Source of the DNA: Fusobacterium sp.
GTDB taxonomy: Bacteria; Fusobacteriota; Fusobacteriia; Fusobacteriales; Fusobacteriaceae
Reading direction: 5' to 3'
DNA: 34,986 nucleotides
Assembly: GCF_030528405.1 (NCBI RefSeq)
Contig: NZ_JAUMYY010000015.1
Location: forward strand, 2,349 to 37,334
In this document: positions 1-34,986 of the stretch, in pieces
Layout: each line of letters starts with the position of its first letter
Position numbering within the stretch: the first letter of the stretch is position 1
The notes under the pieces: model-generated
The model's input: the letters and a program-made list of their open reading frames with translations, nothing else
Database searches by the model: none
Told to the model about the DNA's origin: nothing
Program-made: the position numbers and the translations under genes

Positions 1-846
1 TTTTTATTTCTATTTTTAATTCCTTTGAAAGTTTTTTCAAAGAATATAGAAAGTAATTTTTATAAAAGAATAGTTTCTTTAACATTGAGTGGAGATGAAA
101 TGCTGTTAAGTTTGGTAGATGATAGTAGAATAGTTGGTTTGTCTGGAAAGATAAATCAAGATAAAGATTTTTCTTATGTTGTAGAAAGTTCAAAAAAATT
201 TCCCAGAGTTGAGAGCAATATAGAAACTTTAATTGAACTGGAACCTGACTTTGTAATAGCAGCTGATTGGATGAAAAGGGATGTCTTATCTCAGATAGAG
301 GATGTAACAGATAATTTATACATATATAAAACTCCTAAGACTTTCATCGAACAAAAGAAGCTGATACAAGAATTGGCAAGAATATTTATGGTAGAAAATA
401 GGGGCAAGAAAATAGTAGAGGATATGGAAGTGCGCCTGGAAAGACTTCAAGAGAAAATAAAAAAATCATATAGTGGAAAAAAACCTAGAATTTTACTTTA
501 TACTTCTTATGAAACTACAGCTGGTTTTGACACAAGTTTTAATGATTTAGTTGAAGTTATATATTGTGTAAATGCAGCAGCAGAAATTGGAATAAAGGGT
601 TCGGAAAAAATTTCTAAAGAAAAAATAATAGAAATTGATCCAGATATAATTGTTATACCTGTATGGTCTTCAGATAGCTCACCTAAGTTTGCAGATTTTG
701 TAAAAAATGATACAAGTTTTAAGGATTTAAAAGCAATTAAATCTAAGAAAGTAATTGTAGTACCCTATAGAGTTACGACACCGACTTCACAATATATGAT
801 AGATGGAATAGAAATTTTAGCTGAAAAAGTTTACAATTTGAAATAA
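1..846 (+). CDS. ABC transporter substrate-binding protein (BtuF/FecB/HmuT type), 5' end cut by window
   Basis: This is a periplasmic-binding-protein-like lipoprotein or secreted protein of the class that feeds FecCD-type importers of corrinoids, haem or ferric siderophores. The reading frame is open from base 1. The first codons read FLFLFLIP, the hydrophobic core of a signal peptide, so the true start lies upstream of the window and the TTG at 25 is not a real start. The mature part shows the family pattern: an N-terminal lobe with VGLSGKIN and IETLIELEPDFVIAA, a long linking helix, then a C-terminal lobe with KEKIIEIDPDIIVIP. It is followed after 21 bases by the permease and ATPase genes. 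The downstream cbiZ, cobN and TIM-barrel genes point to a corrinoid ligand, but haem cannot be excluded from sequence alone. Family confidence is high and ligand confidence is moderate. Confidence 0.9.
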   Translation, partial: FLFLFLIPLKVFSKNIESNFYKRIVSLTLSGDEMLLSLVDDSRIVGLSGKINQDKDFSYVVESSKKFPRVESNIETLIELEPDFVIAADWMKRDVLSQIEDVTDNLYIYKTPKTFIEQKKLIQELARIFMVENRGKKIVEDMEVRLERLQEKIKKSYSGKKPRILLYTSYETTAGFDTSFNDLVEVIYCVNAAAEIGIKGSEKISKEKIIEIDPDIIVIPVWSSDSSPKFADFVKNDTSFKDLKAIKSKKVIVVPYRVTTPTSQYMIDGIEILAEKVYNLK

Positions 847-867
847 AAAATATTTGAGGTGAAAGCT

Positions 868-1896
868 TTGAAAAAGGAAAGAATAAATTTTAACTTAGTA
901 ATATTTCTTCTATTATTAGTTACCATTACTTTCTCACTTTTTTATGGTGCAGTGAAGGTTCCTATTTTAGAAATATTTAAAATAATACTTAATAAAACAG
1001 GGCTCAGTGATTTTGAAATAGCTAAGAAAGGTTTTATACCTATTATTTTTTATGTGAGACTACCCAGAATTTTTGTTTCTATATTAGTCGGAGGCGCCTT
1101 AGCTGTTTCAGGTTGTACCATGCAGAGTATACTTAAAAACCCTATAGCCGATTCAAGCATAATAGGTATATCAAGTGGGGCAAGTCTAGGCGCCGTACTG
1201 GCTATAGCAACTGGATTAAGTACACAATATATATTTGCTATGCCAATTTTCTCAATATTTTTCTCTCTTTTAGTTTCAAGTTTAGTCTATAGGATATCTG
1301 TTATGAGAGGAAGGACAGATAATTTACTTTTAATTTTGTCTGGTATTGCAATTAGCAGTTTTGTAAGTGCAATCTCTTCTTTAATATTAACTAATTTGAT
1401 GGAATCACAGATAAGAGAATATGTTTTTTGGTCAGTAGGAAGCTTAAGCGGAAGAAGATGGGAGCATTTTTTTCTAGGTCTTGCTCCTATATCGATCTTA
1501 TCATTAGTACTTTTTTATTATGGGAAAGAATTAAATATTTTGTTGCTTGGAGATGAGGAAGCAAAATCTTTGGGGATAAATGTAGCATTTATGAGGAAGA
1601 AAATACTAGTTATGGTTGCTATATTAACAGCTATGTCTGTTTGTATAAGTGGAAATATAGGTTTTATAGGTTTGGTTATTCCGCATGTGCTTAGAAGAAT
1701 TATAGGACCAGACAACAGGAAATTATTGAAAGCATCTTTTCTTGCAGGAGCATTCTTTTTAAATTTAAGCGATTTAATTTCTCGGCTTGTATTAAGTCCA
1801 GCTGAAATAAGTGTAGGAATTATTACAGCATTAATAGGAGCCCCATATTTTGTGTATTTAATCATAAAATTTAGAAGAGGAGGAAGAGAGATATGA
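868..1896 (+). CDS. FecCD/BtuC-type ABC transporter permease
   Basis: This is the integral membrane subunit of a type II importer, expected to form a dimer in the inner membrane and accept ligand from the binding protein encoded just upstream. The protein is about 342 residues with many hydrophobic segments, the usual size and roughly ten-helix layout of the family. The family motifs are visible: RLPRIFVSILVGGALAVSG near the N terminus, the NPIADSSIIGISSGASLGAV stretch after it, and GFIGLVIPHVLRR near the C terminus. A GTG at 859 is possible, but it overlaps the GAGG ribosome-binding site at 856-859. The TTG at 868 has that site at a spacing of 8 and is preferred. The stop overlaps the ATG of the ATPase gene (ATGA), which indicates translational coupling. 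Confidence 0.93.
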   Translation: MKKERINFNLVIFLLLLVTITFSLFYGAVKVPILEIFKIILNKTGLSDFEIAKKGFIPIIFYVRLPRIFVSILVGGALAVSGCTMQSILKNPIADSSIIGISSGASLGAVLAIATGLSTQYIFAMPIFSIFFSLLVSSLVYRISVMRGRTDNLLLILSGIAISSFVSAISSLILTNLMESQIREYVFWSVGSLSGRRWEHFFLGLAPISILSLVLFYYGKELNILLLGDEEAKSLGINVAFMRKKILVMVAILTAMSVCISGNIGFIGLVIPHVLRRIIGPDNRKLLKASFLAGAFFLNLSDLISRLVLSPAEISVGIITALIGAPYFVYLIIKFRRGGREI

Positions 1897-2663
1897 ATAT
1901 TTTAGAAGTTAACAATATTACATATAAAATTGATAGTAGAGAAATATTAAAAAATCTCTCTTTTAAAGTAAAAAAATCTGAGATTATAGGTGTTATAGGA
2001 CCTAATGGAAGTGGGAAAACAAGTCTTCTTAAGGCATTAAATAGAATTAATAGTATAGATAGCGGAGAAATTTTAATAGAGAATAAGAATATAAAAAAAT
2101 ATAGAGAAAAAGATCTGGCAAAAAAGATATCTTTTATGAATCAAAATACCAATTTAACTTTTGACTTTCCCTGCATAGATGTTGTGGTTCTTGGAAGATA
2201 TCCATATTTAGAAAGATTTGAAGAATATGGAAAAAGTGATGTAGAACTTGCTGAAAAATATATGAAGTTGACAGATACTTTGAAATTCAGGGATAAGTCC
2301 ATACTGGAGATATCAGGAGGAGAACGGCAAAGAGTTTTGTTTGCAAAAGTTTTAACGCAGGAAACAGATATTACACTTTTGGATGAACCTTTTTCAAGTA
2401 TGGATATGCTATATGAGGAAGAGCTTTTTAAATATGTGGAATCGATGAAAGATATAGGCAAGACTGTCATTTCAGTTGTTCATAATCTAAGAATGGCAAT
2501 AAAATACTGCACAAGACTTATACTTCTACATAATGGAGAAATATTAAAGGACGGAAGACCTCTTGAGGTTATAACAGAGGAAAATCTAAACAGAGCTTTT
2601 AGTATAAAAACTAAGGTATACCATAATGAGATATCGAACTGTCTGGATTTTCATATTTTATAA
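1893..2663 (+). CDS. ABC transporter ATP-binding protein (FecE/BtuD type)
   Basis: This is the cytoplasmic ATPase that powers the preceding permease. The 256-residue protein has all nucleotide-binding motifs intact: Walker A GPNGSGKT at residues 36-43, a Q-loop region around FMNQN at 81-85, the signature SGGERQ at 141-146, Walker B ITLLDEP at 160-166, and the switch histidine in VVHNLR at about 197. The motif GRYPY at 101-105 is common in siderophore, haem and cobalamin importers of this class. It overlaps the permease gene by 4 bases and is followed by cbiZ after 27 bases, so the three transporter genes are part of the larger operon. Which tetrapyrrole or chelate it imports is inferred from the neighbours only. 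Confidence 0.94.
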   Translation: MNILEVNNITYKIDSREILKNLSFKVKKSEIIGVIGPNGSGKTSLLKALNRINSIDSGEILIENKNIKKYREKDLAKKISFMNQNTNLTFDFPCIDVVVLGRYPYLERFEEYGKSDVELAEKYMKLTDTLKFRDKSILEISGGERQRVLFAKVLTQETDITLLDEPFSSMDMLYEEELFKYVESMKDIGKTVISVVHNLRMAIKYCTRLILLHNGEILKDGRPLEVITEENLNRAFSIKTKVYHNEISNCLDFHIL

Positions 2664-2690
2664 TTGTATGAATTTATGAAAGGACTTACT

Positions 2691-3812
2691 ATGACTATAC
2701 TTGATAATGGAGATAAAATTTATAGATATAATAAAAGTGTTATCATCAAATTTACAGGGAAAAGAGCTGTTTTAAGTACAGGGGTTATAAATGGAGGTTA
2801 TAGTGAACATTTAACTTCTATTTTTAATAACGATGCTAAAACCGCACCAGGAATGGGTTGTCAATTAAAGGCACCTACTTATAAGGAACATATGGAAATC
2901 CTTTCACAGGAAATGGGATTGGATCCTAGATATACAAGTGGTTTAGGAACAGCTGCTGATATGGAGAATATGTCTATAATTGTTGAAAAATTTTCTAATT
3001 TATCAGTTACTGCACTTGTAACTGCTGGTATAGAAACAAATGGTGGTCGTGTTGGAGATGAGGCTTCATATACTGAAAATAATGGAAAAGTAGAAAAAAT
3101 TGAAAATATAAAACACGGAACTATAAATATTATTGTATCAGTTGATGCAAACTTAGCACCTAGAACTCTAACTAGAGCCTTAGTAACGATAACGGAAGCT
3201 AAAACAGCCGCAATACAAGAGCTTTTAGAGGGAAGCAAATATTCACATGGTATAGCAACAGGTTCAGGAACAGATGGAACAATAGTTTATGCAAATTTAG
3301 AAAGTAAAGATATCTATAATGATGCAGGCAAGCATTCAAAGCTGGGAGAACTTATTGGAAAAGCTGTGAAGAAGGCAGTAAAAGATGCGCTTTCTAAACA
3401 GTCTAATTTAAATCCTGAAACTCAGAAATCTATTTTTAGAAGATTTAGAAGATATGGTTTCAGTGCGGAAAAAATTTGGTCTAGCTATATGGAGCTTAGG
3501 CCAGAAGTAGCAAACAAAAAATTAGAATATATTGAGTTTATAAAAAAAATTGAAAGAGATGAAAAGTTAGTCGCTTTAACATCTTTATATATACATTTAA
3601 TGGATCAGTTTGATTGGGGTCTTCTTTCAAAAAAGATTGTTGAAGAAGAATGTTTAAATATTTTAAAAGTTGTAAGTAGTTATCTTAACATAAATTTTGA
3701 TGCTGGGAAATTTGAAATCAGCAGAGAGAAGTATGACAATTTTTTTGATTATTTAGTAGATAGATTCATTTTTATTATGATTGAATTTATTCGAGAAAAA
3801 TGGGAGGTCTAA
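2691..3812 (+). CDS. cbiZ: CbiZ-type adenosylcobinamide amidohydrolase with C-terminal extension
   Basis: CbiZ hydrolyses the amide bond that joins the aminopropanol arm to the corrin ring, giving adenosylcobyric acid, so that salvaged corrinoids can be rebuilt with a different lower ligand. The family pattern is clear over about residues 15-235: FTGKRAVLSTGVINGG near the start, TALVTAGIE at 107-115, GTINIIVSVDANLAP at 143-157, TITEAKTAAIQEL at 166-178, and ATGSGTDGTIV at 189-199. The remaining roughly 135 residues match no domain I recognise, are mostly helical in appearance, and exceed the usual CbiZ length. A TTG at 2664 is in frame, but AAGGA at 2680-2684 sits 6 bases before the ATG at 2691, which is chosen. 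The stop overlaps the cobN start (TAATG). It follows a corrinoid-type ABC importer, as CbiZ genes often do. Confidence 0.88.
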   Translation: MTILDNGDKIYRYNKSVIIKFTGKRAVLSTGVINGGYSEHLTSIFNNDAKTAPGMGCQLKAPTYKEHMEILSQEMGLDPRYTSGLGTAADMENMSIIVEKFSNLSVTALVTAGIETNGGRVGDEASYTENNGKVEKIENIKHGTINIIVSVDANLAPRTLTRALVTITEAKTAAIQELLEGSKYSHGIATGSGTDGTIVYANLESKDIYNDAGKHSKLGELIGKAVKKAVKDALSKQSNLNPETQKSIFRRFRRYGFSAEKIWSSYMELRPEVANKKLEYIEFIKKIERDEKLVALTSLYIHLMDQFDWGLLSKKIVEEECLNILKVVSSYLNINFDAGKFEISREKYDNFFDYLVDRFIFIMIEFIREKWEV

Positions 3813-6800
3813 TGTTTAAAATAGTTTTTATAACATCAAAATTTGATAATATTTATAGCATAAATAAAGTTTCCCATAGTTTGCTTGATGAATATCCAAA
3901 TAAATTTGATTTTAAATATTATAAGATATCGGAAATAGATAATTCTTCTCAGAAGTATGAAGAACTTAAAGATGATATAGGAGGCAGTAATTTAGTTTGT
4001 ATTATGCTACATGGTGGGGTATCAACTTTCAAAAAATTTTTAAAATTAAAAGAAGAGTTTAACCAAAGAATCCCATTTTTTATACATTCCACAATAGAAG
4101 ATGAGAATAGAGAATTTATTTCAAAATCAGGTCTTTCTCTGCTTGTTCAAGATAAGTTGAGTAAGTATTATTCATTAGGTGGGGAAAAAAATTATAGAAA
4201 TATGATACTTTATACGGCAAATTCATTAGTTAAAACAGATTATGAAGTAGATGATTATGAATTTCCTAGATGGGAAGGTATATATGACTATGAAATTTCA
4301 GACTGTATAAGTAAGGAGGAAGAAAAATCCTATTTAGATAAGTTATTGGATAGAAAAAATGTAATTGCTTTAATGGTGCATGGTAAGGAATGGAAAACAA
4401 AAAAAATAAAGGTTATTAATAAATTTGTTGAAGAGATAAGAAAAGAAGGAGGCGAGCCCTTAGTAGTCTTTACAAATTCAGTACCTAATCCCGAAATAAA
4501 ATCTAAAGGTACCAGATGGGTTATAGACAACTATTTTAAAAGGAATGGAAAAGTTATACCCAGTTCAATAATAAACTTAATAGCTTATTCACAAAGTATT
4601 TTTGACCAGCCTGGTGATGGAATGGCAATGGTTGATAGAAGTATCTTTGAAGATTTAAATATACCTGTTATACAAGCTATGAATACCTATCAAGACAGAG
4701 AAACTTGGGAAAATGATATAAGAGGCTTAGATGCTATGTCTTTGACTTCAAATGTTTACTATCCAGAATTTGATGGACAAATTATTTCAGTTACCTGTTG
4801 TACTCACGAAACAGTAATTGATGAGTTTGGAGAAAATTCAATATTTTTACCTATAGATGAAAGAATAAATAAAATAGTAAGAATGGCAATGGGATGGTCT
4901 AGGTTAGCTAATAAAGAAAATAAAGATAAGAAAGTTGCCATTATATTACATAATATGCCTCCAAGAAATGATATGATAGGTTGTGCATTTGGCTTAGATA
5001 CACCTAATTCAGTTTATAATATGGTAGAAACTTTTTCAGAGATGGGAATAATTACGGCTTATAAATTTGAAAATGGAGATGATATTATTCAAAGAATAAT
5101 AAAAACAGTCAGTAATGATCAAAAATGGCTAAGTGCTGAAAAAGTTTTAGAAAGAAGCATTGATACTATAGAGAAGGAAAAATATTCAAAATGGTTTACA
5201 AATTTGGATCTAAAGATAAAGAATAAGATTATAAGTCAATGGGGTGCTCCCCCAGGAGAATTTATGGTATATAATGAACTTTTACCTGTACCTGGGATAC
5301 TGAATGGAAATATTTTTATAGGTTTACAGCCAGCTAGAGGAATGATGGAAAGAGCTGAGGAGCTTTATCACAATACAGATTTTGTTGTTCCACATCAATA
5401 TTATTCCTTTTATAAATGGATAAAAGAAGAATTTAAGGCTGATGTCATCTATCATGTTGGTACACATGGCACTCTTGAGTGGTTACCTGGGAAGGAGATA
5501 GGGCTTTGTAATTCTTCTTGTCCCGATTTTAATATTGATGATATTCCTCATTTATATGACTATTCAATCAATGTTACAGGAGAGGGTTTACAGGCAAAAA
5601 GAAGAAGCTATGCTACACTTATTTCCTATATGATTCCCGCATTAACTTTGGCTGGAGAATATGAGGATATTGAGGAGATGGATGAACTTATTAAACAGTA
5701 TTATCAAGCTGAAAATGCAAGAGATCCTAAGATAGAGGAAATAAAAGAAAATATTTTAGAGAGAGTTTTTAAATACAATTATAATTTAGATATGAATCTT
5801 GATAAAGAAACGATAAGAAATAATTATAAGGATTTTATAAATAAACTTCATTCCTATATAGAGGAACTTAAATCATCTACCATTAAAGATGGCTTACATA
5901 TTTTAGGGGAAGCAGCTGCTGGAGATAGATGTGCCACATTGATACAGGCACTTTTGAGAATAGATAGTTGTGGAATATTAGCAGCAGACAAAGCAGTAGC
6001 AAAAGCTCTGGGCTACGATATAGATGAGCTTATTGATAATCCCTGTGTAGTAAGAGATGGAAAGAGTAATTTAATGCTTTTAGATGATATAAGAAATATT
6101 TGCACAGATATAATTAAAGAAATTATAAGTTCAGAAAAGAGTTTAGAGAAAGATATATTTAAAAATGAATATGCAAATTATGGAGTGAAAGAAAAGAAAT
6201 ATTTAAATACTTTAAGAAAAAATATTTTAGAAATAGTTTTACCCAAAATAAATCAAACTGAGAGAGAAAAATTAAATACAAAAATTGGAGCTGAGGGAAA
6301 GTTCATTATTCCAGGTCAATCTGGCTGTCCAACTAGAGGAAATATAGATATTTTACCGACAGGAACTAATTTTTATTCCATAGATCCTAATAAAATTCCT
6401 TCGAGAGCTGCATGGAAGGTAGGAAAAAAATTAGCCAATGAGTTGATTGAGAGATATCTTTCTGATGAGGGAGAACTTCCTAAAAATATAGCAATGATAA
6501 TCTACAGCGGTGAAACAATGAAAACTAATGGAGATGATATAGCTGAAGCTCTTTATTTAATGGGAGTAAGACCTATATGGTTAAATGAAGGAGATAGAGT
6601 TATAGGGCTTGAAGCAATACCTTACGAAGAGTTAAAAAGACCTAGAATAGATGTAACCTTAAGAATAACTGGTTTATTTAGAGATACCTTTCCTATACTA
6701 ATTAGACTCTTAGAAGAAGCTGTAAATTTAGTTTCACAATTGGATGAATCAGAAGAAAATAACTATATTAAAAAGAATATAAATGAAGATATAGTAAAAC

Positions 6801-7570
6801 TTTTGGAAGATGGTTATTCTCTGGAAGAATCGGAAAAACTTTCTAAGATGAGAGTATTTGGTTGTCCTCCAGGAACTTATGGGGCTGGTGTCGGCGTTTT
6901 AATATATTCAAAGCAATGGAATAGCGCAGAAGACTTAGGTAGAGCCTATGTAAACTGGTCTTCATATGCCTATGGCTCAGATTATCATGGTACAAAGGCA
7001 GAAAATATGTTTATGCAAAGAATGAAAAAAGCTGAAGTGACTGTAAAAAATGAGAGCTCTGTTGAAATTGATATGTTGGAGAGTGATGATTACTTTGTAT
7101 ATCACGGAGGCTTAGTTGCAGCTATTAAATATGCAAGTGGAGAAAGCCCTAAATCATATAGTGGTAACACAAGTGATCCAGAAAGAGTAAAAATAAAAAA
7201 TATCAAAGAAGAAACAGCAAGGATAATGAGAAGTAGAATTTTAAATCCAAAATGGTTTGAGGGTTTAAAAAGACATGGATATAAGGGAGCTCAGGAAGTC
7301 AGTGGAGCAGTGGATATATTTTTTGGATGGGATGCAACAGCAGAAGTTGCAGAAGATTGGATGTACGACAGAATAAGTGAGACTTATATAGAAAATGTAG
7401 AAAATAGAAAGTGGCTTGCAGAGCATAATCCACATGCAGTACTTAATATAAGTGAAAGATTATTGGAGGCAAATCAACGGAATATGTGGAAGGCATCTCA
7501 GGAAAAATTGGAAATATTAAGAAATATTTATTTAAATATTGAAGGAGATGTTGAAGCTTATGAAGAATGA
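3812..7570 (+). CDS. cobN: CobN/ChlH-family metal chelatase large subunit
   Basis: This is the large porphyrin- or corrin-binding subunit of an ATP-dependent chelatase. CobN inserts cobalt into hydrogenobyrinic acid a,c-diamide and ChlH binds protoporphyrin for magnesium. The related HmuS proteins of Bacteroidetes haem operons have been reported to remove iron from haem. The length (1252 residues) is typical of CobN. Visible family blocks are HVGTHGTLEWLPGKE at about 548-562, GPP-like GAPPGEFMVYN near 480, the cobalamin-pathway-type segment GQSGCPTRGN near 835, RVFGCPPGTYGAGV, and the C-terminal FFGWDATAEVAEDWMYD. An upstream in-frame ATG at 3800 overlaps the GGGAGG site at 3802-3807, so 3812 is preferred. 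ATPase partners lie two and three genes downstream. CobN is favoured over ChlH because of the corrinoid neighbours. The direction of the reaction (metal insertion or removal) cannot be read from the sequence. Confidence 0.92.
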   Translation: MFKIVFITSKFDNIYSINKVSHSLLDEYPNKFDFKYYKISEIDNSSQKYEELKDDIGGSNLVCIMLHGGVSTFKKFLKLKEEFNQRIPFFIHSTIEDENREFISKSGLSLLVQDKLSKYYSLGGEKNYRNMILYTANSLVKTDYEVDDYEFPRWEGIYDYEISDCISKEEEKSYLDKLLDRKNVIALMVHGKEWKTKKIKVINKFVEEIRKEGGEPLVVFTNSVPNPEIKSKGTRWVIDNYFKRNGKVIPSSIINLIAYSQSIFDQPGDGMAMVDRSIFEDLNIPVIQAMNTYQDRETWENDIRGLDAMSLTSNVYYPEFDGQIISVTCCTHETVIDEFGENSIFLPIDERINKIVRMAMGWSRLANKENKDKKVAIILHNMPPRNDMIGCAFGLDTPNSVYNMVETFSEMGIITAYKFENGDDIIQRIIKTVSNDQKWLSAEKVLERSIDTIEKEKYSKWFTNLDLKIKNKIISQWGAPPGEFMVYNELLPVPGILNGNIFIGLQPARGMMERAEELYHNTDFVVPHQYYSFYKWIKEEFKADVIYHVGTHGTLEWLPGKEIGLCNSSCPDFNIDDIPHLYDYSINVTGEGLQAKRRSYATLISYMIPALTLAGEYEDIEEMDELIKQYYQAENARDPKIEEIKENILERVFKYNYNLDMNLDKETIRNNYKDFINKLHSYIEELKSSTIKDGLHILGEAAAGDRCATLIQALLRIDSCGILAADKAVAKALGYDIDELIDNPCVVRDGKSNLMLLDDIRNICTDIIKEIISSEKSLEKDIFKNEYANYGVKEKKYLNTLRKNILEIVLPKINQTEREKLNTKIGAEGKFIIPGQSGCPTRGNIDILPTGTNFYSIDPNKIPSRAAWKVGKKLANELIERYLSDEGELPKNIAMIIYSGETMKTNGDDIAEALYLMGVRPIWLNEGDRVIGLEAIPYEELKRPRIDVTLRITGLFRDTFPILIRLLEEAVNLVSQLDESEENNYIKKNINEDIVKLLEDGYSLEESEKLSKMRVFGCPPGTYGAGVGVLIYSKQWNSAEDLGRAYVNWSSYAYGSDYHGTKAENMFMQRMKKAEVTVKNESSVEIDMLESDDYFVYHGGLVAAIKYASGESPKSYSGNTSDPERVKIKNIKEETARIMRSRILNPKWFEGLKRHGYKGAQEVSGAVDIFFGWDATAEVAEDWMYDRISETYIENVENRKWLAEHNPHAVLNISERLLEANQRNMWKASQEKLEILRNIYLNIEGDVEAYEE

Positions 7571-8609
7571 GGGAGGAATAAAAATAAAATATTTAGTTCT
7601 GTGGTTAGCTGATGCTTGCAATCTGAACTGTAAATATTGTTATGCAGCTCCCTATTTTACAAATAAATTTATGACTTTTGAAACAGCCAAAAAGGTTATA
7701 GATATGTACGCAGATAAAAAATTTACTTTGATTTTAGCTGGGGGAGAACCTCTTTTAAATTTTCAGCTTATAGAGAAGTTATATTATTATTTAAAAGAAA
7801 AGAATGAATATGATGTAAAGATAGGCTTGCAGACCAATGCAACTCTTATAGATGACGAGATAGCAAAAAAGTTATCTAATATGGATATAAATATAGGAGT
7901 TAGTTTTGATGGAGATGTAAAAATTAATGAAGCTTTAAGAGGTGGAACAAAAGAAACTTTAAGAGGGATAAAATTACTTGCCAGCTACAAAAAAAATATA
8001 AATTTAAATGCAGTTATAAGTGAAAAAAATGTGGATAAGCTTGAAAATTTAATTGATATGGCATATTATTTGGGAAATGTAAATGCTGTAGGCTTAGATT
8101 TATTGAGAATAGCTGGGAATTGTTTAAAAAATGAAGATGAAAGTTTAAAGGCTATTGATAATGAAACCATCTATATGAACTTAAAAAAAGCTAATGAAAG
8201 AGTGAAACTTTTAAGTGCATTGACTAATAAAAAGATAGTTATAAGAGAAATACAAGATGTCAAATTTAGAGAATGTGCAAACTGTCATTCAGACAATTAT
8301 TGTTATTCTTCGATTGGAGAAGCTATGGTAGTAACCCCTTATGGTGATACCTATCCATGTAGTTCCTTTGTTGGAAATAAAGATTATTATATGGGGAATA
8401 TAGATTCCAAGATATCAATAATAAAATTAAATTCAGGTAAGTACGAAAGTTGTAATTATTGTGAATATAGAATGATATGTAAGGGTTGTTGCCCATCTCG
8501 AATGATTTTTAATAAAGAATATAATGTTGAGGATAGAGATTGCATTTTAAGAAAAGCAATTTTTAAAATCTTAAAAGAGGAAAGAGAACAGGAGGCATTT
8601 AATGGCTAA
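7560..8609 (+). CDS. Radical SAM/SPASM-domain protein
   Basis: This is a radical S-adenosylmethionine enzyme. The CX3CX2C cluster motif is at residues 20-27 (CNLNCKYC), preceded by a beta strand, and the SAM-binding GGEP motif follows at about residue 62. The C-terminal part has many cysteines: CANC, a YPCSSF segment, [14 protein letters not shown] and a final RDC. This is the arrangement of a SPASM domain that binds extra iron-sulfur clusters. Start choice is uncertain: TTG 7539 and ATG 7548 overlap the AAGGAG site at 7542-7547, whereas ATG 7560 lies 12 bases after it. A second strong site, GGGAGG at 7571-7576, has no ATG, GTG or TTG behind it. The gene overlaps cobN by 11 bases and the ChlI gene by 8, so it is embedded in the chelatase gene set. 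The substrate is unknown; modification of a tetrapyrrole or of a partner protein is an inference from position. Confidence 0.88.
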
Positions 8610-9633
8610 AAATTTTTTATACCCTTTTACTGCCATAGTAGGACAGGAAAAAATGAAAGAAGCGCTTATTTTAAATATTATAAATCCCAGCTTAGGGGGA
8701 GTCCTTATAAGAGGAGAAAAAGGAACTGCAAAGTCCACTTTAGTTAGAGGAATAGTAAATTTATTGGCAGAAAGGGAAGAAAACTCATGTGAATTTCATT
8801 GTGACCCTTATAAGGTAGATGATTTTTGTTCTCTGTGTAGAGAAAAATATCTTAAAGATGAGCAAATAGAAAGACAGAGCTCTTCTATGAGAGTGATAAA
8901 TCTCCCGATAAGCGCAACAGAGGATAGAGTGGTGGGAACACTTGACATAGAACATGCTATAAAAACTGGCGAAAAAAAGTTTGAAAAGGGAATATTGGCA
9001 CAGAGCAATAGAAATATTTTGTATGTAGATGAAATAAATCTCTTAGATGATCATATAGTTGATGTATTGCTCGATTCGGCTGCAATGGGGATTAATACTA
9101 TAGAAAGAGAAGGAATTTCTTTTTCCCATCCTGCAAAATTTATATTAGTTGGAACTATGAATCCAGAAGAGGGAGATTTAAGACCTCAACTGCTTGATAG
9201 ATTTGGACTTGTTGTGGATGTAGTAGCAGAAAGAGAAACAAATAAAAGAATAGAAGTTATAAAAAGAAGATTGGACTTTGAAGCAGAACCAGAAAAGTTT
9301 ATAAAAAAATATTTTGCTGATGAAGAGGAGTTAAAAATAAAAATTGAAAATAGCAAAAAAGTCTTAAAGTATGTTAAATGTAGTGATGAAATGTATGAGT
9401 TGGTTGCAAAGATTTCTATTGCTTTAAATGTAGATGGGCATAGAGCTGATATTGCACTTATAAAGACGGCTAGGACTATTGCAGCATTTGAAAATAGAAT
9501 AGAAGTTATAAAAGATGACATATTAAGGGCAGCTGTCTTGGCTCTACCTCATAGGATGAGAAAAACTCCTTTTGAAGATAGTGTTTTAGATGAAAAACAG
9601 ATAGAGAAATTAGTGGATAATTTAAGCATATAA
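8602..9633 (+). CDS. chlI: ChlI/BchI-type AAA+ chelatase ATPase
   Basis: This is the motor subunit of a metal chelatase, expected to form a ring that works with the VWA partner and the CobN-type subunit in the cytoplasm. The 343-residue protein has Walker A GEKGTAKS at 38-45, Walker B LYVDEIN at 140-146, the [20 protein letters not shown] block (sensor 1 and arginine finger region), and AHRADIAL-like sensor 2 context ([19 protein letters not shown]). An insert after Walker A carries four cysteines at residues 63, 67, 76 and 79 (CEFHC and CSLC), a plausible metal or cluster site seen in many ChlI-like proteins. AGGAGG at 8590-8595 supports the ATG at 8602, which overlaps the radical SAM gene. 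It is closely similar to the N-terminal half of the next gene. Confidence 0.93.
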
Positions 9634-9645
9634 TGAGGAGGAGAT

Positions 9646-11571
9646 ATGGTATTTCCTTTTGTAGCAGTAGAAGGGCAGGACAGATTAAAGAAGGCTCTAC
9701 TACTCAATATAATTAATGAAAAAATAGGTGGAGTGCTTATAAATGGTGAGAAGGGAACAGCAAAGTCTACTTTAGTAAGAGGACTAGAAAAGATTTTAAC
9801 GAATAAAAAAATTATAAATTTACCTTTGAATATAACTGAAGATAATTTAGTAGGAAGTATAGACATTGAAAAAACTTTAAAGAGTGGGAAAAAAGTTTTT
9901 CAAGAAGGACTTTTGAAAAAATGCCATAACAATATACTCTACATAGATGAGATAAATCTTTTGGGAGAAAGTATAATTAGCACTATTTTAGATGTGGCAT
10001 CCAGAGAAAAAAATTATATAGAAAGAGAGGGAATAAGTTTTTCTCATGATTCTAAATTTATTTTAATAGGGACAATGAACTCTGAAGAGGGAGATTTAAA
10101 ACCTCAGCTTTTAGATAAATTTGGACTATATGTTAATGTTGAAGGAAGCCAAGATGTTTTGGAAAGAGTAAGCATAGTAAAAAAAAGATTGGACTATGAA
10201 GAAGATCCCATAAAGTTTTCAGAAAAATATTTTGAGTCAGAAGAACTTTTAAAAAAGAAAATCCTAGAAGCTAGGGAAAAGTTAAAAATTATAAAAGTAA
10301 GCAAGCAGATTATGAATATAGCTGTTAAATTTATTGAAGAAGCGAATTGTTTAGGAAATAGGGCTGAGATAATTTTAATAGAAACAGCAAGAGCAATAGC
10401 TGCCTTTGATAAGAGAACTTACCTTAATATTGATGATTTAAAAGAAGCTGCCAGTTTTGTATTGGCACATAGAATAAATTCTAAAAATAAAATTGTAAAT
10501 ACTGATAAAGAGAATAGAGATTCTGAAAATAATGAATTTAATAATCAAGAACAGGATAAAGAAAATAGAAATAATAAATCGAATCAAAAAGAGGAAAATC
10601 AATACTTAAAAGAAAATGATTCAGGCAATGGTGCTCAAGATAACAATGTGGAAAATTTTGATAATGAAGATAAGCAAGAAGAAAATTCACAATATGATGA
10701 TAATAAGGCTACTGATGAGTTAAAAGAAGAAGAATTTGATATAGGGGAAATTTTTAAACTAAAAAATATTTTCTTAGATGCTGCAAAGGATAGATTAGAA
10801 AGACAGGGAAATGGAAAAAGATGTAAAACCAAATCAAGTTCTCTACAGGGAAGATATATAAAAAGTAGTATAGCTAAAGGTAAGATAAACGATTTTGCAT
10901 TGGATGCAAGTATAAGAGCTGCAGCACCCTATCAGCTTGAGAAAAAAAATAAAGAACTTATGATAAATATAAAAAAAGAGCATATAAGAATAAAACAAAG
11001 AGAGAGAAGGACAGGAATTTCTATTTTATTTGTAGTTGATTCAAGTGGTTCTATGGGAGTAAAAAAAAGAATGGAGGCAGTGAAAGGGGCTATTATGTCA
11101 CTTCTGAAAGAGGCCTATGAAAAAAGAGATAAGGTTGGGATGATATCTTTTAGAAAAGATAGGGCTGAGGAGCTTCTACCTTTTACAAGAAGTATTGATC
11201 TGGCACAAAAAAGATTGAAAAAGCTATCAACAGGCGGAAGAACACCTTTGGCTGAAGCTCTTCAAAAAGCATATACTACAGTAAAAAAAGAGATGAAAAA
11301 AGACAAGAAAACTTTGCCAGTTGTTATATTTTTGTCCGATGGAAAAGCCAATTTCTCACTTTACAATAGGGAGCCTGTTAAAGAAAGTTTAGACTTAGCC
11401 GAAAAAATAAAAAGAGAAGGAATGAAATGTATCGTTATAGATACTGAAGAGGGATTTATTAAATTGGAAATGGCAAGGACTTTAAGTGAAAAAATGGGAG
11501 CAGCTTATTATAAACTAGATAATATTAGAAGTGATGATTTGATTCAACTTATAAAAAATAATATTAATTAA
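9646..11571 (+). CDS. chlD: ChlI-ChlD fusion: AAA+ domain, acidic linker, VWA domain
   Basis: This 641-residue protein is the second motor and adaptor subunit of the chelatase. Residues 1-280 form an AAA+ domain with intact Walker A GEKGTAKS at 34-41 and Walker B LYIDEIN at 98-104. Many ChlD proteins have degenerate sites, so intact motifs suggest ATP binding is kept. Residues 281-365 are a low-complexity Asn/Glu/Asp/Lys linker, the acidic hinge typical of ChlD. The C-terminal VWA domain has the MIDAS motif DSSGSMG at 465-471, with TGGRTPLAEAL and LSDGKAN supplying further metal ligands. It lacks the four-cysteine insert of the preceding paralogue. GAGGAGG precedes the ATG, and the gene starts 12 bases after chlI. 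The pair most likely arose by tandem duplication of the ATPase part. Confidence 0.93.
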   Translation: MVFPFVAVEGQDRLKKALLLNIINEKIGGVLINGEKGTAKSTLVRGLEKILTNKKIINLPLNITEDNLVGSIDIEKTLKSGKKVFQEGLLKKCHNNILYIDEINLLGESIISTILDVASREKNYIEREGISFSHDSKFILIGTMNSEEGDLKPQLLDKFGLYVNVEGSQDVLERVSIVKKRLDYEEDPIKFSEKYFESEELLKKKILEAREKLKIIKVSKQIMNIAVKFIEEANCLGNRAEIILIETARAIAAFDKRTYLNIDDLKEAASFVLAHRINSKNKIVNTDKENRDSENNEFNNQEQDKENRNNKSNQKEENQYLKENDSGNGAQDNNVENFDNEDKQEENSQYDDNKATDELKEEEFDIGEIFKLKNIFLDAAKDRLERQGNGKRCKTKSSSLQGRYIKSSIAKGKINDFALDASIRAAAPYQLEKKNKELMINIKKEHIRIKQRERRTGISILFVVDSSGSMGVKKRMEAVKGAIMSLLKEAYEKRDKVGMISFRKDRAEELLPFTRSIDLAQKRLKKLSTGGRTPLAEALQKAYTTVKKEMKKDKKTLPVVIFLSDGKANFSLYNREPVKESLDLAEKIKREGMKCIVIDTEEGFIKLEMARTLSEKMGAAYYKLDNIRSDDLIQLIKNNIN

Positions 11572-11588
11572 AAAAAGAAGGTATTAAG

Positions 11589-12557
11589 ATGTATAAAATA
11601 TTGAATCGAGGAGATTTCTTTTCCCATGATGAATTGAAGAAAAGTATGGATAAATATTCAAGTAAGTATGGATTTGATGGTTACGAACTTATAAAATATA
11701 CAAATAGTGATGAAGGGCATTTGAAAGGATACTTTAAAGGTTATCATATCAGATTTTTTCCATCTTGGATGGAATTTTACAAAGAAGATTTCAGCTCCTT
11801 GTATGAAGAACTGAAGGATAAGAAATATTTTAAGGCTCTTTGTGGTGGTGAAAATTCAAAGTCGGAGCTAGTGAATTATCTTAAAAATGAGCTAGAAATA
11901 GCTAAAAAATTGGAAGTCGAATATATTGTGTTTCATGCTTGTAATATAAAAATACTTGAAAGTTTAACCTATATATTTAAATATTCTGATTTGGAAGTGT
12001 TGGAAAATGTTGTTAAGATAATAAATGAAATTTTTGAAAACAAAGACTATAAATTTGAACTTCTCTTTGAAAATCTATGGTGGCCTGGTTTAAGACTTAC
12101 AAATAAAGAAGAAATGGAATATCTTTTAAAAAATATAAACTATAAAAATATAGGTTTTATCCTTGATACAGGACATATGATAAATAATAACATTGAAATT
12201 AAAAATTCTAAAGAGGCAGTTGACTACATAAGGAAGAATTTAGATAATCTGGGAGAATACAAAAAGTATATCTATGGCATGCATCTTAATTATTCATTGT
12301 CTGGACAATATGTAAAAACTGCCATAGAAAAAAATAGAAAAATAGATTTAGATATTTATGAATGTATGAAAAATATATACGAACACATTAATCGCATAGA
12401 TTATCATGACCCGTTTGAAGATGAGGGAATTATAGATATAATAAAGGCTCTTCCTATTAAATATTTAGTATACGAATTAATAGGAAAAAGTGAGGAAGAA
12501 TTAGAAAGTAAGATAGAAAGACAGGATAAAATTTTGAAAAAATTTTTAGAATTTTAA
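11589..12557 (+). CDS. AP-endonuclease-2/xylose-isomerase-like TIM barrel, candidate CbiR
   Basis: This 322-residue protein has the pattern of the sugar phosphate isomerase/epimerase or AP endonuclease 2 superfamily: alternating strands and helices with candidate metal ligands at His116 (VFHACN), Glu161 (LLFENLWWPG), Asp193 and His196 (LDTGHM) and His232 (GMHLNYS). By family knowledge, CbiR, the cobamide-remodelling hydrolase described from Akkermansia, belongs to this superfamily and cuts the nucleotide loop of cobamides. This gene is the last of an operon with corrinoid-type transport genes, cbiZ and cobN, so CbiR is the best specific guess. The superfamily is broad, however, and without an alignment the assignment is inference. 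The gap to the preceding gene is 17 bases, and a hairpin terminator follows. Confidence 0.8.
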   Translation: MYKILNRGDFFSHDELKKSMDKYSSKYGFDGYELIKYTNSDEGHLKGYFKGYHIRFFPSWMEFYKEDFSSLYEELKDKKYFKALCGGENSKSELVNYLKNELEIAKKLEVEYIVFHACNIKILESLTYIFKYSDLEVLENVVKIINEIFENKDYKFELLFENLWWPGLRLTNKEEMEYLLKNINYKNIGFILDTGHMINNNIEIKNSKEAVDYIRKNLDNLGEYKKYIYGMHLNYSLSGQYVKTAIEKNRKIDLDIYECMKNIYEHINRIDYHDPFEDEGIIDIIKALPIKYLVYELIGKSEEELESKIERQDKILKKFLEF

Positions 12558-12589
12558 TAAGTAAAATTTAATTTACTAAAAATTATTTG

Positions 12590-12666
12590 GGGCTAGCACT
12601 TATGAGAACTATAGCTTTCTTATATAAGTAAGAAACAGTTAGTTCAAAAAATGCTAGCCCTTATTT
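12590..12666. terminator. Nested hairpin terminator between convergent operons
   Basis: The outer arms GGGCTAGCA (12590-12598) and TGCTAGCCC (12652-12660) are perfectly complementary. Inside them GAACTA (12606-12611) pairs with TAGTTC (12640-12645), and TTTCTTA (12616-12622) pairs with TAAGAAA (12629-12635) around a 6-base loop. TTATTT follows on the + strand, and an A/T-rich tract ending in TTTTT follows on the - strand. It lies between the end of the corrinoid operon and the end of the APC permease gene, so it may stop transcription from both sides. The rest of the 152-base gap (12558-12709) shows no gene. Confidence 0.7.
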
Positions 12667-12709
12667 AACTACAAAGGAGGCAACTTATATCTCTATTTTT
12701 AAAAAAATA

Positions 12710-14050
12710 CTACTCCTTTAAAGTATAGCTATCTAAGACATTTACAGAATTTGATTTATATCTTATATTAGCAAAAATGAAAGCACCTATAATGACAATT
12801 ATGTTTCCAATTAGAAAGTGAGTTGGAAGAGAACGACACATTAAAAGTGCTTGCAATGCATATACAAGAAGAGCAGCCACAACTAATGTAGTAGATAAGG
12901 AAGATCTTATAAATAGAAAAGATTTTTCCCAATTCTTAGAGAATTTTTTAGTCATATTATAAAAGCCTAAAATTACCATCGCATAAGAGAAAGAACTTGT
13001 AAGAGTTACTGTTCTAGAGATTGTACTTATATTTATATTGAAAACAATAGGCAAAAGACCAACGATGAAAAAGAAAGATAGTAAATAAATAGGAGTACGG
13101 TAGCTAGGGTGTATATATGATAATTTTTTAGGAATCCAACCATCTCTTGCAGCTTGAATTAAAGGCTTTGTACAACTAGCAAGTTGAGAGTTTAATGTTG
13201 AGATAAGGGCAGTCCAAGCACCACCAACTATAAAGAAAACATATAAAACTTTTGGTAGAATAGTTTTGGCTACATGAGTTAAAGGCTCTCCCGCAACTTG
13301 CGATAGAGGTAAAATTCCTGCTGCAACCGTAGCCATAAAAGCATATAAAACTGCAACAGATATTGTAGATATGATAATTACTTTTGGTATATCTCTGGTA
13401 GGGTTTTTTGCTTCTGCCGATAGATTAGCTATTAAAGTTGCACCACCTGTTGCAAAAGTTAATTGTGCAGAAGCAGTTAAAAATCCTAAAATTCCATCAG
13501 TAAAAAAAGTTTCAGGCTCATAGTAAGTTGAGAAATTCATATTTAAAATTCCATAGACAGTAAAAATAGTTAAGGCTAGTACCAAACATGAAACAATAAT
13601 ATTTTGAAATTTTGAAAACTTATCAATTCCTAACATATTTAGAATATAGATTATTAGTAATAAACCTATAGCTAGTAATTTTCTGGGAAGCATAGGAACA
13701 AAAGGAAGTGCATAGTCAGCGAAAGATAAGCAGTACATAGATAAAGAAAGATTTTGTAATACAAAAAGTATAGTATAAACTCCTGTATATTTTTTATTAA
13801 ACATAGAGGCAATAATTGAATATATTCCACCTTCAAACCTAGCTACTGTATTTAACATAGCTATTGGTAAGCTTGTTATTAGAACCATAACGGCAGAAAG
13901 TATAAAAGCTAAAGGAACAGATCTTCCTGTCATAGCTATAGCAATTCCAGTTAATGCCATTATTCCCGCACCTATAATTTGACCAACGGCAGCACCCATA
14001 AGATCCCAAAATCCTAGTTCTTGTTTTAAAGTAGTTTTGTTATCAGTCAT
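12710..14050 (-). CDS. APC-family amino acid permease
   Basis: This 446-residue inner-membrane transporter has about 12 hydrophobic segments and the APC signature near the N terminus (GFWDLMGAAVGQIIGAGIMAL, with the unwound glycine-rich first helix). SAEAKNPTRDIP lies in the middle, and a conserved loop with AARDGWIPKKLSYIHPSYRTP follows helix 8. The family carries amino acids, often by proton symport or exchange. The substrate cannot be read directly. It is the last gene of the - strand operon, 66 bases after the M20 amidohydrolase, so an amino acid or amino acid conjugate used by that pathway is a reasonable inference. The start ATG is preceded by AGGTGATG, a weaker site than its neighbours have. 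Confidence 0.9.
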   Translation of the reverse strand: MTDNKTTLKQELGFWDLMGAAVGQIIGAGIMALTGIAIAMTGRSVPLAFILSAVMVLITSLPIAMLNTVARFEGGIYSIIASMFNKKYTGVYTILFVLQNLSLSMYCLSFADYALPFVPMLPRKLLAIGLLLIIYILNMLGIDKFSKFQNIIVSCLVLALTIFTVYGILNMNFSTYYEPETFFTDGILGFLTASAQLTFATGGATLIANLSAEAKNPTRDIPKVIIISTISVAVLYAFMATVAAGILPLSQVAGEPLTHVAKTILPKVLYVFFIVGGAWTALISTLNSQLASCTKPLIQAARDGWIPKKLSYIHPSYRTPIYLLSFFFIVGLLPIVFNINISTISRTVTLTSSFSYAMVILGFYNMTKKFSKNWEKSFLFIRSSLSTTLVVAALLVYALQALLMCRSLPTHFLIGNIIVIIGAFIFANIRYKSNSVNVLDSYTLKE

Positions 14051-14116
14051 ATTTCATCACCTGTCCTTTTTATAAAATATGATGAAAAAATAGCTATCTT
14101 TAAATTCTATAAAATT

Positions 14117-15409
14117 TTATTCCAAAACTTGTATCCAACTTTTTTTCCTTCCTGTTATTTTAAGTAAGTCTAACATACTGTCTTTCCATATAAAAGGGCT
14201 TCTTGAAGTTTCTATATCCGATTCTAAAAAAGAAAGTGCATACACTATACTCGAAACAGCTCCATATTTTAATACATCCTGATCTATCTCAAATTTAGAA
14301 TTATGATGAAGAGCTCCTGTTCCTTTTTCTATATTTTTTATTCCAACTAAAGAATAAACCCCAGGCCACAGTGCTAAGTGATATCCCATACTATCAGATG
14401 CCATCCATGGCTCTATTTCGATAATTTTTTCTTTTCCCAAAACTTCAGATATTTTTCTTCTGGCTAATTCTGCACATTCAGGGTCATTTTTTACTGGTAG
14501 CATAGGGCCTAATATATCAGCAAGTAAAATTTTACAATTATATGCTTTTGAAATATTTTCAACCATATTTTTAATAGCAGATTTATATTTAATAGCTTCG
14601 TCCATCTCAAAAAATCTAGCACCACCATTAAATGAAATAGTATTAGGTATAATATTTCCAGCAGTTCCAGAATGAACTTCACCTATGACATCAGTAAAAG
14701 GAGTAAAGGGAATAATCTTACGAGTTCTTAAGGTAGACATTCCATTGTATATAGCAACAAAGCAGTCTATAGGATTGATTGCCTCATCTGGTCGTGAACC
14801 ATGTCCTCCTCTTCCTTCTAAAATAAAATTCAGTGTAATAGCTCCAGACATAACATTGCCAGTATTTATAGCAATTTTACCACTTTCTAAACCAGAATAT
14901 AGATGTATTCCATAGGAAGAATCAATATGAATATTATTATCCCTTATATATTTGTATAGATAAACATAATTTCCAGTGCCCTCTTCACCTCGTTCAAACA
15001 TAAAAATTATATTACCGTTAATCATATCTTTGTACTTATATAGTATTTTTATAGCAGTTAATAACATAGCTGTATGTCCATCATGTCCACAGGCATGGCA
15101 TAGTCCTTTTCTGTCAGAAATTATTTGCTTTTTATTAGATAGATTTTCCTCATCTTCTTCTATTTGTAAGGCATCTATATCAGCTCTAAGTAACACAGTT
15201 TTTTCTGAGTTTTTACCTTTTAAAAAAGCTAATATACCACCATGTTCAACATCGATGTAATCTATACCTATATTTTCTAACTCGTTTATTATTTTTTTTA
15301 CAGTTTCATCTTCAAAATTAGAAGGTTCAGGGTATTTGTGAAAATATTTCTGCAAATCTAACATATATTTTTCTTCATTTAATACTTCCTGCATTATATC
15401 AAATTTCAT
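14117..15409 (-). CDS. M20-family amidohydrolase (N-acyl amino acid or conjugate deacylase)
   Basis: This 430-residue metallopeptidase-like amidohydrolase resembles the M20D group (hippurate hydrolase, N-acyl-L-amino-acid amidohydrolase, IAA-conjugate hydrolase). The metal-binding segments are present: LLRADIDAL at about 73-81, CHACGHDGHTA at 104-114 with the group-typical cysteine at 107, and ERGEEGTGN with the catalytic and metal-binding glutamates. A later GGRGGHGSRPDEAINPI block marks the lid or dimerisation domain. No signal peptide is seen, so it acts in the cytoplasm. AGGAGG lies 7 bases before the ATG. Its neighbours are a carrier (43 bases upstream) and a C-S lyase, which suggests that it releases an acyl group from an imported cysteine derivative. 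Dipeptides or other acyl amino acids remain possible substrates. Confidence 0.9.
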   Translation of the reverse strand: MKFDIMQEVLNEEKYMLDLQKYFHKYPEPSNFEDETVKKIINELENIGIDYIDVEHGGILAFLKGKNSEKTVLLRADIDALQIEEDEENLSNKKQIISDRKGLCHACGHDGHTAMLLTAIKILYKYKDMINGNIIFMFERGEEGTGNYVYLYKYIRDNNIHIDSSYGIHLYSGLESGKIAINTGNVMSGAITLNFILEGRGGHGSRPDEAINPIDCFVAIYNGMSTLRTRKIIPFTPFTDVIGEVHSGTAGNIIPNTISFNGGARFFEMDEAIKYKSAIKNMVENISKAYNCKILLADILGPMLPVKNDPECAELARRKISEVLGKEKIIEIEPWMASDSMGYHLALWPGVYSLVGIKNIEKGTGALHHNSKFEIDQDVLKYGAVSSIVYALSFLESDIETSRSPFIWKDSMLDLLKITGRKKSWIQVLE

Positions 15410-15452
15410 TTAAAACCTCCTCAATTAATATTTATAAGTTTTTATAAAGAAT

Positions 15453-16841
15453 TTAAAAAGCAGTCCAACCAGTTGAAGTTAATATAAACATACATAAAAA
15501 TGATAGTAAAATAAATACAATAACTTTTGGAAAAACCCACTTTAGCCATTTAGGAAAAGGAACCCCAGCCATAGCACAAGAACCCACAGTCCAACCAAGA
15601 GCAGGAGAAATTAAATTAGAAAAACCATCTCCATATTGGAAAGCTTGTATTCCTAATTCAGGAGGCATATTTAATGCTTCCACAATAGGTTTTAAAATTG
15701 GTATGAGTATAGCTGCTTTTGAACTTGCAGATGGAATGATTAGATTAATTAATGAGATAACGGCAGTCATTCCAATACTAGCAAATGTTCTTGGAAGATC
15801 CATAAGAGGTTTTGTTAATATATATACTATAGTATCCAATACTTGTCCATTGGTAAGAACTAAAGACATTACTTTTGCAAGCCCTATTACAAAACCTACA
15901 AAGACTATTGAAGATAGACCTTTAGAAAATTCTTCAGCTAATTTTTTAAAAGAGAATTTTGCAAGAAAACCTGCAATAATACTTACTATTAAATTGATCG
16001 CAAGCATAAATGGATAGAGTTGTTTGCTATCTTTAGCAAAGAAAGGATAGGCAACTATTAGGATATATTGCCCTAGAAAAATAAGAATAATTATTATACT
16101 TCTTATTGAAAGTGGCACTTTTTTAATTTCATCTATTTTTGATAAATCATTGGGATTCCATCCATCATTGTACATCAATGAATGAGCTGGATTTTTTTTA
16201 ATTTTATTTATATAGTTTATTAAGAAAAAAAGCCCAACTAACATAAAGAAGTTCATCGATAAAAACATAGTAAAAAATGCTCCATAAACTCTAACACCCA
16301 TTAACATTTGGCTAGGTGATTGCTTTACAGGCCCTGTTCCAAAACCTATTAGAGTTGCGTATGTTGTGACACCCATTGCACAGATGGGATCTAATTTTAA
16401 TTTCTTTGAGAAAATAACGCCAATAGGGACAACAGCAATTAAGGCATCTGTTCCTCCAAAGCCTCCAAGGTAAACCATTAAAATAAACATAATAGAGATT
16501 AGAATACTTTGGTTTTTATCTTTTAATTTATATATTGCCCAACCTAATAATTCATCTATAGCTCCAGTTGCCATAACAATTGATGTCATAGCACCTGAAA
16601 TTAAAACAACCCAAATAATCATTCCTGAATCAACAAGCCCTTTCATAATAAACATAAGCATTCCCCATGGGCTTACAGGACTTTGACTTCCTAAATAAGA
16701 AAATTGAGAACCTATTATTTTACCTTTTTCATCAATAGCGAATTTTCCAGCTGGAACTATATAAGTTAGCAAGCTTGCAAAGAGCAATAAACCTAACATT
16801 ATCCAAAATAAATGAGGCATTTTAAGTTGTTTTTTTTCCAT
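15453..16841 (-). CDS. YfcC/DcuC-like carrier protein
   Basis: This 462-residue membrane protein has about 12 hydrophobic segments of the YfcC type, related to C4-dicarboxylate and basic amino acid carriers. Typical features are the N-terminal LLTYIVPAGKF segment, MVYLGGFGGTDALIAVVPIG in the first repeat, GFGTGPVKQSPSQ, and a C-terminal repeat with LIIPSASSKAAILIPI and GDGFSNLISPALGW. Members are often annotated as arginine/ornithine or dicarboxylate exchangers, but many have no tested substrate. AGGAGG precedes the ATG. It lies between the C-S lyase and the amidohydrolase genes and may import the conjugate that they break down. The 63-base gap upstream contains a plausible promoter of its own. 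Confidence 0.88.
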   Translation of the reverse strand: MEKKQLKMPHLFWIMLGLLLFASLLTYIVPAGKFAIDEKGKIIGSQFSYLGSQSPVSPWGMLMFIMKGLVDSGMIIWVVLISGAMTSIVMATGAIDELLGWAIYKLKDKNQSILISIMFILMVYLGGFGGTDALIAVVPIGVIFSKKLKLDPICAMGVTTYATLIGFGTGPVKQSPSQMLMGVRVYGAFFTMFLSMNFFMLVGLFFLINYINKIKKNPAHSLMYNDGWNPNDLSKIDEIKKVPLSIRSIIIILIFLGQYILIVAYPFFAKDSKQLYPFMLAINLIVSIIAGFLAKFSFKKLAEEFSKGLSSIVFVGFVIGLAKVMSLVLTNGQVLDTIVYILTKPLMDLPRTFASIGMTAVISLINLIIPSASSKAAILIPILKPIVEALNMPPELGIQAFQYGDGFSNLISPALGWTVGSCAMAGVPFPKWLKWVFPKVIVFILLSFLCMFILTSTGWTAF

Positions 16842-16869
16842 TATAACCTCCTAAATATATTAAATTTTG

Positions 16870-16898
16870 TTTATAATTTAGATTTGAGATTTTGTTAA
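16870..16898 (-). promoter_or_regulatory. Possible internal promoter for the YfcC-type carrier gene
   Basis: On the - strand TTAACA (16893-16898), a 17-base spacer and TATAAA (16870-16875) lie in the 63-base gap between the C-S lyase and the carrier. The hexamers and spacing are good, but such matches are common in AT-rich DNA. Confidence 0.4.
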
Positions 16899-16904
16899 AG
16901 TTTA

Positions 16905-18092
16905 CTATTTATAAATTTTTATTAGTGCTTTTTCTAGTCTTTTTAAAGAATCTTCTATCACCCAAGTAGGAGCAGCTAAATTTATTCTTTCATATCCACT
17001 GCCTTCATCACCAAAAATATATCCTTCATCAGTAAAAAATTCAGCCTCCATATGCATAAAATTTTCTAATTCTTCATTTGACAAGTTGAGAGCTCTAAAA
17101 TCAATCCATTGTAAATAAGTACCTTCTATAAGTCTGGCTTTAATTTTAGGAAATTTTTCATCAAAGAATTTTTTTACAATTTTTTGATTAGTATCTATAA
17201 GTTTTATTAATTCAAAAAGCCATTCTTCACCATAAGTATATGCTAGTTCACATGCCTTATAGCCCAAAATATTTATTGAAGCACTTCTCATAACCTGCAA
17301 AGTTTCAGAATATTTATCCCTAAGTTCTTTGTTTTTGATTATGATATTAGATGTTGCCATTCCAGCTAGGTTAAATGTTTTTGAAGGGGCTGTACATAGA
17401 ATTAAATTATCTTCAATTTCTCCACCCAGCCTTCCCATCATAAAATGTTCATACCCAGGCATAATAATATCACACCATATTTCATCAGATACAATAATAG
17501 TATTATTTTTTACTGCTATTTCTCCTAGTTTTTTTAATTCATCTTTTTTCCAAACTCTACCGATAGGATTATGAGGGCTACAGAATATAATAAGTTTATT
17601 CTCAGCCTTTTTAGCAAGATTTTCTAGTTTTTCAAAGTCTATTGTATAGTATCCATCAGTTTCTATAAGAGGGCAATTAACAATTTTTCTGTTATTTTTT
17701 TCAATAGCCATAGAAAAAGGATAGTAAACAGGTCTAAAAATTATAACTCCATCTCCAGGATTAGTAAAAGCATTAACGGCTGCATAAAAAGCATTTACAA
17801 CTCCTGGGGTATTAACAATCCATTCTTTTTCAACTTTATATTTATGTCTTTTTTCTATCCAAGAAATAACAGAATTAAGAAAGCTTGGATAAGCAGCTGT
17901 ATATCCTAATATGACTTTATCCAAATATTTTTTTAAACCTTCTATAACTTCTGGTACAGGTTTTAATTCCATATCAGCAACAGATAAAGGCACAATGTTA
18001 TCAGCTACATTAGGATTCCATTCATACATTTGTTCCCACTTAATAGAGCCAGTATTTTTTCTGGATTCTAGAGTTGTGAAATCATACTTCAT
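16905..18092 (-). CDS. patB: MalY/PatB-type PLP-dependent C-S beta-lyase (aminotransferase class I/II fold)
   Basis: This 395-residue PLP enzyme belongs to the MalY/PatB group, which cleaves the C-S bond of cystathionine, cysteine and cysteine S-conjugates to give pyruvate, ammonia and a thiol. The motifs are clear: N-terminal WEQMYEWNP and LSVADMELKP, the CSPHNPIGRVW block at 171-181, SDEIW with Asp203 that contacts the PLP ring nitrogen, the Schiff-base lysine at 238 in APSKTFNLAG, and a C-terminal GYERINLAAPTW arginine region. AAGGAGGTG lies before the ATG. Fusobacteria are known for several H2S- or thiol-producing enzymes, and this one fits that pattern. Its neighbours (amidohydrolase and carriers) suggest action on a deacylated cysteine conjugate. 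Cystathionine beta-lyase activity is the alternative. Confidence 0.9.
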   Translation of the reverse strand: MKYDFTTLESRKNTGSIKWEQMYEWNPNVADNIVPLSVADMELKPVPEVIEGLKKYLDKVILGYTAAYPSFLNSVISWIEKRHKYKVEKEWIVNTPGVVNAFYAAVNAFTNPGDGVIIFRPVYYPFSMAIEKNNRKIVNCPLIETDGYYTIDFEKLENLAKKAENKLIIFCSPHNPIGRVWKKDELKKLGEIAVKNNTIIVSDEIWCDIIMPGYEHFMMGRLGGEIEDNLILCTAPSKTFNLAGMATSNIIIKNKELRDKYSETLQVMRSASINILGYKACELAYTYGEEWLFELIKLIDTNQKIVKKFFDEKFPKIKARLIEGTYLQWIDFRALNLSNEELENFMHMEAEFFTDEGYIFGDEGSGYERINLAAPTWVIEDSLKRLEKALIKIYK

Positions 18093-18165
18093 ACAGAAAA
18101 CACCTCCTTAAAGTTTTAGAAATTTAATAATTCTCAAATTTTAAATAAAGTGTAATGTTTTATGT

Positions 18166-18195
18166 TTATAAAAAGTTGTTCTTATATAATTTCAT
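18166..18195 (-). CDS. Possible nine-codon small ORF with near-perfect Shine-Dalgarno
   Basis: In the 136-base gap between the DUF401 and C-S lyase genes, the - strand has AAGGAGGTGAT, an almost complete complement of the 16S rRNA tail, then ATG and nine codons (MKLYKNNFL) ending in TAA. The strength of the ribosome-binding site is better than needed by chance. It could be a leader peptide or a remnant of a lost gene. Nothing shows that it is translated. Confidence 0.35.
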   Translation of the reverse strand: MKLYKNNFL

Positions 18196-18228
18196 TGAAA
18201 TCACCTCCTTAATTCCAATGACATTTGC

Positions 18229-19443
18229 TTAATAATCAAAAATACCTCTTATAGCTAAGTAATAAATTGTAGATATGAGTATAAAAATAAGCAACACAGG
18301 AATGGTCTTTTTTACTAAGCCACTGAATGTTGTTCCTGTTCTTTCTGTTATTATTCCCAAACAAACATGGGCAGGAGAAATTTGCATTGCGATATATGTT
18401 AAGCTCATCAAAAATGTGAAATATGCTAAACCAACATTTTGTAAAGTATTAAAGGCGATTGGAATAATTATAGCTATAATAGCCTGACTGCCTACTAAAA
18501 TTGTTCCAAAGAAAAATAAAAGCGCAAATATAATATATGGTGGAATAGGAGAGGCAACAAAGTAAGAGGGTAATCTTTCAATCATACCTGTATAAATTAG
18601 CACTTCCTTAAATATCATTGTTATTATAGTTATGAGAACCAACCTAATTTCAAAGGCAGAAACAAAAAATTTATGAATTTCTTGGAAATTAAATTTATCA
18701 ATAATAAAATTTAAAATAATAATTATTAAGACAGTTATATAGACAGGAATTTTAAAAATTAAAATTATTAAAACCACAGAAACAATTGTCCACATACTTC
18801 TTAAAACATTTAACCACTCTTGTTTATAATTAATATTAATTTTCAAACCTTCATTTATTTTTGGAATTTTTCTAACATATAAAAAATATCCTATTAAAAA
18901 TAAACTTAAAACCAAAGGAAGCATTAAAAGTACAAAGCCGCTCATAGAAATATTAGCTAAAGAAATAGCAAGTATAATAGAAGAATAAGTGGGTAAGAAA
19001 GATTCTGAAATATGTCTGTAGTAAGATGTAACAAAAGTTTTTTCATCATCGTCCAAATATTCACCAGCCGCTGTGTCAACAATAGGAGCAGCGATCAAAA
19101 CGGCACCAGGAGAAGGTAACATTCCTATTATAAAAGGAACTATCATTGAATTAACTCTTCTGGAATTAAAAATATTGCTTATAGATTTTTCCGCAAGAAT
19201 TAATTTACCTCTTTTTTCTAACATTCTTTGTAAAAAAGTAATAGTGTAAAAAGATAAGATAATATTGATAGTGTTTTTTCCCAAGATTGCCTTTGAAAAA
19301 ATATCAGGATAAGATGGAAGAGGTATTTTATAGAGTACCAATGTTGCGATAATGCCACAACTAATTGAAATATAGAGGGGCTTATTTAATTTTATAACTG
19401 TGATAATTACAGAAAATATAATAATAATCTTTATGATATCCAT
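18229..19443 (-). CDS. DUF401-family membrane protein (putative transporter)
   Basis: This 404-residue protein consists mainly of hydrophobic segments (about 10-12) and has the pattern of the DUF401 family, which is distantly like ion-transporter superfamily carriers. The conserved segment PFIIGMLPSPGAVLIAAPIVD and the following SYYRHISESFLPTYSS are the best recognition points, and a symmetrical C-terminal repeat has IIIPIAFNTLQNVG and SPAHVCLGI. The function of the family is not established. Here it is the first gene of the - strand operon behind a predicted promoter and a palindrome, with the MarR-type gene divergent from it. A role in uptake or export of the compound handled by the amidohydrolase and C-S lyase is inferred. 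A purine-rich AAGGGGGAT site precedes the ATG. Confidence 0.8.
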   Translation of the reverse strand: MDIIKIIIIFSVIITVIKLNKPLYISISCGIIATLVLYKIPLPSYPDIFSKAILGKNTINIILSFYTITFLQRMLEKRGKLILAEKSISNIFNSRRVNSMIVPFIIGMLPSPGAVLIAAPIVDTAAGEYLDDDEKTFVTSYYRHISESFLPTYSSIILAISLANISMSGFVLLMLPLVLSLFLIGYFLYVRKIPKINEGLKININYKQEWLNVLRSMWTIVSVVLIILIFKIPVYITVLIIIILNFIIDKFNFQEIHKFFVSAFEIRLVLITIITMIFKEVLIYTGMIERLPSYFVASPIPPYIIFALLFFFGTILVGSQAIIAIIIPIAFNTLQNVGLAYFTFLMSLTYIAMQISPAHVCLGIITERTGTTFSGLVKKTIPVLLIFILISTIYYLAIRGIFDY

Positions 19444-19474
19444 AATATATCCCCCTTATAAATTAAAATATTCT

Positions 19475-19495
19475 ATAATTAAGTATCTTAATTAT
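19475..19495. promoter_or_regulatory. Palindromic operator candidate for the divergent MarR-type regulator
   Basis: Arms ATAATTAAG and CTTAATTAT flank the centre TAT, giving a perfect inverted repeat of nine bases per arm. It lies directly downstream of the predicted -10 of the DUF401 operon, where a bound repressor would block initiation. MarR-family dimers typically bind palindromes of about this size. AT-rich DNA gives such repeats by chance, so position is the main argument. Confidence 0.55.
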
Positions 19496-19502
19496 TTAAT
19501 AT

Positions 19503-19531
19503 ATTTTATAATGTAAAGATAAAAAAATCAA
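19503..19531 (-). promoter_or_regulatory. Predicted promoter of the DUF401-patB-carrier-amidohydrolase-permease operon
   Basis: On the - strand TTGATT (19526-19531), a 17-base spacer and TAAAAT (19503-19508) precede the DUF401 gene. Transcription would begin near 19496, inside the palindrome, leaving a leader of about 50 bases. Confidence 0.5.
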
Positions 19532-19604
19532 GTATTTTTATGAAAAAATAATAATATAAAAAATTTTACTGTTAATTCAAAAGCTATTATTAAAGGAATA
19601 ATTA

Positions 19605-19613
19605 TGTTATACT
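19605..19613 (+). promoter_or_regulatory. Predicted extended -10 promoter of the MarR-type gene
   Basis: TGT followed by TATACT at 19608-19613 forms an extended -10 element about 25 bases before the start codon. No good -35 is seen. A small inverted repeat, ATTATT (19586-19591) and AATAAT (19597-19602), lies just upstream where RNA polymerase would sit. The rest of the 195-base divergent gap holds the operator candidate and the opposing promoter, and no gene. Confidence 0.5.
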
Positions 19614-19638
19614 AGAAAAAAATCATTTTGGAGGATTT

Positions 19639-20175
19639 ATGAATGTAAATGAATATAGAAAAGAAATTTTAGAAGCAATAGTAGATTTAAATGAATCAGA
19701 AGAACAAGTAAATACTCGATATGTAAAATTAAATAAAATGATGGAATCAATTTATAATTTTATACTGGCTTATTCAAACTATTATTCTATTAGAAGAGAT
19801 TATGGTAGTGGAGAAAAATTTACAATGATAGAAATGCATATATTAACAGAAATATGTGACAATGATGGAATAACTGTAACTGAGTTGGCAAAAAAATGGG
19901 ATAAGACAAGCAGTGCTATATCGCAAACAGTTAGAAGATTAATGAAATGGAACTTAATAAATAGAATAAATAATGAAGATAATGGAAAAATCTATCATCT
20001 TTCAATTAGCCAAAAAGGTAAAGAAATAGTTTTATTTCATAAAAGATATGATAATTTAGATATTATTAAAACTCAAAAAATTTTAGCTAGAAAATTTAAA
20101 ATAGAAGAATTGGTTGCCTTTGAAAAAATTTGTTTGGAATATACTAACATTTTAAAAGAGAGAAAAAAGAAGTAG
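19639..20175 (+). CDS. MarR-family transcriptional regulator
   Basis: This is a 178-residue winged-helix regulator, somewhat longer than the usual 140-150, with an N-terminal helical extension. The DNA-binding part spans about residues 65-130: TMIEMHILTEICDNDG, the recognition helix region VTELAKKWDKTSSAISQTVRRL, then the wing NEDNGKIYHLSISQKGKEIV. MarR proteins act as dimers and usually repress neighbouring genes until a small ligand binds. It is transcribed divergently from the DUF401/patB operon across a 195-base gap that carries a good palindrome, so it is the likely regulator of that operon. It also converges on a MATE exporter gene, which could be a second target. GGAGG lies 4 bases before the only in-frame ATG near the start, a rather short spacing. 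Confidence 0.9.
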   Translation: MNVNEYRKEILEAIVDLNESEEQVNTRYVKLNKMMESIYNFILAYSNYYSIRRDYGSGEKFTMIEMHILTEICDNDGITVTELAKKWDKTSSAISQTVRRLMKWNLINRINNEDNGKIYHLSISQKGKEIVLFHKRYDNLDIIKTQKILARKFKIEELVAFEKICLEYTNILKERKKK

Positions 20176-20180
20176 AATAT

Positions 20181-20218
20181 AAAAAATACTGATAGTTCAT
20201 ATATTATCAGTATTTTTT
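20181..20218. terminator. Bidirectional terminator shared by marR-type and MATE genes
   Basis: AAAAAATACTGATA (20181-20194) and TATCAGTATTTTTT (20205-20218) form a perfect 14-base-pair stem with A and T tracts on both sides. It therefore works as an intrinsic terminator in either direction. The MATE stop codon lies in its loop. Confidence 0.85.
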
Positions 20219-21516
20219 ATTTTAAATAAAAGATAAAAAGATATGAAAAGTGTTAAAAACTCACTAAAAAAAGCTGAAAACCATATTCCATTTTCACCAA
20301 ATTTATCTGGTAAAAACATCAAAAATATACTATTAAATAGGATACCTCTAGGGAAAGTTATTAAAGCTGAGTAAAAAATTTTCTTTATTGCGCTTAAGTA
20401 TGAAGAGATGAATATATTTATTCCCAAAATCAAATAGTAAAAACTGTATATTCTAAGCGTTTTAGTTAATTTTTCTATTAAAGATATGTCTTTAAAAAAA
20501 AGACTGGCAATCTCAACTGAAAAATAGTTTACACTTATAAAAAATAAAAAACCAAGTAAAGTTAAAAAAAGAAGTGATATTTTTAAAATTGACTTCAAAA
20601 TAGAGTAATTTTTCTTTCCTAAATTATAACTTATAATAGGTTGTATACCTTGGCTAAATCCTATCATTGTCATTACTATAATTGAAGTTATATAAGAAAT
20701 GACACCAAAAATGGGAATGGTGTTTATACTTGTCTTGGTGAGAATTACCCAATTATAAATTAATATTAAAAGACCTGTAGAAATTTCAGTTATAAATTCT
20801 GAAAAACCAAATTTAAAAAATAGGAATACTTTTTTAAAATTTTCTTTTCCTATTTTTGAAAATTTTATAAATTTAGCTTTAAATTGAATATAAAAGAAAA
20901 GCATAGAGCAACTTATCATTTGTGATATTCCTGTAGCAATAGCAGCACCTTTTATGCCATATGAAAAAACAGCCATTAATAAGTAGTCAAGAAAAATATT
21001 AAAAACTCCTCCTATCAAGACGCATATAAGAGGATAAGAAGGGCTGCCGTCTATCTTTATATATATTTCAAAAGCATAGCCAAGTGTATAAAAAAATGAA
21101 AATAAAATAATGGTTGAAAGATAATCCTTTAAATAAATATAAACTTCTTGATTTCTATTCACACCTAAAATATTTATAACATTTTCTAAATTAATTAATA
21201 TTATAAATGTAATAAAAAGACCTAAAAAAAAATTTACTAGGCTTGCAAGTGTAAGAAGTTTATTTGCTTCTTCAATTCTTTTTTCACCAAATTTTATAGA
21301 AATTAAAGTGGAGCTTCCCACTCCTAACATAATTGAAATTGCAAAAATTAAATTTATCAAAGGGAAGGTCAAGTTTACTCCAGCAAATCCTAGCTTTCCG
21401 ATATATCTACTTACAAAAATACCATCCACCATGCTATATAAAGTAAATACCCACATTGACAAGACATTTGGAAAACTATATCTAAAAATTGTCTTACTTA
21501 TTGAGTTTTTTAACAT
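20197..21516 (-). CDS. MATE-family efflux transporter
   Basis: This protein of about 439 residues has 12 hydrophobic segments and belongs to the multidrug and toxic compound extrusion family, sodium- or proton-driven exporters in the inner membrane. The N-terminal FRYSFPNVLSMWVFTLYSMVDGIFVSR and the repeat GFSQGIQPIISYNLGKKN are typical of the family. An ATG at 21534 is in frame, but the predicted transcription start is only about 7 bases before it, and AAAGGA (21526-21531) sits 9 bases before the ATG at 21516, which is chosen. Substrates are not predictable. It is a monocistronic gene convergent with the MarR-type regulator. Confidence 0.92.
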   Translation of the reverse strand: MLKNSISKTIFRYSFPNVLSMWVFTLYSMVDGIFVSRYIGKLGFAGVNLTFPLINLIFAISIMLGVGSSTLISIKFGEKRIEEANKLLTLASLVNFFLGLFITFIILINLENVINILGVNRNQEVYIYLKDYLSTIILFSFFYTLGYAFEIYIKIDGSPSYPLICVLIGGVFNIFLDYLLMAVFSYGIKGAAIATGISQMISCSMLFFYIQFKAKFIKFSKIGKENFKKVFLFFKFGFSEFITEISTGLLILIYNWVILTKTSINTIPIFGVISYITSIIVMTMIGFSQGIQPIISYNLGKKNYSILKSILKISLLFLTLLGFLFFISVNYFSVEIASLFFKDISLIEKLTKTLRIYSFYYLILGINIFISSYLSAIKKIFYSALITFPRGILFNSIFLMFLPDKFGENGIWFSAFFSEFLTLFISFYLLFKIKNTDNI

Positions 21517-21546
21517 AATAATTTTTCCTTTCATTTTTTATATTTC

Positions 21547-21575
21547 ATTATATCTAAATTTTATAATTAAGTGAA
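21547..21575 (-). promoter_or_regulatory. Predicted promoter of the MATE gene
   Basis: On the - strand TTCACT (21570-21575), a 17-base spacer and TATAAT (21547-21552) give a good match. The implied start near 21541 supports translation from 21516. Confidence 0.6.
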
Positions 21576-21663
21576 TAGTCTTAAAAACTAAAGCATTAAA
21601 TAAGCTTTATAGAATATAATGAAAGAAAAAATAAAAAATTTTTTGTGATTTTTTAAAAACATA

Positions 21664-21691
21664 TTGATTTATTTTTTATATCTGTTATACT
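21664..21691 (+). promoter_or_regulatory. Predicted promoter of the histidine degradation genes
   Basis: TTGATT (21664-21669), a 16-base spacer and TATACT (21686-21691) precede the formimidoyltransferase gene and give a leader of about 70 bases. It lies in the 234-base divergent gap with the MATE gene, in which no other gene is seen. Confidence 0.6.
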
Positions 21692-21713
21692 GAACTTGTA
21701 TTAGTAAGTTTTG

Positions 21714-21752
21714 TTATTTTTTAAAATCACTTTAATAATTATTTTTTAAAAT
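21714..21752 (+). repeat. 14-base direct repeat in the leader of the histidine degradation operon
   Basis: TTATTTTTTAAAAT occurs at 21714-21727 and again at 21739-21752, 25 bases apart, within the predicted leader. A related ATTTTTTAAAA lies at 21648-21658, just upstream of the -35. It may be a regulator site or a product of AT-rich composition. Confidence 0.4.
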
Positions 21753-21768
21753 TTAGGAGGACAAAGAA

Positions 21769-22734
21769 ATGGCAAAGATAGTTGAATGTATACCAAATTA
21801 TAGCGAAGGTAAAGATTTAGAAAAAATTGAAAGAATTGTTGCACCTTATAAAAATAATTCAAAAATAAAACTTTTAAGCGTTGAACCAGATGCAAATTAC
21901 AATAGAACTGTTGTAACTGTGTTAGGAGATCCTGAAGAAGTTAAAAAGGCCGTTATAGAGTCAATAGGAATTGCAACTAAAGAAATAGATATGAATGTTC
22001 ATAAAGGTGAACATAAAAGAATGGGAGCAACAGATGTTGTACCATTTTTGCCGATTCAAGAAATGACTACAGAAGAATGTAATGAGATTTCAAGAGAAGT
22101 AGCAAAAGCTGTATGGGAACAATTTAAACTTCCAGTATTTTTATATGAAAGTACAGCAACAGCTCCAAACAGAGTATCTCTACCTGATATAAGAAAAGGT
22201 GAATACGAAGGTATGGCAGAAAAAATGAAACAAGCTGAATGGGCACCAGATTTTGGAGAAAGAGCACCTCACCCTACAGCAGGAGTTACAGCTATTGGTT
22301 GTAGAATGCCTTTAATAGCTTTTAATATTAATCTAGCTACAACAGATATGGATGTTCCTAGTGCAATAGCAAAGGCAATAAGATTTTCAAGTGGAGGATT
22401 CAGATTTATTCAAGCTGGACCTGCTGAAATTTTAGATAAAGGCTTTGTACAAGTTACAATGAATATAAAAGACTATACTAAGAATCCAATTTATAGAATA
22501 ATGGAAACTGTAAAAATGGAAGCTAAAAGATATGGCGTAAAGGTTACAGGTTGTGAAATTATAGGAGCAACTCCATTAGCAGCTCTATCAGATTCATTGA
22601 AATACTACTTAGCATGTGATGGAATAAAAGAAGATGTAGATGCTATGCCAATGGAAAAAGTAGTGGAATTGATGGTTAAATACTTAGGACTTACAGATTT
22701 TGATGTTTACAAAGTTTTAGAGAAAAATATTTAG
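21769..22734 (+). CDS. ftcD: Glutamate formimidoyltransferase
   Basis: This enzyme transfers the formimino group of N-formimino-glutamate, the product of histidine degradation, to tetrahydrofolate, yielding glutamate and 5-formimino-THF. The 321-residue protein corresponds to the transferase domain of the two-domain animal FTCD and is a separate polypeptide here. Recognisable segments are the N-terminal IVECIPNYSEG, the RTVVTVLGDP strand, HKGEHKRMGATDVVPF with a histidine at residue 82 that matches the catalytic His82 of the mammalian enzyme, and GVTAIGCRMPLIAFNINLATTD. AGGAGG precedes the ATG by 7 bases. It heads a group with imidazolonepropionase and the cyclodeaminase, consistent with glutamate-yielding histidine fermentation. 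Histidase and urocanase are not nearby. Confidence 0.95.
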   Translation: MAKIVECIPNYSEGKDLEKIERIVAPYKNNSKIKLLSVEPDANYNRTVVTVLGDPEEVKKAVIESIGIATKEIDMNVHKGEHKRMGATDVVPFLPIQEMTTEECNEISREVAKAVWEQFKLPVFLYESTATAPNRVSLPDIRKGEYEGMAEKMKQAEWAPDFGERAPHPTAGVTAIGCRMPLIAFNINLATTDMDVPSAIAKAIRFSSGGFRFIQAGPAEILDKGFVQVTMNIKDYTKNPIYRIMETVKMEAKRYGVKVTGCEIIGATPLAALSDSLKYYLACDGIKEDVDAMPMEKVVELMVKYLGLTDFDVYKVLEKNI

Positions 22735-22740
22735 TAATTT

Positions 22741-22776
22741 ATAAGGGCTGTTAGAGAGCTAGCAGTCCTTATTTGT
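22741..22776 (+). terminator. Hairpin between ftcD and hutI
   Basis: A 14-base-pair stem, with arms at 22741-22754 and 22759-22772 and two G-T pairs, closes a 4-base AGAG loop. The tail ATTTGTAATTT is weak in T, so it may be a partial terminator or an RNA-stabilising element inside the operon rather than a full stop. Confidence 0.55.
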
Positions 22777-22808
22777 AATTTATACAAAGTAAACTATTAG
22801 GAGGGTAA

Positions 22809-24059
22809 ATGGTAGATTTAATTTTATATAATATAGGCGAATTAGTTACTTCGCGTGAACTTGATGATTCAAAAAGAATGGATAATATAGAAGTTTTAGA
22901 AAATGCTTATATAGTTGTGAAAAAGGATAAAATAGCTGCTATAGGAACTGGTGAAGTGCCTAGAGAATATTTCAGTCCAAATGTTGAAATGGTAGATTTA
23001 AGTGGAAAATTAGTAACACCAGGTCTTATAGACTCGCATACTCATTTAGTACATGGTGGTTCAAGAGAACATGAGTTTGCAATGAAGATAGAAGGAGTTC
23101 CATATCTTGAAATATTGGAAAAAGGTGGAGGTATTTTAAGCAGTTTAAAGGCAACTAGAAATGCAAGTCATAAAGAGCTTATAGATAAAACTTTAAGAAG
23201 TTTGAGATATATGTTGGAGTTAGGAGTTACAACAGTAGAAGCTAAAAGTGGCTATGGTCTGGATTTTGAAAATGAAATAAAGCAGATGGAAGTTACTAAA
23301 ATTTTGGAACATATGCAACCAATATCTTTAATTTCTACATTTATGGGAGCTCATGCAGTTCCACCTGAATATAAAGAAAATAGAGAAGAATTTATACAAA
23401 AAATTATAGATATGTTACCAGAAGTTAAAAGAAGAAATCTTGCAGAATTTTGTGATATTTTCTGTGAAGATAAGGTATTTTCTGTTGAAGAAAGTAGAAG
23501 AATATTGACGGCAGCTAAAGAAAATGGTTTTAAATTAAAAATTCATGCCGATGAAATAGTTTCATTGGGTGGTGTTGAGCTTGCAGCAGAATTAGGAACA
23601 GTTTCAGCAGAGCATCTTATGAAAATAACTGACAGTGGAATAAAGGCACTAGCAAACAGCAATGTTATAGCTGATTTACTTCCAGCTACTTCATTTAATC
23701 TTATGGAGCACTATGCACCAGCAAGAAAAATGATAGAGGCGGGAATACAAATTGCTTTATCTACAGATTATAATCCAGGTTCTTGTCCTTGCGAAAATTT
23801 ACAATTTGTTATGCAAATAGGAGCTGCTCATTTAAAAATGACTCCAAAAGAAGTTTTTAAGGCAGTAACAATAAATGCAGCTAAAGCAATAGATAGACAG
23901 CATGAAATAGGTTCATTAGAAGTTGGAAAAAAAGCTGATATATCAGTTTTTGATGCTCCAAATATGTCATATTTCTTATATCATTTTGCTGTTAATCATA
24001 CAGAGAGAGTTTATAAAAATGGTAAATTGGTTTTTGAAAGATTCAAAGCTCTTAAATAA
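22809..24059 (+). CDS. hutI: Imidazolonepropionase
   Basis: HutI opens the ring of imidazolone-5-propionate to give N-formimino-L-glutamate, the substrate of the preceding gene's product. The 416-residue protein is a cytoplasmic amidohydrolase-fold metalloenzyme. The metal site HxH is in DSHTHLVHGG (His77 and His79), and further ligands and substrate residues appear in KIHADE, TVSAEHL and LSTDYNPGSCP. The EAKSGYGLD segment is typical of the family. The length is standard. A GGAGGG-like site precedes the ATG by a few bases. The hairpin just upstream may reduce or separate its transcription from ftcD. Confidence 0.95.
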   Translation: MVDLILYNIGELVTSRELDDSKRMDNIEVLENAYIVVKKDKIAAIGTGEVPREYFSPNVEMVDLSGKLVTPGLIDSHTHLVHGGSREHEFAMKIEGVPYLEILEKGGGILSSLKATRNASHKELIDKTLRSLRYMLELGVTTVEAKSGYGLDFENEIKQMEVTKILEHMQPISLISTFMGAHAVPPEYKENREEFIQKIIDMLPEVKRRNLAEFCDIFCEDKVFSVEESRRILTAAKENGFKLKIHADEIVSLGGVELAAELGTVSAEHLMKITDSGIKALANSNVIADLLPATSFNLMEHYAPARKMIEAGIQIALSTDYNPGSCPCENLQFVMQIGAAHLKMTPKEVFKAVTINAAKAIDRQHEIGSLEVGKKADISVFDAPNMSYFLYHFAVNHTERVYKNGKLVFERFKALK

Positions 24060-24138
24060 TAAAATTAAACAATTCAAAAAATTTTAATTATAAAAGCTTA
24101 AGATAAAATTATTAAGAAAAATATTGGGAGGTTTATAG

Positions 24139-24777
24139 ATGAAATTAGTTGAAATGGATGTTATAAAATTTTTAAATGAGGTGGATTCAAGCTCACCTGC
24201 ACCAGGTGGAGGTTCTGTGTCTGCTCTTGCGTCTTCATTAGGTGCAAGCTTAGGAAGAATGGTAGCACATTTAAGCTTTGGAAAGAAAAAATATGAAGCT
24301 AATTCAGATGAAGTAAAGGCTGCTTTTGTTAAGAATTTTGATGAATTATTAAAGATAAAAGAAGAGCTAAATATTTTAATAGATAAGGATTCAGAAGCTT
24401 ATAATACAGTTATGGCAGCTTTTAAATTACCTAAGGAAACAGAAGAAGAAAAAGCTATAAGAAGTGCAGAAATTCAAAAGTGTACAAAATTTGCAATTCA
24501 AACTCCTTACGATATAGTTGTTTTATCAGGAAAGGCTATTTCACTACTAGGAACTATAATGGAATATGGAAACCAAAATGCTATAACTGATATAGGAGTA
24601 GGAACTTTACTTTTAATGACAGGTCTTGAAGGTGGAATTTTAAATGTGAAAGTAAACCTGTCTTCTATAGAAGATAAAGAATATGTTGAAAAAATTTCAA
24701 AAGAAATAGCAGCAATAAAAGCAGATGCAGCAAAAGAAGTAGAAAGAATAATGTCTATTGTGAATGCAGCATTATAA
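24139..24777 (+). CDS. fchA: Formimidoyltetrahydrofolate cyclodeaminase
   Basis: This enzyme converts 5-formimino-THF to 5,10-methenyl-THF with release of ammonia, completing transfer of the histidine-derived one-carbon unit to folate. The 212-residue all-helical protein corresponds to the C-terminal domain of animal FTCD. The family signature SSPAPGGGSVSALASSLGASL lies at residues 17-37. GKKKYEAN and the later ALKL-like MAAFKLPKETEEEKAIRS segments also fit. GGGAGG lies 7 bases upstream of the ATG. It is the last gene of the histidine group, 79 bases after hutI, and is followed by a clear terminator. Confidence 0.94.
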   Translation: MKLVEMDVIKFLNEVDSSSPAPGGGSVSALASSLGASLGRMVAHLSFGKKKYEANSDEVKAAFVKNFDELLKIKEELNILIDKDSEAYNTVMAAFKLPKETEEEKAIRSAEIQKCTKFAIQTPYDIVVLSGKAISLLGTIMEYGNQNAITDIGVGTLLLMTGLEGGILNVKVNLSSIEDKEYVEKISKEIAAIKADAAKEVERIMSIVNAAL

Positions 24778-24803
24778 AAACTTTTTATAGAGAATTTTAC
24801 AAG

Positions 24804-24856
24804 AAAGAGCTTCTGTAAATTAGTTATTTTTACTAATTTCATTGGCTCTTTTTATT
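24804..24856 (+). terminator. Terminator after the cyclodeaminase gene
   Basis: Outer arms AAAGAGC (24804-24810) and GCTCTTT (24845-24851) enclose an inner stem AAATTAGT (24817-24824) with ACTAATTT (24832-24839), followed by TTTTTATTT. The nested layout resembles the hairpin at 12590. Confidence 0.75.
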
Positions 24857-24911
24857 TGAAAAATATTTTTTTTGAAAGTATATAAAATTTTTAGAATTAT
24901 ACACTAAATAA

Positions 24912-24920
24912 TGCTATAAT
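24912..24920 (+). promoter_or_regulatory. Predicted extended -10 promoter of thyA-folA
   Basis: TGC followed by TATAAT at 24915-24920 is a strong extended -10. No convincing -35 lies upstream. AAGGAG at 24934-24939 then leads to the thyA ATG, leaving a short leader of about 20 bases. Confidence 0.65.
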
Positions 24921-24945
24921 ATTAAAAAATATTAAGGAGCAAAAA

Positions 24946-25779
24946 ATGGAAAAAAAAGCTAGGTTTGATATTATTTATAAGCAAATTGTTGATACTATAG
25001 TTGAAAAAGGAATTTGGTCTGAGGGAAGTGTTAGAACAAAGTATGCTGACGGCAGCCCAGCTCATTATAAAAGTTATATAGCTTATCAATTCAGACTTGA
25101 TAATTCCGATGATGAAGCACATTTGATAACTTCAAGATTTGCTCCAAATAAAGCACCTATAAGAGAATTATATTGGATATGGATAATGCAATCAAATAAT
25201 GTTGATGAATTAAATAAAATCGGATGTAAATTTTGGGATGAATGGAAGAAAGAAGACGGAACGATAGGAAAGGCATATGGCTATCAGATTGGCAAAGAAA
25301 CCTTTGGTCAAAAATCTCAGCTTCATTATATTATAAATGAATTAAAAACTAATCCTAACAGTAGGAGAATAATGACTGAGATATGGATACCAGAGGAACT
25401 TAAAGATATGGCTTTAACGCCCTGCGTGCATTTAACTCAGTGGTCAGTGATAAATGGAAAACTCTATTTAGAGGTTAGACAGAGAAGTTGTGATGTGGCT
25501 TTAGGCTTGGTAGCAAATGTATTTCAATATTCCGTGTTACATAAACTGGTGGCTAAAGAATGTGGCTTAGAACCTGCTGAAATTATTTGGAACATTCACA
25601 ATGTTCATATATATGATAGGCATTATGACCGTTTAATAAGACAAGTAAATTCACAAACTTTTGCAGCAGCAAAAATAAAAATAAATAATTTTACAAATAT
25701 TTTTTCATTTAAACCTGATGATATTGAAATAATTGATTACAAATATGGAGAAAAGCTTGACTATGAGGTGGCAATTTAA
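24946..25779 (+). CDS. thyA: Thymidylate synthase (ThyA type)
   Basis: This enzyme methylates dUMP to dTMP using methylene-THF and leaves dihydrofolate. The 277-residue protein has the ThyA landmarks: the catalytic cysteine at 160 in ALTPCVHLTQW, the phosphate-binding RQRSCDVALGL at 178-188, and NIHNVHIYDRHYDRLIRQV near the C terminus for substrate and folate contacts. The residue after the catalytic cysteine is valine rather than the histidine of the common PCH motif, so it belongs to a divergent ThyA branch. The C terminus ends in EVAI, close to the usual terminal AV or VI. It overlaps folA by one base (TAATG), which couples dTMP synthesis with regeneration of THF. Confidence 0.94.
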   Translation: MEKKARFDIIYKQIVDTIVEKGIWSEGSVRTKYADGSPAHYKSYIAYQFRLDNSDDEAHLITSRFAPNKAPIRELYWIWIMQSNNVDELNKIGCKFWDEWKKEDGTIGKAYGYQIGKETFGQKSQLHYIINELKTNPNSRRIMTEIWIPEELKDMALTPCVHLTQWSVINGKLYLEVRQRSCDVALGLVANVFQYSVLHKLVAKECGLEPAEIIWNIHNVHIYDRHYDRLIRQVNSQTFAAAKIKINNFTNIFSFKPDDIEIIDYKYGEKLDYEVAI

Positions 25780-26279
25780 TGGAAAAAATTAAACTAAACA
25801 ACAATTTAAAACTTATAGTCTGTGTTGGACCTAATAATATAATTGGTGATAAGTATCCTAAAGGTAATGGAATGTTATGGCATATAAAAGAGGAATTACT
25901 TTACTTTAAGAGTTTAACCCTTGGAAACACGCTTCTTTTTGGAGCTAGCACAGCAAAAGTAGTGCCAGTTGAACTTATGAAAAAAGATAGAGAAGTAATT
26001 ATATTACATAGAAGTATGGATGTTCCTAAATTGTTGGAAGAATTAACAGAGCAAAACAAAACTATCTTTGTTTGCGGAGGTAGTTCAATTTATAGATATT
26101 TTTTAGAAAATTTTTATATTGACGAAATTTATTTGTCTAAAATAAAAGAGAATGTAAAAGTCAAGGAAGCAACAGAAGCACTATATTTGCCAAATATAGA
26201 AGATTATGGCTATGAAATTGTTTCTGCTAAAGACTACGACGAGTTTACAGCCTATGTGTATAAACTAAAAAATAAATAG
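25779..26279 (+). CDS. folA: Dihydrofolate reductase
   Basis: This enzyme reduces dihydrofolate to tetrahydrofolate with NADPH, serving thymidylate synthase encoded by the overlapping upstream gene. The 166-residue protein fits the family: N-terminal LKLIVCVGPNNIIGD, the GNGMLWHIKEELLYFKSLTLG block in which a glutamate takes the place of the common aspartate or glutamate of the active-site helix, and FVCGGSSIYRYFL for the NADPH-binding glycine pair. The sequence is fairly divergent (it has GASTAK where GRxTxE is common), which may affect antifolate sensitivity. Assignment is firm from the overall pattern and the ThyA pairing. Confidence 0.88.
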   Translation: MEKIKLNNNLKLIVCVGPNNIIGDKYPKGNGMLWHIKEELLYFKSLTLGNTLLFGASTAKVVPVELMKKDREVIILHRSMDVPKLLEELTEQNKTIFVCGGSSIYRYFLENFYIDEIYLSKIKENVKVKEATEALYLPNIEDYGYEIVSAKDYDEFTAYVYKLKNK

Positions 26280-26287
26280 GAGTTTTT

Positions 26288-27646
26288 ATGAAAATAGTTA
26301 TTATTGGAGCTGGGAAAGTGGGGGAATTACTCTGCCACGATCTGGCAAATGAGGGAAATGATATTACTCTTATAGAAACAAATGCTAAAATATTGGATAA
26401 AATAATTTCAAATAATGATATAATGGGATTTGTTGGAAATGGAACTAACTATGATGTTCAGATGGAAGCTGGTGTATCCAAGGCAGATATTTTTATAGCT
26501 GTTACAGAAAAAGATGAAATAAATATTATATCCTCTGTTATTGCTAAAAAATTGGGAGCCAAATTCACTATAGCCAGAGTAAGAAACACGGAGTATTCAT
26601 CGCAGATTAAATTTATGAGTGAATCTTTAGGAATAGATCTTGTAATAAACCCTGAATTGGAGACAGCAGATTATATTAAACAAAATATTAGCTTTCCTGA
26701 GGCATTAAACGTAGAAAGTTTTGTAAATGGGAAATTAAAAATGGTAGAATTTTTTCTGGATGAAAATTCTTCTTTAAATGAGGTATCCATATTGGAGTTT
26801 AGACAAAAACTTTTTCCTAAATTACTAGTCTGTATAATAAAAAGAGAAGATGAAATTATAATTCCTTCAGGTAATACAGTCTTAAAATCTGGCGATAGAG
26901 TATATATAACTGGGGTGGAAAAAGATATAATAAATTTTCAAAATCTTCTTGGAAGGTATCCTAAAAAAATTTCTTCAGCTTTTATAATTGGAGCTGGAAT
27001 AATAACACATTATTTGGCAAAAGAATTATTAAAAGAAAAAATAAAGGTGAAGATTTTAGAACAAGATGAAGAAAAAGCCATTAAGCTCAGTGAAGAATTA
27101 CCTGATGCTACTGTTGTTCATGGGGATGGAAGCAATGAAGATATATTAAAAGAAGAAAACTTTAAAAAATACGACACTTGCATCTCTATAACAGGTATGG
27201 ATGAAACTAATATTTTTATATCTATTTATGCTAAAAAAATGGGTATAAAGAAAATAATCACAAAGCTTAATAAGTTATCTTTTATTGATATTTTAGGTGA
27301 AGATAGTTTACAAACTATAGTAACTCCTAAAAAACTTATAGCAGATAATATAATAAGAGTTGTTAGATCTCTGGCAAGTAAAAAGGGAAGTAAGATTGAA
27401 AATCTCTATAGACTTGAAAATAATAAGGTGGAAGCTATAGAGCTTTTAATTAGTTCTCATAGCAAGGTCAATGATATTCCTTTGAAAAATTTAAAAATTA
27501 AAAAAAATCTTTTAATTGCATATATAATTAGAAATAATATACCTATTTTCCCTTCTGGTAACGATGTTATAAAAGAAGGAGATAGAGTTATTATCATAAC
27601 AACTGAAAACTTTTTTGATGATATAAATGATATTTTAGAAGAATAA
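26288..27646 (+). CDS. trkA: TrkA-type potassium uptake regulator
   Basis: This is the peripheral NAD(H)-binding gating subunit of a Trk/Ktr potassium channel. The 452-residue protein is a tandem duplication of RCK domains: the first Rossmann fold starts with IIGAGKVG at residues 5-12 and a TrkA-C domain follows near 140-225. The second Rossmann fold starts with FIIGAGIITHYLA near 233, and its TrkA-C domain closes with SGNDVIKEGDRVIIIT. The length is that of the full double TrkA. The membrane partner TrkH is not in the window. The start lies 8 bases after folA with an AGGAG site. Co-transcription with thyA and folA seems likely from spacing but has no evident functional link. Confidence 0.93.
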   Translation: MKIVIIGAGKVGELLCHDLANEGNDITLIETNAKILDKIISNNDIMGFVGNGTNYDVQMEAGVSKADIFIAVTEKDEINIISSVIAKKLGAKFTIARVRNTEYSSQIKFMSESLGIDLVINPELETADYIKQNISFPEALNVESFVNGKLKMVEFFLDENSSLNEVSILEFRQKLFPKLLVCIIKREDEIIIPSGNTVLKSGDRVYITGVEKDIINFQNLLGRYPKKISSAFIIGAGIITHYLAKELLKEKIKVKILEQDEEKAIKLSEELPDATVVHGDGSNEDILKEENFKKYDTCISITGMDETNIFISIYAKKMGIKKIITKLNKLSFIDILGEDSLQTIVTPKKLIADNIIRVVRSLASKKGSKIENLYRLENNKVEAIELLISSHSKVNDIPLKNLKIKKNLLIAYIIRNNIPIFPSGNDVIKEGDRVIIITTENFFDDINDILEE

Positions 27647-27669
27647 TTTGAAAGAAGGTGCAAAGAAAA

Positions 27670-28305
27670 ATGCAAAAAATAAAAACATCTTCTCTTATTG
27701 CAGAAATATTTAATGCCATAACTCATGGCTTAGGAGCTATTTTAAGCATTGTAACTATAATATTTCTTGTCAGAAAGGGAATTAAATTAAAGTCAGCTGA
27801 AGCCATAATTGCCTATAGCATATATGGAGGAAGTATGTTTTTACTTTTTATGAGTTCAACTCTCTATCACAGTTTTGTTTTTTCTAAATATGCTGACTTT
27901 TTTCAAAAAATAGATCACAGCACCATTTATCTTTTAATTGCTGGAACCTACACCCCTTATTTGCTATTGACAATTGGAGGTCTGTTAGGAAATATATCAT
28001 TGGCTATAATATGGTCTTTAGCTTTTATAGGAATATTTTTTGAGATAATTACTTTAGGGAAATATCCTAAATTGAGCATTTTATTTTATTTATTACTGGG
28101 CTGGTTTGTCATAATAATTATTTATCCTCTAGTGAAAGCCTTGCCAATTTATGGATTAGTTTTGTTAATTTTAGGAGGTTTAAGTTATTCAATAGGAACA
28201 GTTTTTTATTGTTTTAAAAAAATTGAATGGCTGCATGTGGTTTGGCATATTTTTGTAGTAGGTGGAGCAGCTTTTATGTTTTATAGTATTTTTTATTATG
28301 TATAG
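27670..28305 (+). CDS. PAQR/hemolysin III family membrane protein (YqfA-like)
   Basis: This is a seven-helix membrane protein of the hemolysin III or PAQR family. The characteristic polar motifs are FNAITHGLGAI near the start, SSTLYHSF in helix 2, KIDHSTIYLLIAGTYTPYLL in the middle, and HVVWHIFVVGGA near the C terminus, where conserved histidines may bind zinc as in eukaryotic PAQR receptors. The bacterial function is not settled. An upstream GTG at 27658 overlaps the AGAAGG site (27653-27658), so the ATG at 27670 is preferred, giving about 211 residues. It follows trkA closely and is closed by a strong terminator. Confidence 0.9.
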   Translation: MQKIKTSSLIAEIFNAITHGLGAILSIVTIIFLVRKGIKLKSAEAIIAYSIYGGSMFLLFMSSTLYHSFVFSKYADFFQKIDHSTIYLLIAGTYTPYLLLTIGGLLGNISLAIIWSLAFIGIFFEIITLGKYPKLSILFYLLLGWFVIIIIYPLVKALPIYGLVLLILGGLSYSIGTVFYCFKKIEWLHVVWHIFVVGGAAFMFYSIFYYV

Positions 28306-28324
28306 CATTATTATATTATAAAGT

Positions 28325-28370
28325 GAGCCGTTGCAACTTATTTTTTAAGTGCAGCGGCTCCTTATTTTTT
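28325..28370. terminator. Strong terminator between convergent PAQR and rseC genes
   Basis: GAGCCGTTGC (28325-28334) pairs with GCAGCGGCTC (28351-28360), with one G-T pair. After a bulged A, ACTTA pairs with TAAGT around a T5 loop. CTTATTTTTTT follows on the + strand. The rseC stop codon adjoins its right end. Confidence 0.85.
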
Positions 28371-28819
28371 TAAAAGAAATCTTCACAAGTATTATTTGAA
28401 ACTATAGAAGGATCAAACTTTTCAACAGATATAATTTTAATTTCCTCATCTATATTTTTTTTGGCAAAAAACTTATCATAGATAAAAAGAAGTAGAAAAG
28501 AAAAAGCTAGACCTAAAAAACTTCCTATGATACTTTTTCCTTCTGAAAATCCTAATTTTGCAGCGAGCACATAGGAAAGTATCATAAAACAAGGTGGCAT
28601 TACATAGGCAATAGTAGCAGCTTTTATAACATCTTTTTCTGAAATTTCAAGAGTTACCAAATCTCCCACTTGAACTTCTCTATCTATTTTAAACTCAAAG
28701 TCTTTCCCATATTTACTGGACTCACTGCATTGACTACAATGAGAGCAAGAAGAACTTTTATATAATTTTATACTGACTCGATCTCCCTTAATTTTAGTTA
28801 CAATTCCTTTATTTTCCAT
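28370..28819 (-). CDS. rseC: RseC/MucC family protein (SoxR-reducing or sigma-E regulator type)
   Basis: This 149-residue protein of the RseC/MucC family has a cytoplasmic N-terminal domain with a small cysteine cluster, CSHCSQC at residues 25-31, two central hydrophobic segments (about 68-88 and 96-115), and a short tail. In proteobacteria such proteins modulate sigma-E or take part in reducing SoxR beside Rnf-type complexes. In Fusobacteria a role in electron transfer to an Rnf-linked or redox-sensing system is only an inference, and no rnf gene is in this window. AGGAG lies before the ATG. It is a single gene on the - strand. Confidence 0.85.
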   Translation of the reverse strand: MENKGIVTKIKGDRVSIKLYKSSSCSHCSQCSESSKYGKDFEFKIDREVQVGDLVTLEISEKDVIKAATIAYVMPPCFMILSYVLAAKLGFSEGKSIIGSFLGLAFSFLLLFIYDKFFAKKNIDEEIKIISVEKFDPSIVSNNTCEDFF

Positions 28820-28868
28820 TTTAAACTCCTTCTGTGATGAATAAGAAATATCAAAACATAATAAATTT

Positions 28869-28877
28869 ATTATAGCA
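28869..28877 (-). promoter_or_regulatory. Predicted extended -10 promoter of rseC
   Basis: On the - strand TGC followed by TATAAT (28869-28874) lies about 50 bases before the rseC start. An inverted repeat, ATAGCAAA (28872-28879) and TTTGCTAT (28913-28920), overlaps it. Confidence 0.5.
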
Positions 28878-28979
28878 AATTCTAAATAAAAAGTACACTT
28901 TGCAAGAGAACTTTTGCTATGGTAAATTATAGAGTTTTATATTATAATAAAAAAAAGCTATTTTGATGGAGGTATAGCA

Positions 28980-29294
28980 ATGAAGAGATTTCAAAATGCA
29001 TCACTTGAATACAATGCTCAAAAAAGGGAATTAATTTTTAGAGATGCACAAACTAATGGTATATTTTTTGCAATCGAATTTTTTGAAAATAAACAGATGA
29101 AAAGGGTTTTTTCATTATATCCTCTAAGTGTTGAATTAAAAGATAAAATGTTGGAATTAAAATTTTCAGTTGAGAATGAAAATAGTAAGCAAAATGTTTT
29201 GACTATGTTTATAGAAACAACTCAACTCAGTGAAGATAAAAGAACTATTATAGATGTCTCTGTAGAAGACTTGGATGATATAATATTTTCATAA
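28980..29294 (+). CDS. Hypothetical small soluble protein
   Basis: I do not recognise this 104-residue protein. It has no signal peptide, membrane segment or cysteine, and is charged and rich in Glu, Lys and Phe. Alternating hydrophobic positions suggest a small beta-rich domain with a C-terminal acidic end (VSVEDLDDIIFS). GGAGG lies 6 bases before the ATG, and a TATAAT at 28943-28948 could serve as its -10, so it looks like a genuine monocistronic gene. It lies divergent to rseC across a 160-base gap. Codon use resembles its neighbours. No function is offered. Confidence 0.7.
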   Translation: MKRFQNASLEYNAQKRELIFRDAQTNGIFFAIEFFENKQMKRVFSLYPLSVELKDKMLELKFSVENENSKQNVLTMFIETTQLSEDKRTIIDVSVEDLDDIIFS

Positions 29295-29410
29295 AATTAA
29301 ATTTTTAATAACATTCCTTCGCTTTAATAGTTATAGATATTTATAAAAAAATAATTTGCATATAGTACAATAATTTTTGTTAAAAAACAACTTAGATAAT
29401 TTTTAATATG

Positions 29411-29439
29411 TTGACAAGTTATATTTTTCCCCATACAAT
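29411..29439 (+). promoter_or_regulatory. Strong predicted promoter of the EamA exporter gene
   Basis: TTGACA (29411-29416), a 17-base spacer and TACAAT (29434-29439) form the best consensus promoter in the window. The start would be near 29446, which leaves a leader of about 35 bases with GGAGG at 29469-29473. Confidence 0.8.
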
Positions 29440-29480
29440 ATAAACATAAGGAAAAAAGGTTGTATGATGGAGGTAATATT

Positions 29481-30371
29481 TTGAACAAGAAAATTTTAGG
29501 TAATATCCTTCTTTTAATCACCTCAATAATTTGGGGTTCGGCATTTGTAGCTCAGATAACAGGTATGGCAGCTTTAGGTCCTTTTACATTTAATGCTGCC
29601 AGATCTTTTTTAGCTGTAATTTCTTTGTCCATATTAGTTTTCTTTTTAAAAGATAGTATGAATACAAAGTTAATAGACTTATTAAAAGGAGGATTGGCGT
29701 GTGGGCTTTTTCTCTTTATGGGTTCGTCGTTACAGCAGATTGGGCTTCTTTACACCACAGCAGGAAAAGCAAGTTTTATAACATCTCTTTATATTTTAAT
29801 GGTTCCAATTTTAGCTTTTATAGCGATGAAAAAACGAATTAATTTCTTAACATGTGTTGCTATAATATTAGGTGCTATAGGCTTGTATCTACTTGCAATA
29901 CCAAGTGGAAATTCGTTTTCGGTCAATAGGGGAGATTTTATAGTTTTTATTGGTTCGTTTTTTTGGGGAGCTCATATATTGGTTATAGACTATTTTACCA
30001 AAAAAGTTAATCCTGTAAAATTATCACTTGTGCAATTTACGGTTATGACTCTCGTTTCAGCTTTAGTGGCTTTTACCTTTGAGAGGGAGAGCATAAGTTT
30101 TTTTAATCTAATGATTTCATGGAAACCAATAGTTTATGCTGGAATTTTTTCGTCTTGTATAGCCTATACTTTACAAATGGTTGGGCAAAAATATACAGAG
30201 CCCGTTTTAGCATCATTAATTTTAAGTTTGGAATCAGTTTTTGGAGCTTTATCAGGTTATCTATTTTTAAGTGAAACCTTAAGTTCTAAGGAATTTATAG
30301 GTTGTATAGTCGTTTTTGTGGCAATTATAATAGCTCAAGCTCCAGAGGATTTTTTAAAAAAGAATAAATAA
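29481..30371 (+). CDS. EamA/DMT-family transporter
   Basis: This protein of about 296 residues has ten hydrophobic segments in two EamA repeats, the layout of drug/metabolite transporters that often export amino acids or other metabolites. Typical segments are ITSIIWGSAFVAQ in helix 1, QQIGLLYTTAGKASFITSLY at the end of repeat 1, and CIAYTLQMVGQKYTEPVLAS followed by LSLESVFGALSGYLFLSE in repeat 2. An upstream TTG at 29460 is in frame, but GGAGG (29469-29473) lies 7 bases before the TTG at 29481, which is chosen. The gene stands alone between a strong promoter and a terminator. The substrate is unknown. Confidence 0.92.
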   Translation: MNKKILGNILLLITSIIWGSAFVAQITGMAALGPFTFNAARSFLAVISLSILVFFLKDSMNTKLIDLLKGGLACGLFLFMGSSLQQIGLLYTTAGKASFITSLYILMVPILAFIAMKKRINFLTCVAIILGAIGLYLLAIPSGNSFSVNRGDFIVFIGSFFWGAHILVIDYFTKKVNPVKLSLVQFTVMTLVSALVAFTFERESISFFNLMISWKPIVYAGIFSSCIAYTLQMVGQKYTEPVLASLILSLESVFGALSGYLFLSETLSSKEFIGCIVVFVAIIIAQAPEDFLKKNK

Positions 30372-30445
30372 ATTTTATATTATAATAAAAATAAGAACTT
30401 ATTAAAATCTATTTTCATAATTATAAATAAGAGATATATCAAAAT

Positions 30446-30482
30446 AAAGCGATTGGAAAATAAAAAAATCCAGTCGCCTTTT
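30446..30482 (+). terminator. Terminator after the EamA gene
   Basis: GCGATTGGA (30449-30457) pairs with TCCAGTCGC (30469-30477), with one G-T pair, and CTTTTT follows. It lies in the 299-base gap 30372-30670, which otherwise holds only the next promoter and no gene. Confidence 0.8.
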
Positions 30483-30586
30483 TAAATATAATCAAAAAAA
30501 AGAGTGTTTATAGAAGAATTTATAAAATTTTTTAAATGACACTTAGTATTGTAATTTACAAAAAAGTATTTTCCAGTAGTTTTTTA

Positions 30587-30615
30587 TTGAAAACTCTTAA
30601 TATATATGATATCAT
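30587..30615 (+). promoter_or_regulatory. Predicted promoter of the maf-mreB gene group
   Basis: TTGAAA (30587-30592), a 17-base spacer and TATCAT (30610-30615) place the transcription start near 30622. This excludes the upstream in-frame ATG at 30536 and supports the start at 30671. Confidence 0.55.
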
Positions 30616-30670
30616 GAAAAGAGTATGCAAAAGTTATTATATTGCAAAGTTATTGTTAAGAGGTGTGATT

Positions 30671-31402
30671 TTGAAAAGGATAAGAATAGTATTTATTTAT
30701 TTCTTAGTCTTATTTTTAATATGTTTATCTTATTTTGTTGAGAGTCCATTAAAAGAACTAAGAATATATGAGAAAGCAATTCAATATTTTGGGATTACTT
30801 TATTACCAGCACTTCTTTTTTTTGTATTTTATGGCTTTATATTTTTTTGTAAGGATAGAATAAAAAGATTTGTCTATGAAGTAAAGCTATATTTTTTTCT
30901 AGTTTTTGTAATACTTGTTCTATACACTTATATTATTTATAAGTCAGGGCTTGATTTAACCGATTTACAAAATATTATTTTAGATGATGGTTACTATAGA
31001 AATTTAATAGAAATTTGTATATATAGATTTAGAATAGGCTATGTTCCTACTTATATTTTATGGTTAATACTTAATTTAAAATTTTCATTTCAGAATATTT
31101 TTTATGGAATGTTGCTGGCTCAATTAGTTTTATTTTTTCTAATAGTTTATGCACCTATAAAGAATTATATCAGAGATAACTATAGAGCATATAAAGAGAG
31201 AAAAAGGCTTGAAAGAGAAGAGAGATTATTATATGAGCAGATAAAAATAAAAGAATCTTTGGAAAAAAATGAAACAATTAGAAAGATAAAGTTTAGAGAA
31301 AATAAAGAAAAGCTTTTAGAAGAAAAAGTTGAATTTTTTAGAAAGAGTACGGAATTAAAGAAAATGGTCAATTTAAATGAAGATATGGGTGATGAATCGT
31401 GA
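30671..31402 (+). CDS. Unknown membrane protein with C-terminal coiled coil, upstream of maf-mreB
   Basis: I do not recognise this 243-residue protein. It has about four hydrophobic segments: residues 5-22, 40-60, 71-92 and 130-160 approximately, the last probably two helices or a long one. A long charged helix follows (about residues 165-240, rich in Glu, Lys and Arg with heptad-like Leu spacing), predicted to be a cytoplasmic coiled coil. AAGAGG (30658-30663) lies 7 bases before the TTG at 30671, which is preferred to the distant ATG at 30536 because a promoter lies between them. Its stop overlaps the GTG start of maf, and mreB follows, so a role near cell-wall growth or division is a guess from context only. 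Confidence 0.7.
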   Translation: MKRIRIVFIYFLVLFLICLSYFVESPLKELRIYEKAIQYFGITLLPALLFFVFYGFIFFCKDRIKRFVYEVKLYFFLVFVILVLYTYIIYKSGLDLTDLQNIILDDGYYRNLIEICIYRFRIGYVPTYILWLILNLKFSFQNIFYGMLLAQLVLFFLIVYAPIKNYIRDNYRAYKERKRLEREERLLYEQIKIKESLEKNETIRKIKFRENKEKLLEEKVEFFRKSTELKKMVNLNEDMGDES

Positions 31403-31977
31403 TACTTGCATCTAATTCGCCTAGAAGACAAGAAATATTAAGAGATGCAGGCTTTCAAATAAAAGTCTTACCTGCTAATATAGATGAGAAGAGTTCCAAG
31501 ACGAATTTAATTGAAAAGGTTAAAGAAATAGCCTATAAAAAGGCTTTTCATATAGCCCAATTAAATCCTGATGAATATGTGTTGGCAGCTGATACAATAG
31601 TTGAAATAAATGGACTTATTTTAGCTAAACCTGTAGATGAAAAACAAGCAAGGGAGTATTTAAATCTTTTATCTGGAAAGAAGCATAGAGTTATAACCGC
31701 TTATTCTTTTATAAATATCCAAAGAAAAATATTTTTAACAGATGTGGATATAAGTGAGGTAAAGTTTTATGATTTGGATTGTGAGCTCATAGAATACTAT
31801 TTAAAAAGTGGAGAAGCTTTTGATAAGGCAGGAGCTTATGGAATACAAGGGAAAGGAAGAATGCTTGTTGAAAGAATAGAAGGGGATTTCTTCTCCATAA
31901 TGGGCTTTCCTATAGCTAAGTTTATAAGAAGTTTAAAAAATTTAAATATAGATTTTAAAGATATTTCAAAAATATAA
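31399..31977 (+). CDS. maf: Maf-family nucleoside triphosphate pyrophosphatase
   Basis: Maf proteins hydrolyse non-canonical or house-cleaning nucleotides (dTTP, UTP or modified bases, depending on subgroup) to monophosphates and are linked to division arrest. The 192-residue protein has the N-terminal LASNSPRRQEIL motif, the central VLAADTIVEINGLILAKP, and the SGKKHRVITAY segment. The last part has EAFDKAGAYGIQGKGRMLVERIEGDFFSIMGFP, which is the family's C-terminal signature. Translation begins at GTG, which overlaps the stop of the upstream gene (GTGA), so coupling is likely. It precedes mreB by 13 bases, a common pairing in bacteria. Confidence 0.94.
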   Translation: MILASNSPRRQEILRDAGFQIKVLPANIDEKSSKTNLIEKVKEIAYKKAFHIAQLNPDEYVLAADTIVEINGLILAKPVDEKQAREYLNLLSGKKHRVITAYSFINIQRKIFLTDVDISEVKFYDLDCELIEYYLKSGEAFDKAGAYGIQGKGRMLVERIEGDFFSIMGFPIAKFIRSLKNLNIDFKDISKI

Positions 31978-31990
31978 AAGAGGTGTAGAA

Positions 31991-33037
31991 ATGAAAAAAT
32001 TTGTCAATAGGTTTTTAGGTATATTTTCCGATGATTTAGGTATTGATTTGGGAACATCAAATACGCTTATTTGCGTGAAAAATAAGGGAATTATTCTAAA
32101 TGAACCTTCTGTAGTTACAATAACTGCTAAAACCAAAGAAATTTTTGAAGTTGGAGATAGAGCAAAACTTATGATAGGAAGAACTCCCGTAGCTTATGAA
32201 ACTATAAGACCACTTAGAAATGGAGTAATAGCTGACTACGAGGTCACAGAGAAGATGCTTAGATCTTTTTATAAAAGAGTAAACTCAAATAGATTATTAC
32301 ATAGCCCTAGAGTTATTATCTGTGTCCCAGCAGGTATAACACAGGTTGAAAAAAGAGCTGTTATGGAAGTTACAAGAGAGGCAGGAGCAAGAGAAGCATA
32401 TTTAATAGAGGAGCCTATGGCAGCAGCTATAGGAGTGGGCATTAATATATTCGAGCCAGAAGGAAATATGATAGTAGATATAGGTGGAGGAACATCTGAA
32501 CTTGCTGTTATATCTTTGGGTGGAGTAGTTAGAAAATCCTCATTTAGAGTTGCAGGAGATAAATTTGATGCTGCAATAATAGACTATGTTAGAAATAAAC
32601 ATAATCTTCTGATAGGAGAGAAGACAGCTGAGGAAGTGAAAATACAAATAGGTTCAGTTTTACAGCTGGAGGAAGATTTAAGCGTTGAAGTAAGTGGAAA
32701 AAATATATTAAATGGTCTACCTAAGGATATTACCTTGACATCATCTGAATTGGTAGAACCTTTAGGTGCCTTAATTCAAGAGATAATAGAAGAGATAAGA
32801 ATAATTTTTGAGAAAACGCCTCCAGAATTGGCAGCCGATATCAGAAGAAGAGGTCTTTATATAACGGGTGGAGGAGCTTTATTAAGAGGCATAGATAAGA
32901 AGATTTCAAATTCTTTAAATTTAAAAGTTACAATCTCTGAAGAGCCTCTTAATGCAGTGGTAAATGGTATAAATATATTGTTACAAAATTTCTCAACTTA
33001 CAGTAAAGTACTAGTTTCAACTGAAACAGACTACTAA
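31991..33037 (+). CDS. mreB: Rod-shape-determining protein MreB
   Basis: MreB is a bacterial actin that forms membrane-bound filaments and organises the elongation machinery for cell-wall synthesis. The 348-residue protein has the actin-fold motifs: phosphate-1 loop DLGIDLGTSNTLI near the start, the phosphate-2 loop NMIVDIGGGTSELAVISLGG, and the adenosine-binding YITGGGALLRG near the C terminus. IEEPMAAAIGVG, typical of MreB, lies in the middle. The N terminus MKKFVNRFLGIF is amphipathic and probably membrane-binding. An AGAGGTG site precedes the ATG. mreC and mreD do not follow. Instead scpB lies 34 bases downstream. Confidence 0.95.
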   Translation: MKKFVNRFLGIFSDDLGIDLGTSNTLICVKNKGIILNEPSVVTITAKTKEIFEVGDRAKLMIGRTPVAYETIRPLRNGVIADYEVTEKMLRSFYKRVNSNRLLHSPRVIICVPAGITQVEKRAVMEVTREAGAREAYLIEEPMAAAIGVGINIFEPEGNMIVDIGGGTSELAVISLGGVVRKSSFRVAGDKFDAAIIDYVRNKHNLLIGEKTAEEVKIQIGSVLQLEEDLSVEVSGKNILNGLPKDITLTSSELVEPLGALIQEIIEEIRIIFEKTPPELAADIRRRGLYITGGGALLRGIDKKISNSLNLKVTISEEPLNAVVNGINILLQNFSTYSKVLVSTETDY

Positions 33038-33071
33038 TTTATTTCTTAATTTTTTAGGAGAATACACATAG

Positions 33072-33626
33072 ATGAGTATAAAAAATCAAGTAGAAGCTAT
33101 AATATTTTTAGGTGGAGATGAAAATAAAATAAAAGATTTGGCTAAACATTTTGCAATCTCAGTGGAAGATATGCTTAAAATTTTAGAGGAGCTCAAAGAT
33201 GACAGAAAGGATACAGGAATAAATATAGAAATAGAGGGAGAAGTTGTATATTTAACTACCAACCCTCTATTTGGAGATAGTATAAATAGATATTTTGAGC
33301 AGGAAAAAAAGCCTAAAAAATTGTCCTCTGCTGCTATAGAAACCCTATCTATAATAGCATACAGACAGCCAATTACAAAATCAGAGATAGAGAGTATAAG
33401 AGGAGTTTCGGTTGATAGAATTATTTATACTTTAGAGGAAAAAAAATTTGTCAGAAATTGTGGTAAGCAAGAAACGGGAAGAAAGGCTAATTTATATGAA
33501 GTAACGGATAGATTTTTAGCCTATTTGGGTATAAAAAATATAAGAGATTTACCAGACTATAGTTTATTAAAAGAAAAATTAAACAGAGAAGTTGTGGAAA
33601 CAGAGGTTTTAGATGAGAATAAATAA
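33072..33626 (+). CDS. scpB: Segregation and condensation protein ScpB
   Basis: ScpB is a winged-helix protein that binds ScpA and SMC in the chromosome-condensing complex. The 184-residue protein has the typical start (IKNQVEAIIFLGGDENKIKDLAKHF), and the highly conserved second winged helix LSSAAIETLSIIAYRQPITKSEIESIRGVSVDRIIYTLEEKKFV, ending in GRKANLYEVTDRFLAYLGI. Length is standard. ScpA is not in the window. AGGAG lies 13-17 bases before the ATG, a rather long spacing. It overlaps the pseudouridine synthase gene by 14 bases, the scpB-rluB arrangement seen in many bacteria. Confidence 0.94.
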   Translation: MSIKNQVEAIIFLGGDENKIKDLAKHFAISVEDMLKILEELKDDRKDTGINIEIEGEVVYLTTNPLFGDSINRYFEQEKKPKKLSSAAIETLSIIAYRQPITKSEIESIRGVSVDRIIYTLEEKKFVRNCGKQETGRKANLYEVTDRFLAYLGIKNIRDLPDYSLLKEKLNREVVETEVLDENK

Positions 33627-34326
33627 ATATTTAGCCACACTGGGCATAGCCTCAAGAAGAAATATAGATAAATTAATTCTTGAAGGGAAGATTTCAGTAA
33701 ATGGTAAAATTGCAGTACAGGGAATGGAAATTAGTGATGTTGATGAAATTATAATTGATGGGAAAAAAATAGAAAAAAATCTAAAACAAAATTTAAATGA
33801 AAAAGTGTATTTTATGCTAAATAAGCCCTTAGAAGTTTTATCCAGTTCCAGTGATGACAGAGGTAGAAAGACCGTTGTTGACTTAATAAAAACAGATAAA
33901 AGAATTTTTCCTATTGGAAGACTGGACTATATGACAAGGGGTTTAATTATTTTAACAAATGATGGGAATCTTTTTAATAGGCTTGTCCATCCTAAATCGG
34001 AAGTTTATAAAAAATATTATTTAAAGGTTTTTGGTGAACTGAAGAAATCAGAAATAGAACAATTAAAAAAAGGTGTGAATCTGGAAGACGGCAAAACCTT
34101 GCCAGCTAAGATAAACTCCGTAAAAATTGAAAACAATAAAACTTCCATGTTTATTTCAATAAAAGAAGGAAGAAATAGGCAAATAAGAAGAATGATAGAA
34201 AAATTTGGCTATAGAGTTCTTGAGCTTAGAAGAGAAAAAATCGGAGAATTAAGCCTAGGTGATTTACCAGAAGGTAAATATAGAGAATTGACAAAAGAAG
34301 AAATAGAATATTTATATTCATTGTAA
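33613..34326 (+). CDS. rluB: RsuA/RluB-family pseudouridine synthase
   Basis: This enzyme isomerises uridine to pseudouridine in rRNA. The 237-residue protein has an N-terminal S4 RNA-binding domain (INKYLATLGIASRRNIDKLI, then GKISVNGK) and the catalytic domain with GRLDYMTRGLIILTNDG, in which Asp105 is the catalytic residue. KEGRNRQIRRM near residue 190 is the other family motif. Whether it modifies 23S rRNA (RluB, RluE or RluF) or 16S rRNA (RsuA) cannot be decided with certainty. The pairing with scpB favours RluB. The ATG overlaps the scpB end, and a terminator follows 4 bases after the stop. Confidence 0.92.
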   Translation: MRINKYLATLGIASRRNIDKLILEGKISVNGKIAVQGMEISDVDEIIIDGKKIEKNLKQNLNEKVYFMLNKPLEVLSSSSDDRGRKTVVDLIKTDKRIFPIGRLDYMTRGLIILTNDGNLFNRLVHPKSEVYKKYYLKVFGELKKSEIEQLKKGVNLEDGKTLPAKINSVKIENNKTSMFISIKEGRNRQIRRMIEKFGYRVLELRREKIGELSLGDLPEGKYRELTKEEIEYLYSL

Positions 34327-34330
34327 AAAT

Positions 34331-34376
34331 GTTGTTGCAAATTATTAAATTAAAGTTGCGGCAACTTTTTTTATTT
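34331..34376 (+). terminator. Terminator after rluB
   Basis: GTTGTTGCAA (34331-34340) pairs with TTGCGGCAAC (34356-34365), with two G-T pairs, followed by TTTTTTTATTT. It isolates the following adhesin gene from the housekeeping operon. Confidence 0.8.
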
Positions 34377-34477
34377 AGCCAAATTTTTTAATAAAAATTT
34401 CTAAAGCAGGAAATTTCCTATACTTCAAATTTAAAAAATAAATACTTAAATATATTAAAATAAAATGTATAAATTTG

Positions 34478-34504
34478 TTGCATTTTTTTTTTTTTTGATA
34501 CAAT
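34478..34504 (+). promoter_or_regulatory. Adhesin promoter with poly-T spacer (candidate phase-variable promoter)
   Basis: TTGCAT (34478-34483) and TACAAT (34499-34504) are separated by 15 bases that are almost all T. An alternative -35, TTGTTG at 34475-34480, gives a spacer of 18. The transcription start would lie near 34511, about 50 bases before the adhesin start codon. A change in T number would alter the spacer length and therefore promoter strength. The remainder of the 233-base gap from 34327 holds the rluB terminator and a short GGAAATTTCC palindrome at 34409-34418. Confidence 0.6.
34483..34496 (+). repeat. Homopolymer tract of 14 T
   Basis: Fourteen consecutive T lie between the predicted -35 and -10 of the adhesin gene. 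It is the longest single-base run noticed in the window, and tracts of this length are prone to slippage during replication. Confidence 0.9.
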
Positions 34505-34559
34505 AAAATTAAGATAGGATTATGTGAATTTAAATAAAAAATGAAAAGGAGTGTTTATT

Positions 34560-34986
34560 ATGAAAAGAAGTTTAAAATTTTTAACACTTACATTATTAAT
34601 TTTATTAGCACAATTATCTTTAGCAGCAAGTTATGTACAAGGATCAGGAAGTGAAGGACATTCACAGGAAGTTGTAGCAGTTGGAATCAGTTATACTGAT
34701 GAAGACGGAGTGTTACATAAAAATGAAGCAGGAGATCCAACAGATACGACAATTAAGTATTATGCTTCAGCAGTAGGAGTAGGGAACAAAGCCAGTGGAT
34801 GGCAAAGTACCGCTTTTGGTGCTATAAATACAGCTAGTGGATGGAAAAGCTCTGCTTTTGGGAATAATAATACAGCGACTGGAGAACGAAGTTCTGCTTT
34901 TGGATATGCAAATGCAGCGAGAGGACTATTAAGTTCTGCTTTTGGATTTCTTAATGGAGCCAGTGGAAAATTAAGTTCTGCTTTTG
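34560..34986 (+). CDS. YadA-like trimeric autotransporter adhesin, 3' end cut by window
   Basis: The first 142 codons of a trimeric autotransporter are present, open to the right edge. Residues 1-23 form a signal peptide (positive start MKRSLK, hydrophobic core with LILLAQ, cleavage near LAAS). From residue 78 onward 14-residue head repeats of the YadA type follow: ASGWQSTAFGAINT, ASGWKSSAFGNNNT, ATGERSSAFGYANA, ARGLLSSAFGFLNG and a partial fifth, with a related SAVGVGNK unit before them. Such repeats form a left-handed beta roll that binds host matrix or cells. The stalk and C-terminal membrane anchor would lie outside the window. AAAGGAG (34546-34551) is 8 bases before the ATG. The upstream promoter contains a 14-T tract. 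No assignment to a particular ligand is possible. Confidence 0.88.
   Translation, partial: MKRSLKFLTLTLLILLAQLSLAASYVQGSGSEGHSQEVVAVGISYTDEDGVLHKNEAGDPTDTTIKYYASAVGVGNKASGWQSTAFGAINTASGWKSSAFGNNNTATGERSSAFGYANAARGLLSSAFGFLNGASGKLSSAF
34791..34986 (+). repeat. 42-base tandem repeats encoding YadA head units
   Basis: Units begin at 34791, 34833, 34875, 34917 and 34959 (the last partial). Each encodes 14 residues with the core SSAFG or STAFG, and the DNA segment around tctgcttttgg is nearly invariant. Copy number could vary by recombination or slippage, and the array continues past the window edge. Confidence 0.85.

Follow-up and report, generated by a model that had tools for sequence, protein, structure and literature searches.

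A chelatase in an uptake operon

A CobN-type chelatase encoded beside an importer raises the question of which substrate such an enzyme acts on, and what it does there. The locus considered here lies in a 34,986-nucleotide stretch of Fusobacterium sp. DNA (the window), in which nine genes occupy positions 1-12557 of the + strand. The families assigned to them in an initial annotation, made from the sequence alone, agree with ours (Peripla_BP_2, FecCD, ABC_tran, CbiZ, CobN-Mg_chel, Radical_SAM, ChlI, ChlI+VWA fusion, and AP_endonuc_2; Table 1), and the SPASM label of the radical SAM protein is treated separately below. The genes are as tightly packed as had been described, with spacing of -32 to +17 bases.

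Directly upstream is a gene for a 673-amino-acid TonB-dependent receptor (L002:220-2241), the family of which was checked by profile; once it is counted, the operon has ten genes. This receptor gene is outside the stretch seen in the initial annotation. The window start truncates the first of the nine genes, for which the probable ATG is located 28 bases before the window (C63:2321), with a 10-N assembly gap between the two.

Table 1. Genes of the operon that fall within the window
Feature	Coordinates	Strand	Basis
Periplasmic substrate-binding protein, BtuF-type	1..846	+	PF01497 100 bits; start outside window
ABC permease, BtuC/FecCD type	859..1896	+	PF01032 321 bits; top NCBIfam matches are to BtuC models and stay under the cut-offs
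ABC ATPase, BtuD type	1893..2663	+	PF00005; top NCBIfam matches (under their cut-offs) are to haem and corrinoid ATPases
CbiZ amidohydrolase domain with C-terminal extension of ~140 aa	2664..3812	+	PF01955 186.9 bits (gathering score 27 bits), residues 29-239
CobN-type class I chelatase large subunit	3800..7570	+	TIGR02257 920.6 bits (cut-off 822.05)
Radical SAM/SPASM-type protein, CobN-linked subfamily	7539..8609	+	PF04055
ChlI-type AAA+ motor subunit	8602..9633	+	TIGR02030 390.7 bits (cut-off of 467 not reached); carries Walker A and B
ChlI-ChlD fusion (AAA+ plus VWA)	9646..11571	+	TIGR02442 660 bits (cut-off of 779 not reached); carries Walker A and B as well as MIDAS DxSxS
TIM-barrel metalloprotein resembling endonuclease IV; not CbiR; predicted to be a cobamide phosphodiesterase	11589..12557	+	PF01261 50 bits

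The operon recurs as a set

CobN was found in 6 of 96 Fusobacteriales genomes, and all six carry the ten-gene set, with broken frames in one. The initial annotation had called for a survey of CobN neighbourhoods for linkage with CbiZ and the TIM-barrel gene, and this linkage is borne out in the other five genomes: the gene order is colinear with the window in four, and CobN is relocated in the fifth. Because the same set recurs in all five, the order of the genes is beyond chance. The six genomes represent three genera, and the Fisher values used in this work ignore shared ancestry. The BtuF-type gene is 53-60% identical to its counterpart in the five relatives. Likewise, a CbiZ gene is present in each of the six genomes, and its protein is conserved in the relatives; we found no relative of it in the PDB. 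We also found no description of the operon in the portions of the open PMC literature searched, which included parts of PMC7733943, PMC12583661, PMC3766115, PMC6593275, PMC7689651, PMC9227772, PMC6460266, PMC10846266, and PMC8123684.

The imported substrate is very probably a corrinoid

Three observations lead us to regard a role in corrinoid salvage as very probable. A B12 riboswitch (RF00174) heads the unit in five of five relatives (G025-G028, plus a merged unit in G037), CbiZ clears its Pfam cut-off, and the CobN protein scores higher against a solved CobN (7c6o, 638 bits) than against ChlH (425 bits) or HmuS (343 bits). The corrinoid theme of the initial annotation is upheld in these respects. 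For the riboswitch that it proposed to look for upstream of position 1, the result is split: one is present in each of the relatives, but none was found in the 219 bases upstream of the unit that were searched in the window's own genome.

Alternatively, the operon could acquire iron from haem or another porphyrin: the importer would then take up haem, and the CobN protein would remove its metal. Importers of the FecCD/BtuF type look like haem and siderophore systems, and the best profile for the ATPase is a haem ABC ATPase, although below its cut-off. Furthermore, BtuS proteins, whose name originates with Rodionov 2003, have been linked to haem iron in Bacteroides (both points from sections of PMC6460266). 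We nevertheless set haem import aside as very improbable, given the B12 riboswitches that lead the unit in relatives, the presence of CbiZ, and the type of motif carried by CobN, for which HmuS also gives the lowest score of the three classes compared.

HmuS is described in PMC12583661 as a CobN-family haem de-chelatase that works without ATP, is anchored in the membrane, and has both a Met-rich insertion and the motif LSLDHxxEFMGG. The window protein carries both core motifs, HxGTHG of the superfamily and the CobN-type SDDYxxYHGG, with ESDDYFVYHGG at the site where HmuS has LSLDHxxEFMGG. It is without a transmembrane-like segment (maximum 19-residue hydropathy 1.45) and without a Met-rich insertion (no stretch of 60 residues holds more than 6 Met). 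An HmuS identity was therefore rejected on the lack of membrane helices, insertion, and motif.

A TIM-barrel family distinct from CbiR

CbiR is a cobamide remodelling phosphodiesterase from Akkermansia (PMC7733943), and the TIM-barrel gene had been read as encoding it. This assignment was not sustained by either the profile or the tree. The window protein is absent from matches to the CbiR profile (NF041277) at E values up to 10, a range in which HMMER filters hide most matches above ~0.1. When this profile was run against ten TIM-barrel proteins, two were listed, at 15.2 and 11.9 bits against a cut-off of 105 bits, and in G104 and G106 the profile yields matches of 214.7 and 141.8 bits, respectively. 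In the tree, 28 TIM-barrel and 2 CbiR sequences fall on separate starred branches, with the CbiR branches being long and their placement unsure. The homologues thus do not group with CbiR, an outcome that the initial annotation had itself listed among those that would count against its reading, and we ruled out this identity; the linkage to corrinoid genes is nonetheless strong.

By profile, the protein is nearer to endonuclease IV than to CbiR, with a score of 33.6 bits for nfo (endonuclease IV) that does not reach the cut-off of 129.65. Residues H53, H116, E161, D193, H196, H232, D271, H273, and E296, which include D-x2-H and D-x-H patterns, are invariant in 28 of 28 sequences, and we take these nine to correspond to the metal-ligand positions of endonuclease IV. 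Foldseek placed endonuclease IV chains on top (TM-score ~0.56). With VIA-align, sugar epimerases and isomerases rank first, and there is no endonuclease IV among the 50 matches listed; a PDB sequence search gave no informative match.

Homologues often lie in riboswitch-led uptake units (riboswitch-TonB-BtuF), and in Pectinatus one adjoins CbiZ under a riboswitch. Of 18 additional Fusobacteriales loci inspected, 5 have a homologue without corrinoid neighbours, and the same holds for F. vincentii and A. noterae. In a plasmid collection, homologues occur in two records, both of which are whole-genome-sized. We see an even chance that the window protein acts as a nucleotide-loop phosphodiesterase. 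To our knowledge, the family had not been connected with B12 before.

A radical SAM subfamily that travels with CobN

No Pfam match to a SPASM domain was found in the radical SAM protein, and its name is based on a Cys pattern and on matches to SPASM enzymes of NCBIfam that stay under the cut-off. A CX3CX2C motif and seven later Cys are invariant in 10 of 10 aligned relatives. The gene is present in 6 of 96 Fusobacteriales genomes, exactly those six that carry CobN. Among 80 SPASM loci from outside the phylum, the 9 that have the best E-values occur together with CobN, ChlI/ChlID, or CbiZ, compared with 0 of the other 71. The plasmid collection held no match to the gene at E 1e-20. The solved folds nearest to the protein model are mostly peptide maturases. 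At this locus, considered for the adjacent precursor peptide that a RiPP-maturing enzyme would have, the genes on both sides overlap the radical SAM gene, without a gap.

Cobalt supply and the direction of the chelatase

The initial annotation noted that de novo synthesis genes are absent, which holds within the window. The genome-wide look that it recommended located cbi genes and CbiK elsewhere. One of these, cbiP, covers only half its profile in the window's genome; if this half-length is real, import would be more needed. CbiK is full-length in all six operon genomes, and the CobN/ChlI/ChlD chelatase is therefore not required for early cobalt insertion. Late insertion during de novo synthesis was rejected as its role for the same reason.

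A chelatase in this setting could instead harvest cobalt: with help from the SPASM enzyme it would strip the metal from foreign corrinoids, much as HmuS does with haem iron, and CbiK would then use it again when the cell makes its own corrinoid. A CobN-family de-chelatase does exist (HmuS; PMC12583661), and the genome's CbiK could use free cobalt. Moreover, CbiM, a cobalt ECF component and the only cobalt transporter protein searched for, was not found in G000, G025, G027, G028, and G037. However, CbiM occurs in 1 of 6 operon genomes versus 38 of 90 others (Fisher p 0.40, with ancestry ignored), and its lack is thus not enriched; cobalt scarcity as the driver of the operon was discarded on these counts. 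Harvest would also require HmuS-like action from a protein that has a motor alongside and no membrane segment, and breaking an importable corrinoid does not raise B12. We regard harvest as rather doubtful.

In Negativicutes, related clusters combine NflH, NflD, and NflK with CobN, SPASM, ChlI, ChlID, BtuC, and CbiZ, and NflH comes close to the cut-offs of CfbC and NifH without reaching them. On another reading, modelled on the assembly of coenzyme F430, the chelatase would turn an imported corrinoid or other tetrapyrrole into a metallo-tetrapyrrole of a new kind, and the SPASM enzyme (plus the nitrogenase-like reductase in Negativicutes) would perform ring-modifying steps. Against this, no ORF marked as Nfl was noticed in the Fusobacteriales stretches, which were inspected by eye and compared only with the window's own proteins, and the TIM-barrel protein and CbiZ point to cobamide breakdown. 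We know of no enzyme that uses such a cofactor, and we consider this idea improbable.

A proposed route for imported cobamides

The reading that we favour, at about even chances, is a cobamide salvage-and-rebuild operon with an ATP-powered chelatase working on corrin rings that have been imported. The TonB receptor and BtuFCD-type importer would bring in foreign cobamides, and the downstream enzymes, having no membrane-like segments, are taken as cytoplasmic. From knowledge of their families, CbiZ would cleave the amide bond by which the nucleotide loop is attached, while the TIM-barrel protein would cut a phosphodiester within this loop, perhaps yielding cobyric acid or cobinamide-type precursors. 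The SPASM enzyme might modify or repair the ring or its side chains, making the substrate usable by the chelatase.

We are less sure of the next step, in which CobN, with ChlI and the ChlI-ChlD fusion as its motor, may act at the metal site of the corrin after import. That the chelatase acts on an imported corrinoid at all is fairly likely. That it inserts or exchanges metal rather than harvesting it is a tentative choice, somewhat short of an even chance. An ATP motor accompanies metal insertion in characterised members, and we therefore prefer a reaction that puts cobalt into corrinoids lacking a metal or replaces an incorrect metal with it. The adjacent motor genes, with their intact motifs, would fit Co(II) insertion into a corrin. 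Against this, we do not know metal-free corrinoids to be common. A more specific scheme, anaerobic removal or swap of cobalt from foreign corrinoids by CobN-ChlI-ChlD and the SPASM enzyme (in Negativicutes, probably with the nitrogenase-like reductase) once CbiZ and the new endonuclease-IV-like phosphodiesterase have taken off the tail, seems unlikely. Several observations weigh against salvage-and-rebuild: mere remodelling of imported cobamides needs no chelatase, the fold neighbours of the SPASM protein are mostly peptide maturases, some TIM-barrel homologues stand apart from corrinoid genes, and no riboswitch was found in the 219 upstream bases searched in the window's own genome.

We know of no role for a metal-site step on the corrin ring in B12 scavenging. 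If the TIM-barrel protein does represent a second family, besides CbiR, that removes cobamide tails, predictions of which gut microbes can use the cobamides of which others would change. The 2025 HmuS paper (PMC12583661) states that reliable annotation is not possible for most bacterial and archaeal chelatase-superfamily sequences, apart from a few anchored clusters, and suggests that metal insertion or removal may be of importance in salvage. The operon links one such chelatase group to corrinoid uptake through the riboswitch in relatives, CbiZ, and a radical SAM subfamily that strictly co-occurs with it, and offers a direct test system.

Comparison with known systems

Four known systems resemble parts of this operon. 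Like CbiZ/CbiS cobamide salvage, it has a CbiZ domain above the Pfam cut-off adjoining BtuFCD, but here CbiZ carries its C-terminal extension and a recurrent chelatase linkage. The TIM-barrel protein shares with CbiR of Akkermansia (NF041277; PMC7733943) the AP-endonuclease-2 superfamily, metal ligands, and linkage to corrinoid genes, whereas its family forms a separate clade of ~320-amino-acid proteins nearer to endonuclease IV by profile. The HmuS/BtuS de-chelatases of Bacteroidota belong to the same superfamily and are import-linked, but the window CobN has an adjoining motor, a CobN-type motif, and no membrane segment. Finally, the CobN equivalog profile and both motor subunits match the CobN-ChlI-ChlD class I cobaltochelatase of late insertion, yet the window set resides in an uptake operon of CbiK carriers rather than in an aerobic synthesis cluster.

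The ten-gene operon and its relatives

The genes at the start of the window (see table) are tightly packed, with overlaps of at most 32 bases and gaps of at most 17 bases, and the first gene 3′ of them lies on the opposite strand. A TonB-dependent receptor of 673 amino acids lies on their 5′ side, outside the window, and is followed by about 80 bases, the likely ATG of the BtuF gene and a gap of 10 Ns. Because this receptor adjoins upstream, we count ten genes in the operon. Its GC fraction is 0.301, compared to 0.286 for the remaining window. The window spans bases 2349-37334 of contig C63, and the genome assembly (1.66 Mb in 76 contigs) is about 91% complete; its placement in the Fusobacteriales follows the initial annotation and the kinship to F. 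vincentii among the matches.

Features and their locations (L, numbered sequence stretches; window positions count from its start)
Feature	Location	Strand
BtuF-type binding protein, BtuC-type permease, BtuD-type ATPase, CbiZ, CobN, radical SAM/SPASM-type protein, ChlI, ChlI-ChlD fusion, AP-endonuclease-2 TIM-barrel protein (nine genes, in order)	window 1-12557	+
Receptor/BtuF pair on contig C47	L014:4080-7330	
CobN and motor genes with frame breaks (G026)	L019:4724-12432	
PF02579 (NifX-like) genes	L016:13544-13906; L019:3295-3684; L021:3895-4275	
Stand-alone F. vincentii TIM-barrel homologue	L125:12001-12951	
cbiP frame	L031:15687-16544	
Second CobN paralogues	L035:12022-15339; L036:11020-14346	
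Clostridiaceae unit: riboswitch, binding protein, BtuC, BtuD, CbiZ, CobN, SPASM, TIM, then more CobN and BtuFCD genes		

CobN is present in 6 of the 96 Fusobacteriales genomes, and all five genomes other than the window's own hold the same gene set. Neighboring genes in these relatives were identified through BLAST matches to proteins of the window, which limits the comparison to those gene kinds. Gene order matches the window in four relatives (G025 to G028), and in the fifth (G037) CobN lies outside the unit, just ahead of the receptor. Frame breaks that split or shorten CobN and both motor genes in G026 reflect either decay or assembly error. A second BtuF-CobN set with a related receptor adjoins the unit in G025 to G028; this receptor faces the opposite way in G026 and G028, and the G026 set has two BtuF genes. 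Three relatives carry a small PF02579 gene 3′ of the TIM-barrel gene. A profile of the SPASM protein (E of 1e-40) matched the same six genomes as CobN and no others (naive Fisher value of 1e-9), and since these genomes span just three genera, independent co-occurrence events are few.

The initial annotation had proposed looking for a B12 riboswitch upstream. Such an element (RF00174) leads the unit in all five relatives, directly 5′ of the ten genes in G025 to G028 (66.7 to 77.9 bits); in G037 it precedes the merged unit (66.9 bits). In the window's genome, RF00174 was found neither in the 219 bases of sequence available before the receptor nor within the window. With the spacing of the relatives, part of a riboswitch should fall within those 219 bases, and the evidence thus has a genuine gap at this point. 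The single RF00174 match in this genome lies on C47, 5′ of a second TonB receptor-BtuF pair that is without CobN.

The TIM-barrel protein is not CbiR

The TIM-barrel protein was earlier suggested to be CbiR, an identity ruled out by the NCBIfam CbiR profile, which does not list it at E values up to 10. Two of ten family members were listed, at 15.2 and 11.9 bits (cut-off of 105). Across 18 genomes, the profile exceeded its cut-off in two (G104 and G106; 214.7 and 141.8 bits) and gave only weak matches in 13 more; the match in the window's genome is another open reading frame, on C11 (29.6 bits). In a 35-row tree, 28 TIM-barrel rows (seven further copies were left out) and two CbiR rows fall on separate supported branches, although the long CbiR branches call for caution.

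The best profile for the protein is endonuclease IV, far under its cut-off. When an AlphaFold2 model (three-row alignment, mean pLDDT of 80.6) was searched with Foldseek, endonuclease IV chains headed the list; with VIA-align, epimerases and isomerases ranked highest and endonuclease IV was absent among the 50 rows listed. Nine His, Asp or Glu residues are invariant in 28 of 28 family members, and we take these to match the trinuclear site of endonuclease IV.

Homologues occur in 28 of the 96 genomes (31 matches), and thus the family extends beyond the operon. Of 25 copies outside it, 18 were examined: nine have receptor or BtuFCD genes on the same strand within two genes, four more have such genes nearby, and five, all from one genus, have neither as neighbors; some of the BtuF matches are weak, at 23 to 28% identity. 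Riboswitches were detected in 9 of the 11 of these 18 stretches that were scanned, heading the TIM-containing unit in seven. No neighbor of the F. vincentii and A. noterae homologues matched the corrinoid queries. In the tree, the F. vincentii copy clusters with those from the operon and may be a remnant after operon loss.

Cobalamin synthesis genes lie elsewhere in the genome

The reported absence of synthesis genes is true of the window only. Among the synthesis genes searched for on contig C3, cbiF, cbiL, cbiT, cbiE, cbiD and cbiA each exceed an NCBIfam cut-off and cbiC a Pfam cut-off; cobD is slightly under its cut-off, and cbiB is divided by a 10-N gap. The pathway may be incomplete, because the 285-amino-acid cbiP frame aligns to the cobyric acid synthase profile over the profile's first half only. 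The whole-genome search did recover cbiK, on C50 (305.7 bits), and CbiK is full length in all six operon genomes; therefore, early cobalt insertion does not require the class I chelatase. B12-binding domains gave five matches in the genome, three of them above cut-off.

Related clusters outside Fusobacteriota

A SPASM alignment was run once against 84,980 species genomes and returned at least 80 loci, which is not a census. The nine with the best E-values (L035 to L043) are accompanied by CobN, ChlI/ChlID or CbiZ; the other 71 among the matches listed, many of them short, are not. Hosts of the nine, among the matches listed, are a Clostridiaceae bacterium, Alkalibaculum (with two loci that overlap on one contig) and the Negativicutes Phascolarctobacterium, Pectinatus and Sporomusa. 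TIM-barrel homologues occur in seven of eight cluster genomes versus none of four others. In Pectinatus, a riboswitch heads receptor, BtuD, TIM, CbiZ and BtuF genes. Scans of six stretches from Phascolarctobacterium and Sporomusa (L038, L040, L041, L128, L129 and L131) detected no cobalamin riboswitch.

Within the stretches covered, genes for the nitrogenase-like proteins NflH, NflD and NflK, of unassigned type, are present in five of the six genomes from these three Negativicutes genera, and the sixth (G101) has NflD and NflK. They adjoin BtuF/BtuC, CobN, SPASM, CbiZ or TIM genes in L038, L040, L041 (D and K only), L042, L128 and L132, and in Sporomusa a cobA-type adenosyltransferase gene lies near them. 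NZ_CP084075.1 and NZ_CP154629.1 (2.1 and 2.6 Mb) are filed as plasmids and resemble whole chromosomes.

A proposed role, and comparison with HmuS

The operon's parts are consistent with a role in which foreign cobamides are taken up and rebuilt. CbiZ and the TIM-barrel protein, both predicted to cut tails, would process the imported molecules, and the ATP-driven chelatase would carry out a putative metal step. It is unusual for one unit, under B12 control in relatives and in hosts that carry CbiK, to combine two predicted tail cutters with a full ATP-driven chelatase. We found no description of the operon in the open literature searched, a search that most subscription papers fell outside.

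CobN scores 920.6 bits against TIGR02257 (cut-off of 822) and, among solved structures, 638 bits to M. tuberculosis CobN (7c6o), 425 to ChlH and 343 to HmuS, a heme de-chelatase of the same superfamily. Walker A and B motifs are intact in ChlI and ChlID, as is the MIDAS motif in ChlID. At two loci (see table), the TIM gene adjoins a second CobN paralogue that has lost the HxGTHG active-site His and SDDYxxYHGG. If the chelatase served instead to harvest cobalt, absence of CbiM might have been a sign of it; CbiM occurs in 1 of 6 operon genomes versus 38 of 90 others (p of 0.40), which does not favor harvest.

CobN carries HxGTHG, a motif of the whole superfamily, as well as ESDDYFVYHGG of the CobN type; at the position of the latter, HmuS is described as having LSLDHxxEFMGG (PMC12583661). 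The same paper describes HmuS as ATP-independent and membrane anchored. In contrast, the operon CobN has motor genes alongside, and membrane-like segments were absent from CobN, SPASM, CbiZ, TIM, ChlI and ChlID alike; we therefore take these six enzymes to be cytoplasmic. Because HmuS differs from the operon chelatase in being ATP-free and membrane anchored, these sequence features only slightly favor metal insertion or exchange over removal.

What the first reader, a model, noticed from the sequence alone, without database searches (positions are those of the whole stretch)
34478..34504. Poly-T tract in the promoter spacer of a trimeric autotransporter: candidate phase-variation switch
A run of 14 T fills the space between TTGCAT and TACAAT upstream of a YadA-like adhesin. 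Slippage in homopolymers between -35 and -10 is the known switch for several surface proteins in other bacteria. With the present count the spacer is 15 (or 18 with the alternative -35), so gain or loss of one or two T would move it towards or away from the 17-base optimum and change expression in steps. I know of no description of this in this gene.
Basis: partly seen in the sequence, partly recalled or inferred. Interest (0 to 1): 0.8.

Follow-up and report, generated by a model that had tools for sequence, protein, structure and literature searches.

The report
Poly-T promoter switch shared by adhesins
A run of 14 T's sits inside the promoter of a bacterial surface adhesin, and the same promoter stands in front of at least four other surface-protein genes of this genome, which makes it a likely but unproven slippage switch for varying the cell surface.

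Summary
In detail: 14 T (34483-34496) between TTGCAT (34478-34483) and TACAAT (34499-34504), 63 bases before the start of a YadA-type trimeric autotransporter of the CbpF family (Fusobacteriaceae, inferred). (1) It is a multi-locus feature: the same promoter, with exactly T14, precedes five autotransporter genes of two unrelated classes, and a sixth has T12 in the same place. No other genome of the family has more than one such site. (2) Long homopolymers before autotransporters recur in relatives: T15 and T16 in two other genera, and poly-G before trimeric autotransporters in both congeners and in G036, where four paralogous leaders carry G7, G9, G10 and G12. This makes slippage control plausible. 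(3) T14 gives the same TTGC to -10 distance as the non-homopolymeric promoter of a F. vincentii homologue, so T14 looks like the working length, not a sub-optimal one. (4) All five copies are exactly T14 despite diverged flanks, including one whose gene has an internal stop. That argues against fast random switching, or for selection on length. Tract variation between strains or reads could not be tested. Verdict: a probable transcriptional contingency locus family, a new member of a known kind. Variability is not shown.

The parts
34330..34372 (+). Probable intrinsic terminator of the upstream pseudouridine synthase gene (stem-loop plus T run); separates the adhesin from the scpB/rsuA-type genes
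   Evidence: Fold of 34322-34378: -14.4 kcal/mol, z = -3.2; upstream gene PseudoU_synth_2
34392..34482 (+). Upstream part of the promoter block shared by the paralogous loci
   Evidence: 82-92% identity to C16, C19, C55 and C12; C12 and C29 contig ends carry further partial copies
34475..34480 (+). TTGTTG, candidate -35 (spacer 18)
   Evidence: Sequence; invariant in all five copies; F. vincentii cbpF has TTGTTG with spacer 16
34478..34483 (+). TTGCAT, candidate -35 (spacer 15)
   Evidence: Sequence; same TTGC to -10 distance in G028 and in a F. vincentii CbpF-like promoter
34483..34496 (+). T14 homopolymer
   Evidence: identical length in C16, C19, C55 and C12 copies
34496..34504 (+). Extended -10 TGATACAAT
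   Evidence: Sequence; TGN-TAYAAT kept in C65, G028 and both F. vincentii homologues
34546..34551 (+). Shine-Dalgarno AAGGAG
   Evidence: Sequence
34560..34986 (+). 5' part of a trimeric autotransporter adhesin (CbpF family, YadA head repeats), truncated by the contig end
   Evidence: YadA_head 31.9 bits; 62% identical to the full-length paralogue P0001, which matches solved CbpF structures 9gh4 (E 2e-89) and 9u93

Best explanation
The T14 run is the spacer of an extended -10, housekeeping-type promoter that drives a surface adhesin. It belongs to a family of at least five (probably 6-7) autotransporter loci carrying the same promoter. Shown: the anatomy, the multi-copy sharing, and recurrence of homopolymers in front of autotransporters in relatives. 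Inferred: slipped-strand mispairing adds or removes T's, which changes the distance and helical phase between the -35 contacts and the -10, so promoter output changes in a graded or on/off way, independently at each locus. T14 is most likely the high-output length, and gain or loss would lower expression. Independent switching would give a population a mixed set of adhesins.
For: T14 in five paralogous promoters, upstream of two unrelated autotransporter classes (YadA type at C16, C19, C55, C63; PF03797 type at C12), and T12 before a third type at C65. Pattern with 0 control hits, and at most one site per genome in 60 relatives. T15 between TTGC and GGTACAAT before an autotransporter in G028, and T16 with a 17-base spacer before a trimeric autotransporter in G036. 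The family uses slippage-type tracts on surface genes: G7, G9, G10 and G12 in four paralogous leaders of G036 trimeric autotransporters, and G10 before a fifth; both G8+ tracts of G001 precede trimeric autotransporters; two of four in G002 precede trimeric autotransporters and a third lies exactly between TTGACA and TATAAT; the only G8+ tract of this genome is in frame at the signal peptide of a TonB-dependent receptor. Conserved spacing with F. vincentii. Precedents: poly-C in the opc promoter (PMC3447861), poly-G at uspA1 (PMC7302503), poly-T at sabA (PMC4081817).
Against: All five copies are exactly T14 although promoter blocks differ by up to 16% and far flanks or coding parts by more. The copy at C55 keeps T14 although its gene has an in-frame stop. 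No T run in the genome exceeds 14. The genome is a draft with contig breaks at these repeats, so tract lengths rest on an assembler's consensus. Copies are paralogous, so they are few independent origins. An extended -10 may make the promoter tolerant of spacer change. The trimeric autotransporter at C12:52.8k has no long T run.
Confidence: 0.55

Rival explanations
1. A fixed-length T-rich spacer: the T tract is a stable structural element (stiff, narrow-groove DNA favouring RNA polymerase or sigma contacts) kept at one length by selection, with expression set by ordinary regulation and no contingency switching.
For: Identical T14 in five copies with diverged flanks; same register in G028 and in a F. 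vincentii promoter with an interrupted T-rich spacer; F. nucleatum promoters have a pronounced -10 and weak -35 (PMC11005410). T12/T13 near the promoters of an rpsJ-like gene and a dehydrogenase-like gene (names from reading the translated starts) show that long T runs also occur before housekeeping genes here.
Against: A pure 14-base homopolymer is not needed for a T-rich spacer (F. vincentii does without), it is intrinsically slippage-prone, and the longest runs concentrate on autotransporters in several genera.
Confidence: 0.27
2. The shared block is mainly a recombination or duplication cassette: promoter, autotransporter and a downstream 164-aa helix-turn-helix gene were amplified together, and gene conversion keeps the promoter, tract length included, uniform. 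Regulation, if any, is by the helix-turn-helix protein.
For: Seven loci with the HTH gene or its remnant beside an autotransporter in this genome (C5, C12, C17, C19, C51, C55, C66), plus a short remnant at C31; found after the autotransporter gene at C19, C55, C66, C5 and C51 and, with autotransporters of the other class, at C12 and C17; one homologue in each congener, directly upstream of a trimeric autotransporter; promoter blocks more alike than coding parts.
Against: Copy-to-copy differences persist within the promoter block; HTH binding to this promoter is untested, a hairpin with a T run follows the adhesin stop at C55, and HTH copies at C12 and C51 are interrupted.
Confidence: 0.12
3. 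Chance or assembly artefact: an A+T-rich genome throws up long T runs, and the equal lengths come from collapsed repeats in a draft assembly.
For: Base composition gives about 0.02-0.09 T14+ runs per window and strand; an unrelated T14 exists at C23; contigs end inside these repeats.
Against: Position between conserved -35-like and extended -10 elements in five loci plus C65, G028 and G036; 0 control hits in this genome; the copies have distinct flanks.
Confidence: 0.06

Closest known systems
opc / porA-type transcriptional phase variation (Neisseria meningitidis)
   Same: A homopolymer in the promoter of a surface protein gene, its length setting transcription; in opc, 11 C versus 12 C changes expression (PMC3447861). 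The porA parallel and the exact position between -35 and -10 are from general knowledge.
   Different: Poly-C/poly-G there, poly-T here; single genes there, at least five autotransporter genes sharing one promoter here; length variation shown there, not here.
sabA T-tract rheostat (Helicobacter pylori)
   Same: Poly-T of similar length (T13-T17 the commonest) controlling an adhesin (PMC4081817).
   Different: The sabA tract lies upstream of the core promoter and works through UP-like elements; here it lies in the -35/-10 spacer, so spacing itself would change. Strain variation T5-T28 is documented there, none here.
uspA1 (Moraxella catarrhalis) and nadA (N. meningitidis)
   Same: Trimeric autotransporters with simple-sequence repeats that change mRNA level or promoter output (PMC7302503; PMC2791445). 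UspA1, like CbpF, binds CEACAM1. nadA also has a dedicated DNA-binding regulator.
   Different: Different repeat units and positions; the NadR-like role of the neighbouring HTH protein here is only a possibility.
CbpF of Fusobacterium nucleatum/vincentii
   Same: The adhesins are CbpF-family proteins (PDB 9gh4, 9u93); promoters share TTGNNN, a T-rich spacer and an extended -10.
   Different: The two F. vincentii promoters have no run longer than T6 in the spacer; phase variation was suggested but not shown there (PMC6346709).

Membership tests
Simple-sequence-repeat transcriptional phase variation (opc/porA type) | Homopolymer located between -35 and -10 of a promoter | tested here: met
   promoter inferred from conservation, no mapped transcription start
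Simple-sequence-repeat transcriptional phase variation (opc/porA type) | Tract length varies within cultures or between strains | not testable with these tools
   one genome of the species, no reads; five paralogous copies are all T14, which does not support variability
Simple-sequence-repeat transcriptional phase variation (opc/porA type) | Tract length changes transcription | not testable with these tools
   needs transcript or reporter measurement
Simple-sequence-repeat transcriptional phase variation (opc/porA type) | Controlled gene encodes a surface structure | tested here: met
   YadA-type or Autotransporter domains at the loci scanned (C12, C16, C19, C63, C65); C55 by homology to P0001
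[quoted passage not shown]
   the tract is immediately upstream of the extended -10
CbpF-family trimeric autotransporter | YadA head, stalk and membrane anchor; homology to CbpF | tested here: met
   full-length paralogue P0001 has all three and matches CbpF structures; the window copy itself is truncated, so its anchor could not be seen
CbpF-family trimeric autotransporter | Binds CEACAM1 | not testable with these tools
   function inferred only from family

The most novel reading that the evidence does not exclude
A genome-wide combinatorial adhesin switch: one slippage-prone poly-T promoter module has been copied in front of about six or seven autotransporters of two structurally unrelated classes, each copy switching independently, with a co-inherited helix-turn-helix gene in most copies that may feed back on the module.
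Probability: 0.3. Interest if true: 0.8.

Novelty: new member of a known kind. Interest (0 to 1): 0.6.

Why it matters
Whether fusobacterial trimeric autotransporters such as the CEACAM1 ligand CbpF are phase variable is stated as open in the literature (PMC6346709). These loci make it directly testable by counting T's and G's in existing reads. If true, strain-to-strain differences in adhesion and immune recognition of fusobacteria could partly be tract-length states rather than gene content, and one promoter module would control several unrelated surface proteins.

Tried and rejected
Generic promoter/terminator scan: does not call this promoter. Terminator reading of the T run: rejected, because there is no stem immediately upstream; the real terminator-like stem is at 34330-34372. 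Scan of viral contigs: nothing. A plasmid search with a housekeeping protein (CobN) gave no useful relatives. Strain variation: no data of the species held. Literature search found no description of such tracts in Fusobacterium, within an open-access library only.

Full report
OBSERVATION. The window reads ...AAATTTGTTGCA-T14-GATACAATAAAATT... with T14 at 34483-34496, TTGCAT at 34478-34483 (15 bases from TACAAT at 34499-34504), and TTGTTG at 34475-34480 (18 bases). The TACAAT is preceded by TGA, an extended -10. A Shine-Dalgarno AAGGAG lies at 34546-34551 and the start codon ATG at 34560. A start at about 34511 would give a leader of about 49 bases, against a median of 39 reported for F. nucleatum (PMC11005410). 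The upstream gene (pseudouridine synthase, 33613-34326) ends in a stem-loop with a T run (34330-34372), so the T14 is not that terminator. The contig, and so the adhesin gene, ends at the window's last base.

NOT JUST CHANCE. The next longest T run in the window is 8; 0.02-0.09 T14+ runs are expected per window and strand from its own statistics, so a T14 somewhere in a 1.66 Mb genome is not by itself remarkable. Its placement is. A motif of TTGYR, T's and TTTGNTACAAT occurs six times in this genome and in none of 60 other family genomes, with no hit for the reversed control. T12+ followed within four bases by TAYAAT occurs at seven places here and at most one place in any relative.

A PROMOTER SHARED BY AUTOTRANSPORTER LOCI. 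The same block, with exactly T14, lies at contigs C12 (start), C16, C19, C55 and C63 (the window). Further partial copies end contigs C12 and C29 just before the tract. C16, C19, C55 and C63 lead to CbpF-like trimeric autotransporters. C19 is full length, with YadA head, stalk and anchor, and its best matches in the PDB are CbpF structures 9gh4 and 9u93. The C55 copy has an in-frame TAA. C12 leads to an unrelated 902-aa protein with a PF03797 autotransporter barrel. C65 has TTGCG-T12-GCTACAAT before another autotransporter-like protein. Not every such gene has the tract: a further trimeric autotransporter at C12:52.8k has only T5 after TTGCG, and of the eight PF03797 matches over cut-off only two are known to have it, with two others truncated at contig starts. 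A 164-aa HTH_17-like gene follows the autotransporter gene at C19, C55, C66, C5 and C51, and is also found at C12 and C17, whose autotransporters are of the other class. Copies at C12 and C51 carry a stop (the C17 identification rests on the contig's first bases, which resemble the end of the C12 protein). In both congeners the single homologue lies directly upstream of a trimeric autotransporter. F. vincentii has a homologue at 55% identity.

RELATIVES. Other genera show the same kind of promoter at autotransporters: G028 has TTGC-T15-GGTACAAT before an autotransporter/OmpA protein, and G036 has TTG-T16-GGTTTATAAT (17-base spacer) before a giant trimeric autotransporter. Poly-G tracts tell the same story. 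In G036, four closely similar leaders of trimeric autotransporters carry G7, G9, G10 and G12, and a fifth, different leader has G10. In G001 both G8+ tracts of the genome lie before trimeric autotransporters. In G002 two of four do, a third (G11) lies exactly between TTGACA and TATAAT some 250 bases before a lipoprotein gene, and the fourth (G14) lies upstream of, or within, a large reading frame that I read as a repeat-type surface protein. This genome's only G8+ tract (G9, C63:279-287, about 2.1 kb left of the window) is in frame at the signal-peptide end of a TonB-dependent receptor (named from its sequence). Slippage-prone tracts on surface genes are thus a habit of this group.

WHAT T14 MEANS. 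The distance from TTGC to the -10 is 17 bases in the T14 promoters (TTGT in C16), in the T15 promoter of G028 and in the F. vincentii CbpF-like promoter TTGC-TATTCATTTTTATTTGA-TATAAT, which has no pure tract. The T12 of C65 and the 13- or 16-base spacings of the other F. vincentii cbpF promoter show that the rule is not absolute.

WHAT SPEAKS AGAINST FAST SWITCHING. Five of five copies are T14, although their promoter blocks differ at up to 9 of 57 upstream positions, and even the C55 copy with a stop codon keeps it. The G036 poly-G paralogues, by contrast, differ in length. Either selection or gene conversion holds the length, or the tract slips slowly, or the assembly consensus hides variation. 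These cannot be separated without reads or further strains.

CONCLUSION. A probable family of slippage-controlled promoters, mechanistically like opc (a homopolymer in the promoter setting transcription) rather than sabA (a T tract upstream of the core promoter; PMC4081817). Confidence 0.55 that tract length is a functional contingency switch. It is filed as a new member of a known kind, with the two defining experimental features (length variation, effect on transcription) untested.

Noticed in passing
G000 contig C63:279-287 (locus L264:279-287), about 2.1 kb left of window position 1: The only G8+ tract of the genome: G9 in frame at the end of the signal peptide of a 673-aa TonB-dependent receptor, a classic translational phase-variation layout.
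   Followed up: partly
L221, L222, L223, L224, L225 (G036): Five trimeric autotransporter genes with poly-G tracts upstream; four share nearly the same leader with G9, G10, G12 and G7.
   Followed up: partly
L263:1055-1084 (G002 C5:402.06k): G11 lies exactly between a perfect TTGACA and a perfect TATAAT (spacer 19), some 250 bases before a lipoprotein gene.
   Followed up: partly
L110 and L111 (G001); L114:614-624 and L160:5596-5607 (G002): Poly-G tracts (G9, G9, G11, G12) upstream of trimeric autotransporter genes in both congeners; at L160 the tract lies between the HTH gene and the adhesin gene.
   Followed up: partly
L066:4531-5025, L106:1592-2086, L107:1400-1894, L065:8516-9010, L159:678-1178: A 164-aa family with two weak helix-turn-helix regions, found next to autotransporter genes across the genus and with a relative in F. 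vincentii; function unknown.
   Followed up: partly
L066:2484-4373: The C55 trimeric autotransporter copy is interrupted by an in-frame TAA in the head repeats.
   Followed up: no
L262:1185-1198 (G002 C4:151184-151197): G14 tract upstream of, or within, a large reading frame that looks like a repeat-type surface protein.
   Followed up: no
NZ_CP084075.1 (PLSDB): A 2.1 Mb F. vincentii record is filed as plasmid pSB055A; by size it looks like the chromosome.
   Followed up: no
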